Assembly (NCBI GenBank): GCA_022181065.1
Contig: BQMY01000115.1
Location: 62,001 to 126,000 of the forward strand
From: Melioribacteraceae bacterium
Lineage (GTDB): Bacteria; Bacteroidota; Ignavibacteria; Ignavibacteriales; Melioribacteraceae
Length of the DNA stretch: 64,000 nt
Direction: 5' to 3'
The position numbers were made by a program, and so were the translations under genes. Below the pieces are notes generated by a model. It was not told the origin of the DNA, searched no databases, and saw nothing but the letters and a program-made list of their open reading frames with translations. This document shows, one piece after another, positions 1-64,000 of this stretch; within the stretch, counting starts at the first letter, position 1, and every line of letters begins with the position of its first letter.

Positions 1-477
1 GTTGTGGACGAAATGGCCGGTATGTCAATGAGTTCAGCTATGAGTAAAATTGGCGGTACAAAATCACTTGCTACAATCCTGAACAGGACAAGTGTTACTC
101 TTAGTAAAGAATTACTCGAACAGATCGAGAACAAGAATGTAGAAGTAGCTGCCGAGATTAAAAGATTAATGTTCATCTTTGATGATATTGTTCATATTGA
201 GGACAGGGATGTTCAGAAAATTCTTAGAAATGTTGACAGAAAAGATCTTGCGCTTGCCCTTAAAATCGCTGATGAGAAACTGCGTGACAAAATATTTAAA
301 AATATGTCTGAGCGTGCAGCTGATCTGCTCAAGGAAGAATTGCAGTACATGGGTATGGTTAAACTTAAGGAAGTTGAAACCGCTCAGGCAGCAATTATCG
401 ATGTTGTAAAATCGATGGAAGATACTGGCGAAATATCACTTAACGTTCGGGGAATGCTGGAAGAAGTTTATGTCTGA
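1..477 (+). CDS. fliG: Flagellar motor switch protein FliG, C-terminal part (cut by window edge)
   Basis: FliG is the rotor protein of the C-ring that contacts the stator and transmits torque. The reading frame is open from base 1, so the N-terminal part lies outside the window and the GTG at 4 is internal. The visible 158 residues cover the middle and C-terminal domains. They include a GGTKSLATILNRT helix typical of the FliG middle domain, and the charged torque helix with the sequence RNVDRKDLALALK followed by MSERAADLLKEEL. The order fliG-fliH-fliI-fliJ is the standard one, and the stop overlaps the fliH start by 8 nt. Identity is secure; only the length is incomplete. Confidence 0.95.
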   Translation, partial: VVDEMAGMSMSSAMSKIGGTKSLATILNRTSVTLSKELLEQIENKNVEVAAEIKRLMFIFDDIVHIEDRDVQKILRNVDRKDLALALKIADEKLRDKIFKNMSERAADLLKEELQYMGMVKLKEVETAQAAIIDVVKSMEDTGEISLNVRGMLEEVYV

Positions 478-1141
478 TGTAATTAAGCTAAAATCAAATA
501 CAAAATTGAAAGTCAGGCTCAAAACCCCTTTCGAAGAATATGTTGCCGAGCAAGGTGTCTATAAGGAAGATGAAGAAGAAACTCCGGAGGATACAGTTGC
601 GATTCAGGAAGCCGAATTAAATGAAAAACTCGATGCGGCATATCGACAGGGCTATAATGAAGGAATGGAATCCGCTCAGAAAGAACTTGCCCCACAATAT
701 CACCAGGCGCTGGAAGATGAAGCCAAAAAGTTCAAGTATCTTATCGATGAATTGAACGGCAAATTTAAGGAATACGGGGATATCTTTGATCAGGCTGTAA
801 TTGAATTATCCTTTGCTCTTGCCGAAAAAATAATTCAAAAAAAATTGGAAAAAGATAACAACATAAATGATTTACTAAGAAACGCCATTAAAAAAGTTCT
901 TGGTGCCAATAATGTTTATGTTAGGTTAAATCCTGAAGATGTAGATACTTTGAACGAGGAGACCAAAAAGCTTTTCAATTCTGATAATTTTTCTAATATC
1001 AAATTTGAAGGAGATGATAGTATTGACCAGGGTGGATGTTTTATTGAGACAGAAATTGGCAATGTTGATGCCCGAATTTCAACTCAAATAAATGAACTTA
1101 AACGCCTCTTTAAAGACTCCAGGGAAGAGGATGCAGAATAA
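470..1141 (+). CDS. fliH: Flagellar assembly protein FliH
   Basis: FliH is the regulator and tether of the export ATPase FliI, comparable to the peripheral stalk of F/V ATPases. The 223-residue protein has an acidic N-terminal region (about 25-60) and a long charged helical segment in the middle (about 60-110). The conserved C-terminal domain begins near the sequence ALAEKIIQKKLE and ends in the D-x-R-x-S-T-Q-I pattern that closes FliH/YscL proteins. FliH is poorly conserved in general, so the call rests on this C-terminal pattern together with its place between fliG and fliI. The start overlaps fliG by 8 nt and its stop touches the fliI start. Confidence 0.9.
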   Translation: MSDVIKLKSNTKLKVRLKTPFEEYVAEQGVYKEDEEETPEDTVAIQEAELNEKLDAAYRQGYNEGMESAQKELAPQYHQALEDEAKKFKYLIDELNGKFKEYGDIFDQAVIELSFALAEKIIQKKLEKDNNINDLLRNAIKKVLGANNVYVRLNPEDVDTLNEETKKLFNSDNFSNIKFEGDDSIDQGGCFIETEIGNVDARISTQINELKRLFKDSREEDAE

Positions 1142-2472
1142 TGGATTATCTCGAGAATGTAATAGCTGATTACAAAAGAAAGATAGATCGCTTTGAAACA
1201 ATAAAAGTCAATGGTAAAGTGACGGATGTTGTTGGACTTGTAATTGTATCATCAGGTCCGAATGTTTCACTTGGCGAAGTTTGTTCAGTTGTCGATCAGA
1301 ATGGGAAACATGTCTGTGAGTCTGAGGTAGTAGGATTTAAAGAGGGAAAGGTTCTTTCCATAGCTCTCGGTGAAGTACATAAAATATCCCCTGCCTGCGA
1401 AATAATTGCTTCAGGCAGAAATTTCGCGATTGCCGTTGGTCATGAATTGCTTGGGAGGGTAATTGATGGTCTTGGAAAACCAATCGATGGAAAAGGACCA
1501 ATAAATTGTACCCAGATGCAAAATATTCACAGGGAGCCGCCTAATCCACTTGAACGAGACCGAATAGCCGATCCGCTCCAAACAGGAGTTAGAGCTATTG
1601 ATGGACTGATCACTGTTGGTAAAGGACAACGAGTTGGTATCTTCGCAGGTAGCGGCGTTGGAAAAAGTGTTACACTGGGTATGATCGCCCGAAATACGGA
1701 TGCTGATGTTAACGTCATCACTCTCATTGGTGAACGTGGAAGAGAAGTGAGGGAGTTTATTGAAAAAGATCTTGGTGAAGAAGGTCTTAAAAAATCTGTT
1801 GTTATTGTTGCGACAAGTGACAAATCGGCATTACTCAGGATGAAAGGCGCTTTCATAGGTACTGCCATCGCAGAATATTTTCGTGATATGGGCTTAAATG
1901 TTGTTCTGATGATGGATTCTGTGACGCGATTTGCAATGGCTCAGCGTGAAATTGGTCTCACAGTTGGGGAACCTCCAACAACAAAAGGTTATACGCCCTC
2001 GGTATTTGCGCAGCTGCCAAAGTTGCTGGAACGTGCCGGAACAACAACAAAAGGAACAATAACGGGCTTTTATACCGTACTGGTTGATGGCGACGATATG
2101 AATGAACCAATAGCTGATGCGGTCAGATCAATTCTTGATGGTCATGTGGTACTTTCGAGAAAACTTGCCAATTCAGGTCATTATCCTGCGATCGATCCTT
2201 TACAAAGTGTAAGCAGGGTTATGCCCGATATCGTTACCAGGGATCACTTCAAGCGAGCAGCACACTTCAAAGAAATTCTGGCGACATATAAAGAAGCGGA
2301 AGACCTGATCAATATTGGCGCTTACGTAAAGGGAAGCAACCCTCAGATTGATAATTCTCTCACAAAGATATCAGGTTTAAGATCATTCCTGAAGCAGGAT
2401 ATGCACGAGGAAACTATATACAATGAAACTACTAACAGATTGTTCGATCTAATTGACGATGTCGGGCAGTAG
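1141..2472 (+). CDS. fliI: Flagellum-specific ATPase FliI
   Basis: FliI is the ATPase of the flagellar type III export apparatus and is homologous to the F1 beta subunit. It works at the cytoplasmic face with FliH and FliJ. The 443-residue length is normal. A Walker A motif GSGVGKS lies at about residues 170-176. The Walker B strand VVLMMDSVTRFA lies near 255-266, and the ATPase signature PAIDPLQSVSRV follows near 345-356. The N-terminal beta-barrel contains the expected VTDVVGLVIVSSGP stretch. It begins at the base where fliH ends and is followed at 2 nt by fliJ. Nothing is unusual about it. Confidence 0.97.
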   Translation: MDYLENVIADYKRKIDRFETIKVNGKVTDVVGLVIVSSGPNVSLGEVCSVVDQNGKHVCESEVVGFKEGKVLSIALGEVHKISPACEIIASGRNFAIAVGHELLGRVIDGLGKPIDGKGPINCTQMQNIHREPPNPLERDRIADPLQTGVRAIDGLITVGKGQRVGIFAGSGVGKSVTLGMIARNTDADVNVITLIGERGREVREFIEKDLGEEGLKKSVVIVATSDKSALLRMKGAFIGTAIAEYFRDMGLNVVLMMDSVTRFAMAQREIGLTVGEPPTTKGYTPSVFAQLPKLLERAGTTTKGTITGFYTVLVDGDDMNEPIADAVRSILDGHVVLSRKLANSGHYPAIDPLQSVSRVMPDIVTRDHFKRAAHFKEILATYKEAEDLINIGAYVKGSNPQIDNSLTKISGLRSFLKQDMHEETIYNETTNRLFDLIDDVGQ

Positions 2473-2474
2473 AA

Positions 2475-2906
2475 ATGGGAAAATTCAAATATAAATATGA
2501 AGTAGTTAAAAACATTAAAGAAATTCAGGAAGCAAGAATTCAAAAAGAAATTGCTGAATTTGATTTAAATATTCACAATTTGAAAAATGAATTCGATAAT
2601 GTAAATGAAATGCAAAAAAGGTATGCCGAAGATAACTTGCTTGGAAATGTAAAAGCACTTGATATTAAGTACCACAAGGAGTATATCAATCATCTTGAGA
2701 ATATTAAAATCGGTATAAAAGAAAACATAATTGAACTACAGCGCGGGATGGATAAGAAAAAAGAAGAGTTGGTTCAAAAAACGAAAGAAAAAAAAATCTT
2801 TTCGAAGTTGGAAGAAAAACATTTCGAAGAATACAATTTTCAGCAAAACAAAATTGATGCATTAAATCTTGATGAGATAGCAATACAAAGATTCACCCGG
2901 AAATAG
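2475..2906 (+). CDS. fliJ: Flagellar export protein FliJ
   Basis: This 143-residue protein is almost entirely charged heptad-like helix, which fits FliJ, the antiparallel coiled-coil that sits in the FliI ring and helps drive export. FliJ sequences are very variable, so identification rests on size, coiled-coil composition (high Lys, Glu, Asn, Gln) and position directly after fliI and before a MotE-like gene. Gaps on either side are 2 nt, which implies translational coupling. No catalytic residues are expected. Confidence 0.82.
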   Translation: MGKFKYKYEVVKNIKEIQEARIQKEIAEFDLNIHNLKNEFDNVNEMQKRYAEDNLLGNVKALDIKYHKEYINHLENIKIGIKENIIELQRGMDKKKEELVQKTKEKKIFSKLEEKHFEEYNFQQNKIDALNLDEIAIQRFTRK

Positions 2907-2908
2907 AA

Positions 2909-3466
2909 ATGAAAAAAACATTCCTCTATATCGTAATTTTCGCGCTTACGTTTATAAACGTTTCAGCAGCGATAATTTATCTGAATTTCAAATACAACAA
3001 TATATTCAAGCTGGATTTCCGACCAAAACCTGAAAATGATACAGTAATTCTTGAAAGTCCGGAAGTAGTTGAGCTTAAAAATCAGTTAAAACAACAGATT
3101 CTGGATTCTCTCGCGATTGAACAGGCACGACTTGATAGTATAGCCCAGGTCGATGAAGAGGGAGAAGAAGATATTAAAAAGCCGCACAATCCAATTGAGG
3201 CTAATGAACAATATATAGCTCAAACAGATAACAGTTACGAAAAAGAAGAAAAAAGAAAAGCAGCTCGGGAAGCCTATGAAAACTGGAAAAAAAAGACTGC
3301 CGCAATGTATGAACATATGGAACCGGGAAAAGCCGCTAAAATAATTGAAAAATATTCCGATAATGTGGCAAGAGACATTTTATACGCGATGAATAAAAAG
3401 AAAGCGGCAAAGGTGCTCGCCGCATTAAACCCGGAATTCGCTAATCAGATAACCAAGGTTAGATAA
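2909..3466 (+). CDS. MotE-like flagellar protein with MgtE-type N domain
   Basis: The 185-residue protein begins with a single hydrophobic anchor (about 5-25). An acidic/basic helical stretch (about 50-125) follows. The C-terminal module has the repeated MEPGKAAKIIEKY...MNKKKAAKVLAAL pattern of the MgtE intracellular N domain. This architecture, placed between fliJ and fliK, is that of the MotE (YlxF) family, a periplasmic chaperone-like partner of stator or export components in several phyla. The last base is shared with the fliK start. The family call is firm, while the exact role here is inferred from the neighbours. Confidence 0.8.
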   Translation: MKKTFLYIVIFALTFINVSAAIIYLNFKYNNIFKLDFRPKPENDTVILESPEVVELKNQLKQQILDSLAIEQARLDSIAQVDEEGEEDIKKPHNPIEANEQYIAQTDNSYEKEEKRKAAREAYENWKKKTAAMYEHMEPGKAAKIIEKYSDNVARDILYAMNKKKAAKVLAALNPEFANQITKVR

Positions 3467-6400
3467 TGTTGTTTAATTCACTACTCATAAGTCTTCAGAA
3501 TAATCAAGCCGCTCCTGAAGCCGGAATCGACCTTAAGAACAAGGTGCGTGGTTTGGGAGTGATGTTTGGTGATCTGATGACGAAAACAACGTCTGTGAGT
3601 ACAGATGTTGATAGTGGCGTTTTAAATGATAATATCAAATCCGTTTTGGCAAATCCTGATATTTTATCAGGAATACAGTTAGTTATTGATAATCCTGAAA
3701 AAATTACAAAATCAGGATTGCTCACAAAATTAGTAAGATCAGATTCAAAAACATCACCGCAAGATGTATTGGAATCTTTGAAGCAAAACCCTGACATTAA
3801 ACTTACAGAAATACCTGAGGGTACTTTAATAAGTACAACAAAACTTGAGGCATTGCTTCAAGCTAATTCAGTTGAAAATTTGCCAGGTTTGGTTATTAAA
3901 GTTTCTGCTGGTGGGGAAGTTAAATCATTTCTCGTGACACCTGAAGATAATACTGGTACAAAAACAAATATTCCTTCCTTACTGCAGCAATTAATACCTG
4001 CCGGGACTCTTGCACCTGTCGAAGCGGAAGTATTATCAGCAAAATTCAATTCATCGGGAGAGATAATTGTTGCAACGGAAGCTGGTAAAAGTGTCGAACC
4101 AATTAGCTTAACGGTTGTCGATGCAAAAAAACTTCTTGCCGAGCTAACAAAAATTAACTCAGGAAATGTAATATCCGCAAGATCGTCCGATACATTAACC
4201 GCACAGGCTGAATTGCCCATCCAGAATTCTGAAGGAAAAACCATCGTCACCGAAGAGATGCAGTCTTCAAATGAGAATCCGAAAGTTTCGGATAATTCAG
4301 CTGTAACAACACTATACAAGAAATTATATATTAAAGATAAAGAACCAGGCAAAACCGCTGATATCATTGTTGTTCCCAATACTGTTGAATCAAATGTTGC
4401 GACGACAGTTAATTCAACCGATGAAACTTCAGTTCCCGAACAGAAAGCAAATATTACAACTTCAGTTGATTCGACACATAAATCGGATCAGACTTATAAC
4501 AAAAACACAAATGTAACTGAAACGATAACTCCAACAAGCGTAAAAGCAACGACCGGCGAGCTTAATACGAATGATACTCCAGGCACTCAAAAGGTTGTAA
4601 ACGAGAATCAAACTCCAGTTCAGGAATCTGGTGAAAAGACTGCTTCGCTTAAAACGAATATCGCAGCTAAAGAGATTTTGTCAACTCCGGAAAAGGTAAT
4701 TAATGATGCGGATGCCTTCGTATCCGAGTCTAAAGATAAATCTATGCATAACACATCAGTTGATGCGAAAAATGATGTGAATTATACAAAGTCTGCTGAG
4801 AATAAATCTACTCCAACAGGAAATATGTCTGCAGAAGGGTCTCCGGAGACTGTTAAAAAAACTATTAAAATGAATTCAGATATTTCTGTTTCAGGTACCA
4901 ACTCTAAACATGTTGTGAATACAAGGGGAACTGATGATGCTAAAATTGTTTCCGCAAAAACAGAACCTGACAAAATTAAGGTTGAAGAAAAATCAACAAT
5001 ACTTGCAGCGAATAATAAAACAACATCAGAGAAGATTGCAGTTAACGGAACCAGTTCAGAACTTAAAGACAACACCCAAAAAGATAGTAATACAGCTTCA
5101 ATTAACACATCAGTTGAAAAAGAGTTACCAAAATCAACAACCGGATTAATTGACAATTCGGTTGGGAAGGCTGAATCAAACAGTAATATTACCAAGCCTT
5201 CACAAACTCCACAGGTAAATTCAGATAAAATCAAGGATGCTCCAGTTGAATCAACAAAACCGAATCTGGCACAAAATCCTGACTTTATTAAAAAAAGTAT
5301 TTCTTCCGCTACAGATCAGTCGAATGCAAAAGATGTAGTTTCAAATGAAAATCAAAAGTCTGTAAAGTCGGAACTTGTATCAGGTATTACCGAAAAAACT
5401 GTAAAAGATGAAAATATAAAATTTGTCGCATCATCTGATAAAGTCTCAGGACTAAATGCTGCGAAAAAAAGCCCTAAAACTTTAACCTCTGAGGATACGA
5501 CAGCAACTTCATCAAAAGTTGAAGTCAAACCTGAAGCTGCAAAAGAATTAAAAACGGTTGAGATTGAATCAATATCAGTTGATAAAAAAGTTTCGTCAAA
5601 CGTTGACGATGCGGCTTCAAATAAAAACGTTGCAAAAACTACTCAGGATACACCTGCTACTTCAGTTAAACAGAATGAAAATGTTAGAGTCAATGCTCCC
5701 GTTGTAAATGAGAAAGTAAATAGCACAAGAGTTGAAGTTAAACCTGAAAGCGCAAATGAATTAAAAACAGTCAAGATACAATCTCTTTCAGTTGATAAAA
5801 ATGCAGGTACAAATAGTGCCAATCCGAATTCAACTGAAACTAATTTAAGCGCTACTCAACATAAAGCGGAAACTACTTTACTAAATCAATCAAAAACTAC
5901 TGCGTTAGAAAATATAGCGGGTGATTTAACCAACAACGAAAAGCTGTCCGTAAAACAGAAACCGGTTACAGGAAATAATGTTACCTACACTAAATCAGAA
6001 GTTTCAGAAGGTGTTAAACCGATCGTAACTCAACCTTCTGCAAAACAGGATGTAAAAATTGCGACAACTACTTCAGAGATACCAAAGGTTTCTACAAAAA
6101 ATACTGACATTTCAATTAGTGAAATAACAAAAGTTATCGACACTAAAAACAGTAATAGTCCGTCACCAAAGGTTGCTGTCTCAGAAATTATTCCTGAAGT
6201 TAAAAAAACTACCACAGTTAATTCACCAAAGATTGATTTTATTAAAGATTCCTCGAAAATAGAGATCGAATCCGACGATAATATTGAAGCAGGTAAGGCA
6301 AAAACAGCTGGTAAAGTTAATAACGATGTGAAACCTGAGTTATCAAAATCGGATGTGGCTGATAGGAAGAAATTTGTTACTGAAGGATCAGAAAAGAACG

Positions 6401-8355
6401 CGGAAGCAAAAGCGGCCAAATTTGCCGAGAATATAAATAACCGGGTACGTTCTGTAAGAAGTTTGCTCAATGCGATAACTTGTGAAAAAAATGAAACTAC
6501 TCCTCAATTAAGAGTTAAATCAGGAACACAGCAGAATGTGCGCAGCATTATTGAGCAATTAAACCTTGGCACAAAACCAAAAACAGAAACAAAAGGTATT
6601 CTTGAACAATTACAGGTCTTCGCGAAAAAACCGGAAATAAATGTTACCGGAGCTCAGAAAACCGCCAACGAACATTTCAGAAACAGAATTTTAACGGGAT
6701 CGATAAAGGGTACTTCGGATATTAAATCCAATCTGCGCAATATTCACCAATATTCCAATATTGATAAGATTTTTGTTGCAGATAAGGAGAACTCTTACAC
6801 AAAATTAGTGGATGGTTCGAAAGCACAATTCAGGAATGACACTAGCCCGTCATTTACAGATAGTGACAAGAATTTTAACGAAATCCGTAAAACGGTAAAT
6901 GTTACTGGTAATATTGGAGAAAATTTACAAAAAACGAATAAAAGTGAAACTCTTTTCAATAACGAAATTAAAAATAATGCGGATAATAAGGTAATAATTA
7001 CATTATCATCTTTAAAATCAAATCTTAAAGTTTCAGATGGTACGGAACTTGTACAAGATATTAAAAATATGTTCCAGGGAAGTTCTAATAGTAATGTTGA
7101 AATAACATATAAACCTGCAAATGAAGTTGCGGAACAACAAGCTGGTAAAACAGGAACATTATTTTCTGAAAACAAACAATCTTCTGCAAATCTTAATTTC
7201 AGAGAAAGGGAATTCATGAACGCTGAAAGAGTACAACAAGTAGAAAGAGAAAACGAGAATATAAAATCTGTTGAAAAACCGGATAATGCTCAATCTGCAA
7301 AACCAAAAATTGATGTTGAAGTAAGGGAGTTATTTAACCTGCTCGAAAAATCCTCAGATAAAACTCTATTATCTCAATTAAAAAGAATGACTGGTCGGTA
7401 TCTGGCAGGTAAATTTGAAATTAAATTGATTGATGATCAACCTGAAACAGCAGTAAATAATAGTGTATCTTATGGCTCCGAAACGAAAGAAACGCAAGGA
7501 AAACAAAGTGTTGATCGTGTGACCGGCTATTTTGATACCTCAAATAGTTTCACTGAAAATGAGAATAAAAGTTTTACAGGTACAAACAGTGATACGAAAA
7601 AAGAGAGTTCACAGCAGAATTATCCGTTTCATCACTCTGGTGAAGATAATAAAATAGAATTTAAAGAGTCTTTCAGATTCGACGGTCCCGGTTTAAGAAC
7701 TGACGAAAAAAGCAATACAAAAATTGAAACTAGACGATCAGAAGAAATTCCGGCGGAAAAACAAGACGCTGCCGCTAATCAGACAATGTCAACCGGTGAA
7801 AACAATACCGCATTTTTAAGCGATGATAAAGAGAACTTCGAAAATGTAAAAGACTTCTTTAATATAAGTGATAATAAGGTTGTAAGTGATTCAATAAAAA
7901 CATCAAGCGTTTTTACCACTGATGATCCGGTCAAGCATGTTAAAGCTAAAAACCTTATGCCGGAGATTTCAAAATTCTTCGAGCAGAAGTACAATAATTC
8001 TATCACTTTCAAGATCACTCCAGAACATCTGGGTAAAGTGAGGGTTTCACTAAAACTTGTTAATGATGTTCTGAAAGCATCAATTGAAGTTGAGAATGAA
8101 CAGGTAAAACAAATCGTTGAAAATAACATGAGTTCTCTCAAATCAACACTCATGATGAACGGACTAACAACCGGTGATATTAATGTGATGGTTTCAAATC
8201 AGAGTACGAAACAAAGTAAATATTTTCCACATCAGAAAAAACGTGACAAATCATTTACTGATGAAAGGGAATCAGTTGAAACAGCACAGATGGATGATTC
8301 AACTTTAATTAACAGAAGAAATTACGGTTATAACACTTACGAATTTACGGCTTAG
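3466..8355 (+). CDS. fliK: Giant flagellar hook-length control protein FliK
   Basis: FliK measures hook length and switches export specificity from hook to filament substrates. Only the last ~140 residues look folded. Residues about 1490-1585 match the Flg_hook domain, with the core sequence ITFKITPEHLGKVRVSLK followed by an alternating helix-strand region ending in NVMVSNQ. The other ~1450 residues are low-complexity and rich in Lys, Ser, Thr, Asn and Glu, predicted disordered. At 1629 residues it is about three to four times the usual FliK length. An internal near-duplicate (VEVKPEAAKELKTVEIES and VEVKPESANELKTVKIQS) starts at nt 5521 and 5734, 71 codons apart. The gene sits in the canonical place before flgD. 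Confidence 0.9.
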   Translation: MLFNSLLISLQNNQAAPEAGIDLKNKVRGLGVMFGDLMTKTTSVSTDVDSGVLNDNIKSVLANPDILSGIQLVIDNPEKITKSGLLTKLVRSDSKTSPQDVLESLKQNPDIKLTEIPEGTLISTTKLEALLQANSVENLPGLVIKVSAGGEVKSFLVTPEDNTGTKTNIPSLLQQLIPAGTLAPVEAEVLSAKFNSSGEIIVATEAGKSVEPISLTVVDAKKLLAELTKINSGNVISARSSDTLTAQAELPIQNSEGKTIVTEEMQSSNENPKVSDNSAVTTLYKKLYIKDKEPGKTADIIVVPNTVESNVATTVNSTDETSVPEQKANITTSVDSTHKSDQTYNKNTNVTETITPTSVKATTGELNTNDTPGTQKVVNENQTPVQESGEKTASLKTNIAAKEILSTPEKVINDADAFVSESKDKSMHNTSVDAKNDVNYTKSAENKSTPTGNMSAEGSPETVKKTIKMNSDISVSGTNSKHVVNTRGTDDAKIVSAKTEPDKIKVEEKSTILAANNKTTSEKIAVNGTSSELKDNTQKDSNTASINTSVEKELPKSTTGLIDNSVGKAESNSNITKPSQTPQVNSDKIKDAPVESTKPNLAQNPDFIKKSISSATDQSNAKDVVSNENQKSVKSELVSGITEKTVKDENIKFVASSDKVSGLNAAKKSPKTLTSEDTTATSSKVEVKPEAAKELKTVEIESISVDKKVSSNVDDAASNKNVAKTTQDTPATSVKQNENVRVNAPVVNEKVNSTRVEVKPESANELKTVKIQSLSVDKNAGTNSANPNSTETNLSATQHKAETTLLNQSKTTALENIAGDLTNNEKLSVKQKPVTGNNVTYTKSEVSEGVKPIVTQPSAKQDVKIATTTSEIPKVSTKNTDISISEITKVIDTKNSNSPSPKVAVSEIIPEVKKTTTVNSPKIDFIKDSSKIEIESDDNIEAGKAKTAGKVNNDVKPELSKSDVADRKKFVTEGSEKNAEAKAAKFAENINNRVRSVRSLLNAITCEKNETTPQLRVKSGTQQNVRSIIEQLNLGTKPKTETKGILEQLQVFAKKPEINVTGAQKTANEHFRNRILTGSIKGTSDIKSNLRNIHQYSNIDKIFVADKENSYTKLVDGSKAQFRNDTSPSFTDSDKNFNEIRKTVNVTGNIGENLQKTNKSETLFNNEIKNNADNKVIITLSSLKSNLKVSDGTELVQDIKNMFQGSSNSNVEITYKPANEVAEQQAGKTGTLFSENKQSSANLNFREREFMNAERVQQVERENENIKSVEKPDNAQSAKPKIDVEVRELFNLLEKSSDKTLLSQLKRMTGRYLAGKFEIKLIDDQPETAVNNSVSYGSETKETQGKQSVDRVTGYFDTSNSFTENENKSFTGTNSDTKKESSQQNYPFHHSGEDNKIEFKESFRFDGPGLRTDEKSNTKIETRRSEEIPAEKQDAAANQTMSTGENNTAFLSDDKENFENVKDFFNISDNKVVSDSIKTSSVFTTDDPVKHVKAKNLMPEISKFFEQKYNNSITFKITPEHLGKVRVSLKLVNDVLKASIEVENEQVKQIVENNMSSLKSTLMMNGLTTGDINVMVSNQSTKQSKYFPHQKKRDKSFTDERESVETAQMDDSTLINRRNYGYNTYEFTA

Positions 8356-8357
8356 AG

Positions 8358-9071
8358 ATGGGAAATTATATAGAAGGTTTAAGCAATACCAGCTACAATG
8401 TTAATTCCGGGAATTCCGGTAACAGCGGCATAATGGGTAAAGACGATTTTATGAATCTATTGATTACTCAAATGAGGTACCAGGATCCACTTAATCCGGC
8501 TGATAGTTCTCAGTTCGCTTCACAGTTGGCTGAATTTAGTTCACTTGAACAACTAAGTAATTTGAACGAAAATGTGCAGGCTGGACTCGATGCTGATTAT
8601 CTTCTAGCTCAATCCATTAACAATACACTTACTGCCACACTGATAGGCAAGGATGTAAAACTGAGCGGTAGCGACCTTACCAACAAGGGTGATAACACCG
8701 TAAAATTAGGCTATGAGTTACCGGTACAGGCTTCTGATGTAACTGTGAAAATATATAATTCTTCAGGTACATTGGTAAGAGAAATAAAAGATTTGGAAAA
8801 ATCTGAAGGAGAGCATAAACTTTCTTACGATTTTACCGATAATAATGGTAGTAAGTTACCAAGTGGCGAATATCGATTTGAGTTCGAAGTTAAAAACTTA
8901 CAAGATGAAACTATAAGTGTTGAAAATTATAAATTTGGTTCTATTGATGGTGTTAAGTTTAGTGAGCAGGGAACGACCCTCATGGTAAATGGTGTGCAGT
9001 ACAACCTCGCCGATATCATGGAGATTCTGAACCCGGTCACTACCGTAAAAGGATTAAAATCTAATGGCTGA
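8358..9071 (+). CDS. flgD: Flagellar hook assembly (cap) protein FlgD
   Basis: FlgD forms the temporary cap on which hook subunits polymerise. The 237-residue protein has the diagnostic N-terminal export and cap region, with GKDDFMNLLITQMRYQDPLN followed by the FASQLAEFSSLEQL motif near residues 52-65. The C-terminal half is a FlgD Ig-like/tudor-like domain containing the V-x-I-Y-x-x-x-G-x-L-V-R pattern. It begins 2 nt after fliK and overlaps the next gene by 8 nt. Length and motifs are normal. Confidence 0.96.
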   Translation: MGNYIEGLSNTSYNVNSGNSGNSGIMGKDDFMNLLITQMRYQDPLNPADSSQFASQLAEFSSLEQLSNLNENVQAGLDADYLLAQSINNTLTATLIGKDVKLSGSDLTNKGDNTVKLGYELPVQASDVTVKIYNSSGTLVREIKDLEKSEGEHKLSYDFTDNNGSKLPSGEYRFEFEVKNLQDETISVENYKFGSIDGVKFSEQGTTLMVNGVQYNLADIMEILNPVTTVKGLKSNG

Positions 9072-9441
9072 AATTAATGGAATAAAAGTCCCGTTTAGAC
9101 CGCTGATCACTGACGATCAGATATCCTCCAGGAGGATACCCGATTTTCAGAGAAGTTTTGAATCGGTCTTTAAGGATGAGTTAGAGAAACTGAAATTCTC
9201 TAACCATGCTCAGAAGCGACTTGAATCCAGGAATATTAAGTTCAATGACACCGAGATGAATAAAATTTACGCGGCTGTTGATAAAGCTGAGTTGAAAGGA
9301 GCCAAAGATTCTTTGATTTTAATGAACGAAACCGCATTGATTGTAAACATCCCTAACCGGACAGTTGTGACAGCAATGCCAGTTGAAGAACAAGCAGAAA
9401 ATGTTTTCACAAATATAGACAGTGTAGTGATAACAAAATAA
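9064..9441 (+). CDS. Small flagellar operon protein (TIGR02530-type)
   Basis: This 125-residue soluble protein contains the sequence FSNHAQKRLESRNI near residues 41-54, followed by a small alpha/beta region ending in a VVITK strand. It resembles the uncharacterised flagellar operon protein family found between flgD and flgE in Firmicutes, Spirochaetes and related operons. I recognise the family by motif and position; its biochemical function is not established. It overlaps flgD by 8 nt and is followed by a 110-nt structured gap before flgE. Confidence 0.78.
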   Translation: MAEINGIKVPFRPLITDDQISSRRIPDFQRSFESVFKDELEKLKFSNHAQKRLESRNIKFNDTEMNKIYAAVDKAELKGAKDSLILMNETALIVNIPNRTVVTAMPVEEQAENVFTNIDSVVITK

Positions 9442-9453
9442 AATAAATAACAT

Positions 9454-9551
9454 AAGGATATACAAGAGCGGGACCTTTCTCGGACGCTCTTGATTCGACT
9501 GACTGACTGATGTCGAATCCTTGAAAATAACTTAATCCTTGGGAGGTTACA
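9454..9551 (+). promoter_or_regulatory. Structured leader with two perfect hairpins and GGA motifs before flgE
   Basis: The gap before flgE contains two tandem 8-bp perfect stems. Stem one is CAAGAGCG (9463-9470) with CGCTCTTG (9485-9492). Stem two is GATTCGAC (9492-9499) with GTCGAATC (9512-9519). A flanking pair, AAGGAT (9454-9459) and ATCCTT (9535-9540), could close a junction just before the ribosome-binding site GGGAGG (9541-9546). GGA trinucleotides occur at 9456-9458, at both ends of the first hairpin loop (9471-9473 and 9482-9484), and within the ribosome-binding site. There is no T-tract, so neither hairpin is an intrinsic terminator. A translational control element, possibly a CsrA target, is an inference. 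Confidence 0.5.
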
Positions 9552-11240
9552 ATGGCACTTCTAAATTCACTTTTCTCCGGCATTTCCGGACTTAAAAACC
9601 ATCAGACAATGATGGACGTTATCGGTAATAACGTTGCCAACGCAAATACAATTGGTTTTAAAAGCTCACGCATTACTTTCAGCGATACATTCAATCAGCT
9701 TGTTAAAGCAGGCACAAACCCTAATGAAAATTCAGGTGGGACTAACTCATTCCAGGTGGGACTTGGTGTAAAAGTTAACTCAATAGACAGAAATTGGTCA
9801 CAGGGTACTTTTGAAAGAACAGGCATAATTACTGATCTTGGACTTCAGGGTCCGGGAATGTTCATTCTTAAAAATAATGGTCAGGAAGTATATGCGAGAG
9901 CCGGTGCATTTACATTCGATTCTGATGGTAAACTTGTGAATCCGCAGAATGGCGCGATTGTTCAGGGTAAAGTAGCGAATGATGACGGTGTAATACCTCC
10001 TGGAAATAATCTTGAAGATATCCAGATCAATACAAACCTTAAACTGCCTGCAGTAGCAACTACTGAAGTTAACTGGGGTGGAAACCTTGATGCTAATTCG
10101 TATCAGACCAGAACAGAGCTTGTCAAAATTAAAGGTAATATTAAAGACGACCTTGATCCGGCTCAGCTTTCAGACATAGAAGTTGAACCTGTTACAATCT
10201 ATAATGACTATGGTCAGGAATTTGAACTTCATATGCATTATGTAGAAACATCGGACAACAATTTTGATTTAACATGGACAGTCGTTGATCCTGCTGTTGA
10301 AGATGCAACTTCTTCTTATGGGTATCTTGAAATTGGTTCTGATACAATAACAGGTTTATCTTTCGACGCAAATGGTGAATTGGTTGATCCAACCCTGGTT
10401 GAAAATATAAATGTTACAATCCTTAGCTTCGGCGGACAGGATTATGATATCAACTTCGATTTTGACGCAGCAACTGTAACAAGAACTACAGCTCCCGAAT
10501 CATTAAGCGCGCTTGCCGATGATGGGCGTGACCCGAATATTGTAAAAGCTTCAATTACTATTTATGATTCACTAGGTAATCCTCATGAAGCTACATTACA
10601 GTTCACCAAAGCAGGTTCTGAGTCGGAAAGAACATGGTATTGGAGAATTTCTGTACCAGAAGCTTCCCGGCAGCCGGATGATCCGGAATATTTCTCAGGC
10701 ACATTGAAATTTAATTCAGATGGTTCACTGGATCCAACAGATACACCTAATTTACACTTTGTACCACAGAGTGGCGCGGATCCGGTAAATATCAAACTTG
10801 ATTTTGGTAATGGCTTCAAAGGTTTAACTCAAACTGTTGGTTCTTCAACACTTTCAGCTCTAAATCAGGATGGAGCTCCGGCAGCGTCTTTAACAAACTT
10901 GAATATAGATCAATTCGGTAATGTGGAAGGTATTTTCTCAAATGGAAATACGAAAACATTGGCCCAGATTATGGTCGCTACCTTCAAAAACCTTAACGGG
11001 ATGGTTAGCGTAGGTGACAACCTCTTCGTACCCAGAGCGAATACAGGTGAAGCCTTCATCGGAAACCTTGGTGAAGATACTTCAACTACTCTTCAGTCGG
11101 GCGCTTTGGAACAATCCAATGTTGACTTATCAGATGAGTTTACCAAAATGATCATTTCCCAGCGTGGATTCCAGGCAAACGCGAGAGTGATCAGCACATC
11201 CGATAATATTCTTCAGGAAATAACAAATCTGGTAAGATAA
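9552..11240 (+). CDS. flgE: Flagellar hook protein FlgE
   Basis: FlgE polymerises into the extracellular hook. The N-terminal rod/hook signature is clear: LFSGISGLKNHQTMMDVIGN followed by NVANANTIGFKSSR. The C-terminal helix region with the sequence SNVDLSDEFTKMIISQRGFQ is typical of the D0 domain. The 562-residue length is long, with an enlarged central outer domain of alternating strands, but within the family range. It has a strong ribosome-binding site (GGGAGG, 5 nt spacer) and is the last gene before a strong terminator. Its separation from flgD by a structured leader suggests its own translational control. Confidence 0.95.
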   Translation: MALLNSLFSGISGLKNHQTMMDVIGNNVANANTIGFKSSRITFSDTFNQLVKAGTNPNENSGGTNSFQVGLGVKVNSIDRNWSQGTFERTGIITDLGLQGPGMFILKNNGQEVYARAGAFTFDSDGKLVNPQNGAIVQGKVANDDGVIPPGNNLEDIQINTNLKLPAVATTEVNWGGNLDANSYQTRTELVKIKGNIKDDLDPAQLSDIEVEPVTIYNDYGQEFELHMHYVETSDNNFDLTWTVVDPAVEDATSSYGYLEIGSDTITGLSFDANGELVDPTLVENINVTILSFGGQDYDINFDFDAATVTRTTAPESLSALADDGRDPNIVKASITIYDSLGNPHEATLQFTKAGSESERTWYWRISVPEASRQPDDPEYFSGTLKFNSDGSLDPTDTPNLHFVPQSGADPVNIKLDFGNGFKGLTQTVGSSTLSALNQDGAPAASLTNLNIDQFGNVEGIFSNGNTKTLAQIMVATFKNLNGMVSVGDNLFVPRANTGEAFIGNLGEDTSTTLQSGALEQSNVDLSDEFTKMIISQRGFQANARVISTSDNILQEITNLVR

Positions 11241-11253
11241 TTTGTTCGCTAAT

Positions 11254-11281
11254 GAGCCGGTCTTTACCGGCTCTTTTTTTT
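11254..11281 (+). terminator. Intrinsic terminator after flgE
   Basis: GAGCCGGT (11254-11261) pairs perfectly with ACCGGCTC (11266-11273) across a CTTT loop, followed by an eight-base T run. This is a textbook intrinsic terminator and ends the fliG-flgE transcription unit. Confidence 0.93.
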
Positions 11282-11367
11282 ATCCATTTTTAAACATCTG
11301 CACAATATTATACAACTCCCGCTTTTCTTCTTTACTACTTTTCACCCCATAACCACTATTTATTAAA

Positions 11368-11390
11368 TGGCATACCGATTGTTATAATAT
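11368..11390 (+). promoter_or_regulatory. Candidate promoter for fliL-fliM operon (sigma-54-like, overlapping TATAAT)
   Basis: TGGCA (11368-11372) and TTG (11379-11381) are spaced as in the -24/-12 boxes of sigma-54 promoters; the expected terminal GC is GT here. A TATAAT hexamer (11383-11388) overlaps it, without a convincing -35 box. The site lies about 27 nt before the fliL-like start and after a strong terminator, so a promoter is expected here. Which sigma factor uses it cannot be decided from sequence. Confidence 0.4.
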
Positions 11391-11414
11391 TAAGAAAAAA
11401 CGGGATTCATAAAC

Positions 11415-12002
11415 ATGGCTGATGAAAAAAAGAAAAAATCGGGGCTAAATCTTAAAGTAATATTAATTGGTATTCCACTATTTGCGATCCAGGTGGTAGC
11501 CGTTTATTATATAACCGCCAATGTTCTTTTAAGCAGATTTGAAGAACAGGCAAACGCAAAAAATGTTAAAAACACGCAATCAAATCATGGGTCTGAGGGG
11601 AATTCACAGCACTATGAGGAATTTACTGACTCCCATGATGGGGATTCCTACGAAGATGAACCTTACGAAGATGACCAACAGGGTGCTCCCAAAGTATTGG
11701 GTGAGCATATTTATTCTATTGATGATATAATTGTAAATCCTTCCGGTACAGATGGTAAACGTCTTTTATTAACTTCGGTGGGACTTGATGTTGCCACCGA
11801 GGAACAATATCAAACTCTTGAAAAGAAAGAGATATTGGTTAAGGATATCATAATTTCTGTTCTTGCCAGTAAAAGGATGGAAGAATTGAAAGATTACAGC
11901 AAAAAAGATTCATTAAAAATTGAGATTTCGAAAAATATACGTCGTTCAATCAGAAACGTTCGAATTAACAAAGTTTATTTCAGTAAGTACATTATTCAAT
12001 AG
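11415..12002 (+). CDS. fliL: Flagellar basal body-associated protein FliL
   Basis: FliL is a single-pass inner-membrane protein that surrounds the stator and supports torque. The 195-residue protein has a short lysine-rich cytoplasmic start and one membrane segment at about 14-35. An acidic periplasmic linker (about 50-85) follows, then a C-terminal domain with YSIDDIIVNPSGTDGKRLLL and a long helix ending in RNVRINKVYFSKYIIQ, which is the FliL pattern. It starts a new block after the flgE terminator and lies 8 nt before fliM, its usual neighbour. Confidence 0.9.
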   Translation: MADEKKKKSGLNLKVILIGIPLFAIQVVAVYYITANVLLSRFEEQANAKNVKNTQSNHGSEGNSQHYEEFTDSHDGDSYEDEPYEDDQQGAPKVLGEHIYSIDDIIVNPSGTDGKRLLLTSVGLDVATEEQYQTLEKKEILVKDIIISVLASKRMEELKDYSKKDSLKIEISKNIRRSIRNVRINKVYFSKYIIQ

Positions 12003-12010
12003 TTGGAATT

Positions 12011-12997
12011 ATGGCAGAAGTATTATCACAACAAGAGATAGATGCGTTACTGAATAACGTTCAGAGTGGCGCGGAAGAACCAACAACCACAATTGAAAAA
12101 GACGTTATCCCGTTTGATTTTCGGTTACCGAACCGAATATCCAAAAACCAATTACGCACAATAAGAAACATACACGAAACATTTTCTGAAAGTTTCAGTT
12201 CATTCCTTGTTTCAAAACTTCAGAATATTGTTAACATCAATGTTGCCTCCGTTGACCAGATATACTATTCCGAGTATGTTTTGTCTGTATCCAACCCTGC
12301 CTGTCTTTATACTTTCGAGATTGATAACACCGATATCAAGGGTATTCTTGAAATGGGTTCAGATTTTGCGTTAACACTTGTTGATCTTCTCCTTGGTGGA
12401 AATGGGGAGGATGTACAAAAAAACAAGGTTATTACTCCCATTGAACAAAAAGTACTCAATGTGGTAATTGACAAAATCATGCAGGACCTTACGAAAGCAT
12501 GGCAGATGGTTGATAATTTTGTATTCAGGATGGAACGTTTTGAATCTGACATCGATTTTGCACAAATAACTTCACAGAGTGAATCTGTGCTGCTTATAAC
12601 ATTTGAAATTTCAATAGGTGAAAAATCTTATATAATGAACCTCTGTTTTGCCACTTTCGCATTCGATGCGGTCCTGGTAAAATTGACTAATCAGAATTTG
12701 TCAAAGATACGCCCGGGTAAGTATAACGGTACCACCGCGCACAATATTATAAAAGCCAATTTATACAAAGCACTGGTTCCTGTAACAGTAGAATTTGGAA
12801 GAACATCAATCAAATTCAAGGAACTAATGGACCTTGAACAAGGGGATATTATCAAACTGAAAAATAAAATCAGTGATGAATATCCCATTAAAATTAAAAA
12901 TAAAGTCCTCTTTTTGGGAAGGATTGGTACGGTAAATAAACATAAAGCAATTAAAATTACCCGAAAAGCACTTAATCAGGAAAAATACGAGCAGTAA
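12011..12997 (+). CDS. fliM: Flagellar motor switch protein FliM
   Basis: FliM is the C-ring protein that binds phospho-CheY and reverses rotation. The extreme N-terminus contains the conserved LSQQEIDALLNNV CheY-binding peptide. The middle domain follows from about residue 35. The C-terminal SpoA-like domain carries VPVTVEFGRTSIKFKELMDL, comparable to FliN. The 328-residue length is normal. It is followed after one base by fliN, which together with fliL is the expected switch cluster. Confidence 0.96.
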   Translation: MAEVLSQQEIDALLNNVQSGAEEPTTTIEKDVIPFDFRLPNRISKNQLRTIRNIHETFSESFSSFLVSKLQNIVNINVASVDQIYYSEYVLSVSNPACLYTFEIDNTDIKGILEMGSDFALTLVDLLLGGNGEDVQKNKVITPIEQKVLNVVIDKIMQDLTKAWQMVDNFVFRMERFESDIDFAQITSQSESVLLITFEISIGEKSYIMNLCFATFAFDAVLVKLTNQNLSKIRPGKYNGTTAHNIIKANLYKALVPVTVEFGRTSIKFKELMDLEQGDIIKLKNKISDEYPIKIKNKVLFLGRIGTVNKHKAIKITRKALNQEKYEQ

Positions 12998-12998
12998 T

Positions 12999-13412
12999 AT
13001 GGATGAGAACAACATGGACAATGAAGAACTACAAGACAACATAAATGAAGAAGGCGAATTTTCTTCCGGAATCGATACAGATCAGGATGTAGTTGGCAAC
13101 ATTGCTGATTTTGATGAGTTTGAAGAGACTTTCAACAATAGCGGTGGTGCTATTGAAAAGCTGGAATACCTCAATGATCTGCAATTGAATGTTTATATTG
13201 AACTGGGTAGAACATCCATGATGATCAAGGATATTCTTGAACTTGAAAGAGGTTATGTTATTGAACTCGATAAGCTTGCCAGTGAACCGGTTGATATTTT
13301 CGTCAATAACAAAAAGATCGCAGAAGGCGAAGTAGTAGTTATTGACAAACATTTCGGCATAAGAATAGTTAACCTGATTGACGCGAATAAACGTACGAAA
13401 GGATTGCTCTGA
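12999..13412 (+). CDS. fliN: Flagellar motor switch protein FliN
   Basis: The 137-residue protein has an acidic, probably unstructured N-terminus (1-50). A single SpoA domain follows with LQLNVYIELGRTSMMIKDIL and ends in the G-I-R-I-V-N-L strand, which defines FliN. FliN forms the lower part of the C-ring and an export docking site for FliH. It is a plain FliN, not the longer FliY. The stop overlaps the start of fliO. Confidence 0.94.
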   Translation: MDENNMDNEELQDNINEEGEFSSGIDTDQDVVGNIADFDEFEETFNNSGGAIEKLEYLNDLQLNVYIELGRTSMMIKDILELERGYVIELDKLASEPVDIFVNNKKIAEGEVVVIDKHFGIRIVNLIDANKRTKGLL

Positions 13413-13753
13413 TGGGTTCTTCCGATATCCTTACTCTTATCACACCTCTGATAATAATATCAGTATTACTTTTTGGCGTTTTATGGCTTGTCAAACGAGC
13501 ATCTATTCCCGGCAGGGGCAAGGCAATAAATAAAGTTGCAATTTCTGTTCTTTCCACTTATCAGTTGATGCCCAAAAAATTTCTGTCACTTGTAAAAGTT
13601 GAAGATAAAATCTTTTTACTTGGTATAAGTGACCAATCGATCAATTTAATTAAGGAATTGGATATGGATTCGGCTGATTTTGAATTATCAGCAAATGAGC
13701 AATCCAACACCAATTTTATGGAATTCTTTAAATCTGCCTTGAAAAACAAATGA
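13412..13753 (+). CDS. fliO: Flagellar biosynthesis protein FliO
   Basis: FliO assists assembly of the FliP ring in the export gate. The 113-residue protein has one membrane helix at about 8-28. A cytoplasmic segment follows with the IKVAxSVLSTYQL-like pattern and VKVEDKIFLLGISDQSINLI, the beta-rich module seen in FliO proteins. It lies between fliN and fliP with overlaps at both ends. FliO is weakly conserved, so position carries part of the call. Confidence 0.86.
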   Translation: MGSSDILTLITPLIIISVLLFGVLWLVKRASIPGRGKAINKVAISVLSTYQLMPKKFLSLVKVEDKIFLLGISDQSINLIKELDMDSADFELSANEQSNTNFMEFFKSALKNK

Positions 13754-14514
13754 AAAGAATAAAATATATATTTCTTATCACATTCTTCGTTCTCTGTTTT
13801 AATACTGTGGAGGCGCAGCAATCAGGCGGGGGTACATTACCATTACCGAAGATTGGAATTGATGTTGGAACGGCAGAATCTCCTGAGGATATTTCAGTTA
13901 CTTTACAAATTCTGGCCCTTTTGACCGTTCTTTCTCTTGCCCCTTCAATTCTGATAATGACTACATCCTATCTCAGGATCATCATTGTGTTTCATTTCCT
14001 GAAAAACGCTCTCGGAACACAACAAATGCCTCCAAGCCAATTACTTTCCGGCATAGCGCTTTTCATAACATTTTTCATAATGGCTCCTACATGGGACCGG
14101 GTTAATGAAGAAGCTATTCAGCCATTGATGGATGGTAAGATAAGTTACGAACAGGCGTATGAAAAGGGAATTGGTCCCATTAGAGATTTTATGTATAAAC
14201 ATGTGAGGGATGAAGACCTGGTTTTGTTTATCAATGTTGCAGGCCTGGAACAACCTGAATCAAGAGAAGACCTTCCAACTTATATTGTGCTTCCGGCATT
14301 TGCGTTAAGCGAATTAAGGGCAGGATTTATCATCGGGTTTTTCCTTTTTATTCCGTTTTTAATGATGGATATGATTATCGCGAGCGTCTTGTTGTCAATG
14401 GGTATGATGATGATACCACCGATGCTGATAGCTCTTCCATTTAAAGTACTGCTTTTTATACTGGTCGATGGTTGGAATTTGATTGTCGGCTCTTTAATAC
14501 GAGGATTTACATAA
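13750..14514 (+). CDS. fliP: Flagellar export gate protein FliP
   Basis: FliP is a core subunit of the export gate. The 254-residue protein starts with a cleavable signal-like segment ending in VEAQQ, as many FliP proteins do. It contains the conserved MTTSYLRIIIVFHFLKNALG followed by the Q-Q-x-P-P motif. Near the C-terminus, YIVLPAFALSELRAGFIIGF precedes the last membrane helices, which end in DGWNLIVGSL. The start overlaps the fliO stop (ATGA) and its TAA shares a base with the fliQ ATG. Confidence 0.97.
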   Translation: MKRIKYIFLITFFVLCFNTVEAQQSGGGTLPLPKIGIDVGTAESPEDISVTLQILALLTVLSLAPSILIMTTSYLRIIIVFHFLKNALGTQQMPPSQLLSGIALFITFFIMAPTWDRVNEEAIQPLMDGKISYEQAYEKGIGPIRDFMYKHVRDEDLVLFINVAGLEQPESREDLPTYIVLPAFALSELRAGFIIGFFLFIPFLMMDMIIASVLLSMGMMMIPPMLIALPFKVLLFILVDGWNLIVGSLIRGFT

Positions 14515-14783
14515 TGACTGAAGATTTAGTTATAGAAGTTATTACTGAGGTTTTTTACACTGCATTTACGGTATTATTACCAATTCTGGGTGTCTCGCTT
14601 GTGATTGGTTTAATTATCTCGGTATTTCAGGCTACCACCTCAATTCAGGAAATGACACTCACATTTGTACCTAAAATTCTCGCAACAGGAATTGCAATAA
14701 TTTTTTTATTCCCATGGATGATGGATAAAGTGATCGCATTGACAAATCGAATATTTAATTTGATGTCTGAAGTTGTACGATGA
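14514..14783 (+). CDS. fliQ: Flagellar export gate protein FliQ
   Basis: FliQ is an 89-residue two-helix membrane subunit of the export gate. The start is set at the ATG that shares a base with the fliP stop (TAATG). A longer frame reading back into fliP is open, but the family starts directly before the sequence EDLVIEVITEVFYTAF. The conserved LVIGLIISVFQATTSIQEMT and FVPKILA stretches are intact. The order fliP-fliQ-fliR is universal, and the stop overlaps fliR by 4 nt. Confidence 0.95.
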   Translation: MTEDLVIEVITEVFYTAFTVLLPILGVSLVIGLIISVFQATTSIQEMTLTFVPKILATGIAIIFLFPWMMDKVIALTNRIFNLMSEVVR

Positions 14784-15565
14784 CGGATATCTATATAGCC
14801 GATTTTCTTGCTCTCATGCTAATTTTCATGAGAGTTCTCGCAGCTCTGTTTGCTGCTCCGGCTTTTAGCAATCCCGGTTTCCAATCTACCGCCAAGACTG
14901 TTTTCGCTCTTTTTATAGCCTACATACTTTTCTACGTTGTCGATCGACCGCAGGAACTACAAAATATAGAGTTATACAACTTTGCGCTGCTTGGTGTTAA
15001 AGAAGTAATTACCGGATTAATAATCGGGTTTTCGCTCAATTTGATTTTCTACGGTATCTCGTACGCCGGTTCATTTATTGGTTTTGATATGGGACTTATG
15101 ATGGCGCAGGCACTAAATCCACTCGATGAAACCAATAATAATGTAATTGGGCAAGTTATCTATTTCATGGCACTGATGATATTTTTCATGATAGATGGGC
15201 ATCATTATCTCTTTCGTGGTCTTGCTCTTTCTTACGAGGTAGTTCCGATCGGGGTATATCCAATCAATCAAGAACTCGAAGAACTATTAGTTAATTACAC
15301 TTCAGGAATATTTATTATAGCGGTTAAAATAGCGTCTCCATTTTTGGTATCATATATGCTTATACACATTGGTGAAGGAGTTACGTCACGTGTAATCCCT
15401 CAAATGCAGGTATTTTTTGTAACACAACCCATTAAAGTAGGCTTAGGATTAATGTTTCTCGGATTACTTGTTCCAATTTATGTTTATGCTTTGAAGAATA
15501 TGCTGGAAGCCTACGAAAACAGCTTATATATGTTAATTAGAGCAATGGCTAACGATGGCGGATAG
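14780..15565 (+). CDS. fliR: Flagellar export gate protein FliR
   Basis: FliR caps the FliP5-FliQ4 export gate spiral. The 261-residue multi-pass membrane protein shows the N-terminal LMLIFMRVLAALFAAPAFSN motif. The central GFSLNLIFYGISYAGSFIGF-type segment and LNPLDETNN loop are also present. It overlaps fliQ by 4 nt and flhB by 11 nt, consistent with co-translation of gate components. Confidence 0.95.
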   Translation: MTDIYIADFLALMLIFMRVLAALFAAPAFSNPGFQSTAKTVFALFIAYILFYVVDRPQELQNIELYNFALLGVKEVITGLIIGFSLNLIFYGISYAGSFIGFDMGLMMAQALNPLDETNNNVIGQVIYFMALMIFFMIDGHHYLFRGLALSYEVVPIGVYPINQELEELLVNYTSGIFIIAVKIASPFLVSYMLIHIGEGVTSRVIPQMQVFFVTQPIKVGLGLMFLGLLVPIYVYALKNMLEAYENSLYMLIRAMANDGG

Positions 15566-16634
15566 CGGTCAGGACAAAACCGAACAACCCACCCAAAAGC
15601 GTCTTTCAGACGCCCGGGATAAAGGTCAGGTAGCAAAGAGCATGGAGTTGAACTCTTTTGCTATATTTACATCTGGTCTGTTACTTATTTTTACATTTCG
15701 CGATACTCTCAGTAATCAACTTGGGCAAGTTGCAAAATATGTTTTCGGGTCTCTTGAAACCTTCAATATCACTACTACTATCGTTGAAGAACTCGCCGTA
15801 AGAGGCGGACTTTTATACTTTGTAATATTATCACCTCTTTATATAGGATTGGTTATTATTGCACTTGTGGCAGGATTTAGCCAGGCCGGATTGAAAGTTT
15901 CTTTGAAAGCAATTAAACCCGATGGTAAAAAACTTGACCCTATAAAAGGTCTTAAAAATAAAATATTTTCAACAAGGTCATTGTTCGAATTACTAAAATC
16001 GTTGACTAAGCTCAGCATCATCGCCTGGGTGATTTATATGGTTTTATCCAATGTTATCCTCGATTCCACTTCGCTGGTGACATTTTCCGTAATAGAAATT
16101 ATGAGTTTTCTCATTGAGTCCTCAGAAGAGTTTCTCTGGAAAATAGCTCTTACGTTTGCTCTCATTGCAGTGGCGGATTTCATCTATCAAAAGTATAAAT
16201 TCAAAAAAGATATGATGATGACAAAGCAGGAGATCAAGGATGAGAATAAGGATAGTGAAGGTTCCCCTGAAGTTAAAGGTAAAATCAGGGGACAGATGAT
16301 GATGGCTGCACGAAAACGAATGATGCAGGAATTACCAACAGCTGATGTGGTTGTAACAAACCCTACACACTTCGCCGTTGCGCTCAGATACAAAATGGGT
16401 CAAGATGAAGCTCCTCTGGTTGTTGCAAAAGGTGCAGATGCTCTTGCCAAAAAAATTAAGGAAGTTGCAAAAGAACATAACATCCCGATTGTGGAAAATC
16501 CGCCTTTAGCCCGGGCTATCTTTAAAATGTGCGAAGTCAATGATTTCATCCCTGAAAAATTGTTTAAGGCTGTGGCACAGATATTGGCGCATATTTACAG
16601 ATTGAAGAATGAAAAATCTAATAAAATAGTATGA
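15555..16634 (+). CDS. flhB: Flagellar export switch protein FlhB
   Basis: FlhB is the autocleaving export switch that FliK triggers when the hook reaches its length. The N-terminus has the conserved KTEQPTQKRLSDARDKGQVA sequence. Four membrane helices follow. The cytoplasmic domain carries the NPTH autocleavage motif at about residues 269-272 in VVVTNPTHFAVALRY. The 359-residue length is normal. It is embedded between fliR and flhA by overlaps. Confidence 0.97.
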   Translation: MADSGQDKTEQPTQKRLSDARDKGQVAKSMELNSFAIFTSGLLLIFTFRDTLSNQLGQVAKYVFGSLETFNITTTIVEELAVRGGLLYFVILSPLYIGLVIIALVAGFSQAGLKVSLKAIKPDGKKLDPIKGLKNKIFSTRSLFELLKSLTKLSIIAWVIYMVLSNVILDSTSLVTFSVIEIMSFLIESSEEFLWKIALTFALIAVADFIYQKYKFKKDMMMTKQEIKDENKDSEGSPEVKGKIRGQMMMAARKRMMQELPTADVVVTNPTHFAVALRYKMGQDEAPLVVAKGADALAKKIKEVAKEHNIPIVENPPLARAIFKMCEVNDFIPEKLFKAVAQILAHIYRLKNEKSNKIV

Positions 16635-18685
16635 AATTAAAAGACCTTGGAAAAAATACAGATGTAATGCTGGCGTTCGGACTCATTTTTATGTTGGGTC
16701 TGATGCTTATACCGTTACCGCCGGTATTTCTTGATTTCTTCCTGGCACTGAATATCACAATGTCTGTTTTGGTTCTTATAGTTTCACTCTATATAAACTC
16801 ACCACTCGATTTATCCGTTTTTCCGGGTCTTCTACTTGTTTTTACTTTATTCAGACTAGCTCTAAATATTTCATCAACACGTCTGATTTTGATTGAAGCT
16901 TTTGCTGGAAAAGTAATTGAGTCGTTCGGTAACTTTGTAGTTGGTGGAGATTTTGTTGTTGGTTTCATAGTCTTTATTATCCTGGTAATAATTCAGTTTA
17001 TTGTGATCATTAAAGGTTCAGGTCGTATATCGGAAGTATCTGCCCGATTTACACTCGATGCTATGCCGGGTAAACAAATGGCAATCGACGCTGATCTTAA
17101 TACCGGAATTATCACAGAACAGGAAGCGAAGCAGCGTCGTGAAAATATATCTCGCGAGGCCGAGTTTTACGGAGCGATGGATGGTGCAAGCAAGTTCGTA
17201 AAAGGGGATGCAATTGCGGGACTTTTAATTAATGGTATAAATATAATTGGTGGTTTTGTTATAGGCGTCGCGCAGAAAGGAATGGATATGTCCGAGGCGC
17301 TTCAGACTTATACAATACTAACCATTGGTGATGGTCTCGTCTCACAGATACCTGCTCTGATTATCGCAACCGCTTCCGGTCTGGTTGTTACACGCAGTGC
17401 TTCAGGAATGGCTCTTGATTTACAAATTAAGTCACAGTTGTTCTCTAATCCGAAAGTTCTCGGTACCGTCTCAGGTGTGATCTTTCTTTTTGCCATGGTA
17501 CCCGGAATGCCAACAGTTCCTTTTATGATTCTCGCCGGGGCACTTGGAGGCGGTGCATTCTATTCTAATAAAAGAAAACAGAAAGAGGCTCTTGCTGTCG
17601 CCGATGAACCTGAACCGGAAGAAAAACCGGAAGAAAAGGTTGAGCAATATCTGCAGGTTGATCCGGTTGAAATTGAAATTGGTTACGGCTTAATAAGTCT
17701 TGTTGATGAAGAGCAAGGTGGGAGTCTGTTTCAGAAGATTTCATCCACCCGCAAATTTATTGCTCTTGAATATGGTGTCTTGATACCTCCGGTCAGAGTA
17801 AGAGATAATTTACAACTTGACCCTAATTCATATATAATTAAGATAAAAGGAAACGTTGTAGCTAATTATGAAATTTATGCTGACAGATATTTAGCGATGA
17901 ATCCCGGTGATTCTGAAGAAAGCGTCAATGGAATCCCTACAACCGACCCGGCTTTTAATCTTCCGGCTTATTGGATACTTACTGAAGAAAAAGATAAAGC
18001 TGAGCTGGCAGGCTTTACAGTTGTGGATGCCGTTAGTGTATTATCAACACACCTTCAGGAAACATTAAAGAAAAACTTTGATAAGATTCTTTCAAGACAG
18101 GCTGCCAAACAATTACTGGAAAACTTAAAACAGGAATATCCTGCCGTAATTGATGAGATTAACCCGGATGTACTTTCACTTGGTACAATTCAGAAAATAT
18201 TGCAAAATTTGTTAAAAGAATATATTCCAATCAAAGACCTTGTACAGATACTGGAAGCATTACTGGATTACTCCAAGGTTACCAAGAATGTTGATGTTTT
18301 AACGGAATACGTCAGGCACTCCATAGGTGATACCATCGCCAATCTTTTCAAAGATAATAATGGAGTAATCCATGCTGCCGCAGTTGGTGATTTGCTTGAA
18401 ACCAGAATAACTCAATCACTTCAAAATCAGAAGGAAGTTGTTCAATCACTTGGTTTAAGTCCTGTTGAATTACAATCAATAAATGAAAATTTGATAAATA
18501 TTATAGAAAAGTTTAGAATGTTGGGATACTCCCCGATAATCATCACATCAGCGACAATACGTCCGTACTTCTTCAGACTTATTGCGTCAAGTTTTCCTGA
18601 TGTGAGTGTATTATCTTATTCTGAACTACCACCACATGTAGATATTGAATTCATTGACAAATTAGAGGCTGTTGGTGAAAGTTAA
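16631..18685 (+). CDS. flhA: Flagellar export apparatus protein FlhA
   Basis: FlhA forms the nonameric export ring that docks chaperone-substrate complexes and uses the proton motive force. The 684-residue protein has about eight membrane helices in the first 320 residues. The FHIPEP signature GRISEVSARFTLDAMPGKQM lies at about residues 132-151. A large cytoplasmic domain (about 345-684) follows a charged linker rich in Glu-Pro. It overlaps flhB by ATGA and the start of flhF by about 11 nt. Confidence 0.97.
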   Translation: MKLKDLGKNTDVMLAFGLIFMLGLMLIPLPPVFLDFFLALNITMSVLVLIVSLYINSPLDLSVFPGLLLVFTLFRLALNISSTRLILIEAFAGKVIESFGNFVVGGDFVVGFIVFIILVIIQFIVIIKGSGRISEVSARFTLDAMPGKQMAIDADLNTGIITEQEAKQRRENISREAEFYGAMDGASKFVKGDAIAGLLINGINIIGGFVIGVAQKGMDMSEALQTYTILTIGDGLVSQIPALIIATASGLVVTRSASGMALDLQIKSQLFSNPKVLGTVSGVIFLFAMVPGMPTVPFMILAGALGGGAFYSNKRKQKEALAVADEPEPEEKPEEKVEQYLQVDPVEIEIGYGLISLVDEEQGGSLFQKISSTRKFIALEYGVLIPPVRVRDNLQLDPNSYIIKIKGNVVANYEIYADRYLAMNPGDSEESVNGIPTTDPAFNLPAYWILTEEKDKAELAGFTVVDAVSVLSTHLQETLKKNFDKILSRQAAKQLLENLKQEYPAVIDEINPDVLSLGTIQKILQNLLKEYIPIKDLVQILEALLDYSKVTKNVDVLTEYVRHSIGDTIANLFKDNNGVIHAAAVGDLLETRITQSLQNQKEVVQSLGLSPVELQSINENLINIIEKFRMLGYSPIIITSATIRPYFFRLIASSFPDVSVLSYSELPPHVDIEFIDKLEAVGES

Positions 18686-19844
18686 AAAGTTTGTTGCTCC
18701 AACATTGAAGGATGCATCTGATCAGATTAAACACGAAATGGGGCAGAGTGCTGTCATTCTCGGTACAAGAATTCTTGAACCCGATGGTGTGAAAATTAAA
18801 CGGAAAATGTTTGAAGTTACAGCCGGACTTGAAGATGACAAGTTCAATGAGGTTATGACAGAAACACCCAGGATTGATGTTCCTGAAAATGAGGAAGAAA
18901 AATCGGAAGAGGAAGAAAGGGCAGAAAATGTTTTTAATGAACTTGCTGAATTAACGAAAAATATCTATCGTAAAAGAAATGATCCGGAAAGTTCGGTACC
19001 AAATATTGATGCCATAAATAAGAAGCTGAAGGAAGAACATAAGAATTTCCAGGTGCAGCAGGAAATTGAGGATATCGAAGCTACACTGCTTCATCGTGAA
19101 ATACAAAAGCCAATTGTAAACGCAGTAATTGACTATCTGAAAGAAAATATTAAACATCTTACACCTTCAAACATTGATAACTATGTTGTTTCAAATCTTG
19201 CGTCGATGATATCAACAAGAACATTTGAGCTTGATAAAAAGAAGAAGCCGCATAAAATTGCTTTTGTAGGACCGACGGGAGTAGGGAAGACAACATGCCT
19301 TGCCAAGCTTGCCACAATATCAAAAATATTGCATAATCTTGATGTGGGTATAATTTCGGCAGATACTTACAGACTCGGCGCAATTGATCAGTTAAAGATA
19401 TTTTCCGAAATAATTGATATTGATCTTTTAGTGGCTTACGAACCACACGAGATGGATGAACTTCTTAAAAAATTCAGAAAGAAAGATCTCATACTAATCG
19501 ATACTGCCGGTAGATCTCAACACAAAGTTGAACAACTCGCGAAAACAAAAGAGTTCCTGGATGAAATTGAACTGGATGATACATATCTTGTTTTAAGTTC
19601 TACTTCCACCACTAAAAATCTTTATGATGTAGCGGATAAATTCAGATTATATAATTATAATTCATTTGTTTTTACAAAAGTTGACGAATCCGCTGCTTTT
19701 GGGAATATTCTTAATGTAGCCACAAAATTTAATAATGTTCCGGTTATATATTTAACCAACGGTCAGGTTATTCCTGATGATATTATTTCTGCCGAATCAA
19801 CATTTATCGCTAATATGATATACACCGGAAAAATATCGTCATGA
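18675..19844 (+). CDS. flhF: Flagellar SRP-like GTPase FlhF
   Basis: FlhF is an SRP-family GTPase that sets the number and location of flagella. The GTG at 18675 is chosen because it yields the family-typical start MKVKKFVAPTLKDA and lies 7 nt after AGAGG; a TTG one codon earlier (18672) is also open. The N-terminal half is charged and acidic (about 60-125). The NG GTPase domain has a P-loop GPTGVGKT at about 199-206, DTYRLGAIDQL, and the DTAGR motif near 279. It overlaps flhA and, by 4 nt, flhG. Confidence 0.95.
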   Translation: MKVKKFVAPTLKDASDQIKHEMGQSAVILGTRILEPDGVKIKRKMFEVTAGLEDDKFNEVMTETPRIDVPENEEEKSEEEERAENVFNELAELTKNIYRKRNDPESSVPNIDAINKKLKEEHKNFQVQQEIEDIEATLLHREIQKPIVNAVIDYLKENIKHLTPSNIDNYVVSNLASMISTRTFELDKKKKPHKIAFVGPTGVGKTTCLAKLATISKILHNLDVGIISADTYRLGAIDQLKIFSEIIDIDLLVAYEPHEMDELLKKFRKKDLILIDTAGRSQHKVEQLAKTKEFLDEIELDDTYLVLSSTSTTKNLYDVADKFRLYNYNSFVFTKVDESAAFGNILNVATKFNNVPVIYLTNGQVIPDDIISAESTFIANMIYTGKISS

Positions 19845-20683
19845 TTGGTCAGATTGAAAGGCTTGCCAAGCTAAAACAGAGCCTCGATAAACAGACCACA
19901 AAAAATAAAAATAATTTCGTTTCTGTGGTCTCGGGTAAAGGGGGAACGGGGAAATCCGTAATATCGCTAAATCTGGCTTATCAACTCTCGCTGCTTCAAA
20001 AAAAAGTTCTTCTTGTTGACCTTGATCTTAATTTTTCCAATCTGGGATTGATGCTCAACATACTTCCCGAAAACACCCTTGGTGATTATATTTTAGGCAA
20101 GGCGTTGTTTGATGAAATGATCACTCCATACAGGAAGAATTTTGATCTGATCCTGGGCGATAATGGTGTTGAATTAACAGATACAGAAAGTAAAGAAATT
20201 ATTTCAGCTTTTTTAACCAAATTGGAGAGTTATTCTTCTGATTATGATTTTATAATTCTCGATAATGCCTCCGGATTGAATGACCGAATTGCTCACACGC
20301 TAAAAAAAGCCGAAATAATGATAACGGTTTCGACCACTGAACCAACTGCTGTGATGGATTCATACGTGGTTTTCAAGTATGCATTCCAGAAAAACATAAG
20401 TGCTTTCAAATATGCTATAGTGAATAAGGCAAACAACATAAAGGAAGGGCAAACCGCATTCAAAAACATGAATGAGGCTTGTCTTAAATTTCTATCCCGC
20501 AAGATAAACCTTTTGGGAATCGTTAGTAATTCAACCAAATTCAACCAATCTATATTAAATCAGAATATCTTATCCGAGACTCACCCTGAAAACACTACTA
20601 TAAAACAACTATCTAAAATAGCCCAAAAGATAGTTGAAATTGGTCAGATGGCTAATAGTCAACAGTTGAAAATGCGCGCCTGA
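19841..20683 (+). CDS. flhG: Flagellar number regulator FlhG (MinD/ParA-like ATPase)
   Basis: FlhG is the MinD-like ATPase that counteracts FlhF and limits flagellar number. The 280-residue protein has the deviant Walker A motif GKGGTGKS at about 32-39. VLLVDLDLNFSNLGLMLNI follows at Walker A-prime, then IILDNASGL at switch II, where Asn-Ala replaces the more usual Thr-Gly-Ala. The C-terminus has the short amphipathic membrane-targeting type helix. It is the last gene before a 112-nt gap, so the fliL-flhG block probably ends here or reads through. Confidence 0.93.
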   Translation: MIGQIERLAKLKQSLDKQTTKNKNNFVSVVSGKGGTGKSVISLNLAYQLSLLQKKVLLVDLDLNFSNLGLMLNILPENTLGDYILGKALFDEMITPYRKNFDLILGDNGVELTDTESKEIISAFLTKLESYSSDYDFIILDNASGLNDRIAHTLKKAEIMITVSTTEPTAVMDSYVVFKYAFQKNISAFKYAIVNKANNIKEGQTAFKNMNEACLKFLSRKINLLGIVSNSTKFNQSILNQNILSETHPENTTIKQLSKIAQKIVEIGQMANSQQLKMRA

Positions 20684-20730
20684 AAATTAAACTCACGTTA
20701 AATTTAATTTCCATCCAAATTCTATACTTA

Positions 20731-20758
20731 TTTACTTGATACACATTTTTGGTATAAT
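20731..20758 (+). promoter_or_regulatory. Candidate promoter upstream of the fliA block
   Basis: TATAAT (20753-20758) is preceded by TTTACT (20731-20736) with a 16-nt spacer, in the only sizeable gap between flhG and the following genes. The overlapping sequence TTGG-N10-GG has a weak sigma-54-like spacing. The position argues for a promoter; the class is uncertain. Confidence 0.38.
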
Positions 20759-20795
20759 ATTTGGTTTATTATTAGAGAACAACATAACAGGAACC

Positions 20796-21026
20796 ATGAA
20801 AAAAATAATACTACATACCGGACTACTCTTCTTTTTCCTCTCGGCAATATTTTTCAGTCAGCGAGGTTTTTCTATTCCGGATATCCTGCTAAAGTCATTT
20901 ATAGTATTTCTGATGGTTTCAATTATGCTTTCTTTTCTCGCGATAGTACTCTTTAAATCGGTAAAAAGAGAAGCGGAAAAAGAAAAAGATGTTAGTACTA
21001 ATTTATTGGGAAACAATAATGAATAA
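20796..21026 (+). CDS. Small two-helix membrane protein upstream of fliA
   Basis: This 76-residue protein starts at the ATG 3-5 nt after AGGAA; a longer in-frame reading from 20736 runs across the likely promoter and is not used. It has two hydrophobic segments, about 5-20 and 28-52, separated by QRGFSIPD, and a charged C-terminal tail. I do not recognise a family. It overlaps the fliA start by 8 nt and so is probably translationally coupled to the sigma factor. A membrane-linked role next to fliA is only suggested by position. Confidence 0.65.
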   Translation: MKKIILHTGLLFFFLSAIFFSQRGFSIPDILLKSFIVFLMVSIMLSFLAIVLFKSVKREAEKEKDVSTNLLGNNNE

Positions 21027-21645
21027 TTCATTGCTTTGGACTAAATTCAAAAAAAGTCCTTCGGAAGCCCTAAAAAAACAAATTATTTTGAATTATTCCA
21101 ATCTGGTTCATTATGTGATATATAATTCAAAGTTTGTTAACCAGACAATCCTTGAGGAAAAAGATTTCTATCAATTCGGTATCGAAGGCCTCAGCGAAGC
21201 CATAGACAGGTTCGACCCGGAATACGGAACAAAGTTCGAAACCTACGCAATTCAACGCATCAGGGGAAAAATATTGGATGAAATTAGAAAAGTCCAAATA
21301 AAACCACGTCGTACTGGTGATGATGAACAAAAAATATACTATTCAAATGTCTCTCTTAACCAGCCGGTAGATAATGAAGAGGGGTATCTTTTATATGAGA
21401 AGATCCCTGATGAAATTGAAACACCGGAAGATACTGTAGAGAAAGACGAGGAAAAAGAACTGCTTCTTAAATTTATACAGACTCTTGAGGAAAGGGACAG
21501 ACTAATATTGAGTCTTTATTATTATGAACATCTGAATTATAAAGATATTGCTTCAATTCTTAAAATCACAGTTTCGCGGGTATCTCAGATTCACTCAAAA
21601 ATAATTAAACAATTACAGCAAAAAATGATAAAAGTTCACGCATGA
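21019..21645 (+). CDS. fliA: Flagellar sigma factor FliA (sigma-28 / WhiG family), short form
   Basis: FliA directs RNA polymerase to late flagellar promoters. The ATG at 21019 is used because the conserved region begins soon after it. Region 2 is well kept: EDFYQFGIEGLSEAIDRFDP followed by GTKFETYAIQRIRGKILDE. The C-terminal region 4 helix-turn-helix reads LNYKDIASILKITVSRVSQI. The spacer corresponding to region 3 is short and acidic, giving 208 residues against about 240-260 usually, so region 3 is reduced. It overlaps the upstream small gene by 8 nt and the HDOD gene by 4 nt. Confidence 0.88.
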   Translation: MNNSLLWTKFKKSPSEALKKQIILNYSNLVHYVIYNSKFVNQTILEEKDFYQFGIEGLSEAIDRFDPEYGTKFETYAIQRIRGKILDEIRKVQIKPRRTGDDEQKIYYSNVSLNQPVDNEEGYLLYEKIPDEIETPEDTVEKDEEKELLLKFIQTLEERDRLILSLYYYEHLNYKDIASILKITVSRVSQIHSKIIKQLQQKMIKVHA

Positions 21646-22520
21646 AAGAAGACAATCTAACAATGCAGGACAGAAAAGAACGTACAAAAAAATACGTAGA
21701 GCAAATTCAAAACTTGCCATCTTTTCCTGTCGTCATCATGGAAGTTTCAAAACTTTTGGATGACCCTAAAACGAGCGCAGCTGATCTGGGTAAGGTTATT
21801 TCTAAAGACCAGGGTATGGTTGCCAAAATACTACGGATTGCCAATTCACCTTTATTCGGATTGCCAAGAAAGGTTTCTACAATCGAGTTTGCAATTGTAA
21901 TTCTGGGTTACAATCAAATTAAAAACATAATCATAGCATTAGCTGCTTTGGAATCATTCAGTTCCAAAGAAAATAAAGACTGGGATAAAAACCGGTTTTG
22001 GACTCACTCAGTGCTTACTGCTACTCTGGCGAAAAAAATCGCGGAGGAACTTGGATATCGTAAATCGGGCGAGGTATTCATTGCGGGTTTATTGCACGAT
22101 TTGGGAATTTCATTAATTCAGAGATATTTTAATAAAGAATTTAAAGCAATTAATGAATTGGTTGAATCGGGCCATTTCTCTTACCTCGAAGCTGAGGAAA
22201 ATGTAATTGAGCTGACACACCAGGATATTGGAAATTATCTTGCTGCTAAATGGAATCTACCTTCTGCTCTGGGTGAAGTGATTCTGCACCATCACGCTCC
22301 ATCAAAAGCCGAAGCTTATGGTGAAATTGCGGCAATAGTTCACATTGCTGATTACATGACACAGTATTATCAGGTTGGGGATTTTGAATGGGATAAAGAG
22401 ATGAACCTCGATTTTGATGTTATCAAAATCTTAAATCTTGGGGATATGGACTACTTACAGGAATTTATACTCAGTTATGAAAACCTGATTAAAGAACAAG
22501 CTTCTAATTTAATCTTTTAA
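21642..22520 (+). CDS. HDOD domain protein (first of a tandem pair)
   Basis: The 292-residue protein is a single HDOD (HD-related output) domain. The core reads LPSFPVVIMEVSKLLDDPKT, then IANSPLFGL, and the HD-type metal residues His-His-Asp appear in FWTHS, LLHDLG, LTHQD and the HHH triplet. HDOD proteins act as regulatory or scaffold modules in motility and c-di-GMP signalling; enzyme activity has not been shown for most. It overlaps fliA by ATGA and is followed 6 nt later by a clear paralogue. Function is inferred from the flagellar setting. Confidence 0.85.
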   Translation: MKEDNLTMQDRKERTKKYVEQIQNLPSFPVVIMEVSKLLDDPKTSAADLGKVISKDQGMVAKILRIANSPLFGLPRKVSTIEFAIVILGYNQIKNIIIALAALESFSSKENKDWDKNRFWTHSVLTATLAKKIAEELGYRKSGEVFIAGLLHDLGISLIQRYFNKEFKAINELVESGHFSYLEAEENVIELTHQDIGNYLAAKWNLPSALGEVILHHHAPSKAEAYGEIAAIVHIADYMTQYYQVGDFEWDKEMNLDFDVIKILNLGDMDYLQEFILSYENLIKEQASNLIF

Positions 22521-22526
22521 GAAGGT

Positions 22527-23402
22527 ATGGAAAAAGGGAAAACAAATACACCGAACAAGGTTGAACTGGTATTGTCGAATGTTTACAATCTTCCACCAAT
22601 ACCACAAGTGATGACTGATGTGATCAATTTACTAAACAAACCAAACACATCGGTCTCTGAATTGAGTGCTGTTATTTCAAAGGATCAAAGTATAATTACA
22701 AAAATCCTTACAATCGCAAATTCACCTCTATATGGTTTATCCAGAAAAGTATCATCTATAGATTTTGCGATATTTTTACTTGGTTTTAGTGAGATTCAAA
22801 ATATTGTTTCCACTCTTACTCTGATTGAAACTTTCAGAAATAAATCTGATAAATATATGGATCAGAGTGAATTCTGGAAACATTCTTTTATCACCGGAGC
22901 TGCCGCAAAACGTTTATGCGCCGATCTTGGTGTACAGGGAGGTTCAGAGGCTTTCATAGCAGGATTTCTTCATGATCTGGGCGTTTCAATAATGCACAGA
23001 TATTTCCACTCCAAATTTCCCTCAATTGTGGAAAAAATAGCGGATGAAAAAATCTCACCATCCCAGGCTGAAAAAGAAATTCTTGGTGTATCACATGAAG
23101 AGATAGGACATTATCTTGCAGAAAAATGGAATTTTCCTGATAATCTCGCGGATATAGTGCTATATCACCATGATCCGATGAATGCCAAAATAAATAAAAA
23201 ACTTACTCTGATTATTCATTTCGCCGATTATATGACTCATAAGATGGGCATTGGCGATTTTAAATGGGATAGGGATCTTGAATTGAATGACGCGGTTTAC
23301 GATGAATTCAATTTTAAGGATGAAATAGAGATTGAAAACTTCATGATGGAATACAAAAAATTTCTTACGGATCAATTTGAAATGATAAGGTTCCTCAATT
23401 GA
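22527..23402 (+). CDS. HDOD domain protein (second of a tandem pair)
   Basis: The 291-residue protein aligns along its whole length with the preceding gene: LPPIPQVMTDVINLLNKPNT, IANSPLYGLSRKVSSIDFAI, and the FLHDLG and YHHDP metal-site motifs. The pair therefore arose by tandem duplication, followed by considerable divergence. Its stop overlaps the TTG start of the degenerate sensor kinase by 4 nt, which suggests a signalling unit of HDOD-HDOD-kinase-like proteins made together. No catalytic role can be read from sequence. Confidence 0.85.
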   Translation: MEKGKTNTPNKVELVLSNVYNLPPIPQVMTDVINLLNKPNTSVSELSAVISKDQSIITKILTIANSPLYGLSRKVSSIDFAIFLLGFSEIQNIVSTLTLIETFRNKSDKYMDQSEFWKHSFITGAAAKRLCADLGVQGGSEAFIAGFLHDLGVSIMHRYFHSKFPSIVEKIADEKISPSQAEKEILGVSHEEIGHYLAEKWNFPDNLADIVLYHHDPMNAKINKKLTLIIHFADYMTHKMGIGDFKWDRDLELNDAVYDEFNFKDEIEIENFMMEYKKFLTDQFEMIRFLN

Positions 23403-24724
23403 GAGTAATAAAACAAAATACAGGCGCCTACTCTACCTTGTATGATTCATTAAAGGGGAGTAAAAGAGATGAGTCATCATTTGGTTCTCTCAGGGCATTA
23501 AATCTTCGTCAGGAAAAAGCAAGAAAAGATAGAGAAGATTTCAGTGACGATTCCCGGTCTAATAAGTATTTTGATATAATCAGTGATTGTGAAGCGAAAC
23601 TGCACTCCGCAAACTCTATTGAAGGCTTAGTTAGTATCCTTTCTAAAAGCATCGATAGTCTTGTGCAAAATGAAGAATCGGGAATTTTTCTTTTCGATGA
23701 TTTTAATATTCAGTTAAATTCCTTGACAAAATCCACATCAGAAAAATCGAATACATTTCTCAACAATATCTTTAAGGAAGAAATACTCGACTGGATTTTT
23801 GAAACAGGAAAACCTGCTCTTATACCTGATATTGAAAAATATACCGGTTCAGGTTCAAGATTCAATTATTACATTTTGCCAATTTACGAAAACAAGAAGA
23901 ATAAAGGTTTATTATATATTCTTACCCCCCTGAGCAAAATTGAAGATGATTCCAATGAGACTAAAACAATAAAATTATTGTTGAACCTTATCTTTCCGAA
24001 AATATTGATTCATCTGCAGAGAAAATCATTAAAATCCCTTTATTCAGATTTACAGTCTTACCAGTCCAAGTTAAACAATGATTCAAAACTTATGGCTATT
24101 GGTGAATTGACAAGTGGTATAATCGAAAACATACTCTCTCCGCTTCAAATAATTATCAGTTACGCGGATATGATCGGGGAAACCGCAAATTCACACGATC
24201 TTCGGGCAGTTAACTCCATTAAAGGGCAAGTTAAAAAAATTGAAGGTGTAATTAGCAGACTCGCGAAGTTCTCGAGCTTGAACAATCAGCCCGAAAAACT
24301 TTTTGCTTGTAACATCAATGAATTGACATCAAATTTCTGCGAAGTAATAAAATCTTCACTCAATAATAAAAACTACGAGTTGATAGTAGATTTGGATGAA
24401 ACTCTACCCCCAATACTAACTCATCCGGATTTCTTTAACCAGATTTTATCAAATACTTTCTCTTTATTGCGTCCTAAATCACCGGTTGGGGGAGGTATCC
24501 TGGTTCAATCAAGGTTCAGCAAAGAACATGTTCATTTACGAATTATTTCAACAGATTTTAACAAAAAGTTATCGTCAGTTAATGATAACTCAAATGAATC
24601 GGAAATAAGAATCCTTAAAAATCTTGTAAAAAAACATGAAGGTACACTTAAATTCGATTCAAAACAATCTGCCGGAACAAGTATTTTATTCAAGCTGCCA
24701 TTGAAAAGGAAATTGAGAAAATGA
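23399..24724 (+). CDS. GAF-like / histidine kinase-like protein with degenerate catalytic motifs
   Basis: The 441-residue protein starts at a TTG overlapping the upstream stop. Residues about 55-215 look like a GAF sensor domain. A helix of DHp type begins at about 225 with MAIGELTSGIIENILSPL. In active kinases this reads G-I-A-H-E-I-N-N-P-L; here the phosphoacceptor His is replaced by Glu243. The ATPase-like part (about 300-435) has LSNTFSLLRP where the N box normally has two Asn. It has TDFNKKLSS where D-x-G-x-G is expected, but keeps the final SAGTSILFKLPL. It therefore looks like a pseudokinase, probably a binding or scaffold protein. Confidence 0.75.
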   Translation: MRVIKQNTGAYSTLYDSLKGSKRDESSFGSLRALNLRQEKARKDREDFSDDSRSNKYFDIISDCEAKLHSANSIEGLVSILSKSIDSLVQNEESGIFLFDDFNIQLNSLTKSTSEKSNTFLNNIFKEEILDWIFETGKPALIPDIEKYTGSGSRFNYYILPIYENKKNKGLLYILTPLSKIEDDSNETKTIKLLLNLIFPKILIHLQRKSLKSLYSDLQSYQSKLNNDSKLMAIGELTSGIIENILSPLQIIISYADMIGETANSHDLRAVNSIKGQVKKIEGVISRLAKFSSLNNQPEKLFACNINELTSNFCEVIKSSLNNKNYELIVDLDETLPPILTHPDFFNQILSNTFSLLRPKSPVGGGILVQSRFSKEHVHLRIISTDFNKKLSSVNDNSNESEIRILKNLVKKHEGTLKFDSKQSAGTSILFKLPLKRKLRK

Positions 24725-25377
24725 GACGATTTGTGATTTGCCTGATAATGATGCTGGTTACAACCGGAAGTTATATTTCAGCCCAATCGGATGTTGACCT
24801 TAATAAAATGGTTAAAAGTCAGATTGAAGAAGCACAGCTAAAAGCGAAGAAAGATCAGGCTAAAAAACAGCGTCTCGAGGATCATCAGGCAGCTCAGGAT
24901 GGCATTTCCTCCGGTGTAATTTCAATTTATACCTTTCTGACACTATCTATTCTGATTATCGGCGGAGTAGCAGTAAGGCGATTCTGGTTAAAACAGGAGA
25001 ACACCAAAAAACGTATTGTAAAACAGGGAATACTTATGATGCGTCAGGAGAGAATCATAACGCTCGATAATCCTAAAAAAAGTTTTATCAGACAGAAGTT
25101 AGGTAGAAGTCAATACAGTGCTTTTGCCAACGGTCAGGATATCACACGTCTTGCAAGAATGCTCGATGTTTCGCAGGGGGAAGTTCTACTCGCGAAAAAA
25201 ATAAATAAACCTCAATATTTCCCGTATAGAACAACAATGGGAGAAGCCAAAGATTCTGCTCAGTCTTCTATCAAACGTCTGGTCAAGCCTGAAAATGATG
25301 TGTTTGGTAAACATGTTAAAGAATATTTGCTGAAAAAACAGAACATTGACACAGACAAGTTGATATATTTAAACTAA
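24721..25377 (+). CDS. Unrecognised secreted/membrane protein in flagellar cluster
   Basis: The 218-residue protein has an N-terminal signal peptide ending near ISAQS. A charged helical stretch follows (about 25-55, many Lys/Gln/Glu), then one membrane segment (about 65-86, IYTFLTLSILIIGGVAV). The C-terminal half (about 90-218) is basic and cytoplasmic if the signal is cleaved. I recognise no family. Its start overlaps the kinase-like gene by 4 nt and it precedes a possible FliK-like gene and flgF. A role in envelope assembly of the flagellum is possible but only by context. Confidence 0.7.
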   Translation: MRRFVICLIMMLVTTGSYISAQSDVDLNKMVKSQIEEAQLKAKKDQAKKQRLEDHQAAQDGISSGVISIYTFLTLSILIIGGVAVRRFWLKQENTKKRIVKQGILMMRQERIITLDNPKKSFIRQKLGRSQYSAFANGQDITRLARMLDVSQGEVLLAKKINKPQYFPYRTTMGEAKDSAQSSIKRLVKPENDVFGKHVKEYLLKKQNIDTDKLIYLN

Positions 25378-25389
25378 ACAAAATGATAA

Positions 25390-26544
25390 ATGCTGAGAGG
25401 AAGATATTCAGGTAAAAATTCCGGGGTTGAGAGTCCGGTTATATCAAATTTTAATAAAAAACTTGAATTCCTTCAGATAGTTGAAAAACACACCGATTAC
25501 TACATCCTCAAAACCTCACGAGGATATTATAAAGCTGTTATACCTGAAGAACTGAATGTATTTGACATCGTGGTTGTAAGAGTTATAAATAGCAATCCAT
25601 TGAAGCTTAATTTAACAGACCTTTCCGGATACTCAAACTCATCAAATCTCGCGGATTATATTTGCAAGAAACTAAAAATTAAAAAACCCGTCAGTAATAA
25701 TATTGTGAAATTCCTCCTTATAAATAAACAAATCGTTAGTTATGACACCATCCTGTCTCTTACCAAAAAAGTTGATAATGTTAATTTTGAAACAGACCTG
25801 GATTTTTATATTTCTATTTATTCCGGTATAAACAATTTCCTGCATACAAGCTTTTCAAAAATTGCGGTAATTCCTTTAAGACGAATAATTAATACCTTTC
25901 ATAAAGCTGATATTATTTTCCCCAGGATATCTAAAAAGATTCAATTTAATGAGGATTTGCAGCATTTTCTGCTAGACCCAGATAAATACCTTAAAGCAAA
26001 AATAACAGGTACAGTATTTGATGACATATATGTAAATGATTACAAAAAAATGATTTACCACTATTTGACTCTTATGAAAAAACAAGAAGAACATATTATA
26101 CCTTACCTTTATAACATTGAAGGGGAAAGAAGCGAATATAGTGTGTTATTCTTTATTTCAGGCGGATTTCCAAAGAAAATTCTTACGATTTTATATTCTG
26201 GAGATAGACCCGCGGGGAGTTTTATTCTTTCAAATGAACCAGAGTTAAATCTGTTGGCAGATAGTGAGTTATTTTATAAAATTGGTCAATTTTGTGCAAC
26301 TGAACAAAAATCACAACTTCCTAAAACATCTTTACTTGATAACCTTAACGGGTATGCGTCTGAACTTTTCAAATTTGATATGTCACTCTTCGAAGATGTT
26401 TTTAATTCCGACATAAAGAGTACTTATACATTCGATAATTATGAATATCCCGAGCATAGTGAAGTTGAAAGATCATTAAGCGCAAAAATGGTCACTGTTT
26501 ATATAGATGTAGTTAAAAATCTGATTTTAGGCGGAGTTTTATAA
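25390..26544 (+). CDS. Unrecognised protein upstream of flgF, possibly FliK-like
   Basis: The 384-residue protein has no signal peptide and no membrane helix. An early beta-rich module (about 35-75) contains the YKAVIPEELNVFDIVVVRVI stretch. A helical middle follows, then an alpha/beta region (about 235-310) with the ILTILYSGDRPAGSFIL stretch. The combination of an N-terminal small barrel and a late alternating strand/helix part recalls FliK proteins that carry a divergent Flg_hook domain. The match is by general pattern only. It shares its last base with flgF, so it is co-translated with rod genes. Confidence 0.6.
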   Translation: MLRGRYSGKNSGVESPVISNFNKKLEFLQIVEKHTDYYILKTSRGYYKAVIPEELNVFDIVVVRVINSNPLKLNLTDLSGYSNSSNLADYICKKLKIKKPVSNNIVKFLLINKQIVSYDTILSLTKKVDNVNFETDLDFYISIYSGINNFLHTSFSKIAVIPLRRIINTFHKADIIFPRISKKIQFNEDLQHFLLDPDKYLKAKITGTVFDDIYVNDYKKMIYHYLTLMKKQEEHIIPYLYNIEGERSEYSVLFFISGGFPKKILTILYSGDRPAGSFILSNEPELNLLADSELFYKIGQFCATEQKSQLPKTSLLDNLNGYASELFKFDMSLFEDVFNSDIKSTYTFDNYEYPEHSEVERSLSAKMVTVYIDVVKNLILGGVL

Positions 26545-27254
26545 TGGTAAAGGGAATTTATCAGGCTTCAAGATCACTTGATACTCGAATGAAAAATATG
26601 AGTATCGTCGCAAATAATCTTTCAAATCTGAATACTACCGGTTTCAAGCGAAAAGTTCCATTTTCTGAAGTTCTTGAGAATGAAGGCAAAAGCAAGATGA
26701 AAGAAATTATTGATTTCAGACAGGGTGAACTCGTACCTACTGAAGGTAATTTCGATCTGGCTATTGAGGGTGAAAAGATATTTTTCGCGATTCAGACTGA
26801 AGATGGTCCAAGGTTTACCAGAAACGGCAGGTTTACCTTATCTGAAGAAGGATTTCTGGTAGATGAAAATGGTGATAGTGTACTTGGTAAAAGTGGGGAG
26901 ATCAATATCAAAAGCGCGATGCTGAATGAAGATCAAACAGTTCATATCACTGAAGCCGGTGAAGTAAGAGTTGGTGAGATACTTGTCGATAGTGTCATGC
27001 TTGTGAAGTTTGAAGAACCACAGAAATTAACAAATACATCAAGTTCTCAATTTCAAATTGAGGGAGACGCATACGAACAGGCAAAAGAAAATGAATATAA
27101 AGTCTTTCAGGGTTACCTGGAAGGAGCAAATGTGAATCCGATCATGGAAATGGAGTCTATGATCAACGTAAACCAGGATTATACAAGCGCTCAGAAGATG
27201 ATAGGATTTTTAGATAAATCATTGGGTCAGGCCAATGAAGTTGGAAAAGTTTAA
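26544..27254 (+). CDS. flgF: Flagellar proximal rod protein FlgF
   Basis: The 236-residue protein is a rod/hook family member. Its N-terminus reads VKGIYQASRSLDTRMKNMSI then ANNLSNLNTTGFKRK. The C-terminal helix reads LEGANVNPIMEMESMINVNQ. The shorter length and the N-V-N-P variant near the C-terminus distinguish it from FlgG, which follows 17 nt downstream. FlgF is part of the rod through the periplasm. It overlaps the preceding unknown gene by one base. Confidence 0.92.
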   Translation: MVKGIYQASRSLDTRMKNMSIVANNLSNLNTTGFKRKVPFSEVLENEGKSKMKEIIDFRQGELVPTEGNFDLAIEGEKIFFAIQTEDGPRFTRNGRFTLSEEGFLVDENGDSVLGKSGEINIKSAMLNEDQTVHITEAGEVRVGEILVDSVMLVKFEEPQKLTNTSSSQFQIEGDAYEQAKENEYKVFQGYLEGANVNPIMEMESMINVNQDYTSAQKMIGFLDKSLGQANEVGKV

Positions 27255-27271
27255 ATAGGAGTTGATTTAAT

Positions 27272-28072
27272 ATGCCAAGTAGATCTTTAAGAACAGCAGC
27301 ATCGGGAATGGCAGCCCAACAGCTCAATATTCAGATTATTGCGAATAATATTGCCAATATCAATACAACCGGTTTTAAAAAGAGTAAGGCAGAATTTCAG
27401 GACTTAATGTATCAGACGGTATCAGTAAACTCGTCTTCATCTACTACATTCGGGCGTCAGGATGCCAGCTCTACCAAAATTCAGGTGGGTAATGGTGTAC
27501 AGCCCGCATCCACGCAAAAGATTTTTATGCAGGGTGATCTTGTAGCTACCAATAATGAATTTGATGTGGCAATACAGGGCGAAGGATTCTTCCAGGTTCG
27601 TAAACCGGATGGCTCATTCGGATACACGAGAGATGGCTCATTCAAGATTAATGCTGAAGGACAGATGGTAACATCAAATGGCTATATACTGGAACCGGAA
27701 ATAACTTTGAATGATGACGCAGTTGGAATTATTGTAGGCAGAGATGGTACGCTTCAGGTAAGGGAAGCTGATGGAGAAACATATATTCTTGATAATCTCC
27801 AGTTAGCAAGGTTCATGAATCCTGCGGGCCTGGATCCGGTTGGTGACAACCTTTTCAGAGAAACAGAAATATCCGGCACAGCGCTTCTCGGAACCCCCGG
27901 CGCTTCAGGGTTTGGTGAACTTCATCAAGGCTACCTCGAATCATCAAACGTTGAAATTGTTGAAGAAATGATCGCGATGATTGCAGCACAGAGAGCTTAC
28001 GAAATCAACTCAAAAACAGTTAAAACTGTTGAAGACATGATGCAGCAGGCTAACAATCTCAAGAGAGGTTAA
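27272..28072 (+). CDS. flgG: Flagellar distal rod protein FlgG
   Basis: FlgG forms the distal rod. The 266-residue length is the family norm. The N-terminus reads SLRTAASGMAAQQLNIQIIA followed by NNIANINTTGFKKSKAEFQD. The C-terminus has YLESSNVEIVEEMIAMIAAQ and RAYEINSKTVKT, the hallmark FlgG ending. A ribosome-binding site of TAGGAG type precedes the ATG. The downstream neighbours flgA, flgH and flgI encode ring parts. Confidence 0.96.
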   Translation: MPSRSLRTAASGMAAQQLNIQIIANNIANINTTGFKKSKAEFQDLMYQTVSVNSSSSTTFGRQDASSTKIQVGNGVQPASTQKIFMQGDLVATNNEFDVAIQGEGFFQVRKPDGSFGYTRDGSFKINAEGQMVTSNGYILEPEITLNDDAVGIIVGRDGTLQVREADGETYILDNLQLARFMNPAGLDPVGDNLFRETEISGTALLGTPGASGFGELHQGYLESSNVEIVEEMIAMIAAQRAYEINSKTVKTVEDMMQQANNLKRG

Positions 28073-28075
28073 TTG

Positions 28076-28723
28076 ATGTTTGCAATTTTGCTAAATATCG
28101 TTTTTGTCTTTTTTACCGGTGCTGACGTTGATAATCTTGTCAATGATTATCTGACTGATAAGTTATCCGGCTATGAAAAAATTGAATATCAAATAGTCAA
28201 TGCCCCTGATAACTATTCCGTTATTGAAATAGATGACTCCAGAGAATTCAAACTCGCGGGAAATACGGGATATATACCGGTAATTATTAAAAGAAACAGT
28301 TCCAGAGGGAGTTCCTCCTACATCTCTGTGAAGCTGAGTATGTATCAATATGTTTTAGTGGCAATTAAAGATGTCAAGAAAGGTAAACCTTTAACAGCTG
28401 AAAGTTTTGATATACGTTTGGAAGATATAAGCAAAGTAAAAGGTGATGTGATCACTAATCCGGGATTGTTGGACACCTTCAGATCGAAATTTACAATCAG
28501 GGAAAATTCGATACTGGTGAAACAAATTGTTGAATGTGTACCAGTGATGTTTGTCGGCGATAAAGTAAAAGCCAATGTTATATCGGGGAGTGTTGTCGTA
28601 ACAACAGATGCTTACGCCCGGCAGGAAGGCGGAATGGGTGATATTATTGTGGTAAGGACATCAGAAAATAAACAGTTTCGCGCGAAAATAGTCGATAATA
28701 ATAACGTTTTAATTTTAGAGTAA
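28076..28723 (+). CDS. flgA: P-ring assembly chaperone FlgA
   Basis: FlgA is the periplasmic chaperone for FlgI. The ATG at 28076 is preferred because it sits 7 nt after AGAGAGG; a TTG one codon earlier is open. The 215-residue protein has a short hydrophobic N-terminus serving as signal or anchor. The C-terminal SAF domain contains AIKDVKKGKPLTAESFDIRL, and the last part GDIIVVRTSENKQFRAKIVD is the typical FlgA ending. It lies between flgG and flgH, as in many operons outside the enteric bacteria. Confidence 0.9.
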   Translation: MFAILLNIVFVFFTGADVDNLVNDYLTDKLSGYEKIEYQIVNAPDNYSVIEIDDSREFKLAGNTGYIPVIIKRNSSRGSSSYISVKLSMYQYVLVAIKDVKKGKPLTAESFDIRLEDISKVKGDVITNPGLLDTFRSKFTIRENSILVKQIVECVPVMFVGDKVKANVISGSVVVTTDAYARQEGGMGDIIVVRTSENKQFRAKIVDNNNVLILE

Positions 28724-28726
28724 ATT

Positions 28727-29305
28727 ATGAAAAACTTTATCATAACAGTTTTGTTGATGTTTGCGTGTGTAACCGCTTTGAACGCTCAGGATATGAGGAA
28801 CAATTCCTATTTCTCACTTTTTTCCGATCAAAAAGCAGTTAAACTGGGAGACGCGATAACAATAGATGTCGTTGAGTCTTCCCAGGCTTCAAACAACGCG
28901 GAAACAAATGCCGGAAGAGCGAGCAATATAGGATTTAGCGGTTCAGGTACGTTTGATGGTAGCGCGCTACCCTCAGGGGATTTGGGTGTGACCTCCAATA
29001 ATGATTTCCGCGGTTCAGGTGGTACCAAAACAAGTGGTATGGTCAGAACAAAAATAGCTGCGATCATTGATTCGGTTCTGGACAATGGAAATTTACGCAT
29101 TAAAGGAAGCAGAAAAATAGTAATTAATGGTGAAGAACAAACGGTTCATATCAGTGGTTTTGTACGCGCGACAGATATTACTGCTGACAATACAGTAAAA
29201 TCATTTCAAATATCCGAAGCAGAAATTGTCTTTGAGGGTAATGGAATGATTGAAAGCAGTCAGAAACCGGGCTTGTTGACCAAACTATTTCATTGGTTAT
29301 TCTAG
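28727..29305 (+). CDS. flgH: Flagellar L-ring protein FlgH
   Basis: FlgH forms the outer-membrane L-ring. The protein of 192 residues has a signal peptide ending LNAQD, then SYFSLFSDQKAVKLGDAITI and VVESSQASNNAETNAGR, which match FlgH. The C-terminal half has the strand pattern G-N-L-R-I-K-G-S-R-K-I-V-I-N-G-E. Most FlgH proteins are lipoproteins; here the only early Cys (residue 13, context LMFACV) is not in a convincing lipobox, so it may be non-lipidated. Its presence implies an outer membrane. Confidence 0.92.
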   Translation: MKNFIITVLLMFACVTALNAQDMRNNSYFSLFSDQKAVKLGDAITIDVVESSQASNNAETNAGRASNIGFSGSGTFDGSALPSGDLGVTSNNDFRGSGGTKTSGMVRTKIAAIIDSVLDNGNLRIKGSRKIVINGEEQTVHISGFVRATDITADNTVKSFQISEAEIVFEGNGMIESSQKPGLLTKLFHWLF

Positions 29306-29312
29306 GTGATTT

Positions 29313-30404
29313 ATGAAAAAGATATTATACATAATACTGATATTATTTACATTCTCTTCGATTCATGCGCAGAGGATAAAGGATATAGCTTTTCTTGAAG
29401 GGGAAGCATCTGAACAAATCATCGGATACGGTCTTGTAGTTGGTCTTTCCGGAACCGGGGACAGTTACCGTTCTTCCTTTACGATCCAGTCAATTACCAG
29501 TATGTTGAAACGTTTTGGAATTACTGTACCTCAGGATGATTTGAAAACTAAAAACGTTGCTGCTGTGATGGTTACCGCGACTATAAACAACTATCTTAAA
29601 CCTGGTTCCGCATTTGATGTAAATGTCTCCTCACTGGGAGATGCCCGAAGTCTGACAGGCGGAACTTTGCTTATGACTCCACTATCAGGTCTTAGTGGAA
29701 CTGTATTTGGATTTGCACAGGGTCCATTATCCATTGGTGGTTATGATATAGACACTCCAACCGGTAACAGAATTTCCAAAAATCATTCTCTTGCAGGAAG
29801 AGTACCAAGAGGCGGAATATTAAAACAGGCTTTACCTAACGCGGGATTTGGAGCCAATATGATCAAGGTATTCCTTAAAGAACCTGATCTTACCACAGCA
29901 AGTAATGTGGCAACTTCCATTAATACCAACTTTGGGGTAACAATAGCCAAAGCATCCGATGCTTCAGAAATTGTGGTTGAAATCCCTCAATCGATGGCTG
30001 ATAACAAAGTCAGTTTTTTATCGCAGCTGGAATCAATAACGGTTGAAGTTGATCAGGACGCAAGAGTTGTTCTGAATGAACGCACAGGAACAGTAGTTTC
30101 GGGTCAGCATGTGAGGATAATGCCGGTTACAATTTCGCACGGTTCATTGAATATTACAATACGCTCAAATCCAATGATATCGCAACCGGGTATGTTCTCA
30201 GGCGGATCAACACAGATGTTTAATAACCTGATTCCATTTGCTAACCAGGATTCTTCAAAAACTATAGCGATTGCCGGAGCTTCGAATATTCAGGAAGTGG
30301 CAGCCGCGTTAAATTCTCTTAAAGTATCACCGAGAGATATAATTTCAATTTTCCAGGCGCTGAAAGAAGCCGGCGCTCTTGTTGCTGAAATAGTGATAAT
30401 TTAA
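29313..30404 (+). CDS. flgI: Flagellar P-ring protein FlgI
   Basis: FlgI makes the peptidoglycan-associated P-ring. The 363-residue protein has a signal peptide ending IHAQR. It then has IKDIAFLEGEASEQIIGYGL, VVGLSGTGDS, and a glycine-rich middle with SSLGDARSLTGGTLLMTPLS, all family hallmarks. The C-terminal SPRDIISIFQALKEAGALVA ending is typical. It follows flgH after 7 nt and precedes flgJ, the standard order. Confidence 0.97.
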   Translation: MKKILYIILILFTFSSIHAQRIKDIAFLEGEASEQIIGYGLVVGLSGTGDSYRSSFTIQSITSMLKRFGITVPQDDLKTKNVAAVMVTATINNYLKPGSAFDVNVSSLGDARSLTGGTLLMTPLSGLSGTVFGFAQGPLSIGGYDIDTPTGNRISKNHSLAGRVPRGGILKQALPNAGFGANMIKVFLKEPDLTTASNVATSINTNFGVTIAKASDASEIVVEIPQSMADNKVSFLSQLESITVEVDQDARVVLNERTGTVVSGQHVRIMPVTISHGSLNITIRSNPMISQPGMFSGGSTQMFNNLIPFANQDSSKTIAIAGASNIQEVAAALNSLKVSPRDIISIFQALKEAGALVAEIVII

Positions 30405-30418
30405 CAACAGGTGAAGAG

Positions 30419-31231
30419 ATGGCTGATATAGGATTAAAAGTTTCAAATCAACATAAGCACATAAGCAAACCGGTAGAAGTAGAAAGCAGGTTTTCTACCA
30501 GAGAAAAAGCAAAAATTGTTGACGCATCCAAGAAATTCGAAAGTATGCTTACCTCAATGATGCTTAAAAGTATGACCAAAACCAACAAAGGTATGTTCGG
30601 CAGTGAAGATAGTTTTGGAGGTTCGTTCATGGATACTTTTTTTGAAATGCATATGGCTGACTATATGTCTCAGAACAGCTCACTTGGTGTAGCTAATCAG
30701 ATTTACAAGAAAATCACCGGTGAAGAACTGGATAATACATTCAAAATAAAAAATGTAGCGCGTACGGTCAATAACAGTGAATTGAGAGTTAAAAACACAG
30801 AATCCGCTACCGCCATAAAACCAAGTAATTCTACTCTTAACAGAGTTGAAAAATATGATCCTATAATTGAAAAAGCCTCACAAACTTACGGGATTGACAA
30901 AAATATCATTAAATCAGTGATTTTCACCGAGTCAGCCGGTAAAAATGACGCAATGTCTAATAAAAAAGCAAAAGGTTTGATGCAGTTAATAGATTCTACG
31001 GCTAAAGATATGGGAGTTACTAATTCCTGGGATCCCGAGCAAAATATACTTGGCGGAACAAAATACCTTTCCAAAATGCTTGAAAAATATGATGGTGATA
31101 TGAAATTATCATTGGCTGCATACAATGCTGGTCCGGGAAATGTTGACAAGTATAACGGGATTCCTCCGTTTGAAGAAACACAAAATTATGTAAAAAGAGT
31201 TTTAAGTTATTATAACTACCTGGAGAGCTAA
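30419..31231 (+). CDS. flgJ: FlgJ-type rod-binding protein fused to a lytic transglycosylase (SLT) domain
   Basis: The N-terminal half (about 35-100) is the FlgJ rod-cap domain, with KKFESMLTSMMLKSMTKTNK and GGSFMDTFFEMHMADYMSQN. The C-terminal half (about 145-268) is an SLT-type lytic transglycosylase. The catalytic Glu171 lies in IFTESAGKNDAMS, followed by AKGLMQLIDSTAKDMG and SLAAYNAGPGNVDKY. The second domain cuts peptidoglycan so the rod can pass. The enteric FlgJ carries a glucosaminidase instead, so this is a different fusion. It sits between flgI and a FlgN-like gene. Confidence 0.93.
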   Translation: MADIGLKVSNQHKHISKPVEVESRFSTREKAKIVDASKKFESMLTSMMLKSMTKTNKGMFGSEDSFGGSFMDTFFEMHMADYMSQNSSLGVANQIYKKITGEELDNTFKIKNVARTVNNSELRVKNTESATAIKPSNSTLNRVEKYDPIIEKASQTYGIDKNIIKSVIFTESAGKNDAMSNKKAKGLMQLIDSTAKDMGVTNSWDPEQNILGGTKYLSKMLEKYDGDMKLSLAAYNAGPGNVDKYNGIPPFEETQNYVKRVLSYYNYLES

Positions 31232-31232
31232 A

Positions 31233-31628
31233 ATGAATGTTGAAAAATTAAAATTAATTCTGCAAAAGCAGAAAGATAAACTTGATCATTACTTACAGCT
31301 CGTAAAGGAAAAGCAGGAAGTTCTTGTATCAAACGATGTAGCGCAGCTTCAGGTGCTAATAACCTCCGAGCAGAAGTTGCTTATTGAGATTAAAACCGTT
31401 GAGCAAGAATGGTTAGGTGTCTTAAAACAAAATCTCGACTATAAAAATCAGGAAGTTTCTGATATAAAATTTTTACAGCAGGAAATAAAAGAATTAGTTC
31501 TGGAAATAAACCGAATTAACAACATAAACAAATATCTAATTTCCAATACTCGTGAGTTTATAAAAGAAGTAATGACATCTATCTTCAAAAACAGTAAAAA
31601 AAGATCACTAATAGATAGAAAAATATAA
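31233..31628 (+). CDS. flgN: FlgN-like chaperone for hook-filament junction proteins
   Basis: The 131-residue protein is fully helical and charged, with the sequence LVKEKQEVLVSNDVAQLQVL near residues 23-42. It lies directly before flgK and flgL, which FlgN chaperones. FlgN proteins are small, helical and poorly conserved, so the call depends on size, helical pattern and position. One base separates it from flgJ and it shares a base with flgK. Confidence 0.8.
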   Translation: MNVEKLKLILQKQKDKLDHYLQLVKEKQEVLVSNDVAQLQVLITSEQKLLIEIKTVEQEWLGVLKQNLDYKNQEVSDIKFLQQEIKELVLEINRINNINKYLISNTREFIKEVMTSIFKNSKKRSLIDRKI

Positions 31629-32986
31629 TGGCTATCACAAGAATTTTCGATATGTCACAACGAAGCCTCGCTACTTATCAGAAGGCTTTGGACGTTACCG
31701 CACATAACGTAGCAAATGCGAGTAACCCCGACTATGCAAGACAGAAAGTTGATCTGACTACTGTAAGCCCTGATATGGTTGGGGATTATAGTCTCGGTGC
31801 CGGTGTTAAGATTGATCAGATAAGCAGAGTGAAAGATGAGTATCTAGAGCGCACAATTCTGGAAAACAATTCCAAGTATTACGCAAATGACAAAAAAGCT
31901 ACACTGATGCAGCGTATGGAAGGTTATTTTATGGAATTAACCGGGGCAGGAATATCAGATTCACTCAACGAATTCTTCAATTCATGGTCTGAACTTAGTT
32001 CAAGTCCAACATCTCTTCCGTTAAGAAATAACATTCTTACATCGGCTGAACATTTAACGACAGTTGTAAGTGATTTTAACGATAATGTCGATTCCATGCG
32101 TAGTGAAGTATTTGATGAATTTAACCAGGGTGTTGATGAATTAAATCAGAACCTTAAAAATCTTTATGAAATAAACCTCAAGATAGCAGAAAGTAAAGCC
32201 ACAAAGGTTGGAATCAATGATCTGATGGATCAACGCGACAAAATTGTTCAAGCGATGTCAAAACTTGGTAACCTTACAATCCATTATATGGATGATGGAG
32301 TTGCCAATGTTTCAGTTGGTGGAATTCCTGCATCGAACTCATATGGTGCTACCGAATTTAAGATTGGTATAGTCGATGATAAACTGACACTGGTAACTAC
32401 TGATGATGGTAATGGAGCAATGTTGAAAGGTGGTGAACTATCGGCTCTTTCAGAAGTTTTCTCATCTTCGCTACTAAAAGCTAAAAATGATTTTAACGGT
32501 ATGATCCAGTCAATGGCGGAGGCCGTGAATGGAGAACATGTTAACGGCCGGACAATCACTGACCCACCGGTTACCAACATCGAATTTTTTACCACATATG
32601 AAAATGGCGATCTGAAAATTAACAGTGAAATATTGGAAGACCCAAGTCTAATTGCGGCATCAATTACAAATACTGACGGGAACGGTGACAATGCAATCAG
32701 GATCGCAGAATTGATAGATAAAAAACTATATAAAAACAAAAGTATTTCTGACTCATACAGCTCTCTCGTTTCATCCATAGGAAATGAAGCAAAGCTTGCG
32801 GAAAACCTGGCAGAAGCCAATCAACTCGTCCTGGGACAGCTTGAATCCAGAAGAAGTGAAATTTCCGCTGTTTCTGTAGATGAGGAGATGACAAACATCC
32901 TGAAATATCAACGTTCGTATGACGCATCGGCCAAGTTGATTAAAGTGGCTGACGAATTACTTCAAACAATATTAAATTTGGTGTAG
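31628..32986 (+). CDS. flgK: Hook-filament junction protein FlgK
   Basis: FlgK is the first hook-associated protein. The 452-residue protein opens with the rod/hook signature SLATYQKALDVTAHNVANAS followed by NPDYARQKV. Its N-terminal coiled D1 region reads LTGAGISDSLNEFFNSWSEL, and the C-terminus ends SYDASAKLIKVADELLQTIL. Length is typical. It is followed by flgL after one base. Confidence 0.95.
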   Translation: MAITRIFDMSQRSLATYQKALDVTAHNVANASNPDYARQKVDLTTVSPDMVGDYSLGAGVKIDQISRVKDEYLERTILENNSKYYANDKKATLMQRMEGYFMELTGAGISDSLNEFFNSWSELSSSPTSLPLRNNILTSAEHLTTVVSDFNDNVDSMRSEVFDEFNQGVDELNQNLKNLYEINLKIAESKATKVGINDLMDQRDKIVQAMSKLGNLTIHYMDDGVANVSVGGIPASNSYGATEFKIGIVDDKLTLVTTDDGNGAMLKGGELSALSEVFSSSLLKAKNDFNGMIQSMAEAVNGEHVNGRTITDPPVTNIEFFTTYENGDLKINSEILEDPSLIAASITNTDGNGDNAIRIAELIDKKLYKNKSISDSYSSLVSSIGNEAKLAENLAEANQLVLGQLESRRSEISAVSVDEEMTNILKYQRSYDASAKLIKVADELLQTILNLV

Positions 32987-32987
32987 T

Positions 32988-33881
32988 ATGAGAGTAACAG
33001 ATTTAAGTTCGTTGAACACTCATTTAAGAATGTTGAGTGATACAAAATCCAAGCTTTCCGACATCCAGAAAGATGTCGCCACCGGAAAGAAGATTCACAA
33101 CCCATCAGATAATCCGGCGGCTACAGGAAGAGTGATCAATTATTCCAAACATATTTCTAAAAATGAGTCGTATTTGAATAATATTACGAATGCAAGATCA
33201 TTTATGGAACATGGTAATCTGATCATGGAGAATATGCATGACAGAGTGACAGATTCGTTAACAGAATTGGCTACTCTGGGTGACGGAAGCAGTGGGGAGA
33301 AATTTTCAATTGCCGCCGAAAAAATCGATGCTATGTTTGAGAATATACTACAGTTAGCCAATACTCAGCATGATGAAAAATATTTATTCTCCGGTACAGA
33401 TTATTCGCAGCCGCCTTTCAGCTATGATGAGGCTACGAATACAGTTGTAATGGACGCGGTTGATATTTCAGGTTCATTAAAAATGAAAATATCAACTACC
33501 ACTAATCAGAGGGTAAATATTCCAGGAAGCGAAATTTTTGGTGATATTGACGGAACTGACATTTTTAACACATTGCTGCAAATAAAGGATGATCTCCGGA
33601 ACGGGATTGCGCCCTCTACTGATCAGGTTAAATCATTAGAAAATTTTAATGAAAACCTCCGTATAAAAACATCAGAATCAGGCAGTTTGTTAAATCATGT
33701 TTATGCTACTGAAGAAATGATAAATAATCAAAATGTTAAACTTCAGGAATTAATGACCGAAGATACAGATACGGATGTCGCAAAATCTATAATGGAAATG
33801 CAGAATTACGATTATTCTTTACAAATGGCATATAAAATTACATCTATGACATTGTCAAAATCACTAATGGATTTTCTCTGA
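32988..33881 (+). CDS. flgL: Hook-filament junction protein FlgL
   Basis: FlgL is the second hook-associated protein and is flagellin-like. The 297-residue protein begins with MRVTDLSSLNTHLRMLSDTK then SKLSDIQKDVATGKKIHNPS, the flagellin/FlgL N-terminal pattern. It ends with YDYSLQMAYKITSMTLSKSL. The middle part contains YLFSGTDYSQPPFSYD, a known FlgL motif region. The stop shares a base with the motA start, coupling junction proteins to a stator operon. Confidence 0.95.
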   Translation: MRVTDLSSLNTHLRMLSDTKSKLSDIQKDVATGKKIHNPSDNPAATGRVINYSKHISKNESYLNNITNARSFMEHGNLIMENMHDRVTDSLTELATLGDGSSGEKFSIAAEKIDAMFENILQLANTQHDEKYLFSGTDYSQPPFSYDEATNTVVMDAVDISGSLKMKISTTTNQRVNIPGSEIFGDIDGTDIFNTLLQIKDDLRNGIAPSTDQVKSLENFNENLRIKTSESGSLLNHVYATEEMINNQNVKLQELMTEDTDTDVAKSIMEMQNYDYSLQMAYKITSMTLSKSLMDFL

Positions 33882-34657
33882 TGAATAAAATTGGATCTAT
33901 TCTTGGATTAATTCTCGGTTTAGCATCAATTTTTGGTGCTTTCGTCATGGAAGGGGGATCAATAAATACTCTCTTCCTTGTTGGACCAATAATGATTGTT
34001 TTTGGCGGTACATTTGCCGCTGTTATAATTGGTTTTGGTTTTGAAAAATTTAAAAAGATATTTTCATTGATGAAACTGGCATATTTTTCAAAAGAATATA
34101 ACCTCAGAAAATTGATAAACAATCTTGTTGAATTTTCGATAATATCAAGGAGAGAAGGGTTACTCTCGCTTGAAAAAAGATTAGACACACTTGACTATAT
34201 CTTCCCGAGAAAACTAATCCGATTCACAATTGACGGAAGTGATAGTAGTTCTTTGATGGAAATTGCCAGAACAGAGATGAAAATGATGCAGGAACGACAT
34301 TCTTCATTTCAGTTCATTTTTGTAAAAATGGGTGGTTACGCACCGACAATGGGTATTCTTGGAACCGTTATGGGACTCTTTTTAACACTAACCAATGCCG
34401 ATGCCAACCCTGATCTGCTGATCAAAAACATTGCTACCGCATTTATTGCTACGTTGTGGGGTGTCTTCAGCGCAAACATGATTTGGTTACCAATAGGTGA
34501 TAAACTTAAAGAATGCCACTTGAAAGAAAAACATATGATGGAGATATCCCTGGAAGCAGCACTGTCGCTGCAAGGGGGGGAGATCCCATCACTGACGAAA
34601 GCGAGATTGGTGAGCATGCTGCCGCAGAGCGAGCAAAAAGATATGATCGATATTTAG
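33881..34657 (+). CDS. motA: Flagellar stator protein MotA (first stator pair)
   Basis: The 258-residue protein has four membrane helices. The N-terminus reads GSILGLILGLASIFGAFVME with GGSINTLFLVGPIMIVFGGT. The TM3/TM4 region has GGYAPTMGILGTVMGLFLTL and the ending VSMLPQSEQKD. This form resembles the shorter MotA/PomA type found in Firmicutes and Vibrio rather than the enteric MotA, which resembles the second copy at 36713. Its last 145 bases overlap the motB frame. Confidence 0.92.
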   Translation: MNKIGSILGLILGLASIFGAFVMEGGSINTLFLVGPIMIVFGGTFAAVIIGFGFEKFKKIFSLMKLAYFSKEYNLRKLINNLVEFSIISRREGLLSLEKRLDTLDYIFPRKLIRFTIDGSDSSSLMEIARTEMKMMQERHSSFQFIFVKMGGYAPTMGILGTVMGLFLTLTNADANPDLLIKNIATAFIATLWGVFSANMIWLPIGDKLKECHLKEKHMMEISLEAALSLQGGEIPSLTKARLVSMLPQSEQKDMIDI

Positions 34658-35343
34658 AGGCTGACGCCGAACTTTTTGAGGAAAGTTCGGAAACTGACAG
34701 ATATCTCATCACATATGCTGATTTAATAACCTTGTTGCTCGGTTTATTTATTATTTTGTATTCAATCTCGAAGATAGATATGCAGAAGTATGAAGACCTC
34801 GTGTACGCAATGGGTGATATTTTTGGTACTGAAAAAAGCGCAAAAGGTGATTCACTGGCATTGTTATCAAATAAAATCAGCACATTAGGCGGTGCCGGGT
34901 CGGTTGAACAAATAAGAAAAGATGTAACTGAACTCATTGAAGAATTCCATTATGATCACTCTATAAGTCTGGAAGAAAATGAGCGGGGTCTTACAATCAG
35001 GATACTGGAAGATATTCTGTTTCCTTCGGGTGAGGCAAGACTTAATGAAAGCTCAAAAGATGTTCTTGTAAAACTTGCGCACATAATTAAAAAATTACCT
35101 AACGATATAAGGGTTGAAGGGCATACAGATAATGTACCAATTTCTACACCTGTTTATCCTTCAAACTGGCATTTATCGGTAAATCGCGCTTTGAATACAG
35201 CTTATTTTTTAATTGAGAGTGTTGATATCTCTGCAGATAAAGTTTCTATTGTTGGTTATTCGGAGTATAAACCAATAGCACAAAATGATACCAGGGAAGG
35301 TAGAGCAATTAACAGAAGAGTTGATATTGTAATTATTAAGTAG
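34513..35343 (+). CDS. motB: Flagellar stator protein MotB (first stator pair), long overlap with motA
   Basis: MotB anchors the stator to peptidoglycan. The single membrane helix reads RYLITYADLITLLLGLFIIL, with the ion-binding Asp at about residue 70. The C-terminal OmpA-like domain has RVEGHTDNVPIS and GRAINRRVDIVII. No ATG, GTG or TTG codon occurs in frame between 34513 and the membrane helix. Unless a rare start codon is used, the gene overlaps motA by 145 nt and carries about 38 more N-terminal residues than enteric MotB. This segment is acidic and helical. It may couple MotB synthesis to MotA translation. Confidence 0.9.
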   Translation: MPLERKTYDGDIPGSSTVAARGGDPITDESEIGEHAAAERAKRYDRYLEADAELFEESSETDRYLITYADLITLLLGLFIILYSISKIDMQKYEDLVYAMGDIFGTEKSAKGDSLALLSNKISTLGGAGSVEQIRKDVTELIEEFHYDHSISLEENERGLTIRILEDILFPSGEARLNESSKDVLVKLAHIIKKLPNDIRVEGHTDNVPISTPVYPSNWHLSVNRALNTAYFLIESVDISADKVSIVGYSEYKPIAQNDTREGRAINRRVDIVIIK

Positions 35344-35351
35344 TAGGGCTT

Positions 35352-35735
35352 ATGAAAATCTCAAATCGCCAATTTGGTGAAATAGAATTCACCAAAGAAC
35401 ATGTTATCAAATTTGAACAGGGAATTTTGGGTTTCGAACACCTGAAAGATTTCCTTTTCATCAAAACAGAAAATGACTTATTTTATTGGTTAAATTCTGT
35501 TGATCAACCGGAAATAGTATTCCCATTGGTAAGCATAAGAATGATTCATGAAGAATATCCTTTGGAGGATAAGAACGAACCTTTCGGTGTTGTTACACTA
35601 AGTAGTGACCCGCTGAAAATAACCGTCAACCTCAAGGCTCCAGTTTACCTTAATCAGGATACAAAGACCGGCTTTCAAAAACTCATTGACAAGGATGAAT
35701 ATCCTTTTAACTTTAAACTCTTTGTTGAAAATTAA
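35352..35735 (+). CDS. fliW: Flagellar assembly factor FliW
   Basis: FliW binds flagellin and CsrA; when flagellin is exported, FliW sequesters CsrA and relieves its repression. The 127-residue protein shows the typical FGEIEFTKEHVIKFEQGILG start and FEHLKDFLFI. The later part has VTLSSDPLKITVNLKAPVYL. It stands 8 nt after motB and 10 nt before csrA, the conserved fliW-csrA pair. Confidence 0.94.
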   Translation: MKISNRQFGEIEFTKEHVIKFEQGILGFEHLKDFLFIKTENDLFYWLNSVDQPEIVFPLVSIRMIHEEYPLEDKNEPFGVVTLSSDPLKITVNLKAPVYLNQDTKTGFQKLIDKDEYPFNFKLFVEN

Positions 35736-35745
35736 GAGATACTAA

Positions 35746-36009
35746 ATGCTTATACTAACTCGAAAAAATGATGAAGAAATTATCATAAATTCCAATATAA
35801 ACATCAAGATTATTTCGATAAGTGATGGTCAGGTAAAGATTGGAATCGATGCTCCGAAGGAGATTGAAATTCTCAGAGGTGAGTTATACGTGAAAGCCAA
35901 GGAAGTCACGAAAATAGCCTCCGAAGCCAGTTCCAACAAATTGGGTGATCTATCCAAACTCAAAGTAAATAAACTTGGAAATAAAGTTGATTCAGAATCA
36001 AAAGAATAG
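35746..36009 (+). CDS. csrA: Carbon storage/translation regulator CsrA
   Basis: CsrA is a small RNA-binding dimer that recognises GGA in hairpin loops and usually blocks ribosome binding. Residues 1-50 match the family: MLILTRKNDEEIIINSNINI followed by VKIGIDAPKEIEILRGELY. The length of 87 residues exceeds the usual 60-75 because of a charged C-terminal tail (about 62-87) rich in Lys, Asn and Ser. The final 35 bases overlap the REC-Hpt gene. Next to fliW it probably controls flagellin or hook synthesis; possible targets include the flgE leader at 9454-9551. Confidence 0.95.
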   Translation: MLILTRKNDEEIIINSNINIKIISISDGQVKIGIDAPKEIEILRGELYVKAKEVTKIASEASSNKLGDLSKLKVNKLGNKVDSESKE

Positions 36010-36709
36010 TAAAAAAATACTTGTTGTTGACGATAGCGATGTAATACGTTATTCAATTCGTGAACTTCTGCAGGATACCGGAATAAAGGTTATTACTTGT
36101 ATTGACGGAATGGAAGGGATAAAAAAAGCCGCCGAGGAACATCCAGACCTTATTCTTCTCGATATTATGATGCCTAACCTTGATGGTCTTAAAATGCTGC
36201 AAGTTATAAAGCTTTTGGATGATTTGAAAAAAATTCCGGTTCTTGTTATTTCGGCAAATACAAATAAATCGAATGTGCTGACAGCAATGGAAGCAGGTGC
36301 TGAAAATGTAATTTCCAAACCTGTCTCCAAGAATCAATTGTTTGAAGAGATGGTAAATATATTGGGGAAGGATTATTTCTCCGGTAGAACCACTCAAGCT
36401 CTTACGGTTCATCAGGAAACAGAAATGAAAAGTGAAATGAAAAAGCTTTTCCTTAATAGTTTTCCCGCAAAAAAATACGGGATAATTGAATCACTCAATC
36501 AAAGAAACAAAGGGGTACTAAAACAGGTAATACACGAAATTAAAGGTACTGGAAGCGCTATCGGGCTGCCGCTTCTTACAAGTTTAAGTGCTGAAATTGA
36601 AAAAGATCTTTCAACTTTTCCAATAAACTGGAATGTGGTTAAAGCCAAGTGTGAACGAATCTTTGAGATTATTAAAACTGTGGAAAAACAAAATTCTTTT
36701 ATAGGCTGA
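35975..36709 (+). CDS. Response regulator with C-terminal Hpt domain
   Basis: The receiver domain (about 15-135) has KKILVVDDSDVIRYS, the phosphoacceptor Asp in LILLDIMMPNLDG, and the conserved Lys in ISKPVSKNQL. The C-terminal segment (about 150-244) is a histidine phosphotransfer domain with His187 in VIHEIKGTGSAIGLPLL (H-x-x-K-G). It can therefore pass phosphate between receivers. No ATG or GTG is available before the receiver domain; TTG at 35975 or 35987 must serve, and the second has GGA 7 nt upstream. It overlaps csrA by 23-35 nt. Confidence 0.83.
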   Translation: MEIKLIQNQKNSKKILVVDDSDVIRYSIRELLQDTGIKVITCIDGMEGIKKAAEEHPDLILLDIMMPNLDGLKMLQVIKLLDDLKKIPVLVISANTNKSNVLTAMEAGAENVISKPVSKNQLFEEMVNILGKDYFSGRTTQALTVHQETEMKSEMKKLFLNSFPAKKYGIIESLNQRNKGVLKQVIHEIKGTGSAIGLPLLTSLSAEIEKDLSTFPINWNVVKAKCERIFEIIKTVEKQNSFIG

Positions 36710-36712
36710 TTT

Positions 36713-37570
36713 ATGTTAATTATCGTTGGTTTTGTCGTCGTAACCGCTTCTGTTGTGGTAGGATTTACCATGGCTGGAGGAAACCTTGTACTTCTAATAC
36801 AACCCTCCGAATTTGTTACTATTGGTGGTGCTGCCCTTGGCAGTTTGCTGATCTCTTCCGATATGGGACTTATTAAAAAGATGATGGGGGCTATTCCGGC
36901 AGCTATTACCGCAAAGCATTATGAAAAGCAGGATTATCTGGAATTATTAAAATCATTGAATGATTTGTTCCTGCTTGCGCAAAGAGATGGCGTACTTGCT
37001 ATAGAGCCTCACGTTGAAAAACCCGACGAGAGTGATATTCTCTCTAAAAATCCTAAATTTCTGGCAAATACTGTCGCGCTGACTTTTTTCTGCGATACAC
37101 TTAAAGTTATGCTATCAGGTGGTGTACCGCCTCATGAATTGGAAAATCTGATTGATAATGAAATCGAGACATTCAAAGTTGAAAATGAACCGGTTGTCGC
37201 GAATCTTACAAAAGTTGCTGATGCCTTACCTGGACTTGGTATAGTGGCGGCGGTGCTGGGTATTATAGTAACGATGGCATCTATCAGTGATGGTCCCGAA
37301 GCTGTAGGACATCACGTTGCGGCGGCACTGGTGGGTACTTTCCTCGGTGTGCTTTTATCTTATGGATTTATGAATCCACTGGCGACAAATATTGAACATC
37401 ACATACATGTGAAAACAAGATACCTTGAAACTATTAAAACTTGTTTATTAGCCTACGCAAAGGGAAACCCACCTATTGTTGCGGTGGAGATGGCCAGACG
37501 AACAATCTATTCTGATTACAGACCAACTTTCGTTGAACTGGAAAACTTTGTAAGAGGAAAATCGGAATAA
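36713..37570 (+). CDS. motA: Flagellar stator protein MotA (second stator pair)
   Basis: The 285-residue protein is a MotA of the enteric type. It has an N-terminal helix followed by MAGGNLVLLIQPSEFVTIGG, a long cytoplasmic loop with AQRDGVLAIEPHVEKP, and the TM3/TM4 block VADALPGLGIVAAVLGIIVT. The final helix is followed by RTIYSDYRPTFVELENFVRG. It is clearly different in length and motifs from the first MotA, so it is an older paralogue or acquired set rather than a recent duplication. It is followed at 3 nt by its MotB partner. Confidence 0.93.
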   Translation: MLIIVGFVVVTASVVVGFTMAGGNLVLLIQPSEFVTIGGAALGSLLISSDMGLIKKMMGAIPAAITAKHYEKQDYLELLKSLNDLFLLAQRDGVLAIEPHVEKPDESDILSKNPKFLANTVALTFFCDTLKVMLSGGVPPHELENLIDNEIETFKVENEPVVANLTKVADALPGLGIVAAVLGIIVTMASISDGPEAVGHHVAAALVGTFLGVLLSYGFMNPLATNIEHHIHVKTRYLETIKTCLLAYAKGNPPIVAVEMARRTIYSDYRPTFVELENFVRGKSE

Positions 37571-37573
37571 GTT

Positions 37574-38359
37574 ATGGCTGAGCAAGATCAAGATCAAGAA
37601 CAACCGATTATAGTCAAGAAGATAGAAGGCGGACATGGTCACCATGGTGGAGCCTGGAAAGTTGCTTATGCCGACTTTGTTACGGCGATGATGGCTCTTT
37701 TTATTGTACTTTGGGTACTTGGTCAAAGTGAAGAAGTTAAGGAAGCGGTATCCGGCTATTTCAAAGACCCGATTGGTTTTGGAAATCAGCAGTCGAGAAA
37801 CCTGATTCCGGGTCCGCAGGAAGGTTTTATCGATCCCTCCATGATAAACCCGCAAATGATTAATGAAGCTCAGGCTGAACGGGAGGCCCTCGAAAAAATG
37901 GGGGAAGAGATAGTTGCTGAATTAGCCGATAAGGAAGAATTTGAAGATCTGGTAGATCAGATTCAGGTTGAAGTGACTAATGACGGTTTGCGTATTGAAA
38001 TGATAGAATCTGCCGATGATATATTTTTTGAAGTTGGCAGTTCAAGTCTTAATAACAGTGCAACTACTATACTCAGTAAGATTGGTACAAGAATTTCGGA
38101 TATGAACAATCGGATTGTAATAGAAGGCCATACCGATGCCCGTCCTTTTAATTCAAGAGGAGACCTTTATACAAATTTTGAGCTAAGTTCAGACAGAGCT
38201 AATGCTGCTCGAAGAGCCTTGTTACGCGGGGGGCTGAAAGATGAGCAGATTTATGAAATCAGGGGTCTGGCTGACAGAATGCTTAAAGATCCGGAAGATC
38301 CCTATAGTGTTGTAAACAGGAGAATCAGTATAATTGTTAAATTCCAAAAACAAAAATAA
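37574..38359 (+). CDS. motB: Flagellar stator protein MotB (second stator pair)
   Basis: The 261-residue MotB has the enteric-like start IIVKKIEGGHGHHGGAWKVA. The membrane helix reads YADFVTAMMALFIVLWVLGQ, with the ion-binding Asp at residue 34. The OmpA-like domain carries VIEGHTDARPFNSRGDLYTN and VVNRRISIIV. The last 26 bases overlap a single-domain response regulator gene read from a TTG. With the upstream motA it forms a complete stator set. Confidence 0.93.
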   Translation: MAEQDQDQEQPIIVKKIEGGHGHHGGAWKVAYADFVTAMMALFIVLWVLGQSEEVKEAVSGYFKDPIGFGNQQSRNLIPGPQEGFIDPSMINPQMINEAQAEREALEKMGEEIVAELADKEEFEDLVDQIQVEVTNDGLRIEMIESADDIFFEVGSSSLNNSATTILSKIGTRISDMNNRIVIEGHTDARPFNSRGDLYTNFELSSDRANAARRALLRGGLKDEQIYEIRGLADRMLKDPEDPYSVVNRRISIIVKFQKQK

Positions 38360-38741
38360 GCACATAACTATTGTCGAGGATGATCCCTTCGCACAGGATT
38401 TCTACAAGTTGATTTTTTCTAAAGCCGGATACTCCTGTGATATATTTGAGGATGGAGATTTACTTATAAATTTCCTGGAGCAAAACCTCACAAATCTTGT
38501 TATAATGGATATAAATTTGAAGAACGCTTTCCTGTCTGGTAGTCGTATCGATGGCGTGATTCTTGCTTCCAAATTGAAGGAATTTGAGTTCTCTCAAAAA
38601 ATTCCGGTACTTATGGTCACTGCCTTTACAGACTATAATGGAAAAGATATTAAAAGTTTTGCGGATGATTATATTGTTAAACCTATAGTCGATTTTAATA
38701 AACTTTTGAGCAAAGTAGGAAAATTAGTTGAAAGAGAATGA
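38334..38741 (+). CDS. Single-domain response regulator (REC)
   Basis: The 135-residue protein is only a receiver domain, with ITIVEDDPFAQDFYKLIF for the acidic pocket, the phosphoacceptor Asp in VIMDINLK, and Lys in YIVKPIVD. An LVTAFTD-like segment holds the conserved Thr/Ser position. The TTG at 38334, 26 nt inside motB, is the only usable start. It has no output domain, so it may act like CheY on the motor or serve as a phosphate relay. Its stop overlaps the next regulator by 14 nt. Confidence 0.83.
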   Translation: MLNSKNKNKHITIVEDDPFAQDFYKLIFSKAGYSCDIFEDGDLLINFLEQNLTNLVIMDINLKNAFLSGSRIDGVILASKLKEFEFSQKIPVLMVTAFTDYNGKDIKSFADDYIVKPIVDFNKLLSKVGKLVERE

Positions 38742-39402
38742 TATAAATAAAGAACGTATTTTGATAGTGGAAGATGAGGAAGATACTTGCTACATCCTCG
38801 AAAGATTACTTTCAAAAAACGGTTATGAAGTTGTCTCTGCTTCAAATGGAGAAGAAGCGTTAAAGATTATTAACAATTATAATCCAAAGGTAATTGTTGC
38901 CGACTGGACTATGCCGGTAATGGATGGTATAGAATTGTGCAATATCCTGAAAAACGAAGAAAAGTATAAACTTATTTATTATATAATTTTAACCGCTCGT
39001 GTCGCGATATCAGATAAGGTTAAGGGACTTGATGTGGGTGCAGACGATTTTCTTGTTAAACCGGTTGAAAACGAGGAATTGCTTGCAAGAATAAGATCGG
39101 GTGTAAGAATCCACAATCTGCAGCATGAGCTCAAAATGATTGAACATAGTAAAGCAATCATTGAGATGGCTTGTACAATCGGGCATAAAATAAATAATCC
39201 TTTATCGAGCCTGATTTTTTCAATCCAAAATTTGCAAAGTGAAGTGAAGGATAGAGAACTTGAAGCTTTAAACGAAGATCTGGAGATTATTAACCAGTCG
39301 GTTGAAAGAATTAAAACTCTTACAAATGAACTGATCAAGCTGGATAAACCGGAGTTGATCAACTATACTCCCGATAAAAAGATGATAAAACTGTCAAACT
39401 GA
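38728..39402 (+). CDS. Response regulator with DHp/HisKA-like helix but no ATPase domain
   Basis: Residues about 9-128 form a receiver, with RILIVEDEEDTCYILERLL, the Asp in VIVADWTMPVMDG, and Lys in DFLVKPVENEELL. Residues about 140-210 form a DHp-like helical hairpin with MACTIGHKINNPLSSL, where His153 is present. No HATPase domain follows; the protein ends at residue 224. It could receive phosphate on His153 from a separate catalytic domain or act as a dimerising regulator. A TTG start at 38728 follows AGGAAA by about 7 nt. Confidence 0.8.
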   Translation: MKENDINKERILIVEDEEDTCYILERLLSKNGYEVVSASNGEEALKIINNYNPKVIVADWTMPVMDGIELCNILKNEEKYKLIYYIILTARVAISDKVKGLDVGADDFLVKPVENEELLARIRSGVRIHNLQHELKMIEHSKAIIEMACTIGHKINNPLSSLIFSIQNLQSEVKDRELEALNEDLEIINQSVERIKTLTNELIKLDKPELINYTPDKKMIKLSN

Positions 39403-39470
39403 ATAATTTAGACTTAACTTTTTTTCCGTTGCAGCGATAATAGTAGTAGAAGTAGTTTCTGGAGTCGGGT

Positions 39471-40112
39471 ATGTTAGGTAAAATATTACAGGTTGATAGT
39501 AAAAATAATTACAGAAGCAATTCGCAAAGAAATAAAGTAGGTTATTATAAATCTGACACACCAGCTTCAGTTTATAGTGCGGGCGACTCATCTACATTCT
39601 CAAAAGATTCTATTTTATTAAGCAATCTCCCCTGGAAACTCAAAAACTATAAATACCGTAAAAATGAATCAGTTACAATTGAATTTGAATTCGGTAATTT
39701 TGAGTTCAGCTCTATGATTGATCTGTCAATTTCAAATTCACCATCCCGGTATAATTTAAACGTACGTGAAAAAAATGATGGCAAATTGATAACCATCGAC
39801 ACACAATTTATCCTTGTATTAATGCCCACCCGAAGTAATAATAGCTCCTTCAAATACCTGACAACATTGTTCCAGAGGATTAATTCCCTGAAGATCAGCT
39901 CGGCTTATAATATTTCCGAGGAATCAATTCTTTACTCACTCTGGGAAGATATCAAAGATCAAATAACGCCTGAACTTGGTTATATTACCAATCTTGTATA
40001 TACTTTTTTCCGGAAATTGTTAAGTGATGAAAACAAGCTGACCCCACCCGGTGATTTTTACTGCGACTTGCAATTCATAAATTTTAGTGAGACAAAGCTA
40101 GTTTCATACTGA
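39471..40112 (+). CDS. Unrecognised protein after the motility genes
   Basis: The 213-residue protein has a polar, Ser/Asn-rich N-terminus (1-50), then an alpha/beta segment without signal peptide or membrane helix. I recognise no family. The ATG has a GGAG 6-9 nt upstream. It lies 68 nt after the last response regulator and just before the promoter region of the acetyl-CoA synthetase gene, so it is probably the last gene of the motility locus. Function unknown. Confidence 0.65.
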   Translation: MLGKILQVDSKNNYRSNSQRNKVGYYKSDTPASVYSAGDSSTFSKDSILLSNLPWKLKNYKYRKNESVTIEFEFGNFEFSSMIDLSISNSPSRYNLNVREKNDGKLITIDTQFILVLMPTRSNNSSFKYLTTLFQRINSLKISSAYNISEESILYSLWEDIKDQITPELGYITNLVYTFFRKLLSDENKLTPPGDFYCDLQFINFSETKLVSY

Positions 40113-40133
40113 ATTATTTAATATAAATATATA

Positions 40134-40163
40134 TTGAATTTAATCTAAACTTACCGTAATTTA
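40134..40163 (+). promoter_or_regulatory. Candidate promoter for acetyl-CoA synthetase
   Basis: TTG (40134-40136) and TAATTTA (40157-40163), 20 nt apart, resemble the TTG/TAnnTTTG arrangement used by the Bacteroidota primary sigma factor, with A in place of the last G. It lies 40 nt before the acs start in AT-rich DNA. The evidence is weak. Confidence 0.3.
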
Positions 40164-40203
40164 ATCCGATACAACATCTTTAATATCACATAATGGAGGT
40201 ATA

Positions 40204-42096
40204 ATGTCAGAAAAGCGCCTGTCAGGGGAAGTATTTTATCCATCAGAGGATGTGATCTCAAAAGCGCATGTAAAAAATTGGGAAAAGCTAAATAAGGAAG
40301 CTTCCGAAAATTATGAAAAGTTTTGGGAAGAGAGAGCTGATGAACTCCATTGGTTTAAAAAATGGGACGAGGTAATTGATGATTCCGATAAACCATTTTA
40401 TAAATGGTATAAAAACGCGAAAACTAATATAGTTTATAACTGTCTGGATGCCCATAATCAAACACACCGGAGAAACAAACTCGCGTTGATTTGGGAAGGG
40501 GAAAATGGCGAATTCAAGACCATGTCATACTTCGCTCTGCACAGGGAAACCTGCAAATTTGCGAATGTTCTTAAAAGTTTGGGGGTTAAGAAAGGTGATC
40601 GTGTAACAATCTACATGGGCAGGGTACCCGAAATAGTAATGGCAATGCTCGCCTGCGCCAGAATAGGAGCAATACACTCTGTGGTTTATGGCGGATTTTC
40701 TGTTGAGTCACTTCACGAGAGGATTGAAGACTCGCAATCTAAAGTTTTGATTGTCGCAGATGGAGCTTATCAGCGAGGTAAGATTGTTCCTCTTAAAGCT
40801 ATTGCGGATGAAGCGTTGCAGCGGGCAGCAACTGTTGAGCATGTTCTCGTTGTTAAAAGAACCGGCGAACCGGTCAACATGGAAACAGGAAGAGATTTAT
40901 GGTATCATGAATTGATGAATCTGCCCATCGCTTCACAAAAATGCGAAGTTGAAGTTATGGATTCTGAAGATCCTCTTTTCATTTTATATACATCTGGTAC
41001 AACAGGGAAACCTAAAGCGATACTCCATACACATGGAGGGTATATGGTTGGCACATATACTTCTCTTAAATATGTTTTTGATATACACGAGGAAGACAGG
41101 TACTGGTGTGCCGCGGATCCGGGTTGGATTACCGGTCACAGTTATATTGTTTACGGCCCGCTACTTAACGGTACTACTTCCTTTATGTACGAAGGTGCCC
41201 CTAATTTCCCGTATCCAAACAGATGGTGGTCCATGATTGAACGTTACGGTATCAATTTGTTCTACACAGCACCTACCGCTATACGAGGATTAATGAGATG
41301 GGGTAACGCATGGGTTAACAGACATGATCTGTCTTCATTACGAATTTTAGGTTCTGTGGGTGAACCGATCAATCCGGAAGCGTGGAAATGGTATAACGAT
41401 GTTGTAGGTGGTGGGAAATGCCCGATTATGGATACCTGGTGGCAAACTGAAACCGGTATGTTTATGATAACACCTATGCCAAGTGTACCACTTAAACCTG
41501 GTTCAGGAACAAAACCATTCCCCGGTATAGAAATGGATATTCTTGATGAGGAAGGAACACCGGTTGGTCCTAACGAAGAAGGTTATCTTGTGATTAAAAC
41601 TCCATGGCCATCAATGATCAGAACCATTTACAATGATCCTGACCGCTACGTTGAGCAATACTGGAGTAAATACGATGGTGTTTATCTCACCGGTGACAGC
41701 GCAAGACGTGATGAAGACGGCTATTTCTGGATTATAGGAAGAGTTGACGACGTAATTAAAGTTTCCGGGTATCGTTTGGGTACTGCTGAAATAGAAAGCG
41801 CTCTTGTTAGCCATCCTGCTGTGGCGGAAGCCGCTGCCATTGGTTTACCTCATGATGTGAAAGGAAACGCTATCCATACTCATGTTATCCTTAGAGTAGG
41901 CGTTGTGCCAAGTGATGAGTTAAAAGAAGATTTGCGAAAACATATCGCTCATGAAGTTGGTCCTATTGCCAAACCTGAAAAGATTGAGTTTGTTGATTCG
42001 CTACCTAAAACCCGTAGTGGTAAAATTATGAGACGAGTACTGAAAGCAAAAGCACTTGGTCTTGATCCCGGTAACCTCTCAACACTTGAAGATTAG
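40204..42096 (+). CDS. acs: Acetyl-CoA synthetase (AMP-forming)
   Basis: The enzyme converts acetate, ATP and CoA to acetyl-CoA via acetyl-AMP. The 630-residue length is the family norm. The N-terminal ACS domain reads HWFKKWDEVIDDSDKPFYKW. The AMP-binding P-loop is YTSGTTGKPKAI. The motif DTWWQTETGMFMI lies in the central domain. The C-terminal PKTRSGKIMRRVLKAKA contains the Lys that is acetylated in regulation. A strong ribosome-binding site GGAGG precedes the ATG. It is transcribed alone and is followed by a structured intergenic region. Confidence 0.97.
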   Translation: MSEKRLSGEVFYPSEDVISKAHVKNWEKLNKEASENYEKFWEERADELHWFKKWDEVIDDSDKPFYKWYKNAKTNIVYNCLDAHNQTHRRNKLALIWEGENGEFKTMSYFALHRETCKFANVLKSLGVKKGDRVTIYMGRVPEIVMAMLACARIGAIHSVVYGGFSVESLHERIEDSQSKVLIVADGAYQRGKIVPLKAIADEALQRAATVEHVLVVKRTGEPVNMETGRDLWYHELMNLPIASQKCEVEVMDSEDPLFILYTSGTTGKPKAILHTHGGYMVGTYTSLKYVFDIHEEDRYWCAADPGWITGHSYIVYGPLLNGTTSFMYEGAPNFPYPNRWWSMIERYGINLFYTAPTAIRGLMRWGNAWVNRHDLSSLRILGSVGEPINPEAWKWYNDVVGGGKCPIMDTWWQTETGMFMITPMPSVPLKPGSGTKPFPGIEMDILDEEGTPVGPNEEGYLVIKTPWPSMIRTIYNDPDRYVEQYWSKYDGVYLTGDSARRDEDGYFWIIGRVDDVIKVSGYRLGTAEIESALVSHPAVAEAAAIGLPHDVKGNAIHTHVILRVGVVPSDELKEDLRKHIAHEVGPIAKPEKIEFVDSLPKTRSGKIMRRVLKAKALGLDPGNLSTLED

Positions 42097-42104
42097 TTAA
42101 TTGA

Positions 42105-42126
42105 AAGCCTCCAAAATCGGAGGCTT
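42105..42126 (+). repeat. First copy of a 22-nt hairpin repeat
   Basis: AAGCCTCC pairs with GGAGGCTT across AAAATC. An identical 22-nt unit recurs at 42348-42369. This copy lacks a T-tract and so is unlikely to terminate well. The two copies bracket a hairpin-rich 221-nt segment. Confidence 0.85.
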
Positions 42127-42347
42127 GAGATTGTTGAAAAACCTGGTTGTTTATTTTCAAGTCCCCCTTCCGAAGGGGGAGATCACTCCGCCAACGGCGG
42201 ATTTTGTGATGGGGGATGACCAAAAGTCACAATAAATGTAATAAGTCATCCTCCGTCTTCCGACATTCGTCGGAATCCACCTCCTTCAAACCTGTGCGCC
42301 TCAGGCGTAGGAGGACTTTAGAACGAAATGACTTTGCGAACAGTCTG
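42127..42347. repeat. Hairpin-rich intergenic element (REP/MITE-like)
   Basis: This non-coding segment holds several perfect stems: TCCCCCTT/AAGGGGGA (42162-42180), TCCGCC/GGCGGA (42187-42201) nested within ATCAC/GTGAT (42182-42210), TTCCGAC/GTCGGAA (42258-42275) and CGCCT/AGGCG (42297-42307). Longer-range pairs GGATGAC/GTCATCC (42214-42220 with 42245-42251) and TCCTCC/GGAGGA (42249-42254 with 42310-42315) add to the fold. Such C- and G-run palindromes are typical of dispersed intergenic repeats. A shorter related palindrome lies at 44199-44215. No protein is encoded. Confidence 0.65.
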
Positions 42348-42373
42348 AAGCCTCCAAAATCGGAGGCTTTTTT
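42348..42373 (+). terminator. Intrinsic terminator after acs (second copy of the hairpin)
   Basis: AAGCCTCC (42348-42355) pairs with GGAGGCTT (42362-42369), followed by a run of T to 42373. It has the T-tract that the upstream copy lacks and is probably the working terminator of the acs transcript. Confidence 0.85.
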
Positions 42374-42439
42374 ATTTACATTACATTGATTGCGCCCAAA
42401 TTTAAACCCAAACCTGAATTTTATTTATTCAATATTTTA

Positions 42440-42447
42440 TATATTTG
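42440..42447 (+). promoter_or_regulatory. Candidate -7 element for pgi
   Basis: TATATTTG matches the Bacteroidota -7 consensus TAnnTTTG and is identical to the element before the trp leader. It lies 25 nt before the pgi start, which also has an AAGGAG ribosome-binding site. No clear upstream TTG box is present at the right distance. Confidence 0.35.
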
Positions 42448-42472
42448 TGCAGATTAATAAAAGGAGATTTTT

Positions 42473-44140
42473 ATGCAAAATATAGTCTGCAAAAATAGTG
42501 ATATGTCGACTTTACTGAACGACGAAATTGAAAATATGAGAGAGAATGATGTAATCAACAGAATATGGAATCGTGATTATACATTATGGAGTGACTCACC
42601 GGCAGAAATTTCCAACAGATTGGATTGGCTGAACATCGTTGATGAGATGATGACAAAAACTGATGAAATAATTAAGTTTTCCGAAAAAGTTTGTCACAAT
42701 TACAATTTCCTGGTGTTACTCGGGATGGGTGGATCAAGTTTGGCACCAGAAGTATTTAGCAAAATATTTGGTTCGAAGGAAGGGTATCCCCAACTATTTG
42801 TGATCGATACAACTCATCCTGAACAAATAATGGATGTACAAAACGCGATAGAATTAGATAAAACATTATTTATTACCTCCACTAAATCAGGAGGTACGGT
42901 CGAAACAATTTCCCTGATGAAGTATTTCTATACATTACTCACTAATACATACAGCAAAGAGAAAGCGGGAGAACAGTTTATCGCAATTACTGATCCCGGT
43001 AGCGGTCTGGAAGATATGGCAAAAGAGCTTGGGTTTTCAAAAATATTTCTCAATAATCCTGACATAGGCGGCAGATTTTCCGCTTTATCAATGTTCGGAC
43101 TCGTGCCTGCGGCTTTACTTGGAATAAATATTGATTTATTACTAGAAAGAACCAAAGCTGCTATGGAACTCTCTAAACTGGGTGGCGATGACACATTGCA
43201 CAATGTCTCTGCTGAACTTGGTGTTTTAATGGGAGTTATGGCGAAAAACAATTTAAATAAAATGACCGTTTTAACTCACGATGACTACATACCGATTGGA
43301 GCATGGATTGAACAGCTCGTTGCTGAAAGTACCGGCAAGATTGGTAAGGGTGTTTTGCCGGTTGTTGACGATACAATTGAAAATATGGAACATTTTAGTG
43401 ATGATAGATACTACGTGTTGATTGAAAAATCTGATGAAATATCAGGGAATGCAGATTTGCTATGCAAAAGGGGTAAAACCACTTTTCAGTTGAATTTCAC
43501 AGATTTATATGATCTTGGCGCGCATTTCTTCTATTGGGAGTTTGCTACCGCCGTGGCAGGCTGGTCCCTCAAATTGCAGCCATTCGATCAACCTGATGTT
43601 GAATCCGCTAAAGTGCAGGCTCGGGCTATGGTAAAAACTTTTATTGATACCGGCAATCTGCCTGAGGTTAATCCCGATTATGAGGACGATGAAGTAAAAA
43701 TCCTTGGAGAAGGTGTTAACGGAAATAACATATCAACTATTACAGATGATTTTATAACATCAGCGACAAACAAAAAGGATTCTCCCTATATTTCGGTTCA
43801 GGCTTATGTTAATATGAATGAGAATAATCAGGTAACTTTAAAAAATTATGCTGATATGTTGCTAAAAAAATATCAATTTCCGGTAACTGTTGGATTTGGT
43901 CCCAGATTTCTTCATTCTACTGGTCAACTGCACAAAGGTGATGACAATAGTGGAATATTTATTCAGTTAATAGAAGAGAATATGGATGATATAAACATTC
44001 CGGATGAAGCAGGTAAAAATGATTCCGGCATTTCTTTTGGAACATTGATAACCGCGCAATCTCTGGGTGACAGACAGGCTTTAATCAATAATGATAGAAG
44101 TGTACTACGAATTATATTCAAATCAAAAATGAATTTATAG
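42473..44140 (+). CDS. pgi: Glucose-6-phosphate isomerase
   Basis: The enzyme interconverts glucose 6-phosphate and fructose 6-phosphate. Two SIS-type subdomains are visible. The first has VLLGMGGSSLAPEVFSKIFG, STKSGGTVET and DPGSGLE, followed by GGRFSALSMFGLVPAALLGI. The later part has LGAHFFYWEFATAVAGWSLK, QPFDQPDVESAK and FLHSTGQLHKG. The sequence resembles the isomerase half of transaldolase-isomerase fusion proteins, but here the 555-residue protein has no transaldolase part. The ATG has an AAGGAG site 7 nt upstream. It is monocistronic by spacing. Confidence 0.9.
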   Translation: MQNIVCKNSDMSTLLNDEIENMRENDVINRIWNRDYTLWSDSPAEISNRLDWLNIVDEMMTKTDEIIKFSEKVCHNYNFLVLLGMGGSSLAPEVFSKIFGSKEGYPQLFVIDTTHPEQIMDVQNAIELDKTLFITSTKSGGTVETISLMKYFYTLLTNTYSKEKAGEQFIAITDPGSGLEDMAKELGFSKIFLNNPDIGGRFSALSMFGLVPAALLGINIDLLLERTKAAMELSKLGGDDTLHNVSAELGVLMGVMAKNNLNKMTVLTHDDYIPIGAWIEQLVAESTGKIGKGVLPVVDDTIENMEHFSDDRYYVLIEKSDEISGNADLLCKRGKTTFQLNFTDLYDLGAHFFYWEFATAVAGWSLKLQPFDQPDVESAKVQARAMVKTFIDTGNLPEVNPDYEDDEVKILGEGVNGNNISTITDDFITSATNKKDSPYISVQAYVNMNENNQVTLKNYADMLLKKYQFPVTVGFGPRFLHSTGQLHKGDDNSGIFIQLIEENMDDINIPDEAGKNDSGISFGTLITAQSLGDRQALINNDRSVLRIIFKSKMNL

Positions 44141-44461
44141 TTCGAGCCCACGTTACTGTTTGATTATTATTTGAAAATATTATGGTATCAAAATATCTTC
44201 CCCCTTAATGGGGGACTTTAGCTTTAGAGAACGTTAATGCATTCAATTATCGTCTCGAAGTCCTTATTATTGTGGATACAAATCTATTTTTTGCAATTAT
44301 ACGTAATTAAAACTAACCTTTATTTTAACTTGCCAATATCAATTTATAAAAAACATTTTTATATCCATTTATGCTTTCCGGTTTTGGTTTGTTTATACTT
44401 TAATTATTATTTTAAGTAGTTCATTTTTTTGAAGCAATAATAATGATATAAAGGAATTGTC
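44141..44461. other. AT-rich intergenic region without a supported gene
   Basis: This 321-nt gap is very AT-rich. A short palindrome TCCCCC/GGGGGA (44199-44215, loop TTAAT) followed by ACTTTAG resembles part of the repeat at 42127-42347 and could be a remnant. A 60-codon frame at 44237-44419 is hydrophobic, lacks a ribosome-binding site and looks like chance. AAAGGAA before 44462 is the ribosome-binding site of the next gene. Confidence 0.6.
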
Positions 44462-46570
44462 ATGTATAAAATACTAGTATTAGTTTCACTTTTTATTCTG
44501 GTTGGATGTGGTCAGGAAAAAATAAATTACCCTGTAGCAAAGCAAGTTGATACTGTTGATACCTATTTTGGAAAAGAAGTTGCTGATCCATACAGATGGC
44601 TTGAAAATATCGACAGTGACGAAACAAAAAATTGGGTTGATGCTCAGGTAAAAGTTACTGATAATTATTTGGCAGCAATTCCATTTCGTGATAAAATAAA
44701 AAATCGTTTAACAGATTTGTGGAACTACGAGAAATATTCTTCACCCAGAAAAGCAGGTGAATATTATATATTTCAGAAAAATGATGGCTTGCAGGAACAA
44801 AGTGTTGTTTACATACAAAAAGGGGAGGATGGAGATCCGGAAGTATTATTAGACCCCAATAAACTATCCGAAGACGGTTCCGTGAGCCTTTCAGGTTTAT
44901 ATATTTCTAATGATGCAAAATATTGCGGATACAGCATTTCAAGAGGTGGCTCTGACTGGAATGAATTTTATGTATTAAGTATCCCTGATGGTAAATTGCT
45001 GGATGATCATATTCAATGGGTCAAGTTTTCAGGTATGGCATGGTATCAAGACGGTTTTTACTACAGCCGGTATGATGAACCCAAAGGTGAAAATAAGCTA
45101 AAAGCAAAGAACGAATATCAGAAGTTATATTATCACAAAATTGGAACCCCTCAATCGGATGATAAACTTGTCTATTTTGATGAAAAGAACGCTGACAGGG
45201 GAGTATGGGCAAGTGTTTCTGATGACGAGAGATATTTGATACTCAATATATGGCAAGGTTCTTCAGATAATAATCTGCTCTATTATCAGGATTTAAGTGT
45301 TTCAAATAGTAAGATTGTTAAATTGATTGATAGTTTTGATCACGAGTATAGTTTCATCGGGAATGATGGTTCTACATGGTATTTACTTACCAATGATCAG
45401 GCTGCTAATAAAAAAGTTATCGCGTTTAACCCTGCAACATTCTCCGGAAGCATTCCGAAAGTTATTATTCCTGAAAGTGACAATGTAATTGAATCGGTTT
45501 CCTTTGTTGGAGGAAAATTATTTGTTACATATCTCAAGGACGCAAATTCAGTTGTCTCTGTATTCGATAAAAACGGGGAATATCATTATGATGTTGAACT
45601 CCCTGGTATTGGTACAGTTTACGGATTTTCGGGCAAAATGGAATCAAAAGAGGTTTTCTATAATTTCACTTCTTTTACATACCCGAACACTATTTACAAA
45701 TACCATATAAAGAATAACACCTCTGCGCCATTCAGAAAACCTGATATTGATTTTGATGTAGATAAATATGAAACAAAACAAATATTTTATGAGAGTAAGG
45801 ATGGTACAAAAGTACCTTTATTTATAGTTCATAAAAAAGGTTTGGAGTTGAATGGAACAAACCCGACTATGTTATATGCTTATGGTGGATTTAATGTTGC
45901 GATGAAACCCTCATTCAGAACAACAATATTACCATTATTAGAGAATGACGGTGTATATGCTATGGCTTGTCTGAGAGGTGGTAGTGAGTATGGAGAGGAG
46001 TGGCACAAAGCAGGTATGCTTGAAAACAAACAGAATGTGTTTGATGATTTCATTGCCGCCGCTGAATACCTTATTGATAACAAATATACCAGTCAGGACA
46101 GACTTGCAATTTTCGGTGGTTCGAATGGAGGATTACTCGTTGCGGCTGTTATGCTCCAACGACCCGAACTTTTTGATGTAGCCATTCCCGCAGTTGGTGT
46201 TCTCGATATGCTCAGATATCAGAAGTTCACTATCGGATGGGCATGGGTTCCGGAATACGGAAGTAGTGACGACTCAACACAGTTTGATTATTTGATAAAA
46301 TATTCCCCTTTACATAACGTAAAATCAGGAGTGTCTTATCCCGCGACTTTAATTACTACTGCTGACCATGATGACAGAGTATTTCCGGCCCACTCATTTA
46401 AATTTGCCGCTGAAATTCAGAATAAACATACCGGCTCAAATCCCGTATTGATAAGGATTGAAACAAAAGTTGGTCATGGCGCGGGTACAGCTACCTCTAA
46501 AACAATTGAGTATTATTCTGATATTATAGCATTTATGTTTTATAACATGAACTATTCTCCAAAATATTGA
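44462..46570 (+). CDS. Prolyl oligopeptidase family serine peptidase (S9A), lipoprotein
   Basis: The enzyme cleaves short peptides after proline. The N-terminus has a lipoprotein signal with LVGC (Cys16), so it is probably membrane-anchored in the periplasm or outer membrane. The N-terminal propeller domain includes VADPYRWLENIDSDETKNWV, the S9A hallmark. The C-terminal alpha/beta hydrolase has the nucleophile Ser554 in GGSNGG, the Asp region TADHDDRV at about 634-641 and the His in VGHGAG. The 702 residues are typical of the family. It is preceded by an AT-rich gap and followed by a flavoprotein gene 24 nt on. Confidence 0.94.
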   Translation: MYKILVLVSLFILVGCGQEKINYPVAKQVDTVDTYFGKEVADPYRWLENIDSDETKNWVDAQVKVTDNYLAAIPFRDKIKNRLTDLWNYEKYSSPRKAGEYYIFQKNDGLQEQSVVYIQKGEDGDPEVLLDPNKLSEDGSVSLSGLYISNDAKYCGYSISRGGSDWNEFYVLSIPDGKLLDDHIQWVKFSGMAWYQDGFYYSRYDEPKGENKLKAKNEYQKLYYHKIGTPQSDDKLVYFDEKNADRGVWASVSDDERYLILNIWQGSSDNNLLYYQDLSVSNSKIVKLIDSFDHEYSFIGNDGSTWYLLTNDQAANKKVIAFNPATFSGSIPKVIIPESDNVIESVSFVGGKLFVTYLKDANSVVSVFDKNGEYHYDVELPGIGTVYGFSGKMESKEVFYNFTSFTYPNTIYKYHIKNNTSAPFRKPDIDFDVDKYETKQIFYESKDGTKVPLFIVHKKGLELNGTNPTMLYAYGGFNVAMKPSFRTTILPLLENDGVYAMACLRGGSEYGEEWHKAGMLENKQNVFDDFIAAAEYLIDNKYTSQDRLAIFGGSNGGLLVAAVMLQRPELFDVAIPAVGVLDMLRYQKFTIGWAWVPEYGSSDDSTQFDYLIKYSPLHNVKSGVSYPATLITTADHDDRVFPAHSFKFAAEIQNKHTGSNPVLIRIETKVGHGAGTATSKTIEYYSDIIAFMFYNMNYSPKY

Positions 46571-46594
46571 TGTTCAATTATAGAAAATTTAGTG

Positions 46595-47566
46595 ATGCCA
46601 ATGGAAAATAAAGTTTATGATGTTGTAATAATCGGTGCGGGAATTTCAGGGATTTCTGCTGCCAGACTTCTACAGTCAAAAGGATTTGATGTTCTTCTTA
46701 TTGATAAAGGAAGAGGTATTGGTGGCAGAATGGCAACCCGCAGAGTCTCTGTTGAGGATAAAGATGTTTATTTTGATTATGGTGTTCAGAGTTTTACGGT
46801 AAAACTAACACCAGTCAAAGATTTGCTGCATCGAAATAAAATCGATCGTCACATGAGTTTGTGGACTGTAGAGAAAAATAAAAGAGGATTGTATCTCAGG
46901 GGTGGGAACCGGGTTTTGGCTAAAATTCTTTCCCGTGGTCTGGAAGTAAAAAAAGGAGAAAAAGTAATATCAGTTAATAAATTCCGTAATTGGGAAGTAG
47001 AAACGGATAAAAAAAAGAAATATCATGCTAAATATGTTTTGTCCACTGCTCCTGCAATTCAATCTCTTGATTTGATAAACAAAAGTAACACTCAATTCAG
47101 CAATGAGCAATTATTTATGCTTGATTCAGTTAAATACAGCGCAAATATTGTATTATTGGTGCGTATGAATAAAAAAGTTGAATTAAAATCGGTTCAACCG
47201 GTAGATAAAGATATCTCCATTGTAATTAATAACGAGGATAAAGGAATAAAACAGGAATATCAATCTTTCAGTGTGATATTTAACGCCGAGTATTCTGAAA
47301 ATAATTACACCAAGCCGGATGTGGAACATCTTTGGAATTTTATAGATGAGTATCCTGTAATCGATAGAGATAACGTAGCCGAATTTAATATTCATCGCTG
47401 GAAATACGCACAACCGTTAAATCATATTGAGAGATATAGTTTCTTTAAGAATAATAGCGGCTTCTATCTTAGCGGTGATTATTTTTATGGAAATAATTGT
47501 TCAAATGTTGAACTTGCGATTTACTCCGGAATGGAAGCCGCAAACGATATAATAAATAGTTTCTAG
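46595..47566 (+). CDS. Renalase-like FAD-dependent oxidoreductase
   Basis: The N-terminal FAD-binding fold has VVIIGAGISGISAARLL and the signature DKGRGIGGRMATRR, then FDYGVQSFTVK, which match the bacterial renalase-like family (COG3380). The C-terminal YLSGDYFYGNNCSNVELAIY contains the second flavin contact (G-D). The protein has about 323 residues with no signal peptide. Start choice among GTG 46592, ATG 46595 and ATG 46601 is uncertain because no clear ribosome-binding site is present. It directly abuts the downstream amidotransferase-like gene. Confidence 0.83.
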   Translation: MPMENKVYDVVIIGAGISGISAARLLQSKGFDVLLIDKGRGIGGRMATRRVSVEDKDVYFDYGVQSFTVKLTPVKDLLHRNKIDRHMSLWTVEKNKRGLYLRGGNRVLAKILSRGLEVKKGEKVISVNKFRNWEVETDKKKKYHAKYVLSTAPAIQSLDLINKSNTQFSNEQLFMLDSVKYSANIVLLVRMNKKVELKSVQPVDKDISIVINNEDKGIKQEYQSFSVIFNAEYSENNYTKPDVEHLWNFIDEYPVIDRDNVAEFNIHRWKYAQPLNHIERYSFFKNNSGFYLSGDYFYGNNCSNVELAIYSGMEAANDIINSF

Positions 47567-48145
47567 ATGATTGCTATAATCGGATACGACCCTGAAGAGG
47601 GAATTCGGCTTTCTGAAAAATTAACCTCCCTGAGTATTGAAAATACCGTTACAAAAAACGAAAAAGTTATTTGTAGCGCGGATCGCGTAATATTACCTCA
47701 TTGTACAAACATCGATAAAGTGTCGAAAAAGCTTCAGATATTGAATCTCAATACGGTAGTAAAAATGATAAAAAAACCGGTTTTGGGTATTATGAGTGGT
47801 GGCTGCCTCATGGGTGAAGCCGTTACACGTGATAAATTACCCGCTTTGGGATTTTTCCCGGGACAGTTTTGCCATGATTCTAATCCAATTAATGCCGAAT
47901 GCCTTGAATTAAAATGGAAACCTGCCGACGAGGATCCACCTTTTTTCCAAAATAATATCGTTTTGAAAAATATCACCTGTAAACCGGTCGGTAATAAATC
48001 AGAACCAAATGGTTTTTATTATAAACTAAATGGAACTGATTATCCCGCGATTCTTAAATCAAAGCGCAACCTGGCTATCTTTATTGATCTTCTTGAGACA
48101 GGCGCATATGGAGACGATCTGCTTATTTATTTTAATCAGTTATAA
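47567..48145 (+). CDS. HisH-like class I amidotransferase homologue lacking the catalytic Cys
   Basis: The 192-residue protein follows the HisH fold: IAIIGYDPEEGIRLSEKLTS, then ADRVILPHCTNIDKVSKKLQ, then KPVLGIMSGGCLMGEAV and LPALGFFPGQF. In HisH the nucleophile elbow reads G-I-C-L-G-M-Q; here Met76 stands at the Cys position and the only nearby Cys is Cys80. The His-Glu of the C-terminal H-P-E motif also has no counterpart. It therefore looks like a glutaminase-dead relative. It begins one base after the flavoprotein gene and its end overlaps trpA convergently by 10 nt. Confidence 0.7.
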   Translation: MIAIIGYDPEEGIRLSEKLTSLSIENTVTKNEKVICSADRVILPHCTNIDKVSKKLQILNLNTVVKMIKKPVLGIMSGGCLMGEAVTRDKLPALGFFPGQFCHDSNPINAECLELKWKPADEDPPFFQNNIVLKNITCKPVGNKSEPNGFYYKLNGTDYPAILKSKRNLAIFIDLLETGAYGDDLLIYFNQL

Positions 48146-48942
48146 ACTCTCCTTGCTTCTGATAGTTCAGAAATGAGTTCAATCGTTCTATCCCATTCTG
48201 TTTTGTTGCTATAATCATCTGCAATAGCTTTAATAACAGCACTTCCTACAATGATACCATCACAATAAGGTGTAAATTTCTGAACACTCTTTGCATTAGA
48301 AATACCAAATCCTATCAGCATATGATTGTTTTTAATGATTCGTCTCGTTCTTTCAAGATTTTTCAGAGTATCTTCTTCAAAATCATCTCGTGTGCCTGTT
48401 GTACCAAGTATGCTCACACAGTAAACAAATCCGGAACCAATTTCATCAATCGTTTTTATTCTTTCTTCTGATGAAACAGGTGTTGTGAGTAATATTTTAT
48501 CTATTTCAGGGATCATGCCATTATAAAAATCGGAAAATTCTTCAACAGGTATGTCCGGCAGAATCACACCATTAACGCCCGAGTTTTTACACTGAATGAG
48601 GAATTTCTCCAAACCATATTTCATAACAGGATTTGAGTAACCCATCAGCACTAAACCTTTTTCCGGGTAGTTCTTTTTAAGAGACTGTGATGTTTTGAAT
48701 ATGTACTCCATAGTCACACCATTTTCAAGTGCTGTTTGCGAAGCTGTCTGGATAACAGGACCATCTGCTAATGGATCACTAAATGGAATTCCAAGTTCAA
48801 TTATGTCCGCGCCCGCGTCATAAATTGCTGAACAGACTGATATTGTCGATTCAAGAGTTGGAAAACCTGCTGTGACAAAAACTGAAAGAACTTTTCTATT
48901 ATCGTCGTTGGTTCTTTTAATAAGTTTTTTGAGGAATGACAT
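48136..48942 (-). CDS. trpA: Tryptophan synthase alpha subunit TrpA
   Basis: TrpA cleaves indole-3-glycerol phosphate to indole, which is channelled to TrpB. The 268-residue length is typical. The catalytic residues Glu49 (in DIIELGIPFSDP) and Asp60 (in LADGP) fall at the same numbers as in the Escherichia coli enzyme. The later GFGISNAKSVQKF and GIIVGSAVIKAI match the phosphate-binding part. It is the last gene of the trp operon and shares one base with the trpB stop. Its end overlaps the convergent HisH-like gene. Confidence 0.97.
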   Translation of the reverse strand: MSFLKKLIKRTNDDNRKVLSVFVTAGFPTLESTISVCSAIYDAGADIIELGIPFSDPLADGPVIQTASQTALENGVTMEYIFKTSQSLKKNYPEKGLVLMGYSNPVMKYGLEKFLIQCKNSGVNGVILPDIPVEEFSDFYNGMIPEIDKILLTTPVSSEERIKTIDEIGSGFVYCVSILGTTGTRDDFEEDTLKNLERTRRIIKNNHMLIGFGISNAKSVQKFTPYCDGIIVGSAVIKAIADDYSNKTEWDRTIELISELSEARRVYN

Positions 48943-50147
48943 TATTTCACCTCCCTGAATTTATCAACTATGGTATTGAGGTCTTTATCACCACGCCCAC
49001 TTACATTTACAATTACGATTTCGTCTGATGTAGTTTTCGGCATCAATTCATTCAGGTAGTAAACCGCGTGAGCTGTTTCGAGAGCCGGAATTATTCCCTC
49101 TTTTTCAGTTAGCAGTTTTACCCCTTCCAAAGCCTGTTTATCATCGACATATTTATATTCTGCAAGCTGATTTTTATGTAAATAGCTGTGTTCTGGACCA
49201 ACACCAGGATAATCGAGTCCTGCTGATATTGAATATACTTCCGAAACTTGTCCTTCGTTATTGTGAAGGAGCATTGTTTTCATTCCCTGAAAAATGCCAT
49301 CTGAGCCGAGTGTGAGAGTTGCACAGTGCTCATCTGTATCAACGCCAAGCCCGGCGGCTTCAACACCAATCAGTTTGGTTTTTTCTCCAAGAAAAGGATA
49401 AAATATACCAATAGCGTTTGATCCTCCACCAACACAAGCGAGAATATAATCTGGTAATTTGTTTTCAAGTTCAAATAATTGACTTTTAGCTTCAATACCA
49501 ATAATCGATTGGAAATCTCTAACGAGCATAGGGTAGGGGTGCGGACCGACAACTGAACCAATAATGTAATGAGTATCTTCTACATTTGTGACCCAATCTC
49601 TTATAGCTTCATTTGTAGCGTCTTTTAATGTTTTGGTGCCTGAACTAACCGGTACTACCCTGGCACCAAGCATTTCCATTTTGAAGACATTAAGTTTCTG
49701 TCTTTCAACATCCAGCTCGCCCATATAAACGACACATTCAAGACCAAACTTTGCGCAAACTGTTGCGGTAGCCACTCCATGTTGTCCGGCGCCGGTTTCA
49801 GCGATAATTCTTTTCTTGCCCAATTTACGGGCAAGAAGGATCTGACCAAGCGCATTATTTATTTTATGCGCACCTGTGTGGTTCAAGTCTTCCCGTTTTA
49901 GATATATTTTCGCTTTACCGAAGTGCTCAGTTAACCTTTCCGCATATGTTAGTGGGGTAGGTCGTCCATTATATTCTGATTGCAAACGAAAGAGTTCGCG
50001 ATTAAATTCAGGGTCAAATTTTAATTTTGAGTATGTTTCAATTAATTCATACAGAGCGGGGATAAGAGTTTCAGGAACATACATTCCCCCATATTCACCA
50101 AACTTACCCCTCGGATCAGGTAATTTGTAAGTAGTATTTTCTATCAT
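48942..50147 (-). CDS. trpB: Tryptophan synthase beta subunit TrpB
   Basis: TrpB joins indole with serine using pyridoxal phosphate. The 401-residue protein has the cofactor Lys95 in [14 protein letters not shown], the glycine-rich phosphate loop [12 protein letters not shown], and the N-terminal [15 protein letters not shown], all conserved. It is a TrpB1-type subunit suited to pairing with the adjacent TrpA. It overlaps the DAHP synthase gene by 4 nt. Confidence 0.98.
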
Positions 50148-51163
50148 AGTATAAGTTCTTTATCAACAATGGGTGCAAGTTGTTTAATTTTATTTAATAG
50201 TCTTTCAAATTGGTCGAAATTTAAAGATTGATAACCATCTGACATCGCGTTTGCAGGATCATTATGAACTTCAAGTATTAGTCCATCAGCTCCAGCCGCA
50301 ACCGCAGCGAGTGACATAGCGGGTACTTTGTCACCAATTCCTATTCCATGAGATGGATCTACTATTATAGGTAAATGAGAATGTTTTTTAATTACCGGAA
50401 CCGCATTTAAATCCAGCGTATTTCGAGTAGCTGTTTCAAAAGTTCTTATACCTCTTTCACACAACATTACATTGAAATTATTGTGTGCCAGAATGTACTC
50501 CGCGCTAAGAAGTAAGTCCTCTACAGTAGCTGACATACCGCGTTTCAACAGTACAGGTTTACCCGTTTTACCGACTGCGTCAAGGAGTGAGAAGTTCTGC
50601 ATATTCCTTGCACCAATTTGAAAAACATCAGCCACCTCGCCAACGCCATCAATAGTATAAGGATCGAGAACTTCTGTTACTATTTTAAGACCATACTGTT
50701 CTTTAACCTGACCAAGTAGTTCTATTCCTTTTTCCTTCAACCCCTGAAAAGAATAGGGACTTGATCGCGGTTTGTAGGCACCGGCGCGCATAAATTTGAT
50801 ACCCAATTTGGCTAATTGCTCGGCAATTGTAAAAATCTGATCACGATTTTCAACCGAACACGGACCGGCGATTATTGTCAATTCTTTACCGCCTGTTGAT
50901 GTACCGCCAAAATCTATAACGGTATCATCTTCCTTCATCATTCTGCTGACCAGTTTGTATTTTTTAGTAACTCTTACAACATCTTCAACAGAATCCATTA
51001 TCATAAAGTCTTCTGTCTTTAATGTGCCTGTAGGGCCGGTCAATCCAATAGCTAATCGGCTTGCGCCCGGAATTTCATGCGCTGTGCAGCCAAATGACAC
51101 AACTTTTTTTTTCACACTCTCTATATCATTTCTTGGAGCGTCAAGGTTCATTAGTATCAGCAA
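50144..51163 (-). CDS. aroF: 3-deoxy-7-phosphoheptulonate (DAHP) synthase inside the trp operon
   Basis: The enzyme makes DAHP from phosphoenolpyruvate and erythrose 4-phosphate, the first shikimate step. The TTG start (51161-51163) is chosen because AGGAGG lies 5 nt upstream, it yields the family-type start [10 protein letters not shown], and it begins one base after trpF ends. A longer frame runs back into trpF and is not used. Residues about 1-75 are the ferredoxin-like regulatory domain. The catalytic barrel has [38 protein letters not shown] and DPSHGIG. This is the type I-beta form without a fused chorismate mutase. Confidence 0.95.
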
Positions 51164-51164
51164 T

Positions 51165-51776
51165 TTAGCCTCCTGCTTCTCTGAATACTCTAAATAATTC
51201 TTCCATTTTTTTATGATCTTTTTTACCAGGTTCAATCTCGATTGAGGAAGACACATCAACGGCATATGGTTTTATTTCCTCGATGATTTCTCCCACATTA
51301 TATCTCGACACGCCACCTGCCAAAATTATATTGTTCCTTTTGCGTTGCGGGATAAGTCCCCAATCAAATTTTTCACCGGTTCCTCCAAACAAGTTTGCAT
51401 TGAATGAATCCAGCAAAAAAGTGGTATTTACAAATTGTGACATTATATCCAGATCACTTTTATCCTTTACTCTGATCGATTTTATAAATGGTCTGACCAG
51501 TTTTGCCGCGTATGCAGGGTCTTCATTTCCATGCAGTTGTAAAATATCGATTCCGGCATATTCAGCGATTTTATTAACCGCCTTTACGTCTTCATTTACA
51601 AATACCCCAACCTTTGTAGTAAATGGTTTTAGCGACCTCGATATTTCTCTTGCAATTTCGGGGGATATATATCTTTTACTCGCGCCAAAAAAAATAAAAC
51701 CGATTGCATCTGCTCCGAGTTGCTCAGCCTTTAATGCGTCATCCAGATTAGTAATACCGCAGATTTTAATTTTCAT
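51165..51776 (-). CDS. trpF: Phosphoribosylanthranilate isomerase TrpF
   Basis: TrpF performs the Amadori rearrangement in tryptophan synthesis. The 203-residue barrel begins KIKICGITNLDDA, with the catalytic Cys6. GADAIGFIFFGASKRY follows, then DILQLHGNE and FLLDSFNANLFGGTGEKFDW with the catalytic Asp. The ending AVDVSSSIEIEPGKKDHKKM is typical. It overlaps trpC by 11 nt and precedes the DAHP synthase gene by one base. Confidence 0.97.
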   Translation of the reverse strand: MKIKICGITNLDDALKAEQLGADAIGFIFFGASKRYISPEIAREISRSLKPFTTKVGVFVNEDVKAVNKIAEYAGIDILQLHGNEDPAYAAKLVRPFIKSIRVKDKSDLDIMSQFVNTTFLLDSFNANLFGGTGEKFDWGLIPQRKRNNIILAGGVSRYNVGEIIEEIKPYAVDVSSSIEIEPGKKDHKKMEELFRVFREAGG

Positions 51777-52572
51777 TTAAGCACCACTCTTTAAAATGTT
51801 TAACAGAATCATCAATGTTTTTTGCTCTCATAAAGTGTTCCCCAACCAGTAGTCCGTCAATAAACCCGTTATTGGCGATTTTTACACTTTCTTTATCAGA
51901 AAAACCGCTTTCACCAATAATTACGATTTCCGGATTATCATTTTTCAAAGATTCTCCAATCTTGACAGAGCGGGTTACATCAACAGAAAAATTGCGTAAA
52001 TCCCTGTTGTTTATTCCAATTATTCTATTAAAACTAAAGTCAATTTTTGCTGCTTGATCATAAGAATGTAGTTCGAGCAAAACTTCCATATTATTTTCGT
52101 AAGCAGCGTGTGTTATTTCCTGTATCTGGTTTTGTGATAATATTTCTGAAATCAAAAGAATAATATTCGCGCCATTAGCTTTTGCCTCATACACCTGGTA
52201 TTCACTTATGATAAAGTCTTTCCTCAGCAGGGGAGTATCAAACCTTTCCGCGATCTGATAAAGGAATGAAATATCTCCCTTGAAGAAATTTTTATCGGTA
52301 AGAACAGAGATAGCGTCAACATCGTTATTTGAATATATCTCCGCAATATTCAGGTGGTCAAAATCTTCACGAATAATACCTTTTGATGGACTCGCTTTTT
52401 TAATTTCTGAAATAATTGCCAGTGATTTATCTCGTTTAAATGCCGACTCAATATTTTTTGAATTTAACGACCAAAATTTGCTATCTCTGAATTGGCTCAA
52501 ACTATTATCCCTTTTCAGTATAGCAACTTCTTCTTTTTTTACTTCTACAATCTCCCGGAGAATATTCGTCAT
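51766..52572 (-). CDS. trpC: Indole-3-glycerol phosphate synthase TrpC
   Basis: TrpC closes the indole ring. The 268-residue protein has the N-terminal ILREIVEVKKEEVA, ISEIKKASPSKGIIREDFD with the catalytic Lys, and TPLLRKDFIISEYQVYEAKA. GINNRDLRNFSVDV follows, and GESGFSDKESV forms the phosphate site. It is a free TrpC, not fused to TrpF. It overlaps trpD by 4 nt and trpF by 11 nt. Confidence 0.97.
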   Translation of the reverse strand: MTNILREIVEVKKEEVAILKRDNSLSQFRDSKFWSLNSKNIESAFKRDKSLAIISEIKKASPSKGIIREDFDHLNIAEIYSNNDVDAISVLTDKNFFKGDISFLYQIAERFDTPLLRKDFIISEYQVYEAKANGANIILLISEILSQNQIQEITHAAYENNMEVLLELHSYDQAAKIDFSFNRIIGINNRDLRNFSVDVTRSVKIGESLKNDNPEIVIIGESGFSDKESVKIANNGFIDGLLVGEHFMRAKNIDDSVKHFKEWCLNEN

Positions 52573-53582
52573 ATTTCATTCGTCATTTTTTTTAGTTCTT
52601 CCAGTTTTTTAATCGCCTTTCCTCTGAATAATGTGTCTTCAGCCAAATGGACTGCTTCTTTCAGATTGTCGCATTTTGAAGATGTTAAAAGGGCTAAAGC
52701 AGCATTGGCGCAAACAACGTTAGTCCTGGTGTTGGGTTCTCTCGCGTTAAATACATCCAATAATATTTGAGCGTTTTCCTCTGGCCCACCACCTCTGAGA
52801 TCAGAAAGAACAACATGTTCGTATCCAAAATCAGCAGGTGAGAGAATCGATTTCTGAAAACCAGCTTTATTATCATACTCAAATTGAGCGGTATTTCCTG
52901 TTAAAGTAACTTCATCATAACGGTTCTCGGTACAAATGAAATCAACTCTTTCCAAATCAAGATACCTGGCAGCAGCAGCCATTTTTGAAGCTGCTGCTTC
53001 ATTAAATGTACCGATCAATTGTCTTTTCGTTCCAGCCGGATTTGTAAGAGGACCGAGCATATTAAAAATTGTTTTTGTCGCCAATTCCCGTCGAACAGGT
53101 GCAACATGTTTCATTGCAGGGTGGTAGACAGGCGCAAAAAGAAAAGCAATTCCAATTTCATTAAGAACTTGTTCCGATTTATCCGGTGACAATTCAATAT
53201 TAACACCAAGATATTTCAGAACATCAGCCGAGCCGCTTTTGCTTGATATTGAACGGTTACCATGTTTAGCTACAGTAACACCCGCCGCAGCTGTTAATAT
53301 CGATACCGCCGTTGATATATTAAAGGTTCCTGAATTATCTCCACCGGTTCCACAGACATCAATAGAATCAATGTTATCGGGTTTTATTTTTACTCCATGT
53401 TCTCTCATCCCTAACGCGAATCCGGCAATTTCTTCTGCTGTTTCACCTTTTAGTTTTAATGCGGTTAAAACCACTGATTTTTTAATATCAGAAATTTCGT
53501 TCTGCAGGAACATATCTGAAAGTGATTTTGCTTCTTCCAGGGAAAGGTTCTCTTTGCTTAAAAGTTTATTTAATAAATCCAT
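52569..53582 (-). CDS. trpD: Anthranilate phosphoribosyltransferase TrpD
   Basis: TrpD transfers phosphoribose from PRPP to anthranilate. The 337-residue length is normal. The PRPP-binding signature VCGTGGDNSGTFNIST is present, followed by AKHGNRSISSKSGSADVLKY and GPLTNPAGTKRQLIG. The N-terminal helical domain reads LSLEEAKSLSDMFLQNEIS. It follows trpG directly and overlaps trpC by 4 nt. Confidence 0.97.
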   Translation of the reverse strand: MDLLNKLLSKENLSLEEAKSLSDMFLQNEISDIKKSVVLTALKLKGETAEEIAGFALGMREHGVKIKPDNIDSIDVCGTGGDNSGTFNISTAVSILTAAAGVTVAKHGNRSISSKSGSADVLKYLGVNIELSPDKSEQVLNEIGIAFLFAPVYHPAMKHVAPVRRELATKTIFNMLGPLTNPAGTKRQLIGTFNEAAASKMAAAARYLDLERVDFICTENRYDEVTLTGNTAQFEYDNKAGFQKSILSPADFGYEHVVLSDLRGGGPEENAQILLDVFNAREPNTRTNVVCANAALALLTSSKCDNLKEAVHLAEDTLFRGKAIKKLEELKKMTNEI

Positions 53583-54149
53583 TTATAAATCCAGCCAGTT
53601 TTTAATAATTTTTTCACCATCGGGAGTTAGAACAGATTCAGGATGAAACTGGATACCTTCAATGGGCATATTTTTATGTCTGACACCCATAATGGTTCCT
53701 TCCGCGGTTTTGCAAGTTACCATAAGTTCATCCGGAAGAGTTTCGGGATCAATTACAAGAGAATGATACCTGCCGGCCTTGAATCCGTTAGAAATACCAG
53801 TATATACGTAATTATCAGAGTGAAAGATATCTGAAGTTTTACCGTGCATCAATTCCGGGGCATATGTGATTTTTGCACCAAATACTTCTCCAATAGTTTG
53901 ATGTCCCAGACATACTCCTAACAAAGGTATTTTTGACCCAAGCTCAGTAATTACCTTCGGAGAGATGCCAGAATCAGATGGTCTGCCTGGTCCGGGTGAG
54001 ATAACTATTTTATCCGGTTTCATCTCTGCTATTTTTTCAATCGAGATTTTATCATTCCTGAAAACATGGATATCACTGGTAAAAACTCCGAAAAGGTGCA
54101 CAAGGTTGTATGTAAATGAATCATAGTTATCAATCATTATTATTTTCAT
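53583..54149 (-). CDS. trpG: Anthranilate synthase glutaminase subunit TrpG
   Basis: TrpG supplies ammonia to TrpE. The ATG giving MKIIMIDNYDSFTYNLVHLF is chosen because GGAGG lies about 6 nt upstream; a few codons further upstream are open but unlikely. The catalytic Cys is in LLGVCLGHQTIGE, and the His and Glu are in GIQFHPESVLT, so the triad is complete. The 188-residue protein lies within the trp operon and overlaps the trpE end by 20 nt. It may also serve folate synthesis, as TrpG often does. Confidence 0.96.
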   Translation of the reverse strand: MKIIMIDNYDSFTYNLVHLFGVFTSDIHVFRNDKISIEKIAEMKPDKIVISPGPGRPSDSGISPKVITELGSKIPLLGVCLGHQTIGEVFGAKITYAPELMHGKTSDIFHSDNYVYTGISNGFKAGRYHSLVIDPETLPDELMVTCKTAEGTIMGVRHKNMPIEGIQFHPESVLTPDGEKIIKNWLDL

Positions 54150-55611
54150 CAATAACCTCCGCAAACTTTATTGAATTCACTAAAACCGCCGATTTGTTAT
54201 ATATTTCCTGTAATTCATTTTCGGGCTTGCTATCAGCGACAATTCCGGCGCCAGCTTGCCAAAAAAGCTTGTTTTTACTCGCGAATATAGTTCTTATCGC
54301 AATACACATATCCATATTTCCTCTGAAGTCAATATATCCTACCGCACCGGCGTAAACATTTCGTTTTAGCTGTTCGTAATCATCAATTAGCTGCATAGCC
54401 CTGATTTTTGGAGCGCCCGAAACTGTACCGGCAGGGAAGCAGGCTTTAAGCGCGTCAATAACATCCTTGTCATGATCCAGTCTCCCTTCAACTCTCGAAA
54501 CGATATGCATAACATGGGAAAATCTGTGAATATTTTTATTCTCAGTTACTTTTATCGAGTTGAAATCACAAATTCTCCCGAGATCATTCCTCGCCAGATC
54601 AACGAGCATTACGTGTTCGGCTATTTCTTTGGGATCCGAGAGTAAATCTTTCTCATATTTTATATCTTCATCATCAGTTTTGCCCCTTGGCCGTGTACCG
54701 GCAATAGGTAAGATTGTTGCCTTATTATTTGAGACAGATAGCAGATCTTCCGGAGAAGTTCCAACAATAGAAAGCTCATCACCATAGCCGAGATAATACA
54801 TATATGGTGACGGATTTATCATTCTTAACGCACGATAAACGTTAAGCAGATCTCCCGAGAAATTTGTGCTGAATCTTTTCGATAAAACTATCTGGAAAAT
54901 ATCCCCCTCATATATTTTTTCTTTTGCGGATTCGACTGATTTATAAAACAGGTTTTGTTCTTCTGTTGTAAGATCTGAAGGATCTTCGATACCAAATTCA
55001 GAAATATTTCCCTCTGACCTGAACAACTCTGATTTTATTCCATTTACTCTCTCAAGACCTTTGGTGTATGCCTCTTGAGTTGACTTATAATCTTCAATAA
55101 ACATGTTGGCGACAATGATCATTTTATGTTTAGAATGGTCGAACACCACGATATCTTTATAAAGTGACATTATTGAGTCAGGTACACCCAGCTCATCCTT
55201 ACCGGAAGGTGTTAAGACTTCTTCAATAAGACTAATAGTCTCATATCCGATATAGCCTACATATCCACCGGTAAAGGAGGGGAGAGATTCAACTGCCGGA
55301 TAATTGAATCGAGCGATTTCAGATTTTAGAAATGAAAATATATCAGTCTCTGATTTATTCTCAATTCCGTTTTCAAGAATTTGCGTCTGATTGTTTATTC
55401 CCCTGGCAACTTTGTGTGGATTTCTACCAATGAATGAATATCGGGCGAGACGACCAATGCTTTCGACAGATTCAAACAAAAAAGGATACCTGGCATCAAC
55501 CCTCAACCTGCTAAACGCGAGTACAGGAGTAAGCAAGTCGGCGGTTATTTCCCTGAATACAGGAACAATTTTATATTCTGACGCTAATCGTTCAAATGAT
55601 TCTAAAGTCAT
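54130..55611 (-). CDS. trpE: Anthranilate synthase component I TrpE
   Basis: TrpE makes anthranilate from chorismate. The ATG at 55611 gives 493 residues and lies 5 nt after GGAG, which itself directly follows the U run of the attenuator; an upstream extension reads through the terminator and is not used. The N-terminal PFLFESVESIGRLARYSFIG contains the L-L-E-S-like tryptophan feedback site. The catalytic half has GDIFQIVLSKRFS, LPIAGTRPRGKTDDED and AGTVSGAPKIRAMQLIDDYE. It heads the operon. Confidence 0.97.
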   Translation of the reverse strand: MTLESFERLASEYKIVPVFREITADLLTPVLAFSRLRVDARYPFLFESVESIGRLARYSFIGRNPHKVARGINNQTQILENGIENKSETDIFSFLKSEIARFNYPAVESLPSFTGGYVGYIGYETISLIEEVLTPSGKDELGVPDSIMSLYKDIVVFDHSKHKMIIVANMFIEDYKSTQEAYTKGLERVNGIKSELFRSEGNISEFGIEDPSDLTTEEQNLFYKSVESAKEKIYEGDIFQIVLSKRFSTNFSGDLLNVYRALRMINPSPYMYYLGYGDELSIVGTSPEDLLSVSNNKATILPIAGTRPRGKTDDEDIKYEKDLLSDPKEIAEHVMLVDLARNDLGRICDFNSIKVTENKNIHRFSHVMHIVSRVEGRLDHDKDVIDALKACFPAGTVSGAPKIRAMQLIDDYEQLKRNVYAGAVGYIDFRGNMDMCIAIRTIFASKNKLFWQAGAGIVADSKPENELQEIYNKSAVLVNSIKFAEVIDENNND

Positions 55612-55620
55612 ATAAACTCC

Positions 55621-55655
55621 AAAAAAAAAACCCTTCCAGGTGAATACTGAAAGGG
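55621..55655 (-). terminator. trp attenuator terminator
   Basis: On the minus strand CCCTTTCAG (55655-55647) pairs with CTGGAAGGG (55639-55631) across a seven-base loop, a 9-bp stem with one U-G pair. Ten U follow (55630-55621). The trpE ribosome-binding site comes immediately after. It lies between the Trp-rich leader peptide and trpE, exactly where an attenuator is expected. Confidence 0.92.
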
Positions 55656-55736
55656 CTTTAAAATCCTTCAATGATTATAATTCACTTGGGCAAAGATTAC
55701 GGATTACTCCACCACCAAAACCAAATTGAATTAAAA
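55640..55736 (-). promoter_or_regulatory. Alternative pairing segments of the trp leader RNA
   Basis: On the minus strand, segment 1 (55736-55721, codons 9-13 of the leader peptide) can pair with segment 2 (55690-55675) at 13 of 16 positions, including AATTCA/TGAATT. Segment 2 also contains GTGAAT (55685-55680), which pairs with ATTCAC (55645-55640) in the terminator loop and arm. That pairing would break the terminator stem. A ribosome stalled at the Trp codons would cover segment 1 and leave segment 2 free. This matches the classical 1:2, 2:3 and 3:4 logic; folding energies were not computed. Confidence 0.65.
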
Positions 55737-55759
55737 CCATGTTTTTTACTGTTTATCAT
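55697..55759 (-). CDS. trpL: trp operon leader peptide with four Trp codons
   Basis: A 20-residue frame, MINSKKHGFNSIWFWWWSNP, ends at TAA (55699-55697). It has Trp at positions 13, 15, 16 and 17, four of twenty, against a background where Trp is rare. It lies between a promoter and an intrinsic terminator ahead of trpE, as in enteric trpL. No Shine-Dalgarno sequence precedes the ATG, and the predicted transcription start falls at or within a few bases of the ATG. Translation may therefore be leaderless. The role, sensing charged tRNA-Trp by stalling, is inferred from the arrangement. Confidence 0.85.
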   Translation of the reverse strand: MINSKKHGFNSIWFWWWSNP

Positions 55760-55763
55760 GTGC

Positions 55764-55795
55764 CAAATATAGGGAAACATAATATTATTTGTCAA
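55764..55795 (-). promoter_or_regulatory. trp operon promoter
   Basis: On the minus strand TTGACA (55795-55790) is followed after 18 nt by TATATTTG (55771-55764). It satisfies both the sigma-70 pattern (TTGACA, TATATT) and the Bacteroidota TTG/TAnnTTTG pattern. The predicted start of transcription lies near 55757-55760, at the leader peptide ATG. Confidence 0.8.
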
Positions 55796-55981
55796 TACCA
55801 AATTCAGATTACAACTCAATAATAACGCCATGGGCTATACTTAACCGATAACTATTTCTTTTTACTTAACTTTTTACTAAATTATTAATGCATTATTACA
55901 TTATAACAGAATAAAGAGAAATAATTTTTGTATTTATTATCGAGATAATAGAATCTTATTATAACCATAATTGGAGATTTT
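55796..55981. other. Intergenic region between the divergent trp operon and the 55982 gene
   Basis: This 186-nt AT-rich segment separates divergent transcription units. It must hold the promoter of the 55982 gene, whose ribosome-binding site GGAG lies 7-10 nt before its ATG. I see no convincing box pair or operator. No coding frame is supported here. Confidence 0.5.
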
Positions 55982-56758
55982 ATGGATCAGAAATATCTCT
56001 ATTTGTCACTCACACCGGAAGCGCTTATTGCATCGATGCTACCACCGGAAGATTTTGGGAAGTACCTTGCAGTCGGTTCAAAGAAACGTACCCGTGGGCA
56101 AGCTTTATTTTTTGAGGTTGATACAAATATTGAAAGCGATTACTTCAAAACGGGTATTATCAAGGAAAGATGTGTGCCGCATTCAAATGGTGCACCAAAA
56201 CGCTCTGTATATCTCTCTATTTACAGGGTTCTTGAACATATTCCACTCAGTAAACTGAAAAATCTATACCTCGTTACAGATGATGGACGTGTACTTGGTT
56301 TGGAAAAGGGTGAATACAGTGTTAAGAATAATTCTCAACTGCACCTTTACCAACAATTAGGACCTGTAAGTCCACGAGTGGCAACAAAACTCAATCCCGT
56401 TGAATTTGTAAAATTCATCACAGATCTCAGTCAACCTGTATCTGTACCTAAAATTGTATTTACCGAATTAACTTTGGACGAACTGGCGGAAAACCCGTTA
56501 AAAGGTAATGATGAATCTTTGCCATACAGTAATATTGATCATCTCAGGGATTGTCTCATTGGTTTAACTAATAAGGATAGTAAAAAGACCAAAACTGTTA
56601 TTCGCACTTTAACGGGAAACCTTTTTTACCGTATGGTAAAAAATGGATTTTTTATAGGCGAAAATGGAAATGTGGTTTATTATCCATTCCCATCTCTGGA
56701 AGAATTAAACAGCAAATATTATCCCTGGTGGAAATCAGCGGTCACAATTGGATTTTGA
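55982..56758 (+). CDS. Conserved protein of unknown function
   Basis: The 258-residue soluble protein begins YLYLSLTPEALIASMLPPED followed by YLAVGSKKRTRGQALFFEVD. It has no signal peptide or membrane helix and no motif I can assign to a reaction. The sequence has the even composition of a conserved globular protein. It has a good ribosome-binding site and lies 22 nt before the pyrophosphatase gene on the same strand, so the two are probably co-transcribed. Function unknown. Confidence 0.75.
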   Translation: MDQKYLYLSLTPEALIASMLPPEDFGKYLAVGSKKRTRGQALFFEVDTNIESDYFKTGIIKERCVPHSNGAPKRSVYLSIYRVLEHIPLSKLKNLYLVTDDGRVLGLEKGEYSVKNNSQLHLYQQLGPVSPRVATKLNPVEFVKFITDLSQPVSVPKIVFTELTLDELAENPLKGNDESLPYSNIDHLRDCLIGLTNKDSKKTKTVIRTLTGNLFYRMVKNGFFIGENGNVVYYPFPSLEELNSKYYPWWKSAVTIGF

Positions 56759-56780
56759 TTAATTATTCGGATATAAAATT

Positions 56781-58976
56781 ATGTTACCATCACTATTTTG
56801 GTTAATTCCTTTAGGCTCTGTTGTTGCGCTCAGTTTTGCCTTCATATTCTTTAAACAAATGATGAAGGGTGAAGAGGGGACCGAAAGGATGATAATTATC
56901 GCCCGGCATGTACGAACCGGGGCTATGGCTTACTTAAAACAACAGTATAAAATTGTAACAGTATTTTTCCTGTTAATAACGATATTATTTTCTGTTCTTG
57001 CTTATGTTTTGGAACTTCAAAATCCATGGGTTCCCTTTGCATTTATAACAGGAGGCTTTTTTTCAGGTTTGGCCGGATTTATCGGAATGAAAACAGCTAC
57101 CTACGCATCCGCGAGAACCGCAAATGCGGCAAAACATTCCCTCAACGCCGGATTGCAAATCGCGTTCCGAAGCGGGGCGGTTATGGGTCTTGTTGTGGTA
57201 GGACTTGGATTACTTGATATTTCAGTTTGGTTTGTCGTTCTCAATTACTTTTATCCATCTTTTGAGGGTGACGGTCATAATTTAATGATCATTACAACCA
57301 CGATGCTAACCTTCGGCATGGGTGCTTCCGCGCAGGCTTTATTTGCCAGAGTTGGAGGAGGAATCTTTACGAAAGCAGCGGATGTTGGTGGCGATCTTGT
57401 CGGGAAAGTTGAAGCGGGTATTCCTGAAGATGATCCCAGAAACCCTGCCACCATTGCAGATAATGTGGGTGATAACGTTGGAGATGTAGCCGGAATGGGA
57501 GCGGATTTATATGAATCTTATTGCGGATCTATACTATCTACAGCAGCACTTGGTTCGGCGGCATTTATGTACAGCCGGGAAATACAATTTAACAGTGTTA
57601 TAGCACCAATGCTTCTTGCGGTGGTAGGAATATTACTTTCGATAATTGGCATTTATACCGTTAAAACCAGAGAAAACGCCGGACAAAAAGAACTCCTGGC
57701 AGCTCTCAACAGAGGAGTAACTTTAAGTTCAGTGCTAATTGTGATAGCATCTATCGGGATTCTTCTATTGCTCGATATGCCAAATCCATTCGGACTTTGG
57801 GGCTCCGTTATCACAGGACTTATAACGGGGATAGTAATTGGCAAAGCAACGGAATATTATACCTCATCGAGTTATTCGCCCACAATAAACATAGCACGCA
57901 GTTCAAAAACCGGTCCGGCAACTGTCATAATCTCAGGGCTTGCAACCGGGATGATGTCAACCGCTATACCTGTGCTCGCTGTGGCAACAGGAATTATAAT
58001 GTCATTTCTTTTCGCGTCCGGTTTTTCATTTGTGAATATCTCGGAAGGTTTATATGGTATCGGAATTGCGGCAGTAGGGATGCTTTCTACATTGGGCATT
58101 ACTCTTGCGACTGACGCATATGGTCCTATCGCGGATAACGCGGGAGGCAATGCTGAAATGAGTGGACTAGGTGTTGAGGTACGAAATCGAACCGACGCAC
58201 TCGATTCTCTGGGAAATACAACAGCGGCAACCGGTAAGGGATTTGCAATTGGTTCCGCCGCGTTAACCGCGCTGGCTCTTTTGGCTTCCTATATTGAGGA
58301 ACTAAAAATCGGGTTGTTGCGACTCGGACAGACTTCAATTGTATTTAGCAACGGTTCTGAAATCAAAATCGCTGAAGCGACCCTTACAGATTTCATGAAT
58401 TATTTCGAGGTAAACCTGATAAATCCAAAGGTACTGGTTGGAGTGTTTATCGGTGCGATGATGTCATTTATCTTCTGCGGTTTGACTATGAATGCCGTTG
58501 GCAGAGCCGCCGGAAAAATGGTCGATGAAGTGAGACGGCAGTTTCGCGAAATACCGGGGATCATGGAAGGAAAAGAAGAACCGGATTATGCAAAATGTGT
58601 GGAAATATCAACACGTGGAGCTCAGATGGAAATGATTTTACCCTCTGCATTGGCAATTCTGATTCCCATATTTATGGGTTTGCTATTTGGTGTTCCCGGT
58701 ACAATTGGGTTGCTTGTTGGTGGTCTCAGCAGCGGATTTGTTTTAGCTATATTTATGTCGAATTCGGGCGGGGCATGGGATAACGCCAAAAAGTATGTAG
58801 AAGAAGGCAATCTCGGCGGTAAAGGTTCCGCAAGTCACAAAGCAACTGTAATAGGGGATACCGTAGGTGATCCGTTTAAGGATACATCGGGACCAAGCTT
58901 GAATATTTTGATAAAATTGATGAGTATGGTTGCGATTGTTATGTCAGGACTGACCGTAGCTTTCAGTGTTTTTTAA
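56781..58976 (+). CDS. hppA: Membrane-bound ion-pumping pyrophosphatase (K+-dependent sequence class)
   Basis: The enzyme hydrolyses pyrophosphate and pumps H+ or Na+ across the inner membrane. The 731-residue protein has about 16 membrane helices. The pyrophosphate site [11 protein letters not shown] starts at about residue 201, followed by [21 protein letters not shown] second conserved motif, [20 protein letters not shown], starts at about residue 478; Ala482 and Gly485 are the residues of the K+-dependent class, where K+-independent enzymes have Lys and Thr. The C-terminal [20 protein letters not shown] is intact. Whether it pumps H+ or Na+ cannot be decided from these motifs alone. Confidence 0.95.
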
Positions 58977-58984
58977 AGATCTAT

Positions 58985-59014
58985 AAAACCGGGAGTATTT
59001 AACTTCCGGTTTTT
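58985..59014. terminator. Intrinsic terminator between convergent genes
   Basis: AAAACCGG (58985-58992) pairs with CCGGTTTT (59006-59013) around a 13-base loop, with T residues after it on the plus strand and A residues before it. It can act in both directions, ending hppA and the convergent ATPase gene. Confidence 0.75.
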
Positions 59015-59019
59015 AATAA

Positions 59020-60525
59020 TTATAAATATGGTTCATTATCGTCGTAATCATATTCGTCATCTTCGGTGCTGAACATTCCGCTTAGCATGTCGTCAAATCG
59101 AATTTTTCTTTCAAGACCTAACTTGCTTATGAGTGAATATTCCGCTAGTCCGTTAAGCGCAAATTCCATTAGAAGATATTTTTCATGATCGTCTGAATAA
59201 GTCAAATTTGAATTTTCTATCAGAGGTTCCAAACCGGGTATTGAAGCAAGTTTATTTTTGTAACTGCTAAAACTTTCATCAAAAAACATATCAATTGAAT
59301 TTCCGTTATTAAACCAGTTGGTTATTTCCTTGTAAGGATTGCTACCTTCAACTTTTTTGAGCTTATCCGGATTAGGAAAATATTTACTGAAATGCTCTTT
59401 AATGGCTTTCCCGATAAGAATATTTGCGACTTTAAATGGACCTTCCTGTTCACCTTCATAAACCAATTCTACTTTACCGGTAATTGCAGGTATAACAGAT
59501 TTGAAATCTGATACTCTTATCATCGTTTCAGATTCATTATTCTTCAGCATACGTCTTTCTGCCGAAGAGTATAAATTTTCCAGAGCTGAAATTGAAAGTC
59601 GCGCTGAAACACCACTATTTATATCTATATACTCTGATTTTCGTGCCTGAAAGGATATTTCCTCAAGTATGTTGTGAAGTACGTCATTCATAAATATTTT
59701 TGATGATCTGTCATTCGAAACTCTCGCTTCGCTTTTGGTTATATCTTTGGCAATACTTATTTCTTTTGGATAATGAGTTAATATTTGTGACTCAATTCTG
59801 TCTTTCAATGGAGTAACAATCGAACCCCTATTTGTATAATCTTCCGGGTTTGCAGTGAACACAAATTGAATATCCAATGGTAAACGAAGTTTGAACCCGC
59901 GGATTTGAGCGTCTTTTTCCTGCAGAAGATTGAAGAGAGCTACCTGAATTCTTGCCTGTAGATCGGGTAACTCGTTTATCACAAATATTCCGCGGTGAGA
60001 GCGGGGAATAATTCCGAAATGTATCACTCTTTCATCTGAATAGGGAAGACGAAGATTAGCAGCTTTAATAGGGTCAACATCCCCGATCAGATCAGCAATC
60101 GTTACGTCGGGTGTAGCCAGCTTTTCTGAATATCGTTCATCTCTGTGAAGCCACTCTACGGGGGTATTATCACCCGATTCCTCAATAATCTTTTTACCTT
60201 CAAAAGACACAGGATTAAAGGGGTCATCGTTAATTTCAGTTCCTTTTATTACCGGGATATATTCATCCAGCAGATTGGTAAATAGTCTGGCTATTTTGGT
60301 TTTTGCTTGACCGCGTAATCCAAGAAGCAGCATATTATGCCCGGAAAGTATTGCTGTCTCAATATCCGGAATTACTGTATCTTCATAACCGATGATGCCC
60401 GTAAAGGGGTTTTTACCGTTTTTAAACGTTTCGAGCAGATTCCTCCGTAATTCTTCTTTAATGGAACCAGTCTTTATACCAAATTCCTTCAGTTCACCAA
60501 GAGTTGTTATCGTAAGTTTATCCAT
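59020..60525 (-). CDS. MoxR/magnesium-chelatase-type AAA+ ATPase
   Basis: The 501-residue AAA+ protein has Walker A GLRGQAKT at about 69-76 and ERYSEKLATPDVTIADLIGD. The Walker B-like strand GIFVINELPDL follows, with Asn-Glu in place of Asp-Glu as in this subfamily, and then TNRGSIVTPLKDRIESQILT. It belongs with chelatase ChlI/MoxR-like chaperone ATPases that act with a VWA protein on metal loading or complex assembly. Such a VWA gene lies just upstream (12 nt). The C-terminal 150 residues are acidic and less conserved. The substrate is unknown. Confidence 0.87.
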   Translation of the reverse strand: MDKLTITTLGELKEFGIKTGSIKEELRRNLLETFKNGKNPFTGIIGYEDTVIPDIETAILSGHNMLLLGLRGQAKTKIARLFTNLLDEYIPVIKGTEINDDPFNPVSFEGKKIIEESGDNTPVEWLHRDERYSEKLATPDVTIADLIGDVDPIKAANLRLPYSDERVIHFGIIPRSHRGIFVINELPDLQARIQVALFNLLQEKDAQIRGFKLRLPLDIQFVFTANPEDYTNRGSIVTPLKDRIESQILTHYPKEISIAKDITKSEARVSNDRSSKIFMNDVLHNILEEISFQARKSEYIDINSGVSARLSISALENLYSSAERRMLKNNESETMIRVSDFKSVIPAITGKVELVYEGEQEGPFKVANILIGKAIKEHFSKYFPNPDKLKKVEGSNPYKEITNWFNNGNSIDMFFDESFSSYKNKLASIPGLEPLIENSNLTYSDDHEKYLLMEFALNGLAEYSLISKLGLERKIRFDDMLSGMFSTEDDEYDYDDNEPYL

Positions 60526-60537
60526 AATAATTCCAGA

Positions 60538-61638
60538 TTATCGAGTTCTCTTTTTTCTGTTTTTTACAAAATCTTCAAATATAAATTCACCAAGACCACT
60601 TAAATTAGAATAATATGCCCTGCCGTTATTGGTTTTGGTAAAATCTCTAACAAATTTCTGCAAGTAGGGGTCGCGGGCAATCATGAATGTTGTAATAGTA
60701 ATCCCCAATTTTCTGCATTTCGCTGCCTGATCGAGAGTTTTGTTAATGATTTTTCTATCCAGACCAAAGCTGTTTTTGTAATATCGCGCACCTTCCTTGA
60801 GGCAGGTAGGTTTTCCATCCGTGATCATAAATATCTGTTTATTGGAGGTTTTTCTCCTGCGCAGGATGTCCATTGCAAGTTCTAAACCGGCGTAAGTATT
60901 TGTGTGATAAGGGCCGACTTCAAGATAAGGAAGGTCTTTTATTTCAATTTCTTCTGCGTCATTTCCGAAAGTTAAAATATCGAGAGTATCGTTTTTATAC
61001 CGGGTAGTAATAAGTTCCGCCAAACCCATCGCTACTTTTTTAGCGGGAGTGATTCTATCTTCACCATATAATATCATGGAGTGGGATATATCAATCATAA
61101 GTACAGTAGCGGTATTGGTCTTATAGTTCTTTTCCTCAATTTCCAGATCATCTTCCGTTAAATTGAATGAGGATAAGCCATGATTAATCTGTGCATTTCG
61201 TATAGATGATGTCATATCGATCTGATTCAGTTCGTCACCAAATCGGAATTCACGTCTTTCCGCCGTATTTTCATCCCCGTAACCGCTAAAAGGCGTTTGA
61301 TGTTCACCCTTACCCGATTTCCTCAACTTGCTGAAAATTTCTTCCAGACTTTGCTTACGAATCTCCTGCTCTGATTTTGCGGTCATGATAAGGTTACGAT
61401 CAAGAGAATTATCTTCCTTTATGAAGTTTTTTTCTTTCAAGTCTTCAATAAAATCACCGACACCATATTGATCAGAGGTTAAATTATAGTCTTTATCCAA
61501 ATCGTTGAGTAATTGAAGCGCTGTGGCGACATCACCGGATGTTATATTTAAAAGTTGCGTAAACATCTTGAGTAAAGATTCAAAATCAGCTTCTGACTTT
61601 GGTTTCGGTATGTATTTTAGAAATCTGTTTCCCGGCAT
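60538..61638 (-). CDS. VWA domain protein, partner of the AAA+ ATPase
   Basis: The 366-residue protein has a helical N-terminal part (1-150) and a von Willebrand factor A domain. The metal-ion site (MIDAS) is complete: Asp183, Ser185 and Ser187 in MIDISHSM, a Thr in the YHTNTYAGLELAM loop, and Asp in FMITDGKPT. In MoxR-VWA and chelatase systems the VWA subunit binds the target and the ATPase remodels it. There is no signal peptide, so it is cytoplasmic. It is the first gene of the minus-strand pair and diverges from alr. Confidence 0.87.
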   Translation of the reverse strand: MPGNRFLKYIPKPKSEADFESLLKMFTQLLNITSGDVATALQLLNDLDKDYNLTSDQYGVGDFIEDLKEKNFIKEDNSLDRNLIMTAKSEQEIRKQSLEEIFSKLRKSGKGEHQTPFSGYGDENTAERREFRFGDELNQIDMTSSIRNAQINHGLSSFNLTEDDLEIEEKNYKTNTATVLMIDISHSMILYGEDRITPAKKVAMGLAELITTRYKNDTLDILTFGNDAEEIEIKDLPYLEVGPYHTNTYAGLELAMDILRRRKTSNKQIFMITDGKPTCLKEGARYYKNSFGLDRKIINKTLDQAAKCRKLGITITTFMIARDPYLQKFVRDFTKTNNGRAYYSNLSGLGEFIFEDFVKNRKKRTR

Positions 61639-61762
61639 ATCATAATAACTGTAAAATTATTGATTAAGTTCTATTCCAGACATGCGATCTCATTATATCC
61701 TGTTTTTTTAATTATATCAACAATCTTTGTTTTACCATGCATCTTTTTTTAATAAGTTTGCA

Positions 61763-61776
61763 TATTGTTAACAATA
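61763..61776. promoter_or_regulatory. 14-bp perfect palindrome upstream of alr
   Basis: TATTGTTAACAATA is a perfect inverted repeat located 15 nt before the chosen alr ATG, in the divergent gap with the VWA gene. Its size and symmetry suit a dimeric repressor site. AT-rich DNA can produce such palindromes by chance, so function is unproven. Confidence 0.35.
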
Positions 61777-61790
61777 AAATAATAGTGAAT

Positions 61791-62897
61791 ATGAGAAGTT
61801 CCCGGGCAATAATCCATCTCGATAATCTGGCTTACAATTATAATAATCTCAGAAAAAAAGCCGGAAACAGACCTGTAATGTGTGTCGTAAAAGCAGATGC
61901 CTATGGTCATGGAATGGTTAAATGTGTAGAAAAATTTGAAAGTCTGGTTAATCCACCTGAATATTATGGAGTAGCCCTGACCGAAGAGGCTGTCGAATTG
62001 CGTAAATCAGGAGTTACCTCACGTCCAATACTTATCTTTGGTCCATTTGATTCTGATGATATAACAACATATCATGAAGACGATCTAACTCCAACAATTA
62101 CGGATGTTTCGAATATAAAGTTTCTGTCAGATTATTCAGGAAAAGTGTTAAAAGTACATATAAATATCGACACCGGTATGGGAAGATTAGGTATATCTTA
62201 TCTGAAAGCATTTGAGATGATCTCTAAACTTTCAGAAAATAAAAATGTTCAGATTGATGGAATATACACTCATTTGGCATGTTCCGATGAGCATGATAAA
62301 AGTTATACAAAGCTTCAACTAATGCGATTTGGTACAATTGTCGAAAAACTGAAAAAACATAAAATAAAATATGGTATAGCTCATGCCGCAAATAGTGGCG
62401 GTGTAATCGATCATCCCGATTCATATTTTGATATGATAAGACCCGGAATCTCACTCTACGGGTATTATCCTTCAAATGATACAGGGGAATCGGTATCACT
62501 AAAACCTGTTATGGAACTAAGAGCCAGGATTTCCTCAGTAAAAGAAATTCCAACAGGAGAGTCGGTTAGTTACGGAAGAAAATATATTGCCAACAAACCG
62601 ATTATATCAGGGACTGTAGCTTTTGGATACGCGGATGGTTACAACAGATTACTTACCAACAACGCCAGGGCAAAAATTGGAAATAAAATAGTCAAACAAA
62701 TAGGCAGAGTTACCATGGACAGGATTATGTTTGATGTATCGGAAATTGATACCCCGGTTGGTCAGGAAATAGTGCTAATGGGTTATTCCGGGGAGTTCAG
62801 GTTTACGGCAGAGGAATGGGCAAATATCTGCGGTACAATTCCTTACGAAATCACTTGTAATATTTCCAGACGAGTACCAAGGGAATATATCGGCTGA
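61791..62897 (+). CDS. alr: Alanine racemase
   Basis: Alr interconverts L- and D-alanine for peptidoglycan. The ATG at 61791 gives a family-typical start, MRSSRAIIHLDNLAYNYNNL; an upstream frame from 61737 would add residues over the palindrome and is unlikely. The pyridoxal phosphate Lys34 is in VVKADAYGHG and the second catalytic Tyr261 is in SYGRKY. HINIDTGMGRLG and SYFDMIRPGISLYGYYP are also conserved. The 368-residue length is normal. It is followed by an unknown gene after one base. Confidence 0.96.
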   Translation: MRSSRAIIHLDNLAYNYNNLRKKAGNRPVMCVVKADAYGHGMVKCVEKFESLVNPPEYYGVALTEEAVELRKSGVTSRPILIFGPFDSDDITTYHEDDLTPTITDVSNIKFLSDYSGKVLKVHINIDTGMGRLGISYLKAFEMISKLSENKNVQIDGIYTHLACSDEHDKSYTKLQLMRFGTIVEKLKKHKIKYGIAHAANSGGVIDHPDSYFDMIRPGISLYGYYPSNDTGESVSLKPVMELRARISSVKEIPTGESVSYGRKYIANKPIISGTVAFGYADGYNRLLTNNARAKIGNKIVKQIGRVTMDRIMFDVSEIDTPVGQEIVLMGYSGEFRFTAEEWANICGTIPYEITCNISRRVPREYIG

Positions 62898-62898
62898 T

Positions 62899-63675
62899 AT
62901 GGAATTTTCAAAACGTTACATAATTCAATGTATCGGGCATGCCGCGTCGAATATCCGACTAAAAGGGGAAGCCCTTGAGAATTTGAGTTTACTTAAAAAT
63001 TATATTCATAAATTCCCGGATTCCGAGTTTCTTTTCAGGGAGATGAAAAAAGTTACGGCTCTTTCGAGAATCGGCATCAAGCTGAATGAAATTTATATGT
63101 ATGCATCCTCAGACAGGGTGGACTTTTCCGTTTTATCAAAAGAGTTTTCAAGACAAAGCGCTGAACTCACAACACCACTAATGTTTCTGCTGAATGATAA
63201 TTCCACAGAAAAACTGGAGAACTACCTGCTTAATATTCGCCTGCCTCAAAAAGAAGTTCCTCGGGAAGAGACAGAAGAAAATTCATCTGATCAGGAAAAG
63301 CTGAAAGTACAATTAAAGCATAGAGAAGAGTTTAATAATTCGTTTATTCTTTTATTAAAAGAGTTAAATGAACTTCTCGATAATATTGCCACTAATTCAA
63401 TTGAAGTATCGGAAATTAAACACTATATTAGTTTGATTGAAGAAAAAATCGAGATTGCGGAGTCTGCTAATATTGAAATTGTTTCACGTGTTCTTGGGTG
63501 TGCAAATAGCGCACTTGAATTTATAGCAGTGAATAACGATTCTAAACACACAGAATTGATTGAAAAAGTACGTTCCGCATTTATTATTGTTGTTGTGGTT
63601 TTGAGAGGTAAAGATGTTGATTTAGGTCTTTACCTTGAAGAAGTTAACCAAATAAAGATGCTTTTAAGTAAATAA
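62899..63675 (+). CDS. Unrecognised helical protein downstream of alr
   Basis: The 258-residue protein is largely helical without a signal peptide or membrane segment. A charged Glu/Lys-rich linker lies near residues 118-140. A second helical part contains LLLKELNELLDNIATNSIEV. I recognise no family and see no catalytic motif. It starts one base after alr and ends 8 nt before the sugar nucleotidyltransferase-like gene, so it belongs to the same transcript. Function unknown. Confidence 0.7.
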   Translation: MEFSKRYIIQCIGHAASNIRLKGEALENLSLLKNYIHKFPDSEFLFREMKKVTALSRIGIKLNEIYMYASSDRVDFSVLSKEFSRQSAELTTPLMFLLNDNSTEKLENYLLNIRLPQKEVPREETEENSSDQEKLKVQLKHREEFNNSFILLLKELNELLDNIATNSIEVSEIKHYISLIEEKIEIAESANIEIVSRVLGCANSALEFIAVNNDSKHTELIEKVRSAFIIVVVVLRGKDVDLGLYLEEVNQIKMLLSK

Positions 63676-63683
63676 TAAATTCT

Positions 63684-64000
63684 ATGGAAAAATTTGCGAT
63701 TATTCTCGCCGGCGGGGTTGGTTACAATTTTTGGCCTCGCAGCCGGGAAAAAAGACCTAAACATTTACTAAAATTTTTTGATAATAAATCATTATTGCAA
63801 CTAACTCTTGAAAGAATCTCTGATATCTTTCCTAAAGAAAATGTTTATATTATCACCAACAGACTTCAGAAAATGGCCATAAAAGAGCAACTTCCGGAAA
63901 TCCCTGTTGAGAATATAATCGATGAGCCATTCGCTAAAAAAACTGCGGCATCAATTGCTCTTGCTAATGCAATAATAGAAAAAAGGGCGGGTGAAGCAGT
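63684..64000 (+). CDS. Mannose-1-phosphate guanylyltransferase-like gene, N-terminal part (cut by window edge)
   Basis: The visible 105 residues match the start of the ManC/GMP family of nucleotidyltransferases, which make GDP-mannose. The sequence reads FAIILAGGVGYNFWPRSREK followed by RPKHLLKFF and later IIDEPFAKKTAASIALANAI. The Lys of the R-P-K motif is present. However, the usual G-x-G-T/S-R-F-W-P loop reads G-V-G-Y-N-F-W-P, so the signature Arg is replaced by Asn. The right edge cuts the gene, so the rest cannot be checked. Confidence 0.82.
   Translation, partial: MEKFAIILAGGVGYNFWPRSREKRPKHLLKFFDNKSLLQLTLERISDIFPKENVYIITNRLQKMAIKEQLPEIPVENIIDEPFAKKTAASIALANAIIEKRAGEA

Follow-up and report, generated by a model that had tools for sequence, protein, structure and literature searches.

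The window, by which we mean the whole 64,000-nt stretch of DNA analysed here, is part of a 4.9-Mb genome and carries a tryptophan operon on its minus strand, in the order trpE-G-D-C-F-DAHP synthase-trpB-A. The first gene, trpE (54130..55611), encodes anthranilate synthase component I (PF00425, 1.2e-90; PF04715, 1.7e-30), and is followed by trpG (53583..54149; PF00117), trpD (52569..53582; PF00591 and PF02885), trpC (51766..52572; PF00218), trpF (51165..51776; PF00697), a gene for DAHP synthase, the first enzyme of the shikimate pathway (50144..51151; PF00793 and NF006421), trpB (48942..50147; PF00291 together with operon position) and trpA (48136..48942; PF00290). With the DAHP synthase gene placed between trpF and trpB, the first shikimate step would share the trp attenuator described below. 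The closest named TrpE matches came from an unclassified Bacteroidetes MAG (L004, 60%), a Melioribacteraceae MAG (L005, 58%) and Ignavibacteria MAGs, and NCBI taxonomy places the Melioribacteraceae in the Ignavibacteria, Ignavibacteriota, FCB group. An initial sequence-only reading of this DNA had suspected an FCB-group host, and the relatives bear this out.

The region upstream of trpE contains the parts of an attenuator, all on the minus strand. A -35 box TTGACA (55790..55795, identified by reading the sequence) and a -10 box TATATT (55771-55766) are separated by 18 nt and match 11 of 12 consensus positions (55795-55766); the -10 box lies within TATATTTG (55764..55771), which also fits the TAnnTTTG box of Bacteroidota. 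The leader ATG (55759) is found 6 nt after TATATT and opens a 20-codon ORF, MINSKKHGFNSIWFWWWSNP (55697..55759), whose first base is also the predicted first base of the transcript. The regulatory Trp codons are codons 13, 15, 16 and 17 (TGG TTT TGG TGG TGG, 55709..55723). Segment 1 (55721..55740), within the leader ORF, forms the 5' strand of a protector helix, and segment 2 (55671..55689) forms the 3' strand and contains the antiterminator strand GUGAAU (55685-55680); both segments were defined by folding and covariation. An inner antiterminator strand, AUUGAAGG (55665..55672), pairs in the stalled-ribosome fold with CUUUCAGU (55653-55646), which belongs to the 5' arm of the terminator. The intrinsic terminator hairpin (55627..55659; loop UAUUCAC, 55646-55640) was supported by sequence, fold and terminator scan, and has 13 pairs including A-U pairs, with a GC-richer core of nine. 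It runs into a tract of ten T (55621..55630), four of which the terminator scan assigns to the stem, and then into GGAG (55617..55620), a Shine-Dalgarno-like motif of trpE, the ATG of which is at 55611. The sequence-only reading had proposed this promoter, the 20-residue peptide with Trp at 13, 15, 16 and 17, and a terminator with ten U just before the trpE ribosome-binding site, and each was recovered where it had been placed. We also observed that the trpE frame is open from a TTG at 55671 across the terminator (54130-55671), meaning that automatic annotation could set the trpE start upstream and hide the attenuator.

The RNA corresponding to 55759-55612 folds at -40.9 kcal/mol, whereas shuffled sequences average -27.3 (z -3.7; 1 of 200 shuffles as good). 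Besides the terminator, the fold contains an 18-bp helix that joins 55740-55721 to 55689-55671; this helix is slightly longer than the pairing first proposed (55690-55675 with 55736-55721). A second pairing in the original proposal, between segment 2 and the terminator loop, is also present as the complementarity of AUUCAC (55645-55640) to GUGAAU (55685-55680). These 6 bp have a shuffle p of 0.11 in the window alone, and we therefore rejected the window by itself as a source of significance for the loop pairing and turned to the relatives for it.

Trp-rich frames are rare in this DNA. Across the whole window, only three of 1555 short ORFs (8-45 codons, starting with ATG, GTG or TTG, on both strands) had at least three Trp in eight codons, and four Trp were found solely in the leader frame. 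A T-box, a riboswitch or another known RNA family was rejected as an explanation, since nothing reached the Rfam gathering threshold in the window or in 12 related loci. Rfam RF00513 (Trp_leader), which we take to be the family of the E. coli/enteric trp attenuator (trpL), did not appear when 401 bases were searched up to E=5, which gave 13 matches. The weak matches in the leader (E 0.036-4.8; for example, His_leader with 24 bits against a cut-off of 49) were probably driven by the terminator. Searches of leader-peptide profiles gave no match for two peptides in Pfam or four in NCBIfam, although peptides of 20-35 residues are poorly served by profiles.

To place the leader among its relatives, TrpE was searched for in 197 genomes of the class (85 matches at 1e-60) and 79 genomes of the family (51 matches). 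Twelve of the 85 class genomes with trpE were left out as distant paralogue-like copies or fragments (G012, G021, G024, G031, G041, G051, G112, G121, G144, G154, G170 and G181), and one own-family fragment (G226) came without upstream DNA. Among the 110 trpE upstream regions gathered, 79 passed a loose cut-off and 74 passed a stricter cut-off that included a terminator. In the own order, which comprises families f1 to f3 with f1 as the own family, all 59 trpE upstream regions contained a Trp-rich ATG ORF with at least two Trp in eight codons, and 57 had at least three. At the looser two-Trp cut-off, control regions upstream of ilvD and hisG gave 0/60, reverse strands 0/59 and shuffled sequences 19/1180. 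Leaders with a terminator were found in 50/50 (f1), 8/8 (f2) and 1/1 (f3) regions of the own order and, in the rest of the class, in 5/5 of f7, 3/3 of f20, 2/2 of f14, 2/4 of f24, 2/8 of f5 and 1/2 of f25; the two f24 regions lacking a leader belong to second trpE copies. Under the stricter filter, no Trp leader was detected in the 27 trpE upstream regions of f6 (0/4), f10 (0/12), f18 (0/5) and f19 (0/6), so the switch appears from these sequences to be absent or lost there; three f10 regions held chance ORFs with two scattered Trp each.

Beyond this set, 22 of 80 named loci passed the loose cut-off, and 12 of them were judged by eye to be real trp leaders (L004-L010, L013, L017-L019 and L054), six of which are not independent, as L004, L005, L009, L017, L018 and L019 are the same loci as G231, G099, G146, G045, G035 and G054. 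Locus L054, from an Aminicenantes MAG outside the group, has a Trp leader ending ...YYYWWYMRVGL some 120-200 bases upstream of trpE, with a promoter near the ATG and an arrangement that by eye resembles the classical 1:2, 2:3 and 3:4 pairings. A search of the phylum found TrpE in 252 of 296 genomes. Outside the class, 43 trpE upstream regions were sampled and 34 gave matches; L205, L208 and L226 were rejected as spurious Trp ORFs that had no WW cluster with a terminator, leaving a Trp leader with terminator in 31/43.

The number of Trp per leader ORF ranged from 2 to 5. We also noted a hexamer, ACATAT or AAATAT, that is conserved in relatives at the nucleotide level about 18 nt after the leader ATG, at a constant position relative to the leader's 5' end (alignment made with G145, G180 and G225 set aside). 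In the window it is degenerate (ACATGG, 55742-55737). Where codons 7-8 read Thr-Tyr, ACA was used in 33/36 Thr codons and TAT in 35/36 Tyr codons. A conserved peptide function for these codons was rejected, because the conservation is at the nucleotide level and was seen out of frame too. In several leaders the hexamer is the outer part of the segment 1 pairing, which would account for its constancy in part at most.

Covariation of the alternative helices was assessed by a permutation test, in which own-genome duplex energies were compared with those obtained after segments were re-dealt among genomes. The test covered 69 of the 74 leaders (f1, f2, f3, f7, f14 and f20), and energies are given for 48 non-redundant leaders. 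The protector 1:2 had an energy of -16.8 kcal/mol with its own partner compared with -12.8 when permuted (sd 0.43), and the antiterminator 2:3, taken as segment 2 with the loop and its flanks, had -11.9 compared with -8.7 (sd 0.38); in both cases none of 2000 permutations reached the own-genome value. The control pairing 1:3, which the model does not predict, showed no own-genome preference (-8.3 versus -8.9 kcal/mol; 1989/2000 permutations as good). The sequence-only reading had made its case depend on close relatives sharing a Trp-rich frame and alternative pairing, and they share both: the frame is present throughout the own order, and the two helices covary.

The geometry of the leaders is consistent with this picture. 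Before the terminator has been made, the antiterminator strand is paired upstream (P>0.5) in 47 of the 55 leaders whose helix has a shuffle p<=0.1; the window falls outside those 55, with a helix p of 0.11, and has an upstream-pairing P of 0.94. Individually, the best helix with the loop and 3' arm has a shuffle p>0.05 in 29/74 leaders and in 19/59 of the own order, the window included. Among the own-order leaders, 49 of 59 have p<=0.1, and in these the distance from the last Trp codon to the beginning of the antiterminator strand is 16-26 nt (median 21, sd 2.1), while that to the end of the stop codon is 12-39 nt (sd 7.7). The strand is thus held at a constant spacing from the Trp codons and not from the stop codon, as a stalled-ribosome sensor requires. 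The strand overlaps the stop codon in 27/74 leaders (25/59 of the own order), where a terminating ribosome would cover it.

Pseudoknot-free folding was used to model the switch. In the window without a ribosome, P(1:2) was 0.94 and P(2:3) was 0. A ribosome on Trp codon 13, 15 or 17 reduced P(1:2) to 0 and gave P(2:3) of 0.89-0.99 until the 3' arm was nearly complete, and a ribosome at the stop codon gave P(1:2) of 0.65-0.83. Once the full hairpin was available, the terminator won at equilibrium in every state, including that with a stalled ribosome, and the switch must therefore be kinetic in this model, acting during synthesis. Applied across the own order to stalled and ribosome-free states, this rough model, free of kinetics, gave an antiterminator P>=0.5 in 45/59 leaders when stalled, with 14/59 falling short, and 28/59 leaders reached P>=0.5 at some length with no ribosome.

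We then compared the best helix of segment 2 with the terminator 5' arm, as in the enteric type of topology, with its best helix with the loop and 3' arm. In the own order the loop/3'-arm helix was better in 53/59 leaders, the 5'-arm helix in five, and one was a tie (mean scores 18.3 and 10.3); the real pairing was reached by 0/2000 permutations for the loop and 3' arm, and by 20/2000 for the 5' arm. The rest of the class leaned the same way, with the loop/3'-arm helix better in 13/15, a sample too small to test alone. Outside the class the preference was reversed: the 5' arm was better in 24/31 leaders (19.5 versus 13.7; 0/2000 permutations), and the loop/3'-arm helix was no better than permuted (405/2000). 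The window itself is modelled as a mixture, in which CCA and GUGAAU pair with the start of the 3' arm and the loop, while AUUGAAGG pairs with the upper 5' arm. The sequence-only reading had recognised the logic of ribosome-mediated attenuation, best known from enteric bacteria; the antiterminator does covary, but in the own order it is not of the enteric 2:3 type, and segment 2 is directed mainly at the loop and 3' arm.

These results allow two other accounts of the antiterminator to be weighed. The locus could be a plain E. coli-type attenuator, in which segment 2 would really antiterminate by pairing with the 5' arm and the loop/3'-arm helix would be no more than a by-product of a symmetric terminator. 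Classical 2:3 pairing is what the outside-class sample shows, the stalled fold of the window also engages the upper 5' arm, and own-order 5'-arm pairing is slightly above permutation; set against the 53 of 59 own-order leaders that favour the loop and 3' arm, the failure of every permutation to match them and the wide difference in mean score, we consider this account unlikely, though it deserves to be kept in mind. Less probable still is a pseudoknot between segment 2 and the terminator loop that leaves the lower stem intact, so that termination would be tuned and not abolished. The core pairing in the window does lie within the 7-nt loop (AUUCAC in UAUUCAC) and does not touch the lower GC-rich stem by the T tract, but in many relatives the helix extends into the 3' arm, up to 13 bp, and excludes the upper stem.

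We give roughly even credence to the broader proposal that the switch of the Ignavibacteria differs in kind from the enteric one. The freed strand would act as a mimic of the terminator's upper 5' arm, capturing the loop and the emerging 3' arm, with antitermination being won in a few nucleotides as the 3' arm exits the polymerase. With the leader ATG as the 5' end of the RNA, loading, stalling and capture would follow one another in a single, closely timed sequence. The enteric 5'-arm switch would persist in other lineages of the phylum, making a change of topology around a constant sensor traceable. On this proposal, an antiterminator can shift its target from the 5' arm of a terminator to the loop and 3' arm with no change in the sensor or the logic.

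The position of the promoter led us to predict that the leader ORF is leaderless, or nearly so. An exact TTGACA or TTGACT was assigned as the -35 box in 49/59 own-order leaders, each assignment being the best among many placements. Between the -10 hexamer and the chosen leader ATG the distance is 6-15 nt in 54/59 own-order leaders and 6-10 nt in 44; 40/59 have a single ATG, and where there were several, we took the in-frame one whose distance from the -10 box came closest to 10 nt, a mild bias (for G235 and G237 it was set by hand). Outside the class the distance is 6-10 nt in 27/31 leaders, with ties between -10 boxes resolved towards 8 nt, again a mild bias. The TAnnTTTG box is reported at -12 to -5 in the accessible text of PMC9723704; this spacing would put +1 of the window at 55759, the A of the ATG, with a 5' UTR of 0 nt, and would give the other leaders about 0-9 nt. 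A Shine-Dalgarno core precedes 1/74 leader ATGs, compared with 32/74 trpE ATGs. Of the five leaders in f7, four have their ATG 33-34 nt downstream of the -10 box and are thus not leaderless. If the prediction is correct, the first ribosome would load on a naked 5' AUG, and transcription-translation coupling would be directly testable there.

Taken together, an amino-acid-rich short ORF lies directly upstream of the operon, an intrinsic terminator stands between this ORF and the first structural gene, and there is covariation both of the protector helix, between the leader-coding segment and the antiterminator strand, and of an antiterminator exclusive with the terminator, the latter weak in the window alone (p 0.11). 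With the conservation of the parts, the fixed spacing from the Trp codons to segment 2 and the switch modelled in the window, these features point very strongly to control of the trp operon (trpE-G-D-C-F-DAHP synthase-B-A) by ribosome-mediated transcription attenuation. The sequence-only reading had arrived at the same mechanism, and the Trp frame conserved in 59/59 leaders and the covariation of both helices now support it.

For this attenuator we infer the transcription start, the ribosome positions, the kinetics and the response to tryptophan as follows. RNA polymerase would initiate on the leader ATG or immediately beside it; loading of a ribosome on the 5' end of the nascent RNA would be independent of a Shine-Dalgarno sequence, as the promoter position suggests. 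When Trp-tRNA is ample, the ribosome would pass the W-F-W-W-W codons and terminate; segment 2 would then be either paired with segment 1 or covered by the ribosome at the stop codon, and in both cases the terminator would form and transcription would stop before trpE. Under a shortage of Trp-tRNA, the ribosome would stall on the Trp codons and cover segment 1, and the freed segment 2, about 20 nt past the last Trp codon, would capture the terminator loop and the start of the 3' arm, allowing read-through. In the window, the upper 5' arm would also be captured, by AUUGAAGG.

It is very improbable that the leader instead senses free tryptophan by nascent-peptide arrest, in the manner of TnaC, and not the supply of tRNA-Trp. 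Such a sensor would suit the Trp-rich peptide and its constrained position with respect to a structure further downstream, but the most clearly conserved stretch beyond the Trp cluster, codons 7-8, is conserved at the nucleotide level and falls within the segment 1 pairing in several leaders, and the number of Trp per ORF varies. That a Trp-rich frame stands by chance, or as a relic, beside an ordinary terminator with no regulatory role can be virtually dismissed, being contradicted by the conservation, the covariation and the permutation tests.

Similar leaders were observed before two other amino acid operons of the own genome. On contig C121, a His-rich leader, MTAKKLNTTHMHWHHIITFELAGG, with a terminator precedes hisG (L241:8384-8458, minus strand), and in the family a His-rich leader was present in 26 of 30 hisG upstream regions examined, out of 39 matches. 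Two tandem Ile-rich leaders, MKNTIINIIIIIIVIIG and MYKTNSHIIISIIIIVIIGIIDG, each with a terminator (contig C121, L240:7452-7505 and 7325-7396, minus strand), precede ilvE-D-B-N-C-A, the gene names being assigned by eye except for ilvB; from its sequence this is a putative double isoleucine attenuator. A search for relatives with tandem Ile leaders based on ilvE returned only the own genome (1/57), and so ilvD was used instead. Among 30 ilvD upstream regions examined in the family, of 31 matches, one other genome (L244, ilvD 69% identical) had a tandem pair, with two Ile/Leu-rich leaders and terminators at the equivalent place; the own ilvD was not flagged in this survey because ilvE stands before it. 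On sequence grounds, each sister leader fits the pathway that it precedes, which speaks for the attenuator reading of the trp leader.

The enteric trpL attenuator consists of a leader peptide with Trp codons, a protector 1:2, an antiterminator and a terminator, and the locus described here shares all of these elements, as well as the operon that they precede. It differs in having no Rfam match at gathering, in its predicted leaderless start with no Shine-Dalgarno sequence, and in an antiterminator strand that targets mainly the loop and 3' arm, not the 5' arm. Canestrari and colleagues reportedly described, in 2020, leaderless poly-Cys uORFs of mycobacteria that act as amino-acid-responsive attenuators; these are alike in being leaderless short ORFs, but sense cysteine and belong to the Actinobacteria. 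A 2004 abstract by Vitreschak and colleagues is said to mention candidate attenuators in Bacteroidetes/Chlorobi, in which case a broad presence would be a known prediction. Among the literature matches listed, which cover titles and abstract openings with most subscription papers outside their scope, none reported a trp leader from Ignavibacteria or an antiterminator directed at the loop and 3' arm.

Before describing a case of their own in Firmicutes, the authors of a 2010 study knew, leaving ermC aside, of leader-peptide systems in the Proteobacteria and Actinobacteria only (accessible text of PMC2965389). The trp attenuators of Corynebacterium and Streptomyces, as described in part of PMC1262725, carry a double or triple UGG in the leader peptide and have a terminator with poly-U behind it, and so resemble the present leader in a different phylum. 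For Flavobacterium psychrophilum, the available passages of PMC9723704 suspect leader-peptide attenuation at amino acid operons, and those of PMC7366714 describe sORFs in long 5' UTRs of Bacteroides thetaiotaomicron; both organisms share the broad FCB clade, and the same passages present no trp leader, covariation or mechanism. Unlike the predicted leader here, leaderless mRNAs are rare in these bacteria according to those passages, at 5.5% in F. psychrophilum (PMC9723704), and about 3.7% of 5' UTRs are <10 nt in B. thetaiotaomicron (PMC7366714). The emphasis that the sequence-only reading placed on attenuation outside the Proteobacteria is accordingly justified by the FCB host, but tempered by the known attenuators of Actinobacteria and the one suspected in a flavobacterium (from the accessible text of PMC1262725 and PMC9723704). 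The trpL of Sinorhizobium meliloti offers a likeness in the start, as its attenuator RNA (rnTrpL) begins at the trpL ATG of a leaderless ORF, a feature that is predicted here; it differs in belonging to an Alphaproteobacterium and in a 14-residue peptide with reported trans functions (accessible text of PMC7298713). The covariation evidence extends ribosome-mediated attenuation before trp operons to many lineages of a phylum that usually stands outside the textbook account. The principle is an ordinary one, and what is new is the taxon, the predicted start and the topology of the switch.
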